NCBI GenBank assembly: GCA_937911445.1 | Contig: CALDQY010000003.1 | Coordinates: 1 to 38,523 of the forward strand | Length of the DNA stretch: 38,523 nt | Reading direction: 5' to 3' | Source: an uncultured Rhodobiaceae bacterium | GTDB taxonomy: Archaea > Thermoplasmatota > Poseidoniia > Poseidoniales > Poseidoniaceae | Shown: piece by piece, positions 1 through 38,523 of the stretch | How the letters are laid out: each line of letters starts with the position of its first letter | Position numbering within the stretch: position 1 is the first letter of the stretch | Notes under the pieces: model-generated | Database searches by the model: none | What the model was told of the DNA's origin: nothing | Seen by the model: the letters and a program-made list of their open reading frames with translations, nothing else | Translations under genes and position numbers: made by a program

Positions 1-1510
1 ATCCTTCGTAGCCAATGAGTGCCTCTTCAAGCGTTTCTTTGGATTCCATATCCAAGTGGTTGGTCGGCTCGTCCATCAGCAACAGGTTGTTGTCTTCGAG
101 AAGGAGTTTGAGCAAGGCAACACGAGCACGCTCTCCACCAGAGAGTTGCTTGAGTTTGGTTCCAACTTGGTCGCTTGAAAACTGGAAGCGTCCAAGGGCA
201 GCACGAATGTCTCCGTATTGGTAATCTGGCCGCAACTTCTGAATTTGTTCAACAGGATTCAGCTCGAAGTCGAGTGTGGCGTGGTCTTGATGAAAATAAC
301 CGATGACAGTACCTGGTGAAACATCGATTTTCCCAGAATCGAGTTTCAATTCCTCATTGATGATTTTGAGCAAGGTCGTCTTTCCTTGGCCGTTTCCACC
401 AACGATTCCGATGCGATCGCCCTTGCGGACTTCGAGGGTTTGGTTGTCAAGAATAGGTCGCTCAAGTCCTTCGAAGGTCTTGGTTGCATCGACGAGCTCC
501 AGAACATCCATGCTTGCTTTATCGATGGCATCAAGTTTGAGAATCAATGGCTTTCGCTTCTTCGGAACGCGTGCTTTCAATGCCTTGAGTTCTTGTTGCA
601 TACGTGTGATCATCTTGTGCTTTGCAGAGATCGACTTGTCGTATTTGTTGGCTCGCTTCATTTGCTGTATGGCACCTGTCGTGGATTGAATCTTCTTTTC
701 GAGGTTACCAATTCGCTCATTGAGCGCTTGTTCACTGGCAACTTTCTGGACGATGAATTGACTGTAATTGCCTTTCCATGGCCATGCTCGAAGGTTATCT
801 ACTTCGACAATCCTGTTGCAAACTTGGTCGAGGAAATATCGATCGTGAGAAACAATCAATTGCGCTCCCTTGAAATCCTTAAGGAAGGCTTCCAACCATT
901 CTGTTGTTTGGATGTCAAGGTGGTTTGTCGGTTCGTCCAAGAACATCACATCGATTCCAGAAAGGCCAACAAGTTGACGGGCAAGAGCGAGCTTTGCTTT
1001 TTCTCCACCGGAGAGTTGGGAAACATGCATGTCCATTGGATGTTGGTCAAGACCAAGTCGTTCGAGAATACCCTTCGCAATTCCAGCAACGTTTCCACCT
1101 CCTGATGATGCAAGTGTTTGTTGAAGTTCAGAGTATCGCTCCATGACCGGTTCCCAATCGCCCTCGTAGAATGATGGATCAACCATTTGGGCTTCAATCG
1201 AAGCGATTTCATCCTCCAATTCTTGGAATTGCCGACCCTTTCGACCAAGTTCTCCTTCAATGGTTGAATCAGATTCAATATCACGAATTTGGGTCAGGTA
1301 AGCAATACGAATTCCTGGTGCAAATTCAATCTCTCCAACGTCTTGCTTTTGTTCGCTGATAGTGTTGAGTAGTGTGGTCTTTCCAGCACCGTTGTGGCCC
1401 ACAATTCCGATGCGATCTCCATCGTTGACAATGAGGTTGATGTCCTGTAGAACATCGGTTGGTCCGAAACTTCTGTCAACGCCTTCTACGGTAATGAGTT
1501 CACGAACCAT
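1..1510 (-). CDS. ABC-F family ATPase (duplicated ABC ATPase, translation factor type); C-terminal end lies beyond the left edge of the window
   Basis: Hand translation of the minus strand from ATG at 1510 gives MVRELITVEGVDRSFGPTDVLQDINLIVNDGDRIGIVGHNGAGKTTLLN...LSGGEKAKLALARQLVGLSGIDVMFLDEPTNHLD... and a second cassette GIVGGNGQGKTTLLK...LSGGERARVALLKLLLEDNNLLLMDEPTNHLDMESKETLEEALIGYEG, running off the edge. Two Walker A/B/signature sets, no TM segments. Confidence 0.93.
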   Translation of the reverse strand, partial: MVRELITVEGVDRSFGPTDVLQDINLIVNDGDRIGIVGHNGAGKTTLLNTISEQKQDVGEIEFAPGIRIAYLTQIRDIESDSTIEGELGRKGRQFQELEDEIASIEAQMVDPSFYEGDWEPVMERYSELQQTLASSGGGNVAGIAKGILERLGLDQHPMDMHVSQLSGGEKAKLALARQLVGLSGIDVMFLDEPTNHLDIQTTEWLEAFLKDFKGAQLIVSHDRYFLDQVCNRIVEVDNLRAWPWKGNYSQFIVQKVASEQALNERIGNLEKKIQSTTGAIQQMKRANKYDKSISAKHKMITRMQQELKALKARVPKKRKPLILKLDAIDKASMDVLELVDATKTFEGLERPILDNQTLEVRKGDRIGIVGGNGQGKTTLLKIINEELKLDSGKIDVSPGTVIGYFHQDHATLDFELNPVEQIQKLRPDYQYGDIRAALGRFQFSSDQVGTKLKQLSGGERARVALLKLLLEDNNLLLMDEPTNHLDMESKETLEEALIGYEG

Positions 1511-1570
1511 GGTGGGTCACCAAACCGAGCCCATCGATGGGGCTTCAAAACCCAATCGGTTGAATTGGCT

Positions 1571-3505
1571 TCACTTGATGGCTGCAATGGATTCCTCATG
1601 GCGCGCCAAGAGGTTTCGCAACTTGACTTTCATTGACGGAGTCATGAGGTCGTTGTCCGTGGTCCATTCCTCATGATCGAGGATGATGGTTGCTGGAATC
1701 TCGTAACCTTTCCATGTTGGTGCTTGCATTGCATTGGCCTTCAACTCGGAGAGCATCCAGTCACGGGTCGATTGTCGAGCACAAATCTCCTCATCGCTTC
1801 CCGATGCGTCGACGCCAGCAGAGCTCAATGCAGCCTTCATGGCCTCAAGATTCGGGTGAACGATAAGATAGGTCTTGAGCATGTTTCGTCCATCGAGAGC
1901 AGCTTGCTCAACGAGTGGTGAAAGTTTGACGTTTTCTTCAAGTGGAGCAGGTGAAACGTACTTTCCATTCTCAAGTTTAAATTGGCTCTTGACACGGCCA
2001 GTAATGGAGAGATATCCATCTGCTGAGAGTTTACCGAGGTCACCTGTTCGGAACGTTCCTGGCTCCATGATGACTTCCTTGGTTGCCTCTTCGTTGTTCC
2101 AGTAACCGAGCATGACGTTCGGTCCAGTAACGATGATTTCGCCTTCATCAGGTCGGTCAGGATCGTCCCATGCATCGGTATCGATGGTGACCTTGACGCC
2201 GTTGGCAACTCGGCCAACGCATCGTAGTTTCGAAGTACCAGGTCCAGACCATCCGTTGGCAGCAACCAGTGGTGATGTTTCGGTCAATCCATAGCCTTCG
2301 TAACAACTGAATCCGACCATTTGGATGAATTCAGCAACGTCGGGAGAGAGTGCCGCTGCACCAGACATACAGAAACGGATGTTTCCACCGAATCGGGCAC
2401 GGACCTTGCTCCAAACGAGCTTGTCGTAGAGTTTGTCGAAGAAACCGCTTGCAGGTACTGCATCACATTCGACACCAGCCTTGGCGATTCGCTTTGCAGC
2501 GGATTTCTTGGCCTTACCAATGAGGACCTTCTTCAAACCGGTTGCAGCTTCGAACTGTGAGTTGACACGATCGTAGAACTTGTTCCATACACGAGGTACA
2601 GCAAGAAGGACTGCAGGCTTGATTTCGATACATTCGTCAGCAATCTTGGTTAAGTCAGAGATGAGGTTGATGTGGACACCACATCGAATCATCCAGTGCA
2701 AGTCGAAGGTACTACCAAAGGAGTGGGCCCATGGTAGGAACGCAGCATTCTTGTCACCGACGTAAATCTTGAAGGCAGATTGAACACAGAGGATGTTCGA
2801 GAGGGTGTTCCAATTTGTGAGCATGACACCCTTTGGATTTCCTGTTGTTCCCGATGTGTAAATGAGCGTGTTGAGTGCGAATGGGTCGTCAGCAACGTCG
2901 ATGGCTTCTTCACTCGCTCGTCCAGCGGCAACGAATTCTGCCCACTGATGGACGGTGACACCTTCAGGAGGAAGTTCGTTTGCTGGCTCGTCGCCAAGCA
3001 AGAGAACACCACAGCGTGGCCACTTTGATGCATCATCTGGCAGATTGGCAACGAGTTTGTCGAGAACCTCTGTATCTGCAACAGCAAGGAGTGCAGGCTC
3101 AGAATCGCCAAGGATGTAGGCCCATTCAGCACCATGCTGGTGTGTGTACATGGCAGTGTAAGCCGCACCGAGTGCGTTTGCTCCGTAAGAGAGCGCTGCC
3201 CATTCGACGGAATTGTTGAGAATCATGGCGACTCGATCGCCAGTGTTAACTCCAACATCGCGAAGTTGCTTACCAACTGCAGTTGCAAGGTCTCCAAACT
3301 CTTGGTAGGTCAAGTGGACACGAGGCATACCTGGCCCTGGAATGTAGCCAAAGCAAGGATGGCTGCTGAATCGTTCTGCGCTCGTCATAAGCATTTGGTA
3401 AAGCGTTCGGGGGTCGTCTCCCTCAGGCTTCTCCCACTGGCGGTCGTCAGGCTGTCGTTCCCACGCAAGTTGTTGTTGCATAGCCTGCGGTGTGCATTGC
3501 CACAC
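1571..3505 (-). CDS. AMP-binding long-chain fatty-acid--CoA ligase
   Basis: 644 aa ORF; AMP-binding motif LIYTSGTTGNPKGVMLTNWN, YGLTETSP, FRTGDLGKLSADGYLSITGRVKSQFKLENGKYVSP. Confidence 0.92.
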   Translation of the reverse strand: MWQCTPQAMQQQLAWERQPDDRQWEKPEGDDPRTLYQMLMTSAERFSSHPCFGYIPGPGMPRVHLTYQEFGDLATAVGKQLRDVGVNTGDRVAMILNNSVEWAALSYGANALGAAYTAMYTHQHGAEWAYILGDSEPALLAVADTEVLDKLVANLPDDASKWPRCGVLLLGDEPANELPPEGVTVHQWAEFVAAGRASEEAIDVADDPFALNTLIYTSGTTGNPKGVMLTNWNTLSNILCVQSAFKIYVGDKNAAFLPWAHSFGSTFDLHWMIRCGVHINLISDLTKIADECIEIKPAVLLAVPRVWNKFYDRVNSQFEAATGLKKVLIGKAKKSAAKRIAKAGVECDAVPASGFFDKLYDKLVWSKVRARFGGNIRFCMSGAAALSPDVAEFIQMVGFSCYEGYGLTETSPLVAANGWSGPGTSKLRCVGRVANGVKVTIDTDAWDDPDRPDEGEIIVTGPNVMLGYWNNEEATKEVIMEPGTFRTGDLGKLSADGYLSITGRVKSQFKLENGKYVSPAPLEENVKLSPLVEQAALDGRNMLKTYLIVHPNLEAMKAALSSAGVDASGSDEEICARQSTRDWMLSELKANAMQAPTWKGYEIPATIILDHEEWTTDNDLMTPSMKVKLRNLLARHEESIAAIK

Positions 3506-3531
3506 TTAATTTCATCCCCTACGACACATGG

Positions 3532-4263
3532 TCATGGAATTTTCGAAATTGCATTCGCCCTCCAGTCTGCGCCACCGTTTCGATTTGCAAGTGGGGAGGC
3601 TGGACTTGGATGCCACATTGCATCGATGTGAATGTCGGTGAGGACGGACTGAGCACGCTTCTTGGCGTAGTTACCAACACCTATGACCGTCTCGATGCCC
3701 ATAATCTCAACAACGGATTTCAGATGGCGGTCACAGGCTTTCAAAACCGGTTCGATGGTTGATTTTGGAAGATCAACAGGTGTCACATTTCGTCCAGTCT
3801 CACCTAGGATGAGGAGCGGGCAATGGTTGACAACAAAAATGTTGGAAAAAATGGCTTCGGTCGATCCGTAGTGGTCGGATAACATCGACCAGAATCGTGT
3901 GCCTGAGACTTCTTGACGTTCCATCGACAAACCCTCAATGGGACGTTTTGGATGGGCACCTGGGGGCGTTTGCACATCTCGTTCTTCGATTTGAAGAATG
4001 TCGCGTGCCATCGCAGTCGCCCCGAATGGGACACCGGTTTGCGCCATTCCATACGGCCCTGGATTCATTCCGAGCAACAGTGTCGTTGGACCAAACCCAC
4101 TCCATTTGTCGATGAATTGTTCGTGAAACTCCCATGCATAATCCAGTGGGTTCGTAACGTGTGCAACCGATTTGTGTTTGAGAATCCGATTCTTTCCTCG
4201 ATTGCAGGCCTCCGAAAGACGCAATGCAGCATCTTTCAGTTGTGCTGAAATGGATTCTACCAT
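3532..4263 (-). CDS. SMUG1-type (family 3) uracil-DNA glycosylase
   Basis: 243 aa ORF with LLLGMNPGPYGMAQTGVPFGA and C-terminal HPSPASPLANRNGGADW, the characteristic SMUG1 motifs. Confidence 0.87.
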   Translation of the reverse strand: MVESISAQLKDAALRLSEACNRGKNRILKHKSVAHVTNPLDYAWEFHEQFIDKWSGFGPTTLLLGMNPGPYGMAQTGVPFGATAMARDILQIEERDVQTPPGAHPKRPIEGLSMERQEVSGTRFWSMLSDHYGSTEAIFSNIFVVNHCPLLILGETGRNVTPVDLPKSTIEPVLKACDRHLKSVVEIMGIETVIGVGNYAKKRAQSVLTDIHIDAMWHPSPASPLANRNGGADWRANAISKIP

Positions 4264-4937
4264 GGAAGCTCTTCTCCTGTGTACTCAAAGAATCGTCCGG
4301 ACCTTTCAGCGGTTTGTTGTTGAATCAATCCAATGAGACCCTGGACAGAAACAGATGCAGGAACTGGTGCACGCTCACCGCCCATGTCGGTCTTTGCCCA
4401 ACCTGGGTGATACGATGTCACGGTTATCTTGTCTGATTGCCCCTCGACAGCGAGGATTTTTGTGATCATGTTCAGTCCAGTTTTGCTCGTTCGGTACGCA
4501 TAGGATCTTCCACTCATACAATCATCAATCGAGCCCATGAGGCTGGATATGTTGGCCACTTTCGTTGGTTTATCACCTTGGAGAAGCGGCCATAGGGCTT
4601 GTGAAACGCGAAGAGGGCCAATGGTGTTGACGTTGAGGACGTCGAGAGACAGTTCTGGATCGACCTCTTCCAAGGACTGCCATCGTCCGTCCATTCGTCC
4701 GGCATTGTTCACGAGCACATCGATGGATGAAACAGAAGATTTGACATTCTTTGCAAAGGTTTCAACCGATGTTGTCGAAGCGACATCGAGTTGATACACA
4801 ATCATCTGTTCATGGTGGAAATCCATTGCTTCAGGGTTTCTCACACCAGCGATGATTGTGTGCCCCTCAGCGAGCAGTTGTTTGGCAAATTCAAGCCCCA
4901 AGCCTCGGTTTGCTCCAGTGATGACCCATGTCGCCAT
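4257..4937 (-). CDS. Short-chain dehydrogenase/reductase (SDR)
   Basis: 226 aa ORF; TGANRGLGLEFAKQL Rossmann motif, NNAG, YxxxK (YAYRTSKTGLN). Confidence 0.92.
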   Translation of the reverse strand: MATWVITGANRGLGLEFAKQLLAEGHTIIAGVRNPEAMDFHHEQMIVYQLDVASTTSVETFAKNVKSSVSSIDVLVNNAGRMDGRWQSLEEVDPELSLDVLNVNTIGPLRVSQALWPLLQGDKPTKVANISSLMGSIDDCMSGRSYAYRTSKTGLNMITKILAVEGQSDKITVTSYHPGWAKTDMGGERAPVPASVSVQGLIGLIQQQTAERSGRFFEYTGEELPW

Positions 4938-4968
4938 GACTCAAGGTTGTCGAGGAGATTCATTGAGG

Positions 4969-6726
4969 TTACTCGTCTGCAAAGACGGGCAAAATAGTGG
5001 AATCGAGTTGAAGTTTAGCCGACGCAAAGATCGAGTCAATGCTTGGGCGTTCCTCTTTGCGCTTCAATTTTGCACGGGCAGAAACGATGTTCCACGCTGC
5101 TTTTTTGCCGATGCCAGGAATGGCTTCGAACTGTTTTTCAGTTGCTGTATTGATGTCCAACCCAATCTCAACTCCCGTGATTGAACGAGCGCCATGTCCA
5201 GTGATCATGATGTTTGAAGAGGTTTCGAGCGGAATGTGATATGGAACGCCAATGAGGATAGGGTAAGCTCCGATTTGGCGACCAAAAGTGAGCCCCGCGC
5301 GTCCATGAACATGCTCACCCACGTGCTCTTCCGTGAGGTGGACTGGTAAGCGAGTCCGACCATCATGAGTCTCCCAATGCACGTCTTTGAGAATGTGACC
5401 AAGAGGGAAGAGTTCCTGAAGGAGCGGTGAATCAATCGTATCACGAACAGCCGATTTGAAACTCTTGAATTCTTTTTCTGGAATGTCTTGGAAACCTTCG
5501 CCTTCGACTTGACGAATGTTAATTCGCCGTAACAGTAAGCCTTCGTTACGTAAATCATGGAGAAGATTGAGATTCATCGAATATGTTTCCGTTCGCTCAC
5601 CGTTCAATCCCGCTATGAAATTCAATCCTGGGAGGAGTTTTGGAAGACCACGTTCTCCACGCTCTCTCCCGTATTGATTGATGAGGCGGAGAGCTGATTT
5701 GAGCTGATGTGCATCGCAATTGAGCCAATTTGCAGCATGTACATTCGGATCCGCAGACTCCAAACCAAACGACAAAACGGCTCCATCTGATAGTGTTTCA
5801 ACCAATGTCTTGGTGATTTCAGTGGAAGGTTCAATGTTTTCTGCGATGATGGATGGGTTTCCATTGTCGGTGTGAAGAATACCAAGTCGTTCGTCTTCAC
5901 GCAATCCATGAAGGAGTTTGGCAATGGGTTCTGGATTTGGAATTGGATACTCAAGATCTTTCACACCTTCAGCCATGTAGGTGTAGGTGTCGGTCATTCC
6001 ACCAAGCCGAACATGTTGAACACCAGAGTCATGCGCCAGTTTGACTTCTTGGATAATGTCCTCAGGTGTACGCCAAATGGGTATGCCTTTTTTTGGTTCA
6101 ATGCAAAACTTGCACCCACGTTTGAATCGGACGCATCCTTGGTAGACCTCGACTTCGTAGGTAAGAGGTCCACGTTTTTCTTCCGTTCCTAGATCAGGAT
6201 GCTGCAAAACCGCCTTGCTCTGTGCTCCTGAGTGTGCCCACGTTGTCCATTGTTCACTCGTTCGACGTTCGTGTTTCCATGTTCCAGTTTTGAGGAACCC
6301 ATGCAAGGTCGCATCCGTATCTTGGACAGCGAGGAAGAGATTTGAGCGGAGAGGGAGCCATCCCTGTTGTTTCCAACCACGAACGGCCCATCCACCGAAC
6401 AATGCAGGAATCTCCCGGGGCAAGGATCGAATCAATTCAGTTGATTCTCTGCGGGAAATGGGTGTTCCACGAATGTATCGGCCTGGAACAACAGCACCAG
6501 CAATGCAGACAAATCCTTCCAAATCTCGAAGGTGTTGCTCTCGTTCTTGTTCAGAATACAACCTCCACTGATCGATGGTCACGTACGTGTAGTCGATCGA
6601 GTGCTGTTCGAGAACGCCACAAACGTATCGAATATGGAATCCTACGTAAGGTGGTACGCCAAAAGCAGCAGGTTCGTCCTCGTACCCATCAAGAACGAGC
6701 CAAGAAGGAGAATCGTTCTCTACCAT
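4969..6726 (-). CDS. Radical SAM protein with C-terminal helix-hairpin-helix (COG1031-like)
   Basis: 585 aa ORF; Cys cluster YQGCVRFKRGCKFCIEPKKG, downstream radical SAM TIM-barrel-like sequence (VRLGGMTDTYTY, FGLESADPNVHAANWLN), C-terminal HhH motif INTATEKQFEAIPGIGKKAAWNIVSARAK. Confidence 0.83.
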   Translation of the reverse strand: MVENDSPSWLVLDGYEDEPAAFGVPPYVGFHIRYVCGVLEQHSIDYTYVTIDQWRLYSEQEREQHLRDLEGFVCIAGAVVPGRYIRGTPISRRESTELIRSLPREIPALFGGWAVRGWKQQGWLPLRSNLFLAVQDTDATLHGFLKTGTWKHERRTSEQWTTWAHSGAQSKAVLQHPDLGTEEKRGPLTYEVEVYQGCVRFKRGCKFCIEPKKGIPIWRTPEDIIQEVKLAHDSGVQHVRLGGMTDTYTYMAEGVKDLEYPIPNPEPIAKLLHGLREDERLGILHTDNGNPSIIAENIEPSTEITKTLVETLSDGAVLSFGLESADPNVHAANWLNCDAHQLKSALRLINQYGRERGERGLPKLLPGLNFIAGLNGERTETYSMNLNLLHDLRNEGLLLRRINIRQVEGEGFQDIPEKEFKSFKSAVRDTIDSPLLQELFPLGHILKDVHWETHDGRTRLPVHLTEEHVGEHVHGRAGLTFGRQIGAYPILIGVPYHIPLETSSNIMITGHGARSITGVEIGLDINTATEKQFEAIPGIGKKAAWNIVSARAKLKRKEERPSIDSIFASAKLQLDSTILPVFADE

Positions 6727-6802
6727 GATGACCGTCTTGACTTCCGCTTGATAGCCTTATGTCCCCAGATTCCGTGGACTAGGCTGATTTGTGAGAATGA
6801 GA

Positions 6803-8173
6803 TCATCGGCGTTGCTTCTTCCGCTTCTCTTCAGCGATGGCCTTGAGTTCTCGAGCGGATTTTCCGCCCTGCCCCTTCTTCTTGCCACCTGCTTGCGAGA
6901 TGTCGACCTTCAATCGTCGACCGTTGAGTTCCTGTCCATTAAGGGCCTTAACGACGTCCTCGCCCTTGTCTTTCTCATCGATGAAGACAAACGCAAATCC
7001 TTTCGGTTTTCCTCCTTTATCGGTGGCAATAGCGATTTCTGTGATGGTGGCCTTGTCGCCAAAGAATGCTGTGATGGCTTTCTCGTCTGCATCGAATGGA
7101 AGGTTGCCGACGTAGAGTTTGAGCCCTTTTGCCGGACCTTTCGAACGCTTCTCCTTATTGTCTGCATCACGAACACCGATTCGGCGTCCATGAAGACGGT
7201 GACCATCAAGTTCATTGATGGCAGCATCCGCATGTGCCTTGTCTGTGTACGTCACAAATCCAAATCCTCTTGAGGCACCAGAATCATCGGTCATGACAAT
7301 GCAATCGGTCATCTCGCCATGCTTACCAAAGAGTTCTCGGAGTTTTTCAGTGTCAACCTCACGAGGCAGGCCACCGACAAAGAGACGACAACCAGGAGCA
7401 GCCTTTCGTCCACGTCCTCCTCCACCTCCTTGACCTTCAAATCGGAAGTAGGTACGTTCACGTCCATCTTCTCGAACGTCAGCAGCGATGTAGGTTGCCC
7501 GGCCGGACGATCCTTTGGCAAAGAGTTGCTCTGCGTCTTTGCCCCAACGCTTTCCAGATAGATTCAGAGTTGAAGCGCCTTGTTCGAGTTCTGCCCAGCC
7601 AGCACCGAAGTTGTCTGCGAGTGCACGGTAGCCTTCGTATGTACAACTTGGACAAGCAACGTTCCAGTCTCCATTGACATGGGCTTGCAGTGTATCACCA
7701 CACGATGGACAAATCGCGTGGAGTACGCCGCAATCGTCGCGCTCACGGAAGTCGAGCCGAACCACAGGTTCAATTTCGGTCACAACCGCTCGTGCAACAT
7801 CTCGTCGACGGACGGCATCAGCAACGGTGTGAAGGAATCGGTCGACAATTCGAGTCACGTGAAAGTGACCTTGGAGTTGATGTGGCAATACGTCGCCCTG
7901 TTTCCCTTCAACAACAAGGATTCGGGCTTCTCCCCCTTTTTCTTGCAGTTTCTCGAATTGGCAAAGAACCGTATCTCCAATTTCGATGTTGACGATGGAT
8001 TTTGATGCATCAACAATAACGTGGCCATCATCGATTCGCACGTATCCTGTCGTTGTTGCAACGATTCGGTTGTCAACTGTCGTCGTTCCTTCGCCGGCTT
8101 GATGTTCGCCAACGGTTCCAATCTCTGTTCCTGGGGTGACGAGGCTCGTCGTCATAATTTCAACTCGCTGCAC
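6803..8173 (-). CDS. Csl4-like exosome RNA-binding protein (N-domain, S1-like, zinc ribbon) fused to two RRM domains
   Basis: 456 aa ORF. N-terminus LVTPGTEIGTVGEHQAGEGTTTVDNRIVATTTGYVRID... resembles archaeal Csl4; zinc ribbon ICPSCGDTL-x15-CPSCTYEGYR; RRM1 with RNP2 LFVGGL and RNP1 RGFGFVTY; RRM2 with RNP2 LYVGNL and RNP1 KGFAFVFI; basic C-terminus. Alternative start MTTSLV at 8155. Confidence 0.88.
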   Translation of the reverse strand: MQRVEIMTTSLVTPGTEIGTVGEHQAGEGTTTVDNRIVATTTGYVRIDDGHVIVDASKSIVNIEIGDTVLCQFEKLQEKGGEARILVVEGKQGDVLPHQLQGHFHVTRIVDRFLHTVADAVRRRDVARAVVTEIEPVVRLDFRERDDCGVLHAICPSCGDTLQAHVNGDWNVACPSCTYEGYRALADNFGAGWAELEQGASTLNLSGKRWGKDAEQLFAKGSSGRATYIAADVREDGRERTYFRFEGQGGGGGRGRKAAPGCRLFVGGLPREVDTEKLRELFGKHGEMTDCIVMTDDSGASRGFGFVTYTDKAHADAAINELDGHRLHGRRIGVRDADNKEKRSKGPAKGLKLYVGNLPFDADEKAITAFFGDKATITEIAIATDKGGKPKGFAFVFIDEKDKGEDVVKALNGQELNGRRLKVDISQAGGKKKGQGGKSARELKAIAEEKRKKQRR

Positions 8174-8251
8174 AAGCCACCGACGCAGCGGTAACGTGTG
8201 CTGATTTGATGCGAGCGCTGCTCCCTTTTCAACCCCTCACATGGGTTTGCA

Positions 8252-8872
8252 TCAATTCTTCTTCGCAAGACGATAGCATCGAATTCGAGTAGAGGACTTG
8301 TTTTTCGTGTGATGTGCATAGGCCGCTGGTAGCCGGAAATCGTCCTGATAGATCGAATGAAGCTCATACCCGTTTTCGTGTGCGAGTGGCAACAAATGCT
8401 CAGCATCGATGCTGTGTATGAAGTGAATGAGGGGAATCTTCATCGAAAAGAGGGTCTCGAAAAATGCCCTATCCGCTCGTGGGGTTTGGACGCCCCACGG
8501 CGGATTCATGATCGCCATGTCAACAGGTTTGTCAAGTTCGATTGGATGTCCATTCACTCGACTGTTGATGACGGTACAGATGGACTCGCCTTCAACCTCT
8601 CGAACATTGTGTTGAAGTACGTCAAGGGTGGGTGCATCGCACTCGACCATGGTCACATGTTTCGCTCCTAGAAAGGCAGCACCGATTCCAAGAACACCGT
8701 TTCCGGCTCCCAAATCAAGAACGTGTTTGTCAGTAAATCCGTCACCAAGATCAATCTTGGTAAGCCAAGCAGCCGCAAGGTTTCCCTCCGTTGGGTATTG
8801 TTCAAGTTCAACGGATTGACACGGGTGAGGCTCAAGCGATGAGAGTCGCATCGCCAGATGCCGTTGACGCAT
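8252..8872 (-). CDS. METTL5-like N6-adenine rRNA methyltransferase (class I SAM-dependent)
   Basis: ORF track runs 8252..8899; internal ATG at 8872 (MRQRHLAMRL) avoids overlap with the upstream ORF. Motifs LEQYPTEGNLAAAWL, VLDLGAGNGVLGIGAAFLGAKHVTMVECD, IMNPPWG. Confidence 0.84.
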   Translation of the reverse strand: MRQRHLAMRLSSLEPHPCQSVELEQYPTEGNLAAAWLTKIDLGDGFTDKHVLDLGAGNGVLGIGAAFLGAKHVTMVECDAPTLDVLQHNVREVEGESICTVINSRVNGHPIELDKPVDMAIMNPPWGVQTPRADRAFFETLFSMKIPLIHFIHSIDAEHLLPLAHENGYELHSIYQDDFRLPAAYAHHTKNKSSTRIRCYRLAKKN

Positions 8873-8876
8873 GCAT

Positions 8877-9116
8877 TCACCAACGACGTTGCTGTCCAAA
8901 TTGCTGGTTGAATTGCTGCTGTTGTTGCATTTGCGCGTTGAATTGGGCTTGTTGCATGGCCTGTTGGTTGCTCATCATGAGTGCAATTTGACGAATCTGT
9001 TCAGCTTCCATGCGAAGGCGCTGAATCAATTGTTCACCTGGTTGCTGATTGCCACAAAACCGGCAGAATCGCATTCCATCGTTCAAAGATTGTCCGCACG
9101 TCACGCAGAATGCCAT
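8877..9116 (-). CDS. Small zinc-ribbon protein with Gln/Met-rich tail
   Basis: 79 aa ORF MAFCVTCGQSLNDGMRFCRFCGNQQPG... (two CxxC knuckles) followed by NQQAMQQAQFNAQMQQQQQFNQQFGQQRRW; tightly placed between flanking minus-strand genes. Confidence 0.75.
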   Translation of the reverse strand: MAFCVTCGQSLNDGMRFCRFCGNQQPGEQLIQRLRMEAEQIRQIALMMSNQQAMQQAQFNAQMQQQQQFNQQFGQQRRW

Positions 9117-9159
9117 GTTCTCACCTGCTCTTGACTAGACACCTTGTGATTTCAACCTT

Positions 9160-10221
9160 TCACTGGACCGATGTTAATTCCATGAAGACAGGCCAGGTTT
9201 CGAATCCGACAGCCGCTGCTCGCTCGTTAATCGGTTCCCAGCGTGGGTCATCGACCATGTCGCTCGGCTCAACGCCGTTGGCCATGAGTTCGGTAACGAG
9301 AGCCCTGAACTCAATCTCGATTTCTGTTTTCGGTTCTTCAACAAGTTCCGGGACTGCTACTTCAACTTCTCCGGTGACGTCTGCCGTTGGCAAAGGAACA
9401 TTCGCTTCTTCCAATTCGTCACCTGCAGCTTGCATTTCTTCGAAGCCGTCGGTTGTTGCTTTTGTAATCGCTTCAGTGACGGATTGTGGTCCCTCGGGCG
9501 ATTCCGTTTCAATCACAGGAAGCGGTACGGATTCTTGCTCCGGGATGGTGACATCTGCTGCTTCAACTGTATCGGATCCAGGAGATTGCATTGGCTCTGG
9601 AGCAGGTGCAGCCGGTTCTTCTACAACGACAGGTTCTGGTGTTGCAGGTTCTGCAGCACGACCTACGCCGAGAATTTCTGCCTGTTGTCGAGCCAATTCC
9701 GCCGCCTGTCGGCGAGGAAGACTTACGAAGCACTTGTTCGGGATTGACGTCGGTGGAAACGGAAGATAATACCGTTCAATCGCTGGAAGACTTGGGTGGC
9801 GAAAACAAATCATGGTGATGTTCTCGAATGCTCTTTGAGCAGGAACGTCCACTGAGAATGGTACGGGTTGAATCGAGATCGAACCACGAACCCACTTTTC
9901 ATTGGTGATCATATGCTGCATCCACGGTCCTAAGTCCGTTGTTGCGAGGTCAAGGAATTCAAATGAGGCGTCTCGTGGGTTCAAGCCTTGTTCTTCCAAC
10001 AAACGAGCCTCTGCACGGGGACGGTGAAACACGCCAATCACTGGCTGACCATGCTCGACCATGTCGCCGTGCATTTCGAGGATTTTGCGTTCTTTTCTTG
10101 GACAGATAAGCATGACTTGCATACGCAATGCTTCAGCATCGAAGATGTCGTGCCAACGCTCTTCGGCCTCAGAAAGGAGCCCATCGATGGTTGTTCCCGG
10201 AATCATTGCTGTTATGCCCAT
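9160..10221 (-). CDS. Conserved-looking protein of unknown function with acidic/Pro-rich linker
   Basis: 353 aa ORF, same strand and spacing as neighbours; globular N-terminal ~180 aa, then low-complexity E/P/A/V-rich linker, then short C-terminal domain. No family recognised. Confidence 0.8.
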   Translation of the reverse strand: MGITAMIPGTTIDGLLSEAEERWHDIFDAEALRMQVMLICPRKERKILEMHGDMVEHGQPVIGVFHRPRAEARLLEEQGLNPRDASFEFLDLATTDLGPWMQHMITNEKWVRGSISIQPVPFSVDVPAQRAFENITMICFRHPSLPAIERYYLPFPPTSIPNKCFVSLPRRQAAELARQQAEILGVGRAAEPATPEPVVVEEPAAPAPEPMQSPGSDTVEAADVTIPEQESVPLPVIETESPEGPQSVTEAITKATTDGFEEMQAAGDELEEANVPLPTADVTGEVEVAVPELVEEPKTEIEIEFRALVTELMANGVEPSDMVDDPRWEPINERAAAVGFETWPVFMELTSVQ

Positions 10222-10260
10222 GCGCTCACGTCTACGATGATGCAGAGGTGGGATTTAGGT

Positions 10261-11310
10261 CTACTGCTCAAAGTATTTCTTCAAGTAGGCTAATTCTGCG
10301 AGAAGAACAACGCCTCCTGCTGCACCACGGATGGTATTGTGAGACAATCCAATGAACGAGACGACACCATTCTCGACGGATTTAAGCTGGACGGTCGTTG
10401 TCATTCCTGCCTTGAGGTCCACAGTCGGATTGAGAGGGTTCACGGATTGTCCATTCCATAGATGTTCTTCTCGGCTTGGTTCGGATTGAATGCACTCCAT
10501 AAGGAATGTTGGTTGACTTGGAAGTGCATGCGTTTGTTCCTTCGATTGCAGCAAAGATGCAACCACATCAAAGGTCGGTGTATTGTCGACATGCAGTTCG
10601 ACATGAACGATGTGCCCGTCGCGTTCTTCCACGCGCTTGGTTTGCACGTCCCACTCGGCATTGAGGTCCAGAATACGTTCAATTTCCTCGACGATTTTCT
10701 CAGCCTCTCCAGGGATTTCTTGATCGATTGCTTGCATTTTCAACTCCTGATTGTGAAGGAGTTTCCAACCCGCTCCTGAAAGGGCCTGCTCGCTTCGAGC
10801 GACCACCTTGCTAATCGTGTAGTGTTGTGATAGAACAGAAAGGGGGTGAAGAATCGGAACGAGTGTGCAATTTGTTGCACATGCATGGAGGGCCTGACCT
10901 GATGGTGCATGAAGGGCCTCGGGATTGACATCAGCAACAACCAAAGAGACTTCAGGATGCATCCGAAAGGCGCTCGCATTGGAGAACACGTGAAGTCCAG
11001 CACTGACGAGGTTGGCTTCTATTCTCGACGCGGGCTCGCTTGGCAATGCGCTGAAGACAGCAGCCACGTTTCGGTTCTTGAGCTCCTCTGCTAGGTTTCC
11101 GTCGTTGATATCGAGGATTTTGATTTCACTGGAGTCTAGAACTTCTGGCCGTGGTTCATCCAGATGCCATTCGATATCTGCGAGGTTCGTGCCCTGAGAT
11201 TGTCCCGCAACGGCGACCAATTCGAACCATGGATGCATGGCGAGACGTTGTTGCATGCGTTGCGAGACGAGGCCTGAAGCGCCAAGGATAGCGACATGAA
11301 CCCTTGACAT
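10261..11310 (-). CDS. asd: Aspartate-semialdehyde dehydrogenase
   Basis: 349 aa ORF; N-terminal NADP-binding VAILGASGLVSQRMQQRL, active-site region ACATNCTLVPILHPL, SEQALSGAGW, C-terminal GLSHNTIRGAAGGVVLLAEL. Confidence 0.88.
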   Translation of the reverse strand: MSRVHVAILGASGLVSQRMQQRLAMHPWFELVAVAGQSQGTNLADIEWHLDEPRPEVLDSSEIKILDINDGNLAEELKNRNVAAVFSALPSEPASRIEANLVSAGLHVFSNASAFRMHPEVSLVVADVNPEALHAPSGQALHACATNCTLVPILHPLSVLSQHYTISKVVARSEQALSGAGWKLLHNQELKMQAIDQEIPGEAEKIVEEIERILDLNAEWDVQTKRVEERDGHIVHVELHVDNTPTFDVVASLLQSKEQTHALPSQPTFLMECIQSEPSREEHLWNGQSVNPLNPTVDLKAGMTTTVQLKSVENGVVSFIGLSHNTIRGAAGGVVLLAELAYLKKYFEQ

Positions 11311-11401
11311 GTTCCAGTCTCATGCTTCGTCATTTTAGTCCCTTGCATTGTAAAATTGCTGCAAAGCATATCTTCAAGTGCTCGACATTCAAGGCACCCT
11401 C

Positions 11402-11842
11402 ATGGAGAACACCATCACCATCGAAGCCTTTGCCCACTGTGACGGCCCATGTGGCGTCTACGACCCTGCAAGTGCACGTGTTGCAGCAGAAGCCGTGCAA
11501 TCAATGACCAAGAAAATGGTAGCATTGAGCACCGGCGATGCAGACAAGTCCGCTGCCTCCTACATCAACACGATGAGCCGCTACGCAGCTATCAAGGAAG
11601 AAGAAGCACAGAAGTGCAAAGACGAACTTCTCGTCCTCTGGACAGATTTCTTCAAGCCTCAACATCTAGAGGCAAATCCAGATCTTCACACAACGTTTTG
11701 GATGGCTGCAAAACTTTGCTCAGCGTGCAAGGTTGAAGTCTCCGAACAACACGCACAGGAGTTGATGGATGCTGTTGAAGCCATTCACAACATGTTCTGG
11801 GCAACCAAGGGGCGAGACGTCTCTTGGGTCCGTGCAAGTTGA
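11402..11842 (+). CDS. sodN: Nickel-type superoxide dismutase (NiSOD)
   Basis: MENTITIEAFA-HCDGPCGVYDPASARVAAEAVQSMTKKM: the Ni-hook motif HCxxPCGVYDP after a short leader. ORF track starts at a GTG at 11378; ATG at 11402 preferred. Confidence 0.95.
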   Translation: MENTITIEAFAHCDGPCGVYDPASARVAAEAVQSMTKKMVALSTGDADKSAASYINTMSRYAAIKEEEAQKCKDELLVLWTDFFKPQHLEANPDLHTTFWMAAKLCSACKVEVSEQHAQELMDAVEAIHNMFWATKGRDVSWVRAS

Positions 11843-11851
11843 GGCGATTCA

Positions 11852-12136
11852 TTGGAATCAATGGCTGTGGTCGTGAACGGCGACAGCATGTGGCCAACAC
11901 TCAAGGATGGGGAAACCATCAATGTGAATGTCCTGTACAAGCAACATCTGCAACCAGGAGACCTCGTTGTATTCCCTGATCCACGCAATACCTCGAGAAT
12001 GTGCATCAAGCGATTGAAGCGTATTGAGGAAAATGGCCTTTTTGTCGAAGGGGATAATCCAGACCCAACCGCTTCGACCGATTCACACAATTATGGGCTG
12101 ATTCCCCTTGAATCAGTGATTGGATTCAAACGCTAA
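11852..12136 (+). CDS. sodX: NiSOD maturation protease, S26 signal-peptidase-like
   Basis: 94 aa ORF immediately downstream of sodN; GDSMWPTLKDGETINV (catalytic Ser), CIKRLKRI (candidate Lys), VEGDNPDPTASTDSHNYGLIP. Start TTG 11852 or ATG 11861. Confidence 0.9.
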   Translation: MESMAVVVNGDSMWPTLKDGETINVNVLYKQHLQPGDLVVFPDPRNTSRMCIKRLKRIEENGLFVEGDNPDPTASTDSHNYGLIPLESVIGFKR

Positions 12137-12856
12137 TTTTCCTTGGCCTAACTCCTCCTCGACAGGAAGAGGGAATAATTTGCGTACGAGGAGTTTTCTT
12201 AGAATCGATGAACCGTCTCGTAGAGAACCCAACTTCGCCTCACCAACTCGGGCACTGTAGGAAATCGGCACGTTGGTGAGCGGGATTCCAGTGATGGCGC
12301 ATTGCGCATACATCTCGGCCTCGATTTCAAAATCCATGCTGTTCAGGTTCATCAGGACCAAAGCCTCTCGATCAAAGAGCCAAAATCCGCTGCAAACATC
12401 ATGGATTTCAAGGCCGTGAAGGATTACTGCAGACCAAGTGAGAAGATGATTCCCAATCCAGTTGACCGGTGACATTGCATCACTGGCTAAGTGGCGATTC
12501 AATCGATTTCCGACAACGACCATTCCAGATTCAAGTTTCGAAAGCATCCTCAGCATGTCCACTGGGTTGTAGGTTTGATCTGCATCAAACATGATGACCG
12601 CATCGTATTGATGCTGGAGCGCATAGGTGAACCCCAATCTAACTGCTTCTCCCTTGCCCTTTGAAGGTTGGACCAAGACAACACAACCACTCTCGGTACC
12701 AACTTGTTGGGATGAATCCGTACTCTTGCCATCAACAATCACGATATCGGGTTGCCAACCCTCTTCTTCAAGCGATGCGTGTGGTATTGTACTCAATACC
12801 GTACGCAACCCCTCTGCCTCATTGAGGACAGGAAGGAGAATCATCAATCGTTTCAC
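12113..12856 (-). CDS. Family 2 glycosyltransferase (dolichyl-phosphate mannosyltransferase-like)
   Basis: 247 aa ORF; LMILLPVLNEAEGLRTVLSTIP, IVIVDGKSTDSS, DAVIMFDADQTY, VVGNRLN. Confidence 0.9.
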   Translation of the reverse strand: MKRLMILLPVLNEAEGLRTVLSTIPHASLEEEGWQPDIVIVDGKSTDSSQQVGTESGCVVLVQPSKGKGEAVRLGFTYALQHQYDAVIMFDADQTYNPVDMLRMLSKLESGMVVVGNRLNRHLASDAMSPVNWIGNHLLTWSAVILHGLEIHDVCSGFWLFDREALVLMNLNSMDFEIEAEMYAQCAITGIPLTNVPISYSARVGEAKLGSLRDGSSILRKLLVRKLFPLPVEEELGQGKLAFESNH

Positions 12857-12882
12857 GTTTGTTTCTTACAGAAGGTTGCTTT

Positions 12883-15237
12883 TCATGCCTTCGCAGGATT
12901 TACTCGATTCAATTCCAAATGATGAATCCGTAAGCCAGTTGAATCAACGATTTGTGAACTTCGTCCAGAAAATCCGAGAGGGTTGATCCAAGGTGACCCA
13001 TCTGAATTCAATTTGAATTCAACATGTAGTTGCTGATCGAGTTGTACATTTTGACACGCCATGTCCCAACCTCCTGACTTCTCTAGGCTCAAGGATTGAT
13101 TATTGAACCTGATCGAATAGTCTTCAAACGAACCAATTTGTTCGTACACAAGACATACCTTGTACAAGCCCTGCAGACTCGTTTGATTCACGATATCATT
13201 CCAGACAAAGGTACCTCTTTGAGTCAGGACAATTCGTTCATCACCTCGTTCAAGTGGATCATTAAAACGGTGGTTGCGCCAAGGATCTTCCTCTAATGCA
13301 CATCCCTTCATTGTGATGCATTCATCTTGGCTGAGTGCAACATTGGAGGAAACTCTGATGGGTGATGGCTCGCTCCAAAGTTTCCAATATCGCGCTCCGG
13401 AAAACTCCTGTTCCATGCTCCAATAAGGTGATGTGCCCAAGGTCAATGCAATCGTTCCGATGGGGCTTGAAACTGCGTAACCAATGCCAAGTCGGTTCAG
13501 GGTTTCGATATCATCCATACGAATGGCTGTTGTTGCCGCACCCTGGATGGATTCATCCAATGTCAGAAGACCGAGTGTTGGGATGCTTGTTGACTGAATT
13601 GACGCATCAAGGGCGTAACTGTGTCCCCAGTGAACGTTTTCAGAATACACGAACTTGTCTGGGGGATGATTCATCAGATATGTTCGAAGTTCAGCATCGC
13701 CAGAGGTTGTTGCATGGAGTTCCTCATGCGTTGAAAGGTTGGTCAACAAACCAACGCTCATCATCGATCCGATGACGAGCATGACAAGGAAAATCGTGCT
13801 GTACAATGGTCGAATGAATGGATCCATTTCCAATCCGAACCATGCATTTTCCTCATCGACGGTTGTGAACGAGGTCGATCGACTCGCAAGTAAACCTACA
13901 ATCACTGCAAGGGGGACATGATAGGCATGCAATGCCATCGAGTAAAGTGTGTAAGAAAGGAGGCTGAGAAGCTGGATGTTTGCCAATCCTTCGATGAGAT
14001 GAACGAATGAAAGAAGCCACAATGCTAGGAACCAGAGGGAAAGCAGTCGGATTTCGAGACTCTTCCGTCCCATGAATATCGCTATGCTCGCAAAGAGCAT
14101 CAGCGAACCATTGAACATGAGCATAGGTTTTCCGCCTTGCCATCCATATTCCGCAAAGATTGGTTCGCTCAGCATACGTGGTGCGAAATAGATGAGTGCG
14201 ATGATGAACATCGAGGTCACAATGAGAATCGACGTAAGGAAGATCGGCTTTTGTTGGGATTGTTCATTATCGGACAATCGTTCACGAGAAAGGAGGCTGG
14301 CAACAAGCAACGCAGCGAGGTAGATAGCTCCAGTGGGATGGATGAGAACGGTGCAAATTGAGAGGAATACAAAAGCGAGCAGATGATACCTGAGTGATTG
14401 TTGAATTGGTCGTAGGACAATCATCAATCCAACGATTAATCCCAATTGACTCGCAACGGTAGGGTAGCCTGAATCAAACACTTTTGCAAACAGCGCCAAG
14501 GATGCACCCATGGCTAGAACGCTTGAAGCACCTGCGCCGAGCCGATCCATGCTTCCCCAAATCCCAAGGAGGAGGGCAAAGAGGGAGAGATGGCCCAAAA
14601 CGAGTATGGATTGTTCAATCGATGATCCTGTTACACTCACGCTCCAGGCGAGAAGTGTTGGAAAAGCAGGTGGATATGTCCACAATCCTGCATTGGGTGA
14701 TGGAACCTCGAACGTGCCTGACTGGGCGACATGGCTTGCAAGTGTGCTAAAACCAATCCAATCAACACCAAACGGGCGATCAAACATGATGATTGGGACC
14801 AATGTAAGAAGACAAAAGCACCCCGCCGCAATCTGCAGCAATGGATTTCGGTTGTTTTGGAACCATTGCTGCGCAGCAACTTCCTGTTCAATTTCAGGCT
14901 CGGATTCACTAAGAACGAGGCCATGAATCGCAGCTTCCATTTTTTGCCATTGTGTGTATGTGGTTCGTTCGACGTGTACTTTGCGGAACAAAAAAGCAAT
15001 CGACAATGCGTTGACAGTGATGAGTGCAATGGTCAAATTCGTTATGCTCCATGCTTGAAGGACAAACAACAATCCTGATGTTCCATACATGGCTAAAAGC
15101 CCGATTGGGAAACACAACAATGCCTTCCGGAAGGTATCTGCAGAAGCATCGAGGATACGCAATAAGGCAAGACCTGGGGCAATGGTCGGTAGGAGAACTG
15201 CAAGCACAACCTCCCACATGCTTGACCGCTGGTTCAA
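12883..15237 (-). CDS. Large polytopic membrane protein, probable GT-C type glycosyltransferase
   Basis: 784 aa ORF with many hydrophobic segments in the N-terminal ~500 aa, FDRPFGVDWIGFSTLASHV and GLWTYPPAFPTLLAW, soluble C-terminal region; adjacent to a GT2 gene. Confidence 0.72.
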   Translation of the reverse strand: MNQRSSMWEVVLAVLLPTIAPGLALLRILDASADTFRKALLCFPIGLLAMYGTSGLLFVLQAWSITNLTIALITVNALSIAFLFRKVHVERTTYTQWQKMEAAIHGLVLSESEPEIEQEVAAQQWFQNNRNPLLQIAAGCFCLLTLVPIIMFDRPFGVDWIGFSTLASHVAQSGTFEVPSPNAGLWTYPPAFPTLLAWSVSVTGSSIEQSILVLGHLSLFALLLGIWGSMDRLGAGASSVLAMGASLALFAKVFDSGYPTVASQLGLIVGLMIVLRPIQQSLRYHLLAFVFLSICTVLIHPTGAIYLAALLVASLLSRERLSDNEQSQQKPIFLTSILIVTSMFIIALIYFAPRMLSEPIFAEYGWQGGKPMLMFNGSLMLFASIAIFMGRKSLEIRLLSLWFLALWLLSFVHLIEGLANIQLLSLLSYTLYSMALHAYHVPLAVIVGLLASRSTSFTTVDEENAWFGLEMDPFIRPLYSTIFLVMLVIGSMMSVGLLTNLSTHEELHATTSGDAELRTYLMNHPPDKFVYSENVHWGHSYALDASIQSTSIPTLGLLTLDESIQGAATTAIRMDDIETLNRLGIGYAVSSPIGTIALTLGTSPYWSMEQEFSGARYWKLWSEPSPIRVSSNVALSQDECITMKGCALEEDPWRNHRFNDPLERGDERIVLTQRGTFVWNDIVNQTSLQGLYKVCLVYEQIGSFEDYSIRFNNQSLSLEKSGGWDMACQNVQLDQQLHVEFKLNSDGSPWINPLGFSGRSSQIVDSTGLRIHHLELNRVNPAKA

Positions 15238-15291
15238 GCATCACATCAAGTTCATGCATGAACTCTTAGAGGTGAATCCCTTCTTACGTCC

Positions 15292-15906
15292 ATGTGGGGT
15301 TGTCCAGACCGAGCAGGGAGCGGAAAGAATACGTTTCACCCAATCGTACTTCTTCCTGATGAATACTGGGTCCTAAATCTTCAGAAACCACAAACGACGT
15401 GGAATCAACAGTACGAATACACCGTCGGTCGATACGATGAAGATCGTCGCGGAATGTACACGCAAGACCTGTTTGGTGGTGAGCGAACCATTCACGTTGG
15501 GCTTGACATTGGTGGTCCTGTGCAAACACCGATTTTTGCGTTTGAGGATGGAAGGATTCACAGTTTTGCAGACAACGATGAGGATGGATCCTACGGTCCA
15601 ACCATCATTACAGAACACTCGATCGAGATTGATGGTGAACATCAAACCATCTGGGTTCTTCATGGTCATTTGTCTCGGGAATCGTTGAACGGATTGGTTG
15701 CAGGCGCACCCATCTCAAAAGGCGATGCGATTGGGAAGATGGGTGAAGAATTCGAAAACGGAGGTTGGCCTCCGCACGTCCACATACAATTGTCTATGGT
15801 TGAACCGACAGAACCAGACCTAGAAGGCGTTGTCTCACCAGAACATCGCAATGCTGCGCTCAAGCGGTATCCTGATCCTCGAAACATCCTCGGGCTACTC
15901 TATTGA
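15292..15906 (+). CDS. Stand-alone M23-family (LytM-like) metallopeptidase domain protein
   Basis: 204 aa ORF; TIHVGLDIGGPVQTPIFAFEDGRIHSF (HxxxD), GPTIITEHSI, LHGHLS, PPHVHIQLS (HxH). No signal peptide evident. Confidence 0.85.
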   Translation: MWGCPDRAGSGKNTFHPIVLLPDEYWVLNLQKPQTTWNQQYEYTVGRYDEDRRGMYTQDLFGGERTIHVGLDIGGPVQTPIFAFEDGRIHSFADNDEDGSYGPTIITEHSIEIDGEHQTIWVLHGHLSRESLNGLVAGAPISKGDAIGKMGEEFENGGWPPHVHIQLSMVEPTEPDLEGVVSPEHRNAALKRYPDPRNILGLLY

Positions 15907-16995
15907 TGCATCATCAGAAAGATAACCCTTCAAAGCTTGAATTGGGCGAATGGCTGCTGGATCTTTGCCATGAAGCAATGCAAGGGCAATGGTGAGCCAA
16001 TCCATGACAATGCAGTGATGAAGTAGGACTTCCAGTAACGAGGTTCCCTCTCCATGAATTCTCCATGCAAAATCCGTTGGCGTATGTTCAATCATCCAAT
16101 CGACTCGGCGGCGTACGCGTGGATGCATTCCATCCCATGTCAGAATGAGTACTGCCTGATTTTCTCGAGCAGGATCGGCATCATCCGAGACGCCTCCCCA
16201 CGCGACAATTTCGTTGTGATTCATTTCGGGAACAATTCCAATTCGAGCGAAACGTCCTGAATTTTCATTCAACTGATTCTTGCATCGCACTAAGGCTGGT
16301 TGCATTTCTGTTGGTCCAAGCAATGCAATGGGATGTTCTCGAAGAGCCATCGCGAGTTCGAGCAATGGCGTGCCCGATGCATTACGGAAATCGTTTGCTT
16401 GACAAGCATATTCCAAACGAACGAGCATGGCTTCTCGCTCATCATCAGCTTGTTGAGGGATTAATCCAAGATGTTCCATTAATGCGAGTTGGCGTGAAAA
16501 CAAGTGGCCGAAGGCGGTACGTGGCGGTTGACCACCAATCGATGGAATGAGGTGACAGTTTTCATGCAACTCGCAAAGTCCTGCGAGAACACCACCAGTT
16601 GCGATGACGACGACGGTAGCGCCTTGTTTGAGAGCCGACTCAGTTGCAGCAATCGTCTCCTCTGTATTTCCACTGTGTGAAGTGGCCAAAATTAACCAGT
16701 CAGATGTCCACCACGATGGTAATTCGTAGCCTCTGTGGACGATGAACGGCTTTGAACCTGAAGCATCAGCAATTCGTGCCAAAAAATCGCCCCCGGCAGC
16801 AGAGCCACCCATTCCGAAGCAGAGTACGCCATTCCAATCACTGGATTTCAGTTGTTGAAGCCATGGAAGGTGTTTCTCATCAACTGCCGAGAAGCCACGT
16901 TCAAGATCAGAAACAAACGACTGGGTAAATCCAATCATACCTTCAGAATCCAATTGTTGAGACAAGTCGTCGATGCTGATCGTCTCATCGGCCAT
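15895..16995 (-). CDS. Bifunctional phosphoglucose/phosphomannose isomerase (SIS domain)
   Basis: ORF track 15895..17118 but start MADETISIDD at 16995 is more plausible because the extension overlaps the upstream gene. GVLCFGMGGSAAGGDFLARIA, ILATSHSGNTEETIAA, PEMNHNEIVAWG. Confidence 0.88.
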   Translation of the reverse strand: MADETISIDDLSQQLDSEGMIGFTQSFVSDLERGFSAVDEKHLPWLQQLKSSDWNGVLCFGMGGSAAGGDFLARIADASGSKPFIVHRGYELPSWWTSDWLILATSHSGNTEETIAATESALKQGATVVVIATGGVLAGLCELHENCHLIPSIGGQPPRTAFGHLFSRQLALMEHLGLIPQQADDEREAMLVRLEYACQANDFRNASGTPLLELAMALREHPIALLGPTEMQPALVRCKNQLNENSGRFARIGIVPEMNHNEIVAWGGVSDDADPARENQAVLILTWDGMHPRVRRRVDWMIEHTPTDFAWRIHGEGTSLLEVLLHHCIVMDWLTIALALLHGKDPAAIRPIQALKGYLSDDASIE

Positions 16996-17032
16996 GGTTC
17001 TATGGAAGGTTTGACCTTCATATGGGCTCCTA

Positions 17033-18106
17033 TCAATTCGAGTGGTCAAGCGCCATATCGTGCAAGGCGATGAATTCGCCATCAACTCGAGCAAGACGTA
17101 ATTGAGTGGCACCATCATAGTCCCATGGAAGACGAACTGAGGTCATTTGCCAGGTATTTGGGTCTAGGAATTCGGCTGCAGAATCATCACGATTGAGAAT
17201 ATCCACGACGATGTGGTCGTTCATCTGCGACAATACTTTCACGCCATCAAGATCTCTCCACGTTGCACCTGTGCGTTCTTGGCGAGAAATACGCTCCATA
17301 ATGGCGCCATCCTTGCTCCAAGAACTCGGCCGCCACAATTCGCCTCGCCAACGAACAACGTCACCGAGGTCGTAACCGGGCTTTCGATAGAGAAGCGTCA
17401 GTCGTGTAACATCGACACCATCTTTTCGTCCCACTGTCGAATTCGTTTCTGTGACTTGCCCGCCCCAGTTCTCAATCAAATGGCGCCCCCATGCACGGGC
17501 AAGTCCTTTCGAACCCATGACAACATCGTATCCACCCGTAACGGGACCTTCATTGGTGATGAAAAACATTGGATCATCGCTGAGTTGTTCGATAACATCG
17601 TCAAGACTTGCGCGTAGATTGTTGAGTTCGCTTTCTTCCAGTCTGCGACCGGTTGAGCGAAGTTGAACAGTCGCCTCGAAATAATTTCCAGCTCGCCGTG
17701 TGCACGTTAAACACACACCGTTTGAACGGCGAGCTCTCATGGTGTGTTCCTCAGTGTACAAGAGATCGTCAATGACCCCCTCCATCTGCATGTGGAGCAA
17801 CGTGTGTCGATCTGAAACCGTCCTAGGTTCGAATCCCAAACCGATTTCTTCGGCTCGTTCGTGGAACGAAACGTTGCGCTGAATCAACTCGTCCCACAAC
17901 GTATCCTCTGGGATGTTGACCCAACGGCCTTGAATATCGATTAGTCCACAGCGAGCACATTGCGTAAAATTCGTGTTTTCGGGGACAATGGCAAGTTTGG
18001 TTCGCTTGCGTGTGCATGCTTCACACATTTTGTCGGTGAACAGAGGTGGCTCGTTGCCGCACACGAGGCAAAAATCTCCACCTAGTCCGCGACTCAATGA
18101 ACTCAC
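17033..18106 (-). CDS. NMD3-related protein (60S export factor family homolog)
   Basis: 357 aa ORF from GTG at 18106; FCLVCGNEPPLFTDKMCEACTRKR, FTQCARCGLIDIQGRWV, CLTCTRRAGNYFEATVQLRSTGR, GSKGLARAWGRHLIENWGGQVTETNSTVGRKDGVDVTRLTLLYRKPGYDLGDVV, typical of the archaeal/eukaryotic NMD3 family. Confidence 0.9.
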   Translation of the reverse strand: MSSLSRGLGGDFCLVCGNEPPLFTDKMCEACTRKRTKLAIVPENTNFTQCARCGLIDIQGRWVNIPEDTLWDELIQRNVSFHERAEEIGLGFEPRTVSDRHTLLHMQMEGVIDDLLYTEEHTMRARRSNGVCLTCTRRAGNYFEATVQLRSTGRRLEESELNNLRASLDDVIEQLSDDPMFFITNEGPVTGGYDVVMGSKGLARAWGRHLIENWGGQVTETNSTVGRKDGVDVTRLTLLYRKPGYDLGDVVRWRGELWRPSSWSKDGAIMERISRQERTGATWRDLDGVKVLSQMNDHIVVDILNRDDSAAEFLDPNTWQMTSVRLPWDYDGATQLRLARVDGEFIALHDMALDHSN

Positions 18107-18261
18107 TCCTGTTCATGGTCGGCCGTCTTGAAACTTCGTTCAACCGCTTCAATTCGCTTCTCGAGGTCGTTGCTGCGTGCAAATACTGTCCACGTCCAAA
18201 GGCCGATGGCAGCGAGCATGCCGAGATATGCCACAGCAAGATACGTCATTCCTTCGTCCAT
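18103..18261 (-). CDS. ccmD: CcmD-like small membrane protein (heme exporter subunit)
   Basis: Not in the supplied ORF track (52 aa). Hand translation: MDEGMTYLAVAYLGMLAAIGLWTWTVFARSNDLEKRIEAVERSFKTADHEQE*. Single TM plus charged coiled tail; located directly after ccmC; stop overlaps the GTG of the NMD3 gene (GTGA). Confidence 0.78.
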   Translation of the reverse strand: MDEGMTYLAVAYLGMLAAIGLWTWTVFARSNDLEKRIEAVERSFKTADHEQE

Positions 18262-18263
18262 GT

Positions 18264-18962
18264 TTACACCTCATCCTTTGCTTCTTGAATCCTTTCCAAT
18301 CGTTGCTCGAGCGATGTGATTCGCATGCTCATCAGCACATGACCGGTAATGAAAACTGTGAACGAGATCGCACCCAGCATGAGGATGAGGAACATTTCCT
18401 CGTTGAGGCTCCCACTTTCCCCGCCACCAATCACTGGACCAGGGTGACGAATTTGCCATAACCGCGTGGCAACGTACGTGACTGGAACGAGTATGAATCC
18501 AAACAGACCAAAGGTGGAAAAGGTATCTCTCGTTTCCACCCCATCGATTTGAGCTTGCCTACCCAAAACGAGGAACATTGCAAGGAATGTGAGGAGTCCA
18601 AATGTATTCAATCGAACGTCTGTCCAATCCCAGGGAACACCCCACTCTGCAGAACCCCAGACCATACCGCTCCATACGGTCATCAAACCTGTGGCAAGTC
18701 CGGCTTGTGCACCTGCGACATGCATTTTCCAGCCGAGGTCGGAACGCTTGAAAAACCACAATGCAGAACCTACGAAAAGGAATCCAAAAGCGATGAATGC
18801 AGACCATGCTGCGGGAACGTGCCAGTAGAAAATCCGTTGAGCTTCTGGTGATTCAAAAGCATTGATGGAAACACTCGGTGCTTTGAGAAATGCAAGCCCG
18901 AGGGTCATACCAATTCCGATGAATCCAAGCAAGAGAATCACCTCTGCCAACCGCTTGGTCAT
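18264..18962 (-). CDS. ccmC: Heme exporter protein CcmC (cytochrome c maturation, system I)
   Basis: ORF track 18264..19127; start MTKRLAEVILLLGF at 18962 preferred. RIFYWHVPAAWSAFIAFG, MVWGSAEWGVPWDWTDVRLNTFGLL (WGxxWxWD-like heme motif), TRLWQIRHPGPVI. Confidence 0.93.
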   Translation of the reverse strand: MTKRLAEVILLLGFIGIGMTLGLAFLKAPSVSINAFESPEAQRIFYWHVPAAWSAFIAFGFLFVGSALWFFKRSDLGWKMHVAGAQAGLATGLMTVWSGMVWGSAEWGVPWDWTDVRLNTFGLLTFLAMFLVLGRQAQIDGVETRDTFSTFGLFGFILVPVTYVATRLWQIRHPGPVIGGGESGSLNEEMFLILMLGAISFTVFITGHVLMSMRITSLEQRLERIQEAKDEV

Positions 18963-19000
18963 GTTTATTCCACCGAACCTTTTGCTTTCAATAATTGCAT

Positions 19001-20233
19001 TTACAACAGGCCAGAATCGGTAATCCATTGAACAAGCAGAGCAAATGGTAGAATCAGAATCGGTGTCAAAATCCGAGTAAATGCAGCACGAGGTCGTGCA
19101 AGTCGAGATGTGGTGAGATCCATCCATCGCACCATCAGCATGGTTGAGGTGGTCAGCAATCCGCCAATGGCTACGAGTGGCAATGAAACGTCGGCATTAA
19201 ACCCTAATTGAGTCAACGCAGTCAGTCCTGAACCAAGGAGGAGACCGTGGATGTACGAGTTCGGAATACCTTGGCGATGGGCTTTCCACCAATCCAGCGC
19301 TCTGTGTTCATGCAACATTGAAACCATGTTGTCGCCAACCAGGCCAGCCGCGAAAGCGGCACTAAGGAACAATCCAGATGCTTGCATCAATGAGGAATCA
19401 ACCGCTGAAGCGTCGACGAGTGCAAGGAGAATCCCAAGGGTGAGGAATCCGGCTATGCCATTGCTAGCGACTGTAGACAACGTGCGTTGATTGAGCAAAA
19501 ATCCCGTTCGGAACGCTGGGTTGTTTTTGTGCAATGATGCGTTCATGTCGTCCTTTACTCCTTTCGATTCCTCGAAAGCTTCGTTCGTTTCCATCGTATT
19601 CCCAGTGAGAAGATGCGTCGCACAACCCGTCAAATCGATATGATGACTTGCAAGGAGAATAGCGTTTCCTCGATTTCGAAGTTCATGCAAATCCTCAACC
19701 AGTAAGGTGCGTGATGCTGCATCAAGTCCTGCCGCTGGTTCATCCAACAACAAAATACGGGGTGATGGACCTACAAATCCTGGCAACATTCCAGCGAGCA
19801 TGGCTACTTTGCGACGTTGACCGCCTGACAAGTGCGCGATTAGATCGTGCTTTCGATGGGCTAGATTGTAGCGTTCGAGCCATGGATCGATGTCAATACG
19901 TCCTCCTGCAAGGTCAAGGGCGTTGAGAAGATGTTCTTCGACACGTAGGCTTCCAACGCACCCATCGGATTGCAGCGTTAATCCGAATGCAAATTTGGGT
20001 CGTTTTGAACTACCAGATGCATCGATGAGAACGTCTCCCTTGTGGAGGACCTGTCCTTGTTCAAGAGGTAAAAGGCCAGCTGCAACTTCAATTATGGTTG
20101 ACTTACCTGCTCCGTTTTTGTCGTTCAAGAGCACAAGTTGTCCACTTGTGACGTCAAGGCTCACATCACTAAGCACGAGTGAGGTGCCACGGCGAACCGA
20201 AACGCCGTTTAGTGACAACAGCGCTTCGCTCAT
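19001..20233 (-). CDS. ccmA: CcmA-type heme exporter ATPase fused to a CcmB-like membrane domain
   Basis: ORF track 19001..20296; start MSEALLSLNGVSVRRG at 20233 preferred. ABC ATPase with LLNDKNGAGKST, LSGGQRRKVAMLAG, ILLLDEPAAGLD, LLASHHID; followed by ~180 aa with several hydrophobic segments ending AAFTRILTPILILPFALLVQWIT, reminiscent of the CcmB C-terminus. Confidence 0.87.
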   Translation of the reverse strand: MSEALLSLNGVSVRRGTSLVLSDVSLDVTSGQLVLLNDKNGAGKSTIIEVAAGLLPLEQGQVLHKGDVLIDASGSSKRPKFAFGLTLQSDGCVGSLRVEEHLLNALDLAGGRIDIDPWLERYNLAHRKHDLIAHLSGGQRRKVAMLAGMLPGFVGPSPRILLLDEPAAGLDAASRTLLVEDLHELRNRGNAILLASHHIDLTGCATHLLTGNTMETNEAFEESKGVKDDMNASLHKNNPAFRTGFLLNQRTLSTVASNGIAGFLTLGILLALVDASAVDSSLMQASGLFLSAAFAAGLVGDNMVSMLHEHRALDWWKAHRQGIPNSYIHGLLLGSGLTALTQLGFNADVSLPLVAIGGLLTTSTMLMVRWMDLTTSRLARPRAAFTRILTPILILPFALLVQWITDSGLL

Positions 20234-20310
20234 GTTCCAATCCAAAACACACACATGAATGAATGCTACGACAGGACAAGACCCATAGTCGAGCAAATGG
20301 TCGGAGATGT

Positions 20311-21363
20311 ATGGGGCAGTTGTATCTTACAACATTCGGAGCCTCTGAATGGATTATTCTGAGTGTGTGGATTCTCGCAGTTGTGTCTCCCATTGCGTAT
20401 TCTATCCGAAACAAGACGCCGATTGCGCTGGGGATTTCCGTTGGGTTACTGCTGGGTTACATCGTCCAATACGCGTTTGTTGTTATGGCTTCGTACGGTC
20501 TTGAGTTTCGGTTCGTATGGTTTGACTTCTGGCTGATTCCTGAGCGATTGGATTCCGTTGTCTACTACCCAACCCTGTTCACAGCAGGCTTCTTGCATAG
20601 CATGAGTGATGTGACGCACGTGCTTGGTAATGTTTTGGTCATTGCTTTGGTGGGCATTCCTCTTGAACAACGCTTGGGAGCCAAACGCTTCACAGTCGTC
20701 TATGTGACAGGATTGCTCGGAGGTTCAATTGCCTGGGTCTTCTTCAACAGCGGCTCAGGAACACCATCATGGGGCGCTTCAGGAGCTGCATATGGTCTGC
20801 TCGGAGCATACCTCTCTGGCTGGCCTCGTGATGAAATTCCATTCCCTCTCATTTTGATCCGGCCTTGGCCGGTTACCATCATTGCCTTGTTCTATTTTGG
20901 ATTTGAGTTGGTACGAGCGTTCAACACGGTTGGCCTCGGTGGTTATTCCACCGTTGCCCACATGGCGCACATTGGAGGATTTGTCGCTGCTTACGCTTTG
21001 CTTCCATTGGTGGCAAGAGGCGGGCCATACCCATTGGGTATTGTCGATGGAGGGCCGAAAGGATTCGGACATTCAAGAGCTGGATTTGACCAGATCAAAT
21101 CATCCATGGTTGATGTATCTGGCATCGACGACCCATGGACAGAACTTGGACTTGACGTTCCGAAGAATCTACGCGAGCCACTTCGAAAATTGAAGGAAGC
21201 TGGAGATGAAGCGGAAACGCGAATTGCATGGATGGAGCACATTGCCGAGGCTGGCGACTGCCCTGTTTGCCTCGCCCCATTGGGCATGGTCGAACGCCGT
21301 ACAGGGCCCCAACTCCAATGTTCGAAAGAACCGAAGCACTTGTCATGGCCAAAGCATGGATAA
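20311..21363 (+). CDS. Rhomboid-family intramembrane serine protease with C-terminal Cys-rich module
   Basis: ATG at 20311 (MGQLYLTTFGASEW...). HVLGN (HxxxN), WGASGAAYGLLGAYL (GASG catalytic Ser), AHMAHIGGFVAAY (catalytic His); C-terminus GDCPVCLAPLGMVERRTGPQLQCSKEPKH. Confidence 0.9.
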   Translation: MGQLYLTTFGASEWIILSVWILAVVSPIAYSIRNKTPIALGISVGLLLGYIVQYAFVVMASYGLEFRFVWFDFWLIPERLDSVVYYPTLFTAGFLHSMSDVTHVLGNVLVIALVGIPLEQRLGAKRFTVVYVTGLLGGSIAWVFFNSGSGTPSWGASGAAYGLLGAYLSGWPRDEIPFPLILIRPWPVTIIALFYFGFELVRAFNTVGLGGYSTVAHMAHIGGFVAAYALLPLVARGGPYPLGIVDGGPKGFGHSRAGFDQIKSSMVDVSGIDDPWTELGLDVPKNLREPLRKLKEAGDEAETRIAWMEHIAEAGDCPVCLAPLGMVERRTGPQLQCSKEPKHLSWPKHG

Positions 21364-21424
21364 TCAGGGCCAATCAACACACGTTGGAGCGATACCATCA
21401 AAATATATCGATTTGTGGTTGGGT

Positions 21425-24400
21425 ATGGCGATTATGCGCGGATGGTCTCATCACTCAAATCCAAGGCAGGCGTTGTTCTTGGTTTTGCTCATGCTTTTGC
21501 TGCCTATGGCATCGCAAGTTCAGGCGATAGAAACGCTCCCTGAGACACAAGAACCAACACACGCGCCTCCAATTCTGGTCGAAGGCTTGCCACCGCTCAT
21601 GTGTGGTGAGGAGTTGTGTGACCGACCACTTAGAATGTACGACCGTCAAGGGCGAGATGCCGCTTTGGATTATGGATGGTGGCAGGCCTATGGCCCAGAC
21701 CTCGACTGGAATGGTATGGATGACCGTCTTCAGCGTGTTCTAGACGGAATGGATTCTGTATCACCAACAGCGATCATTGGTGCAGACGGGCGAAAGACTG
21801 TCGCAATCGTAGTAGATTATGCATGGCACCCCTCAGAACCAGAAATCCAATCACTCAAATCAACACTTGAAGCACATGGCTGGGTTGGTGTGGAAAATGG
21901 CGCATGGTTTGAAGTGCTCAGGAGCATTGACAGCATCGTTGTTGACAAGGTTCCGGTTTCAGCTCTGATGGACATCTATCACCTTGAAGGGGTTGTCGTC
22001 ATAGAGATGCAAAACGTCATGGCTCCAGTGAATGACGTCGCTGCAAAAGCAGCTTTAGCACGTCCATCTCTGGAGTATGGGAACACTGCAAACGAACTCG
22101 GTTACTATGGAACAGGTGTCGTCATAGCAGTTATGGATACAGGTGTTGATAACGAACACCGCTCTCTCAACGACTTTGATGATGTTGATGATGCGCCAGA
22201 TGCAGATGCTTCGACATACAGCGATCAAAAGTGGGTTGCAGGTTTTGATGCAACATCTCCCAATCCGAATCCAGATGGCTCCACAGATCCCGATGATGGT
22301 AACGGTCACGGAACACACGTTGCAGGTTCGGCACTGGGTACGGGGGATTCATCGCGTGTTCACAGAGGAACAGCACCTGGTGCTGCTTTGGTTGACATCA
22401 AAGTCCTCACAGATGGCGGAGGAACCAATTCACAAGCGAGTCTGGCAGGCATTCAGTGGATGATCAACAACAAAGATACGGACTGGGGAATCAATTCGAC
22501 GTACCGGGGTATCCAAATCGCTTCCATGTCTTATGGTTCGGTTGGCACACCGCTCAACTCTGGTGACCAAGGTGATAACGGGACAAGCGCAGAAGCCTCA
22601 CTCATCAATCAAGCGACCGCTGAAGGCATTATTTGCGTTGTAGCTATCGGTAATGACGGCAGCAACAGAGTGCCTTCTCCTGGAAGTGCTGATGGCGCAA
22701 TAACAGTTGGCTCAGTGAACGACAAGAATACGATTCTAAGAGACGATGATGAGCATTCAGATTTCTCAAATTGGGGTCCACGACTTAGTGATGGAGACGA
22801 TGACGAGTGGGATGAACTCAAGCCGGATATTACCTCTTACGGGCACAACATTGTTTCAGCGACATATGGTACATCGCTCCCAATCCCCGGTGACACAGGA
22901 CTTGCGGACGACCAATACGATTCAAAGTCGGGAACGAGCATGGCAACTCCTATTGCATCAGGAGTCGTTGCTCTGATGCTGGAAGCAGATTCCACCCTTA
23001 CGCCTCAAGAAGTCAAGGATATTCTTCGAAACAGTTCCGAACAAAGAGGAGATCCATACGACGAATCCTTGTCAGAAAGGTGGAATGATAAATACGGATT
23101 TGGAATCATTGATGCAGCATGTGCCGTCAATTCAATTGAGGGAAACCCTTGTGACAACGGGTTTGTGGTAAAAGAATCCAAGAGCGATGTCAATGTTAGT
23201 TATCCTTCAAATGGCACTTGGCTGTTGAGTGATTCATTCACTCGAATTTCTGGAGAAGTCAACATGACCGAAATAGATTATCAGCGCGTTGAGTTGTACA
23301 TCGAACAGCATTTCTACGACAGAGGGCCAAAGATGCTCATGAATTGGACTGAAGCTAACGGGTCGATGGAAAATTGGTTCCTTGATGTTGAGATTCAAGA
23401 TTCATGGGTCGATTACAGCTCAAACGAGAAATTCTTACTCCTCCAAGCCAAAGCCTCCGACGATGATGGTAATGTCTCCAACGTGGCATATCGAAAGTTT
23501 AAGGTGTCTCGTGAAAGTATTTTGATCGATACGCCAATTTCGCGAAACGCCTTATCCGGTACCGTTGAAGTCAAAGGTGAAGTCGAAGGCGTGGAGCATG
23601 AACGAATTGAGTATCGCGTGGATGATGGTGACTGGTTGTTTGGTAGTTCAATCCAGACAAACAACAATCCTGGCGATGATGGAAAATCGAGTTGGTCCTT
23701 CAATTGGGACACAACTGAAATTGATGATGGATTCAGACAACTTTCTGTCCGAATGGTCAACAACTCTGGAAAAGAATCACAAATCGCTCAGAGAAGTTAC
23801 ACCATCGATAACATAGAACCTGCCCCATCGCTTCGATTTACAGGAGATGTCGAGGTACTGAATCGAGGCATGCCTGCAGAAGAAGCGTATCAAGGAAGTT
23901 TACTCGAGCTCAAATTCGACGTCTACAATGCAGGCGATGCTGATGCCTCGGATATTTTCGTTCGATTGGTTGCCCCTGGCGATGAATCTGAAGTGTATCC
24001 TTCGCAAGGGCTCATCCCTGAACTTCCGAAAGGAGAATCGGTTCAGGTTACATTGTTTTGGTCAGCGACTGTCGCAGGATCGCATGATGTTCGAATCGAA
24101 CTTGACCCGAACAACGCACAAGGAGACCCTGATACCTCGGACAACGTGTACGTTTTGAATTATGAAATTCTACAACGACCAGATCAACCTGTACTGCGCT
24201 ATTTGCCCGGATTCGTCACCACCTTGCCCGTTGTGCCACTTGTTGATGAAGAATACAAAATCGACATACGGATTGACAACCTCGGCAAATCGGAAGCATT
24301 CTCACTCGACATCGCACTCGAGTATTGGATTCCTGAGGCTGGCTGGCAATTGATTGACGAAGAGCGTGTTGGATTTGTTCCAGGGGCTACCAGTGAATCG

Positions 24401-26275
24401 GGTTACACCATGGTCGATTTTAGACACCAATCGGAGAAGATAGGCGCAGTACTCTACCGTGCTACGCTTACTGGAGATGGTGTCGAAAGTGATTACAGCC
24501 AAACAACGTTCAGTGTCATTGTCAGTGATGTATCAACCGTTGCAGGTTCAACCACACTTTCCCTCTCGGATGGTGAATACCCGGTTGCATTCGTAGGCGT
24601 AGAATCCTCAACACTCGTGTTTACTTCTGTCGATGGAGAACTTCATGCTCGGTCTTTGAATGACAACCTTTTGCTTCTTACAGACACGCTCGTTGACGAC
24701 AACTGGGAAGGGGAGCTCGATGTTTATCTCAGAGATGACGGATTGGTACATGCTGCATGGACGAGCCGCCAACAAACTGAGCAAGGATATTTTATGACCA
24801 ACATTGCCATGACTTCTTTTTCTCCTGCAGGGCAAATGCTCCCTATTCATACGCATCTTACACCTCTAAAAATCTCCGAGGGCAAATATTGGGGACTTGA
24901 TTTGACCGAAGATGATGGGACCATGGTCTTGTCTGGATACCACCGAAATATCTCAACGGGTGGTTCTTGGAGCGATGTCACTTCCATTTTCAGTTTGCAT
25001 TCTTCCTCACCAGATGTGGGCGAGAGTTGGAGTGAACCAAAGACGCATCTTGCAAACGTAGAGATTCATCCTGATGATGGTGACAAATTGTCAACTGTCC
25101 TTGATGATGAGATTTTGCACATTCTCTTCCAACAGGAACGAGACGATGTTACGGGTGTAGAGAGAAGTGGATTGATGTATACAAAAGGTGACCTTTTGTC
25201 TGCTTCATGGTCGTACCAGTCTTCAATTGGAGATGATGCATCTTCTGCACAAATATCGATCATCAACATCGATAATCAAAAAACCATCTTCGCATCTTGG
25301 ATTGAAGGTTCTGGTCAAAATGCAGAGATTGTAACGATTGCTACACAAGGTGATTGGGATGAGGATGTACATCGTGTTCAGGCACCGGGCGCAACCATTC
25401 TCATATACACTCAACGCAATGATATGGTTGAAGTGATTTACGACGAAATCACAGTCAGAGGAAAAGTTGCTCGCTATGGGATTCTGACAATTGACAACGA
25501 GCAGCCGGTTATTGGCCTTGGTAACATTGTATCAGAGAACGGAGTTCTTGGTTACAGTATGAATAACAAGGATGGAATTCTTTTCCTTGTCTCTGAAACA
25601 GGACGATTCTCAATGCAGAAGTTCCTACTCGATGAAGAACAAGAGGCTGGGGAGTCAAAATCCTTACTTGAGCAATTGTTGGAGCCTCTACCTGGTTCGG
25701 ACGAAACGAAGGTGAGGATATTCCTTGGCCTTGTTTCAGTCCTCTTCATTTTGTTTGTTCTTGTTGTGATTTCTCTCCGATCTGGCAGAAAAGAGGATAA
25801 CATCGCTGATGCGGCCATCGTAGAGGAAGACGAAGTTGCCATCCTCGTTCAGGTTGAAGAAGATGAGCAAGAGGAAGAATTGGTTGCCACAGTCCCAATT
25901 ACTCCTCCTGTACAGGTCGAGATGGAGGAACCCACGCTCGCAGCTGAACTGGAAGCAAAGAGCATTGCTGGCGAAGGGAATGCACGATTGAATCGTCGCA
26001 TGAAGAGGAAACAAGATCGTGAGATAGCAGAGATTGTTTCCAAAGGACTGCCTCCGTTGCCAACTCCAACACCGTTACCGGAACTACCAGCTGCCGAAGC
26101 ATTACCACCTCTACCTGTAGCAGAGCCCGGAACTGGTGCGCTACCGCCATTAGCAGATTTGCCTCCTCTTCGTCGCCAGGCGGTATGCCCCTCATGTGGC
26201 GCAAATTTCCCGGTAACCGATTTGATGCGGGCTCAAGTGATGTGTCCAATCTGTTCAGAAAGATTCAACCTTTGA
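21425..26275 (+). CDS. Secreted, membrane-anchored subtilisin-like (S8) serine protease with CARDB-like repeats and C-terminal cytoplasmic zinc ribbon
   Basis: Signal peptide MAIMRGWSHHSNPRQALFLVLLMLLLPMASQVQA; catalytic motifs VIAVMDTGVDNEH, GNGHGTHVAGSALG, SGTSMATPIASGVVALML; C-terminal TM IFLGLVSVLFILFVLVVISL; Pro-rich stretch; zinc ribbon CPSCGANFPVTDLMRAQVMCPICSERF. ORF track begins at 21206. Confidence 0.92.
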   Translation: MAIMRGWSHHSNPRQALFLVLLMLLLPMASQVQAIETLPETQEPTHAPPILVEGLPPLMCGEELCDRPLRMYDRQGRDAALDYGWWQAYGPDLDWNGMDDRLQRVLDGMDSVSPTAIIGADGRKTVAIVVDYAWHPSEPEIQSLKSTLEAHGWVGVENGAWFEVLRSIDSIVVDKVPVSALMDIYHLEGVVVIEMQNVMAPVNDVAAKAALARPSLEYGNTANELGYYGTGVVIAVMDTGVDNEHRSLNDFDDVDDAPDADASTYSDQKWVAGFDATSPNPNPDGSTDPDDGNGHGTHVAGSALGTGDSSRVHRGTAPGAALVDIKVLTDGGGTNSQASLAGIQWMINNKDTDWGINSTYRGIQIASMSYGSVGTPLNSGDQGDNGTSAEASLINQATAEGIICVVAIGNDGSNRVPSPGSADGAITVGSVNDKNTILRDDDEHSDFSNWGPRLSDGDDDEWDELKPDITSYGHNIVSATYGTSLPIPGDTGLADDQYDSKSGTSMATPIASGVVALMLEADSTLTPQEVKDILRNSSEQRGDPYDESLSERWNDKYGFGIIDAACAVNSIEGNPCDNGFVVKESKSDVNVSYPSNGTWLLSDSFTRISGEVNMTEIDYQRVELYIEQHFYDRGPKMLMNWTEANGSMENWFLDVEIQDSWVDYSSNEKFLLLQAKASDDDGNVSNVAYRKFKVSRESILIDTPISRNALSGTVEVKGEVEGVEHERIEYRVDDGDWLFGSSIQTNNNPGDDGKSSWSFNWDTTEIDDGFRQLSVRMVNNSGKESQIAQRSYTIDNIEPAPSLRFTGDVEVLNRGMPAEEAYQGSLLELKFDVYNAGDADASDIFVRLVAPGDESEVYPSQGLIPELPKGESVQVTLFWSATVAGSHDVRIELDPNNAQGDPDTSDNVYVLNYEILQRPDQPVLRYLPGFVTTLPVVPLVDEEYKIDIRIDNLGKSEAFSLDIALEYWIPEAGWQLIDEERVGFVPGATSESGYTMVDFRHQSEKIGAVLYRATLTGDGVESDYSQTTFSVIVSDVSTVAGSTTLSLSDGEYPVAFVGVESSTLVFTSVDGELHARSLNDNLLLLTDTLVDDNWEGELDVYLRDDGLVHAAWTSRQQTEQGYFMTNIAMTSFSPAGQMLPIHTHLTPLKISEGKYWGLDLTEDDGTMVLSGYHRNISTGGSWSDVTSIFSLHSSSPDVGESWSEPKTHLANVEIHPDDGDKLSTVLDDEILHILFQQERDDVTGVERSGLMYTKGDLLSASWSYQSSIGDDASSAQISIINIDNQKTIFASWIEGSGQNAEIVTIATQGDWDEDVHRVQAPGATILIYTQRNDMVEVIYDEITVRGKVARYGILTIDNEQPVIGLGNIVSENGVLGYSMNNKDGILFLVSETGRFSMQKFLLDEEQEAGESKSLLEQLLEPLPGSDETKVRIFLGLVSVLFILFVLVVISLRSGRKEDNIADAAIVEEDEVAILVQVEEDEQEEELVATVPITPPVQVEMEEPTLAAELEAKSIAGEGNARLNRRMKRKQDREIAEIVSKGLPPLPTPTPLPELPAAEALPPLPVAEPGTGALPPLADLPPLRRQAVCPSCGANFPVTDLMRAQVMCPICSERFNL

Positions 26276-26284
26276 AGTGGTACA

Positions 26285-28102
26285 ATGTGTGGAATTTTTG
26301 GCTACATTGGTCACCGTAATGCTTCATCCCTGCTCGTCAAAGGATTGTTACGTCTTGAATATCGAGGCTATGATTCGAGTGGTGTGGTTGTCAAGAATGG
26401 GCAATTGCAATCTTACAAGGACATCGGGAAAATTTCAGAGATGGCTACATCGTTACCTGACTTCAAAGGCTCGATGGGCATTGCTCACACACGCTGGGCA
26501 ACACACGGTGGAGTTACGAAAGAAAACGCCCACCCTCATCTCAGCAATGATGGAAAAGTTGCAATCGTACACAATGGTATTCTACAGAATTCCGATGCTC
26601 TACGTAAGCGTCTCAAGCGGGCAGGTGTTCAACTCAACTCGGAAACCGATTCTGAAGTGTTTTGTCACTACATTGCGATGGCTCTGGAAGAGGGTAAAGA
26701 ACCCCTTGAAGCACTTCAGAGTGTTCTCTCAATGGCTAGAGGGACGTGGGGGGTTTGCGTCCTGTTTCAAGAATACGACTATGTGCTCTGCGCTCGGAAT
26801 GGTTCACCTCTCATTATTGGCCGAGGAAAGGACGAGATGTTCATTTCAAGTGACCCTCACGCAATTCGAGAACACACCGATCAACTGGTTGCACTCGAAG
26901 ATGGACAAATCGCAAAGCTTGATGCACACGATTTCCAAGTTATGCAAACGGATGGCCAAGAGGTTGAATCCCACCTTCTTCAGTTGGAAGAAGAATGGGG
27001 TGAAAGCGAATTAGGAGCATATCCTCACTTTATGCTCAAGGAAATTCATGAACAATCTCAGTCTTTGCAGCATTGTATTTCGGGCCGATTACGTCATGCT
27101 GAGGGGACATCAGTACTCGGTGGTCTACAGGTACAACCCCAGAAACTTGCACAACTCCCTCACGTCCGTTTGATTGGTTGTGGTACGGCTTTGCATGCTG
27201 CTCAGATTGGGCAGATCCTGATTGAACAGTGGGCAAGAATCCCTGCAGTTTCTCATGTTGCAAGCGAATTCAATGCTAACGACCCAGTCATCAATCCAAA
27301 AGCGCTCCACTTGGCGATATCTCAATCAGGAGAAACAGCCGACACGCTCTCAGCGGTCAAGGAAATTCAACGAAAGGGAGCGGATGTCTATGGCATTGTG
27401 AATGTTGTCGGCTCGAGCATTGCAAGGCAATGCGGAAAAGGGGTCTACATCCACTCTGGGCCAGAACAATCCGTTGCTTCAACAAAGGCGTTCACGAACA
27501 TGGTCGGTGCCCTTGCCTTGTTCGCTCTACAACTTGGTCGAAGCCGTCATCTTTCAAAGACCAAGGGAAAATCAATCATTCGAGAAATGCGTACTCTCCC
27601 TGAAAAGATACGAACGTACCTCGAGCAGCCTGGACCAATCGAACAAGCTGTTGAGTTGGTTACGAAGGCGAAGAGTGTTCTGTTTCTGGGAAGAGGCATT
27701 TCTTCGCCAGTTGCTTCTGAAGGGGCTCTCAAACTGATGGAGATTGCTTACATTCCGTGCCTTGCCTATCCAGCAGGTGAAATGAAGCATGGGCCAATCG
27801 CACTGATTGAAGAGAATTCACCCGTTGTTGTCATCGCTCCAAACGATGGCGTTCAGGAGAGAACTCTGAACGCAATCCATGAGTGCAAAGCACGTGGTGC
27901 AAAAATCATCCTGATTCATGAGGAAGGAGATCCTATCTCTGAAACTGCGGATGTGAGTATCCCAATTCCATCAACGATGCCTATGTTGACACCATTGTTG
28001 AGTGTCCTACCGACTCAACTGATTGCCTATCACGCAGCTCTCGCTCTCGATAATGATGTGGACCGCCCTCGCAACCTCGCGAAATCTGTGACGGTTGAAT
28101 GA
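26285..28102 (+). CDS. glmS: Glutamine--fructose-6-phosphate aminotransferase (isomerizing)
   Basis: 605 aa ORF; MCGIFGYIGHRNASSLLVKGLLRLEYRGYDSSG, HTRWATHG, SIS domains AISQSGETADTLSA, C-terminal RPRNLAKSVTVE. Confidence 0.97.
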   Translation: MCGIFGYIGHRNASSLLVKGLLRLEYRGYDSSGVVVKNGQLQSYKDIGKISEMATSLPDFKGSMGIAHTRWATHGGVTKENAHPHLSNDGKVAIVHNGILQNSDALRKRLKRAGVQLNSETDSEVFCHYIAMALEEGKEPLEALQSVLSMARGTWGVCVLFQEYDYVLCARNGSPLIIGRGKDEMFISSDPHAIREHTDQLVALEDGQIAKLDAHDFQVMQTDGQEVESHLLQLEEEWGESELGAYPHFMLKEIHEQSQSLQHCISGRLRHAEGTSVLGGLQVQPQKLAQLPHVRLIGCGTALHAAQIGQILIEQWARIPAVSHVASEFNANDPVINPKALHLAISQSGETADTLSAVKEIQRKGADVYGIVNVVGSSIARQCGKGVYIHSGPEQSVASTKAFTNMVGALALFALQLGRSRHLSKTKGKSIIREMRTLPEKIRTYLEQPGPIEQAVELVTKAKSVLFLGRGISSPVASEGALKLMEIAYIPCLAYPAGEMKHGPIALIEENSPVVVIAPNDGVQERTLNAIHECKARGAKIILIHEEGDPISETADVSIPIPSTMPMLTPLLSVLPTQLIAYHAALALDNDVDRPRNLAKSVTVE

Positions 28103-28822
28103 TTAAACAACTGTAAAGCGTTGTTCTTCTTCCTTCCAATTGAATGGTTTGTAACCCAATGCATGTCGTGTGTGACGCATTTTGATGATGCCGAGTTTGC
28201 GTTGAACATCGTCCTCTTTTCGATCCATTACGAGATGAATAACTCCATCTGAAAGATAGTCTTCTACGCCATATTCTCCAAATTGTTTGTGATTTTCTCC
28301 CGTCATTTCACAGATAAAGAACGAGGTCAATTCAAGACGGCGAACTGCTTCAAAGAGTCTAAAAATCTCATCTCGAGGGTTTTCCATCTTGGTGAGCGTG
28401 AAGAACGCACCTAGCGAGTCGAAGACGAGCAGTTCAAAACCAATGGACTTCCTGTAATTTGTGAGTTGCTTAATCAATTGACCCATCCAGTCAACACGGT
28501 TGCTCATGCCTTGCTCGTCTAGTTGGACACGAAGGTCAGAAAGATCGATGATAGCAATTCGATTACGAACACGAGGGTCGTCTACGTTCATACCCATGTT
28601 GGACATGTGCGCTCGCAAAGAATCCTTTCCTTGTTCGAGCGTGACATAGATCCCACTCGTTTCGCCATACAATACAGCGTTGTAGAGCATTGAGAAGGTG
28701 ACACTCGATTTCATGGCACCAGATGCACCTGCAACGATGCAGATGTGTCCCTTCGGAATTCCGCCTTGCATGTTCTCATCGAGTCCTTCAATGTGTGTGG
28801 GAATTCGTTCCATGATGTCCAT
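28103..28822 (-). CDS. KaiC/RadA-like (RecA superfamily) ATPase with variant Walker A
   Basis: 239 aa ORF; IPTHIEGLDENMQGGIPKGHICIVAGASGAMKSSVTFSMLYNA, ELLVFDSLGAFF, DGVIHLVMDRKEDDVQRKLGIIKMRHTRH, typical KaiC-like single-domain layout. Confidence 0.87.
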   Translation of the reverse strand: MDIMERIPTHIEGLDENMQGGIPKGHICIVAGASGAMKSSVTFSMLYNAVLYGETSGIYVTLEQGKDSLRAHMSNMGMNVDDPRVRNRIAIIDLSDLRVQLDEQGMSNRVDWMGQLIKQLTNYRKSIGFELLVFDSLGAFFTLTKMENPRDEIFRLFEAVRRLELTSFFICEMTGENHKQFGEYGVEDYLSDGVIHLVMDRKEDDVQRKLGIIKMRHTRHALGYKPFNWKEEEQRFTVV

Positions 28823-28919
28823 AGTGTCGCCTCAACATGAAGGAATACGATTCAACACTTGAAATTCACCCCCGATTTGTTTGCAAAATCTGATGTGGTT
28901 GATGTGACGTGTTTCGGTT

Positions 28920-29504
28920 ATGCGCATCCTCTTGGCTTCTGCATCTGAACGACGAGGCACCATTCTTCGCCAGCGCTTTGCAAACGTCGAACAAGTCGCG
29001 CTCAAGGGCGTGGATGAATCTGTCTCCCACCAGATTCTCTCCAATCAAGTGAAGGAAGTTGCCTCACGCAAAGCAGAGGCTGTCGTACTCAACGATGAGT
29101 TCGATGTCGTGGTCGTTTCAGATACCCTAGTCGAGGATCCTGATGACGAACATGTCGCACTTGGAAAACCAGTCTCGAGGGAACAAGCTGTTGCTATGCT
29201 TCTCCGATTGCGTGGCCGCCGTCACCGTGTGTGGTCCGCAACGATGGTGCATGCTATGGACAAATGGCATTCAAGCGTTGAATACGCTGTTGTTGAAATC
29301 GAGGACTTTACGGATGATGCATTGGTCGAACTCATCGAATCAGACTCTTGGGTTGGTAAAGCTGGTGGCTATGACTTGGCTGGTATGATGGGAAAATACG
29401 CTCAATTGATTGAAGGCACAGAGCCGACAGTGTTGGGATTTACTCAGTCTTCTCTTGACTTGCTGGACGACGTTCAATCGATGTTCTCCATGAGTCGATC
29501 GTAA
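28920..29504 (+). CDS. maf: Maf-like nucleotide pyrophosphatase
   Basis: 194 aa ORF; ILLASASERRGTILRQRF, VVVSDTLVEDPDDEHVALGKPVSREQAVAMLLRLRGRRHRVWSA, GKAGGYDLAGMMGKYAQLIEGTEPTVLGF. Confidence 0.9.
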   Translation: MRILLASASERRGTILRQRFANVEQVALKGVDESVSHQILSNQVKEVASRKAEAVVLNDEFDVVVVSDTLVEDPDDEHVALGKPVSREQAVAMLLRLRGRRHRVWSATMVHAMDKWHSSVEYAVVEIEDFTDDALVELIESDSWVGKAGGYDLAGMMGKYAQLIEGTEPTVLGFTQSSLDLLDDVQSMFSMSRS

Positions 29505-30760
29505 AACATCGGCATTCGGTGCCAGTTGTCCGATGGGAATACAGTATGTCGAATGAACAAAATCCCGAGCAAGAAGGATGCAACACTTTGTGTCCCAATC
29601 CAAATGTACACCGGCAAGTATTCTCCATCCAAAAGCACGGCTCCATCATAGAGAGACCATGTCATAAGGACGCCGCAAGCAAGGAACATCAACACCAGGT
29701 GCCAATGCGTTATCCGTGTTGATGGAGAATAATGCAAGTGATCTTCGTGAAGGAAAATAGCAAACCCGCAGACGACGAAGAAACATGAATAGGCAATCAA
29801 TAACCAATGTGCAGGCTGAATGTTTGCTATGCCTTCATGTCCTGTCCAAATAGGTGCAATTGAAACGAGTGAGAGCAGGGGCAACAGGAAGTACCCTATG
29901 AACACAAATCGAGAATGCGGTTTTGCAAATTTCCCGATGGAGAATCGTAAAACCTTCAACGGGTTCATCATGAAAAATACGTTCAAGAGAAGAACTGCGA
30001 AACCGATATCGATTAAATCCTCTGATATCGAATTCCTCGCTCGCAGAAAACTCGCCACAACGTAACCAATTCCTAAGAGGATGAGGATGAGGAACCGAAC
30101 TGGTAGAGTTTTCGGGTTTGTTGTATTCCAACCTAGCCTGCGATTGAAATGTGAGAGTATGACTGTCGACATCATCATCATGCAAAAGATCCCTACAATG
30201 AAAGCAACCCCAACTTGTATCATGCCATCGATTCCACGCATAAACCATGATGCAACGATAAACAACGAGCAGAACACGAGAACCAATCCGGGCGAATATG
30301 AGAAAATACCAACCTCTCCTGAGTTGCTCTTCTGTTTGACAATGTCAATCGATGATGGCGTGAGCGTGAGTAAAGCGAGGCACATTAAAACGATACCAAT
30401 TCCAGAGAATTCGATGAACACGTCCCAATTACCAATGTAGATGCCAATATGAATGAACAATTGCCCAAGACCGTTGAGTTGCAAAAAGTGACGCATTGTT
30501 GTCCGTTCAAAGGACGGGACTTTGTACACCAGCGGCAACGTATCAAACGCAATACCAGCAAGGATGGCCATGACAGGTCCTAATGCGAAAAGCGTAATCA
30601 AAACAAAGTTCATGATTTCAAGACGCTCAGTGTTCTCGAACAACTCGTAAGGAGAAAAAAATGTTAACCACGCCAGAAGGAATGTTAAGGCGATGAAGAA
30701 CAACATCGATGATGTAAACAGTTCAAGATAAGAACCTGCGAATTGCTGACGCCTGTCCAT
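29474..30760 (-). CDS. Polytopic integral membrane protein of unknown function
   Basis: 428 aa ORF dominated by hydrophobic segments; immediately downstream of and co-directional with the sepF-like gene. Confidence 0.8.
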   Translation of the reverse strand: MDRRQQFAGSYLELFTSSMLFFIALTFLLAWLTFFSPYELFENTERLEIMNFVLITLFALGPVMAILAGIAFDTLPLVYKVPSFERTTMRHFLQLNGLGQLFIHIGIYIGNWDVFIEFSGIGIVLMCLALLTLTPSSIDIVKQKSNSGEVGIFSYSPGLVLVFCSLFIVASWFMRGIDGMIQVGVAFIVGIFCMMMMSTVILSHFNRRLGWNTTNPKTLPVRFLILILLGIGYVVASFLRARNSISEDLIDIGFAVLLLNVFFMMNPLKVLRFSIGKFAKPHSRFVFIGYFLLPLLSLVSIAPIWTGHEGIANIQPAHWLLIAYSCFFVVCGFAIFLHEDHLHYSPSTRITHWHLVLMFLACGVLMTWSLYDGAVLLDGEYLPVYIWIGTQSVASFLLGILFIRHTVFPSDNWHRMPMFYDRLMENID

Positions 30761-30769
30761 CGTTTCACC

Positions 30770-31321
30770 TCAAGATACGCGCAGCAGACGTGTAATTCCA
30801 AGCTCGTGCTTTTCAATATCAACAACGACATCTGCTCCGGGAATCATCAACAACTTGTCTTCCGAATCCAGAGCAAAGACGCCAACACCTACTTGTTCAC
30901 ACATAACTCGTAACTCTCGTCGACAGGCCTGTTGATGCGATTCCATGTGGACCAATGTTCGTAGATCAACGATCACAGTATCCCCTTGAAGCACTCGTTG
31001 AGCGATGTCTCGCGTGTGGATACGATGCTTTTCATCTGGCTTAACATACCGAAGCGCTCGTGTTGGTCGAGTCATAACCCGTCCTCCATGGTGTGAGAGA
31101 TCGTGGAATGGTTCTCCGTCTGGTGTTACTGGTCCATTCCATTCGAAAGAGATGTTTTCGTCGATTTGAGATGTAGGCGTCTCCTCGACAATTTGGGTTT
31201 CTACTGCAACAGGTTCATTGGTCAATTGCCTGTTTTGCGTGGAAGCAGGTGCTTCTGCAACTCGAGCCGCACCACCCGCATCTGGGTCCGGGAGTCCAAA
31301 GAACTGCCATAGATTTCCCAT
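30770..31321 (-). CDS. sepF: SepF-like cell-division protein (FtsZ membrane anchor)
   Basis: ORF track 30770..31330 (GTG start); MGNLWQFFGLPD at 31321 resembles a short N-terminal amphipathic helix; C-terminal domain IAQRVLQGDTVIVDLRTLVHMESHQQACRRELRVMCEQVGVGVFALDSEDKLLMIPGADVVVD matches the SepF core pattern. Confidence 0.82.
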   Translation of the reverse strand: MGNLWQFFGLPDPDAGGAARVAEAPASTQNRQLTNEPVAVETQIVEETPTSQIDENISFEWNGPVTPDGEPFHDLSHHGGRVMTRPTRALRYVKPDEKHRIHTRDIAQRVLQGDTVIVDLRTLVHMESHQQACRRELRVMCEQVGVGVFALDSEDKLLMIPGADVVVDIEKHELGITRLLRVS

Positions 31322-31326
31322 CGTTA

Positions 31327-34300
31327 TCACAAATCCAAATCATCCAGTAGGTCGGAGAGATTCGTGTCCTGATTCGATGGTGGAGTCATTGAAGGTGTCG
31401 GTTGATAGGTAGGTGCAGGTGCTTGATTTGCTGCCAGATATTGCTCACCATAGTACGCCCATTGTTCCATGGTCCAACCAGCCGGCAGGCCAGTGGCTGG
31501 GAGTGGAGGGCCTTGATTCACGACTGGCTGTTCAACAAACGGTTCTGGTTGAACAGGCGCTTGTGGTGCTGGCTGCTCGTATGTGGGCAATTCCGAAGGC
31601 GCATAACTTGGTAAGGGCGTTGTATCCCATGCTTTGTTCGATGGAGTCTCGACCAAATCTGGCGGTGAACGGCGAGTGATGAGCAGGAACGATGCCAACA
31701 TGATCACCAAACCAACGAGTCCTAGAATGACGATCGACATGGTTTTAGAGACACCCAATGTATCGCTGAACTCTTCGATGAATCCTTCAGGGGGCGGTTC
31801 TGCAACATCGATGGTAAGCGTAAATGTGTCCGTCGAAAGATCGTCATCGGTTACAGTGAGGTTGATCTTCCACGTGCCAACCGGTAAATCGGTTATCGAT
31901 ACTACAGGCCCAGTTTCACCAAGGTCATTCTCGCCTCTCCACTCAAATGTCCAAACGTAGAGCATGTTCAGCAGATCTGAATCTGAGTCCGTTGTCCCAT
32001 CGGATGAGAGGTTGAGCGTATCGCCCTTCACGAGGTTGTCAAGTGATCCGTTGGCGAACGAAATCTCTGCGCCCGGCAGGACGTTCTGAACTTTGACAAC
32101 AGCCGAAATCGATGCCATGGCACCATCGTCGTCCTTCACCCATGCCGTAACGGTTCGGAACTGAGGGTTGCTGGTCTCCCATGTGTACTCAAAATGAGTC
32201 CCACTCACATCGCAGTCATTGTTCAAGGTGCCATCGAGGTCCGCATCACGTGTTCCGTCGATATCCCAACAGACTTCCAGTGAATCCTTGTCTGAAGCCG
32301 TATCATCAACAGCGACGTCAAAGACCACTTCGTCGTCTTCATCAACCGTAAGGCCTTTGTTGACAGCGTTGAGGAAATTCGCTTCTGCTGTCATGGTTGG
32401 CGGTACGTTGACAATTGTGACCTTTGCGAGCGATGTGGAAGAGGTCGCTCCGTCGTCATCAACAGCACGAACTGAGATGATGTGTTCTCCAGACGTTGGC
32501 CACGAGGTTGAAACATCGGAGGCGGAACCATCAGTGGATACGGTGAAATTATCGAGAACATCACTTAGGTTCCAGTCGATGATGAGTCCATCACGGTCGT
32601 TGAGTGTATCATCGCCTTGGGCACGAAGAATGACGGTCTGATCCTCTTGGAGTACCCAGGTTCCATTCGCATCGAATGGTGTGTTTACGCCTGCAATCCA
32701 CACGCCAATTTCGCCGATGGTTGGGGCTACATTCAGAACTTCAATCGATGAAAGCACTTCGGTTTCTTCGCCATCATCGTCGGTTGCGATGGCACGGATT
32801 GGCATCGTTCCCTCCTCAAGTGGCGAAAACGTACACGTCGGTTGCGTTAACCCTTCAAGACAGTTCAAATCTGGCCAAGAAATACTGACCTGCTGGCCCG
32901 ATGGAGATACTGTATCAATATCGCCGCTATCACTGGCATCGATGGTGATGGAGGATTCGACAGCAATTTCCGGTGGGTGGCTGAGGTTGATGTACGGTGC
33001 TCGATTCAGGATGGTGACATTGCTGATCAAAACAGTTGAGTCAAGTTCATTGTCGGTTACAATGGTTCGCAATTCCCAGTCACCGTCGTCAGACCAGTTC
33101 CAACTGATAGCACAATCTGGCGTTGTAATGACATCGACAAGACCTGGACGTGATTCAATTTCAAATCGGCACTCGACGTCTCCACCATCAGGGTCAAAGG
33201 AAGAACGGGCGTCAATGAAGACGTCCTCGAACGTGTAATTCCCAGTGTCGATAGCAATGGATGCGTTCGGTGCACGGCCGATGAAGACGTCAACAGTAGC
33301 TTGGTTGTTGCTTCGATTGGCGTCTCCGGTGATGAGCTCATCCGGATCAACGGTGAAGGTCAATGTCTGGTTGCCGATGGTGGAATCTTCAGGAACAATC
33401 CAGTCGATTACAATGCGTTGCTCACTGTACGCCTCGATGGATGGAACAGCCTGTCGGCTCGAATCGCCATCGGGCACAACAATTTCCATTTCTGTTGAAG
33501 GCGATGGCAAAACACCTCTGTTTTGGGCTGGTAGAGAGAAGGAGAGTTCGTCACCGGGCAAGGCGTTGTATCCGATCGATTTGGACAGGGTCGCAACCTC
33601 ACCATCGCGAGTTCGAGTAACGATGATTGAATCTTCTTGAGCAACCAAATCGATACCTACAACAGACAAATCGATGACAACCGTGGCAACGCCAATGATT
33701 TCCTGAACTGGATCCCAGACTATCACGCCGTTGCTGCTAAAATCATCGCTAGCGATGGTGTCATCGACGACGTTTGAAACATTGATTGTCTCTTCAATCT
33801 GTCCACTGCTGTTGGTAGTTGGATTAATCAGCGTTCCCGCCATTTCGTAACGCAACTGGAGGTTTTTGTTGACCTCTGGTATGCCGTTTGGAGCAACCGA
33901 GTAGGTTGCATAAATCTTTGATTCTGAGTCTGGTAATGTAGCAATAAATTGAGTCTCAACCTCAATGTCGACGTTCCGATCGCCCGGGTTTTTTCTTTTG
34001 TCAACGCCAAACGAGTCAACGGGTTCGTAGTCTTTCAAGAGCCAATCAATGGTGAAACCAGCAGCGTTTGAGATTCGTATCCAAGAGTTGAATCGAACAG
34101 CGGGACAGTACCAATTAAACCCAGCACTGACGCCTGTGGCGTTCCATTCGTTGACTTTGTACGAATCATCGCATCCTTCGTACTTGATGTTCTGTCCATC
34201 TTCCGTTGGAATTCCATCCTTGGTGACCTGCCAAGATGTATTTTCGGCTCCTTGAGTATCAAACGAGGTCGGGTCGAAGTAATCAGATGAACCACTTACA

Positions 34301-34911
34301 CTCGTGCCTGACATGAAGGGCATGTACCATTGGTCACCCGTCCGCATTGGGAAATCGTATTTTTCTTTTGGCGGGTCGTAATAGGTATCGAATGAGATTG
34401 TGGCGAGGTTCTGGGATAGGAAGCCAAGATTGAATGGTGCAAAGCTGACGTCTAATTCAAATTCCGAATTGATAACTGCGAGATCTCGTACTCGTACGAT
34501 GTCCTCGCCTGAATAATCGATGTCGAGCCTTCCACTGACCCCTTCAAGTGTTGCGCCACTGTTTCCTGATGAGAATTCCCCTTCGATGAGCATCTTGTAT
34601 GCAAGCGTCTGAATCCCGTCAACATTGATGAAAAAGATGTCATCAATTTCGTAAGCAGTGTCCCCGGTGAGTGTATTGAGGCTCGCAGATACGTTGGCTT
34701 GTGCCAGCAGTTGAGAGACATCGAATTGCGTTTCATAGGTCCACTTGTCACCGATGCGCCAGCTTGGGACATCGGTCGAGCTTGTTGTACCTGAGGATTG
34801 GTCAACAGATGGTAGCAGGTCAAGTGTCGTTGTGTCGTTGTTGACAAAGTGCACAGTGGATGAACCTGCCAAAAGGAACAAAACTAGGAATGTCAATACG
34901 CGGTTCGCCAT
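31327..34911 (-). CDS. Large PKD-domain surface protein (signal peptide, C-terminal TM, cytoplasmic tail), paralog A
   Basis: 1194 aa ORF; N-terminal hydrophobic signal MANRVLTFLVLFLLAGSSTVHF; PKD-like repeats (FDPDGGDVECRFE, ISVRAVDDDGATSS, WVKDDDGAMAS, NLTVTDDDLSTDTFTLTIDV); TM MSIVILGLVGLVIMLASFLLITRR; tail GPPLPATGLPAGWTMEQWAYYGEQYL. Confidence 0.92.
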   Translation of the reverse strand: MANRVLTFLVLFLLAGSSTVHFVNNDTTTLDLLPSVDQSSGTTSSTDVPSWRIGDKWTYETQFDVSQLLAQANVSASLNTLTGDTAYEIDDIFFINVDGIQTLAYKMLIEGEFSSGNSGATLEGVSGRLDIDYSGEDIVRVRDLAVINSEFELDVSFAPFNLGFLSQNLATISFDTYYDPPKEKYDFPMRTGDQWYMPFMSGTSVSGSSDYFDPTSFDTQGAENTSWQVTKDGIPTEDGQNIKYEGCDDSYKVNEWNATGVSAGFNWYCPAVRFNSWIRISNAAGFTIDWLLKDYEPVDSFGVDKRKNPGDRNVDIEVETQFIATLPDSESKIYATYSVAPNGIPEVNKNLQLRYEMAGTLINPTTNSSGQIEETINVSNVVDDTIASDDFSSNGVIVWDPVQEIIGVATVVIDLSVVGIDLVAQEDSIIVTRTRDGEVATLSKSIGYNALPGDELSFSLPAQNRGVLPSPSTEMEIVVPDGDSSRQAVPSIEAYSEQRIVIDWIVPEDSTIGNQTLTFTVDPDELITGDANRSNNQATVDVFIGRAPNASIAIDTGNYTFEDVFIDARSSFDPDGGDVECRFEIESRPGLVDVITTPDCAISWNWSDDGDWELRTIVTDNELDSTVLISNVTILNRAPYINLSHPPEIAVESSITIDASDSGDIDTVSPSGQQVSISWPDLNCLEGLTQPTCTFSPLEEGTMPIRAIATDDDGEETEVLSSIEVLNVAPTIGEIGVWIAGVNTPFDANGTWVLQEDQTVILRAQGDDTLNDRDGLIIDWNLSDVLDNFTVSTDGSASDVSTSWPTSGEHIISVRAVDDDGATSSTSLAKVTIVNVPPTMTAEANFLNAVNKGLTVDEDDEVVFDVAVDDTASDKDSLEVCWDIDGTRDADLDGTLNNDCDVSGTHFEYTWETSNPQFRTVTAWVKDDDGAMASISAVVKVQNVLPGAEISFANGSLDNLVKGDTLNLSSDGTTDSDSDLLNMLYVWTFEWRGENDLGETGPVVSITDLPVGTWKINLTVTDDDLSTDTFTLTIDVAEPPPEGFIEEFSDTLGVSKTMSIVILGLVGLVIMLASFLLITRRSPPDLVETPSNKAWDTTPLPSYAPSELPTYEQPAPQAPVQPEPFVEQPVVNQGPPLPATGLPAGWTMEQWAYYGEQYLAANQAPAPTYQPTPSMTPPSNQDTNLSDLLDDLDL

Positions 34912-34935
34912 GTGTGAATGTCTGCTTTCTCGTAC

Positions 34936-37900
34936 TTAGGAATTGTCAACCTGCGAGTCGAGCCATTGTTGACCATAGTGCTCCCACTGCTCCATCGTCC
35001 ACCCCTCGGGCAATCCGCCTTCTGGAAGAGGGGGTCCAGTTGTAGGCGCAGGGGCTACGTTGACTGAATCAAAGGCTCGTTCAATAGGTGGATCTTGTGG
35101 TCGATTGCGACGTGCTGAGATTTCATGCGGCATCAGGCCGACTTCCTCATCGCTGAAAATTGCGTTCTGCTGCTGGTCAAGCCGATCCATGGCTCGTTGT
35201 TGTCTGCCTGAACGTCGACGTCGGGTCATCATGCCGAGGACAAGGAGCATGAACGCAAGCAATGAAAGTTGAGCAACTGGATTGGCTTCATCGCCGACGA
35301 GGGCAGCGCCTAATTCTTCAACGATTGTACGTTCTGGGGCACCGATCTCAACATTGATGACTCGAGTTCCGGGTCGTTCCGGATTCTCATCCCAGGCAAT
35401 GACTCGGATTGTGTAAGATCCTTCACGGGTAAACACATGTTCGATTTGTTTACCGATTTTGTCAGCATCGTTGTCTTTGACTCCATCACCATTGCTGTCA
35501 ACAGACGTGTCGAGATCCCAAACGACCGTGATTTGGTCGAGATCATTGATGGAGTCAATCGTTCCAGTTGCATCCAAAAGACATGCTTCGAGGGCGTTGC
35601 AGACAATGTCTTTGGTTCGGACGATTGGTGGGATGTTGAGGACTTCAATGGAGAGAATCTCACTGACACGCACGCCGTCGTCGTCGGTTACGTGATAGAT
35701 GACCGTGTGCGTCCCGCTTGTGTTCCAATGCCAGACCAGCTCATCGCCAATCACATCGCAGTCATCATCAGCACCGCCGATATCGTTGGAATCGAGACCG
35801 GGATCGACATCCCAGCAACGAATCAACGTGTCGTAATCGGAGGGAGTATCGGTAGCATTGCCGACCAATCGAACTTCTTCTCCTTCTGCGAGGGGAAGAA
35901 CTTGCTCCAGTGGCTGAACAACTGGTGGGACGTTCGCAACACTTACCCATCGCTCGTATGTACCGCTGCTGGCCCCTTCAGAGTCGCTTACCTCGAGGCG
36001 CATGCGGTGGAGCCCTGATGTCTCCCACATCATCTCAAATTCAGAAACTCGCCCATCGAAGGTTTTGATGAGATTTGGCTGCGCATCATCTGGCCACCAT
36101 CGGTGGGTTAAGCCATCTAAATCATCGACTGAATCGAGGGCTTGGCCACGGAGATTGACCATTTGGTCCTCCTGAACATGCCAAGTTTGCTGGACATCAA
36201 GCGGTAGGGGACCACTCTCATTGGTCATGGTGACGGACAGCCCGTGGGGGTTGATGTTGGTGAATCGGATATCGATGCTGGCCATGGTCATGGCACTATC
36301 GTCGTCGACGCCAACGGCTTGGAATGTATGCCATCCTTCAGTTGGTGCAGTCGTTGTACAAACTCGCGTGTAGTACCCTTCTTCGCAGATTGCATTTAGC
36401 CAGTACACGTCCACAATCCCTGGAAACGGATCTTCAGAATCTGTATCGTTTGCATAAGCATAGAGTGTAACGGGATGTTCAACTTTGACCTCGTTACGAG
36501 CGCTGATGACCTCGATGTTTGGCGCCCGATTCAAAATGACAACATCAAGAATGCCTTCGACTTGGTCTTGTTCTTCGTCGGTAATGGTCACCTCGACAGG
36601 GTATTCACCATCGTTTGTCCATGTCCAGTTCAGCATGCAATCCATGGATTCAACTCGCGTCCACGCAGCCGAGCGAGTGCCATCGTACCAAGGAACATTA
36701 AACAGACAGGATACATTACCACCGTCTTCATCAAAACTACCTGAGGCATTGATCACCGTCTCGACGTTTGTGTAGACTTCGATGGGCTCGAGGACTGCTG
36801 TCGGTAGACGTCCAATGAACAATTCAATTTCACCGAGGTCGTTATCGGCATCCGCATCTGCAGTATTGACTTGCAGAGGATCGGATTCCCATCGAATTGG
36901 CAAGGTTCCAATCGCTGCATCAGCGGGTACTGTCCAAGTGAAATTGACCTTGTGAGATTCGTATGTGGCGAGCGGTGGTAATCCGAGGTCAAAGATGGAA
37001 CCATCTGGATGATAAATGCGCAAATCTGTTGCTGTGGATGTTGTGATGCCTTTGTTGACAACAGCGACTTCGATGGTTAAGTCATCACCGGGAAGGACAT
37101 TGTAACCGGACAGTGAACTGACAGTGCTTACAACGCCGCTCCTGTTTCGAATGATGACTGCTCGTTCTTCGTCTGCAATCAAGTCGAGGCCAACAAGATA
37201 CTCATCGAGCGTAATGGTGGCTGCACCAACGTAACTTCCAGATTTCGCCATAATGCCATGGCTGGACCAGTCCGTGTTCGTTGCAGAATAGTCAATGCTG
37301 CTACCTGAATCAATCGTTGTGCTTGCTGAACCGTTTGAAGCGGTGTAGACAGTGGTTGAGGCACCATCGTATGCGACCTCAACTCCAACGCCATCAATGG
37401 TCCCATAACACGATGGGCTGAGGTGAACCCATACTTCGAGCGGTGAATCAAGTGCTGTGAGAGAACGCTCAGGAGCGACATCGACACATGTCGGCCGAGT
37501 GCCTGGATCACTGTTGCTTTCAACGCCTGTGGCTCCAACAGGCATGTACTGTTTCAAGCGGAAATCAATGGTCAGGCCAACGTCTTCCTCGGCATGTCGC
37601 CATGCGTAATTGTTGACCGCTGGGCAGTACCATCTGTAACCCGTCGAGACACCATCTGAGTTCCACGATGTCAGCTCATACGATGCATCGCATCCACTGT
37701 AAGCGATTCCAGCTCCGATGGCGTTTCGAGGTTGTCCTACATCGGTGACTTCCCATGTTGTTGTGTTGGTATCTGTTTCTGGTGGCGGGAACGGTGTGAT
37801 GTAATCGCTTTGACCAGACCATTGAGAGGATGCAGTTGTCAGTGAAGTCCACCGTTCTCCATAGCGGAGTGGGAAATCGTATACCTCCGTAGCAGGGCTG

Positions 37901-38436
37901 TATTCGTTCGTAATCGTGATATCACCAAGGATTTGCGTGAGCGAACCGATTCCGTATGGAATGAACTTGATGTACAGATCGAGATCGTTCTTCACAGTCG
38001 CAAAATCGCTCACTCGTAGGTATTCGGTTTGTGTGAATTGGATTTCAGCGTTTCCTGTGAACCCTTCAAGTTCAACACCACTTTTGTCGAAATCTGCAGA
38101 CATCCGCAATTTGTAAACCCATTCGGTTCCATTGTCGAATTGAAGTTCGAGAATATCTACGACTTCAGCAGTCGCATCGCCTCGAATCTCACCCACGTTC
38201 GCTGAAACGCCCGTATCTGTAATGAGGATGGAAGGATCAAACGTCCCTGAGTAAATCCACTTGTCACCGACTCTCCATGATGGTAGGTCGGTCACACCAG
38301 GGTCGGACCCACTTCGCTGGACGACTTGCTCGTTGGAAGGCAGAAGGTTGTGTTCAACCAATGGGATTTGACTGAACCCAATCATGCATGCGAGAACGAG
38401 CAGGGTCAAGACACGTGACTTGAACACTCCGCCCAT
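34936..38436 (-). CDS. Large PKD-domain surface protein, paralog B
   Basis: ORF track 34936..38460; start MGGVFKSRVLTLLVLACMIGFS at 38436 preferred. N-terminal region SWRVGDKWIYSGTFDPS...GVELEGFTGNAEIQFT...YDFPLRYGERW...SGQSDYITP aligns to paralog A; PKD-like repeats; TM AQLSLLAFMLLVLGMMTRRRR; tail GPPLPEGGLPEGWTMEQWEHYGQQWL. Confidence 0.92.
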   Translation of the reverse strand: MGGVFKSRVLTLLVLACMIGFSQIPLVEHNLLPSNEQVVQRSGSDPGVTDLPSWRVGDKWIYSGTFDPSILITDTGVSANVGEIRGDATAEVVDILELQFDNGTEWVYKLRMSADFDKSGVELEGFTGNAEIQFTQTEYLRVSDFATVKNDLDLYIKFIPYGIGSLTQILGDITITNEYSPATEVYDFPLRYGERWTSLTTASSQWSGQSDYITPFPPPETDTNTTTWEVTDVGQPRNAIGAGIAYSGCDASYELTSWNSDGVSTGYRWYCPAVNNYAWRHAEEDVGLTIDFRLKQYMPVGATGVESNSDPGTRPTCVDVAPERSLTALDSPLEVWVHLSPSCYGTIDGVGVEVAYDGASTTVYTASNGSASTTIDSGSSIDYSATNTDWSSHGIMAKSGSYVGAATITLDEYLVGLDLIADEERAVIIRNRSGVVSTVSSLSGYNVLPGDDLTIEVAVVNKGITTSTATDLRIYHPDGSIFDLGLPPLATYESHKVNFTWTVPADAAIGTLPIRWESDPLQVNTADADADNDLGEIELFIGRLPTAVLEPIEVYTNVETVINASGSFDEDGGNVSCLFNVPWYDGTRSAAWTRVESMDCMLNWTWTNDGEYPVEVTITDEEQDQVEGILDVVILNRAPNIEVISARNEVKVEHPVTLYAYANDTDSEDPFPGIVDVYWLNAICEEGYYTRVCTTTAPTEGWHTFQAVGVDDDSAMTMASIDIRFTNINPHGLSVTMTNESGPLPLDVQQTWHVQEDQMVNLRGQALDSVDDLDGLTHRWWPDDAQPNLIKTFDGRVSEFEMMWETSGLHRMRLEVSDSEGASSGTYERWVSVANVPPVVQPLEQVLPLAEGEEVRLVGNATDTPSDYDTLIRCWDVDPGLDSNDIGGADDDCDVIGDELVWHWNTSGTHTVIYHVTDDDGVRVSEILSIEVLNIPPIVRTKDIVCNALEACLLDATGTIDSINDLDQITVVWDLDTSVDSNGDGVKDNDADKIGKQIEHVFTREGSYTIRVIAWDENPERPGTRVINVEIGAPERTIVEELGAALVGDEANPVAQLSLLAFMLLVLGMMTRRRRSGRQQRAMDRLDQQQNAIFSDEEVGLMPHEISARRNRPQDPPIERAFDSVNVAPAPTTGPPLPEGGLPEGWTMEQWEHYGQQWLDSQVDNS

Positions 38437-38481
38437 GCATATGCTTAGATGTTCTTGCACATCAAAGGTGCGACGATGGCC

Positions 38482-38523
38482 TCAGAGGAGATCAGCAAGT
38501 TCGTCCTTGATGATTTCAACTGC
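38482..38523 (-). CDS. C-terminal end of a further minus-strand gene truncated by the right edge
   Basis: Reverse complement reads ...AVEIIKDELADLL* in frame to the window edge; too short to assign a family. Confidence 0.4.
   Translation of the reverse strand, partial: AVEIIKDELADLL

Follow-up and report, generated by a model that had tools for sequence, protein, structure and literature searches.

The window analysed here, a stretch of 38,523 nucleotides from an 87.5% complete genome of Poseidoniaceae, a family of marine archaea, carries on its minus strand a reading frame in which the exosome cap protein Csl4 is followed by a connector, two RNA recognition motifs (RRMs) and a basic tail (Table 1). 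The preliminary description had drawn the frame with exactly these limits without assigning a strand. The probable start is the ATG at 8155 (codon 7), preferred because it is conserved in relatives and the codons upstream of it are not; it gives a 450 aa product. A frameshift or misassembly joining two genes, the danger named in that description, is excluded: the frame is intact, the same full-length frame is present in 20 contig records, mostly complete, and the fused frame recurs in nearly all genomes of the order that were searched. The fusion is thus neither a chance event nor a join of two genes. No RNA structure was found near the start codon, and no phage families were found.

The upstream methyltransferase is found next to Csl4, whether plain or fused, at nearly all of the phylum's representative loci, and because this neighbor is kept with both forms the locus is taken to be the ancestral csl4 locus. 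Elsewhere the window encodes a probably secreted subtilase (Peptidase_S8) of 1693 codons with CARDB and Ig-like domains (21194-26272, plus strand), and two adjacent giant frames of 1202 and 1181 codons (31330-34935 and 34939-38481, minus strand). This pair has PKD and CARDB domains and probably encodes surface proteins arranged in tandem.

Table 1. Positions, strand and basis of assignment of the Csl4-RRM features and neighboring genes
Feature	Position	Strand	Basis or remark
Csl4-RRM-RRM gene	6803..8173	minus	456 codons from GTG at 8173; stop 6805-6803
Csl4 part, residues 11-189	7607..8143	minus	N-terminal domain, S1-like center and zinc ribbon; NF034126, PDB 2ba1, hhalign
ECR1_N, residues 11-48	8030..8143	minus	PF14382, 29.6 bits, cutoff 27
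Zinc-ribbon cysteines CxxC...CxxC (residues 155, 158, 174, 177)	7643..7711	minus	sequence
Connector (LN..GKRW..AE..F......ADxRxDG)	7424..7615	minus	alignment; common to the order, absent from plain Csl4
Gly/Arg-rich linker GQGGGGGRGRK	7400..7435	minus	sequence
RRM1, residues 264-332	7178..7384	minus	PF00076, 78.5 bits; RNP2 LFVGGL, RNP1 RGFGFVTY
RRM2, residues 353-422	6908..7117	minus	PF00076, 57.9 bits; RNP2 LYVGNL, RNP1 KGFAFVFI
Basic C-terminal tail (GKSARELKAIAEEKRKKQRR)	6806..6904	minus	sequence; character kept in relatives
MTS/PrmA-like methyltransferase, upstream of Csl4	8252..8899	minus	Pfam MTS; synteny
Radical SAM protein with C-terminal helix-hairpin-helix	4969-6726	minus	downstream Csl4 neighbor, conserved across most of the order

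The Csl4 half and the exosome genes

Residues ~1-185 had been read as an archaeal Csl4, and this reading holds at the level of sequence profiles. The NCBIfam Csl4 model NF034126.3 matches residues 11-189 at 97 bits (cutoff 90), spanning model positions 2-178 of 180; A. fulgidus Csl4 (PDB 2ba1) matches query residues 5-186 with E=1.6e-10; and the Csl4 halves of Poseidoniales align with the plain Csl4 proteins of the same phylum in hhalign over 184 columns (E 5.7e-53), with a profile-profile probability of 100%. Lack of a Csl4 match in the N-terminal half, which the preliminary description would have taken as a refutation, was thus not observed. The assignment rests on such profiles because AlphaFold had only 15-16 close sequences to work from, and its pLDDT for this half is mostly <50. 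The order of N-terminal domain, putative S1-like center and zinc ribbon is that of the Csl4 proteins of S. solfataricus and A. fulgidus. The central S1-like region is spanned by the whole-length Csl4 model, with no separate Pfam S1 match and a poor AF2 model. The zinc ribbon reads CPSC...CPSC, just as had been described, and its cysteines are kept in nearly all Poseidoniales checked; the Csl4-RRM of genus g16 (L145, G102) lacks two of the four.

The fused protein is the only Csl4 found in the 87.5% complete genome. A second match is weak and proves to be Rrp4 within the exosome cluster, and no second, conventional Csl4, the existence of which had been raised as a question, was found in the genome. 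The cluster (G000:C190) has the order psmA-SBDS-Rrp4-Rrp41-Rrp42-L37Ae; Rrp41 scores over its cutoff, and Rrp42 and Rrp4 are clear matches although below their equivalog cutoffs. Csl4-RRM thus resembles other archaeal Csl4 proteins in being a single-copy gene alongside an Rrp4-Rrp41-Rrp42 operon. A bacterial-type RNase PH (TIGR01966, 236 bits, cutoff 141.5; G000:C13, L175:1456-2280) is encoded besides Rrp41 and Rrp42; it is unexpected in an archaeon and was possibly acquired from bacteria.

The RRM half and its distribution in the phylum

Known archaeal Csl4 proteins stop after the zinc ribbon, at about 180-190 aa, whereas Csl4-RRM continues for about 260 more residues that include the RRMs. 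The spacer of ~75 aa with a Gly/Arg stretch and the two RRMs with RNP1 and RNP2 motifs, noted at the outset, are all present. The spacer corresponds to a connector of 60-75 aa, 84-95% identical within the genus, together with the Gly/Arg-rich linker. The protein has two RRM_1 matches, which total 128.7 bits (cutoff 20.7), and both motif pairs are intact, RNP1 reading in context SRGFGFVTY in RRM1 and PKGFAFVFI in RRM2. Both RRMs are confident folds (AF2 pLDDT mostly 63-88 for RRM1 and mostly 73-91 for RRM2), and the RNP aromatics on which RNA stacking depends are retained in essentially every RRM copy aligned. Within the genus dN is much smaller than dS for the Csl4 part, the connector and both RRMs; for RRM1 the values are 0.02-0.14 against 0.3-2.9, where several dS are saturated and the direction alone counts. 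Both RRMs are under purifying selection.

RRMs are common in eukaryotes, and those of Csl4-RRM had also been called eukaryote-like, a label that holds for the fold only. Foldseek places HuD, Sxl and hnRNPA2B1 as the best fold matches of the RRM part, at probability 1.00, but the best-scoring curated family is the prokaryotic RNA-binding regulator NF058537. Small proteins of this Rbp type, which occur in bacteria and some Thermoplasmatota, share RRM_1 and the same RNP motifs; unlike Csl4-RRM they carry a single RRM in about 85-130 aa and are unattached to an exosome subunit.

The search for Csl4 covered 40 relatives, 195 class genomes and 393 genomes of the phylum Thermoplasmatota. The architecture, which the preliminary description proposed to look for in related genomes, occurs throughout the order Poseidoniales, a group of abundant archaea of the sea, in both of its families, and Csl4 is plain in the rest of the phylum. 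Csl4 frames of Poseidoniales are ~390-600 aa long, the exceptions being due to contig ends or ambiguous bases (e.g. G114, G144); those of f3, the class's other order, are 185-235 aa, with one of 294, and those from the rest of the phylum are mostly 185-265 aa. Those long frames outside Poseidoniales that were checked (G230, G349, G420, G238) are GC-rich upstream read-through with Csl4 at the C-terminus and no RRM. Several genomes of family f11 (G228, G236, G242, G251, G268, G271, G274) yielded no Csl4 at E 1e-8; DnaG is well conserved in this family, and several of its genomes have free-standing RRM proteins.

Within Poseidoniales the fusion exists in two versions. All ten Poseidoniaceae genera checked have Csl4-connector-RRM-RRM-tail, and all eleven genera checked of the sister family, presumably Thalassarchaeaceae, have Csl4-connector-treble-clef zinc finger-single RRM-tail. 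The finger, which is PF23477 wherever Pfam was run (e.g. L152, L154, L158), is placed between connector and RRM, where Poseidoniaceae have RRM1; the connector is common to both families. No description of a Csl4-RRM fusion was found in the open-access literature, the scope of a search that lay outside subscription papers and domain-architecture databases, so that a fusion already well described across archaea, the other objection anticipated, was not encountered there; automatic domain databases probably list the architecture.

The fused RRMs are essentially the only ones of these genomes. When PF00076 was run over the 393 phylum genomes, the genome of the window yielded only its two Csl4-fused RRMs. 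Exactly two were found in 70 of the 71 Poseidoniaceae genomes with matches (G102 has three; G145 has none), and exactly one in 53/54 genomes with matches of the sister family (G035 has an additional one, located on a contig that bears a partial second Csl4; G031 has none). Among the matches listed, all Poseidoniales RRMs lie in Csl4-length frames, the weaker RRM2 matches having been assigned to Csl4 frames only in representative loci. The f3 order has one RRM in each of 8/8 genomes, a free-standing protein of ~85-105 aa in the five examined, and any RRM at all occurs in 23/258 of the other phylum genomes.

In a 72-column tree RRM1 and the sister-family RRM form one supported clade (99/97), each being monophyletic within the tree (97/89 and 96/85); one RRM2 (G168) falls inside this clade, and the other RRM2 sequences have no resolved position. 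Since RRM1 and the sister-family RRM group together, the tree favors a single ancestral Csl4-RRM fusion in Poseidoniales. A single origin of every fused RRM is not rejected by AU tests (p=0.54). The tests marginally reject an origin of RRM2 by duplication solely within Poseidoniaceae (0.049), R2+F3 (0.041) and R1+F2+F3 (0.033). The free-standing f3 RRM as the source of the fused ones finds no support, the 72-column tree being too short.

A putative RNA tether on the exosome cap

Csl4-RRM is best read, with a probability of about 0.7, as an exosome cap subunit that carries an RNA tether in cis; it would assemble into the exosome, bind RNA and recruit it. The C-terminus of Csl4 would have gained the conserved connector and an RRM in the Poseidoniales ancestor, with Poseidoniaceae now carrying a second. 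Csl4-RRM would dock on the Rrp41/Rrp42 ring by its N-terminal domain. The RRMs, suspended from the top of the cap by the Gly/Arg-rich linker, would capture single-stranded RNA and keep it close to the channel entrance. Such a tether would raise the affinity for RNAs that are degraded or tailed, and would probably bias the choice of these RNAs. Because the fused RRMs appear to be the only RRMs in Poseidoniales genomes, the exosome probably carries its own RNA-catching arm. As to the interpretation first offered, its reading of Csl4, spacer and two RRMs stands, and membership in the exosome is supported by the sole Csl4 and the Rrp4-Rrp41-Rrp42 operon; the sequence-selective arm that it also envisaged is a conjecture.

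RRM-containing adaptors that deliver RNA to the exosome are known from eukaryotes, e.g. RBM7 in NEXT; however, NEXT is a separate adaptor complex with a helicase, whereas in Poseidoniales the RRMs are built into the cap subunit. An archaeal parallel is artificial. Hou et al. extended the C-terminus of S. solfataricus Csl4 by the RNA-binding N-terminal domain (NTD) of DnaG, the site being chosen because the Csl4 N-terminal domain is the ring anchor; the chimeric Csl4 gained poly(A) binding, and the exosome containing it degraded poly(A) and A-rich RNA faster in vitro (PMC4227792). Csl4-RRM likewise has an RNA-binding domain on the Csl4 C-terminus, but it is a natural fusion with RRMs in place of the poly(A)-preferring DnaG domain of the laboratory construct. 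DnaG itself, as an archaeal exosome subunit, also adds RNA binding at the cap through Csl4. It is a separate protein (NTD-TOPRIM-CTD) with no RRM.

Some points count against a tether. The Csl4 half has no confident AlphaFold model, its zinc ribbon is partly lost in g16, an RRM may bind protein instead, and DnaG, far from being lost, is present in the genome of the window and kept in Poseidoniales, which gives the cap another RNA-binding subunit in any case. It might be that DnaG of this order has come off Csl4 and that the RRM arm recruits RNA in its stead. In S. solfataricus the C-terminal domain (CTD) of DnaG is needed to bind the Csl4 exosome (PMC4227792), tight DnaG binding needs Csl4, and Csl4 has no poly(A) preference of its own, this being supplied by Rrp4 and DnaG (PMC7667871, PMC4227792). 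In all 15/15 aligned Poseidoniales DnaG sequences the FDG motif of the CTD is altered (FNG, ING, FAG and others), whereas 14/15 other phylum members keep it, as do both f3 sequences in the form MDG; the bit scores of CTD fragments are about 17-28 in this order but about 46-74 outside it. The altered motif may point to a DnaG surface that has changed where it meets the fused Csl4. The alteration is suggestive only, however, because the whole of DnaG is divergent in Poseidoniales, and its CTD/NTD identity ratio relative to outsiders (0.49) equals that of f3 (0.47), where Csl4 is plain. Moreover, family f11, several genomes of which yielded no Csl4, keeps FDG, and the change represents one lineage event that allows no statistics; replacement of DnaG is thus considered unlikely.

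A reading with appreciable weight, although still short of even odds, is that the RRM half serves as an unspecific grip on RNA or as a cold-shock-type RNA chaperone, in the manner of small bacterial or cyanobacterial RRM proteins, and lends general affinity with no choice of target. The match to the regulator NF058537, the free-standing RRM proteins of about 85-130 aa elsewhere in the phylum, and the basic tail and Gly/Arg linker are all in keeping with this; but tandem RRMs with intact RNPs commonly show some base preference, and HuD, Sxl and hnRNPA2B1, which the pair resembles in fold only, are sequence-preferring tandem RRMs. RRMs can also bind protein, and these might serve as interfaces that bring a partner (helicase, ribosome or DnaG) to the exosome. 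This seems improbable in view of the RNA-stacking aromatics retained in essentially all aligned copies. Equally little credence is given to the idea that Csl4-RRM has left the exosome and acts as an RNA-binding protein in its own right, the cap being formed by Rrp4 alone. The Csl4 half is indeed divergent, scoring 97 bits where other members of the phylum reach about 170-205, but it keeps the zinc ribbon and the N-terminal domain (ECR1_N) that anchors Csl4 and Rrp4 to the Rrp41/42 ring (PMC4227792), and the gene is the sole Csl4 found and lies in ancestral synteny.

The in-cis tether could be part of a larger change in which the order rebuilt its exosome receptor: an RRM would have been acquired and fused to Csl4, leaving essentially the sole RRMs of these genomes there, and the docking surface of DnaG would have changed. 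The outcome would be an in-cis, sequence-selective RNA receptor of a kind perhaps otherwise known only as separate eukaryotic adaptors; this extension is speculative and regarded as doubtful. The choice of RNA by the archaeal exosome is poorly understood, and here a mutable, well-understood RNA-binding module sits on the cap, in what is essentially the only RRM protein of this marine group. The module comes in two versions, RRM-RRM and zinc finger-RRM. Placed on the cap in this way, it makes substrate choice testable by point mutation, and the natural protein has its parallel in the published artificial fusion by which the preference of an exosome was altered.
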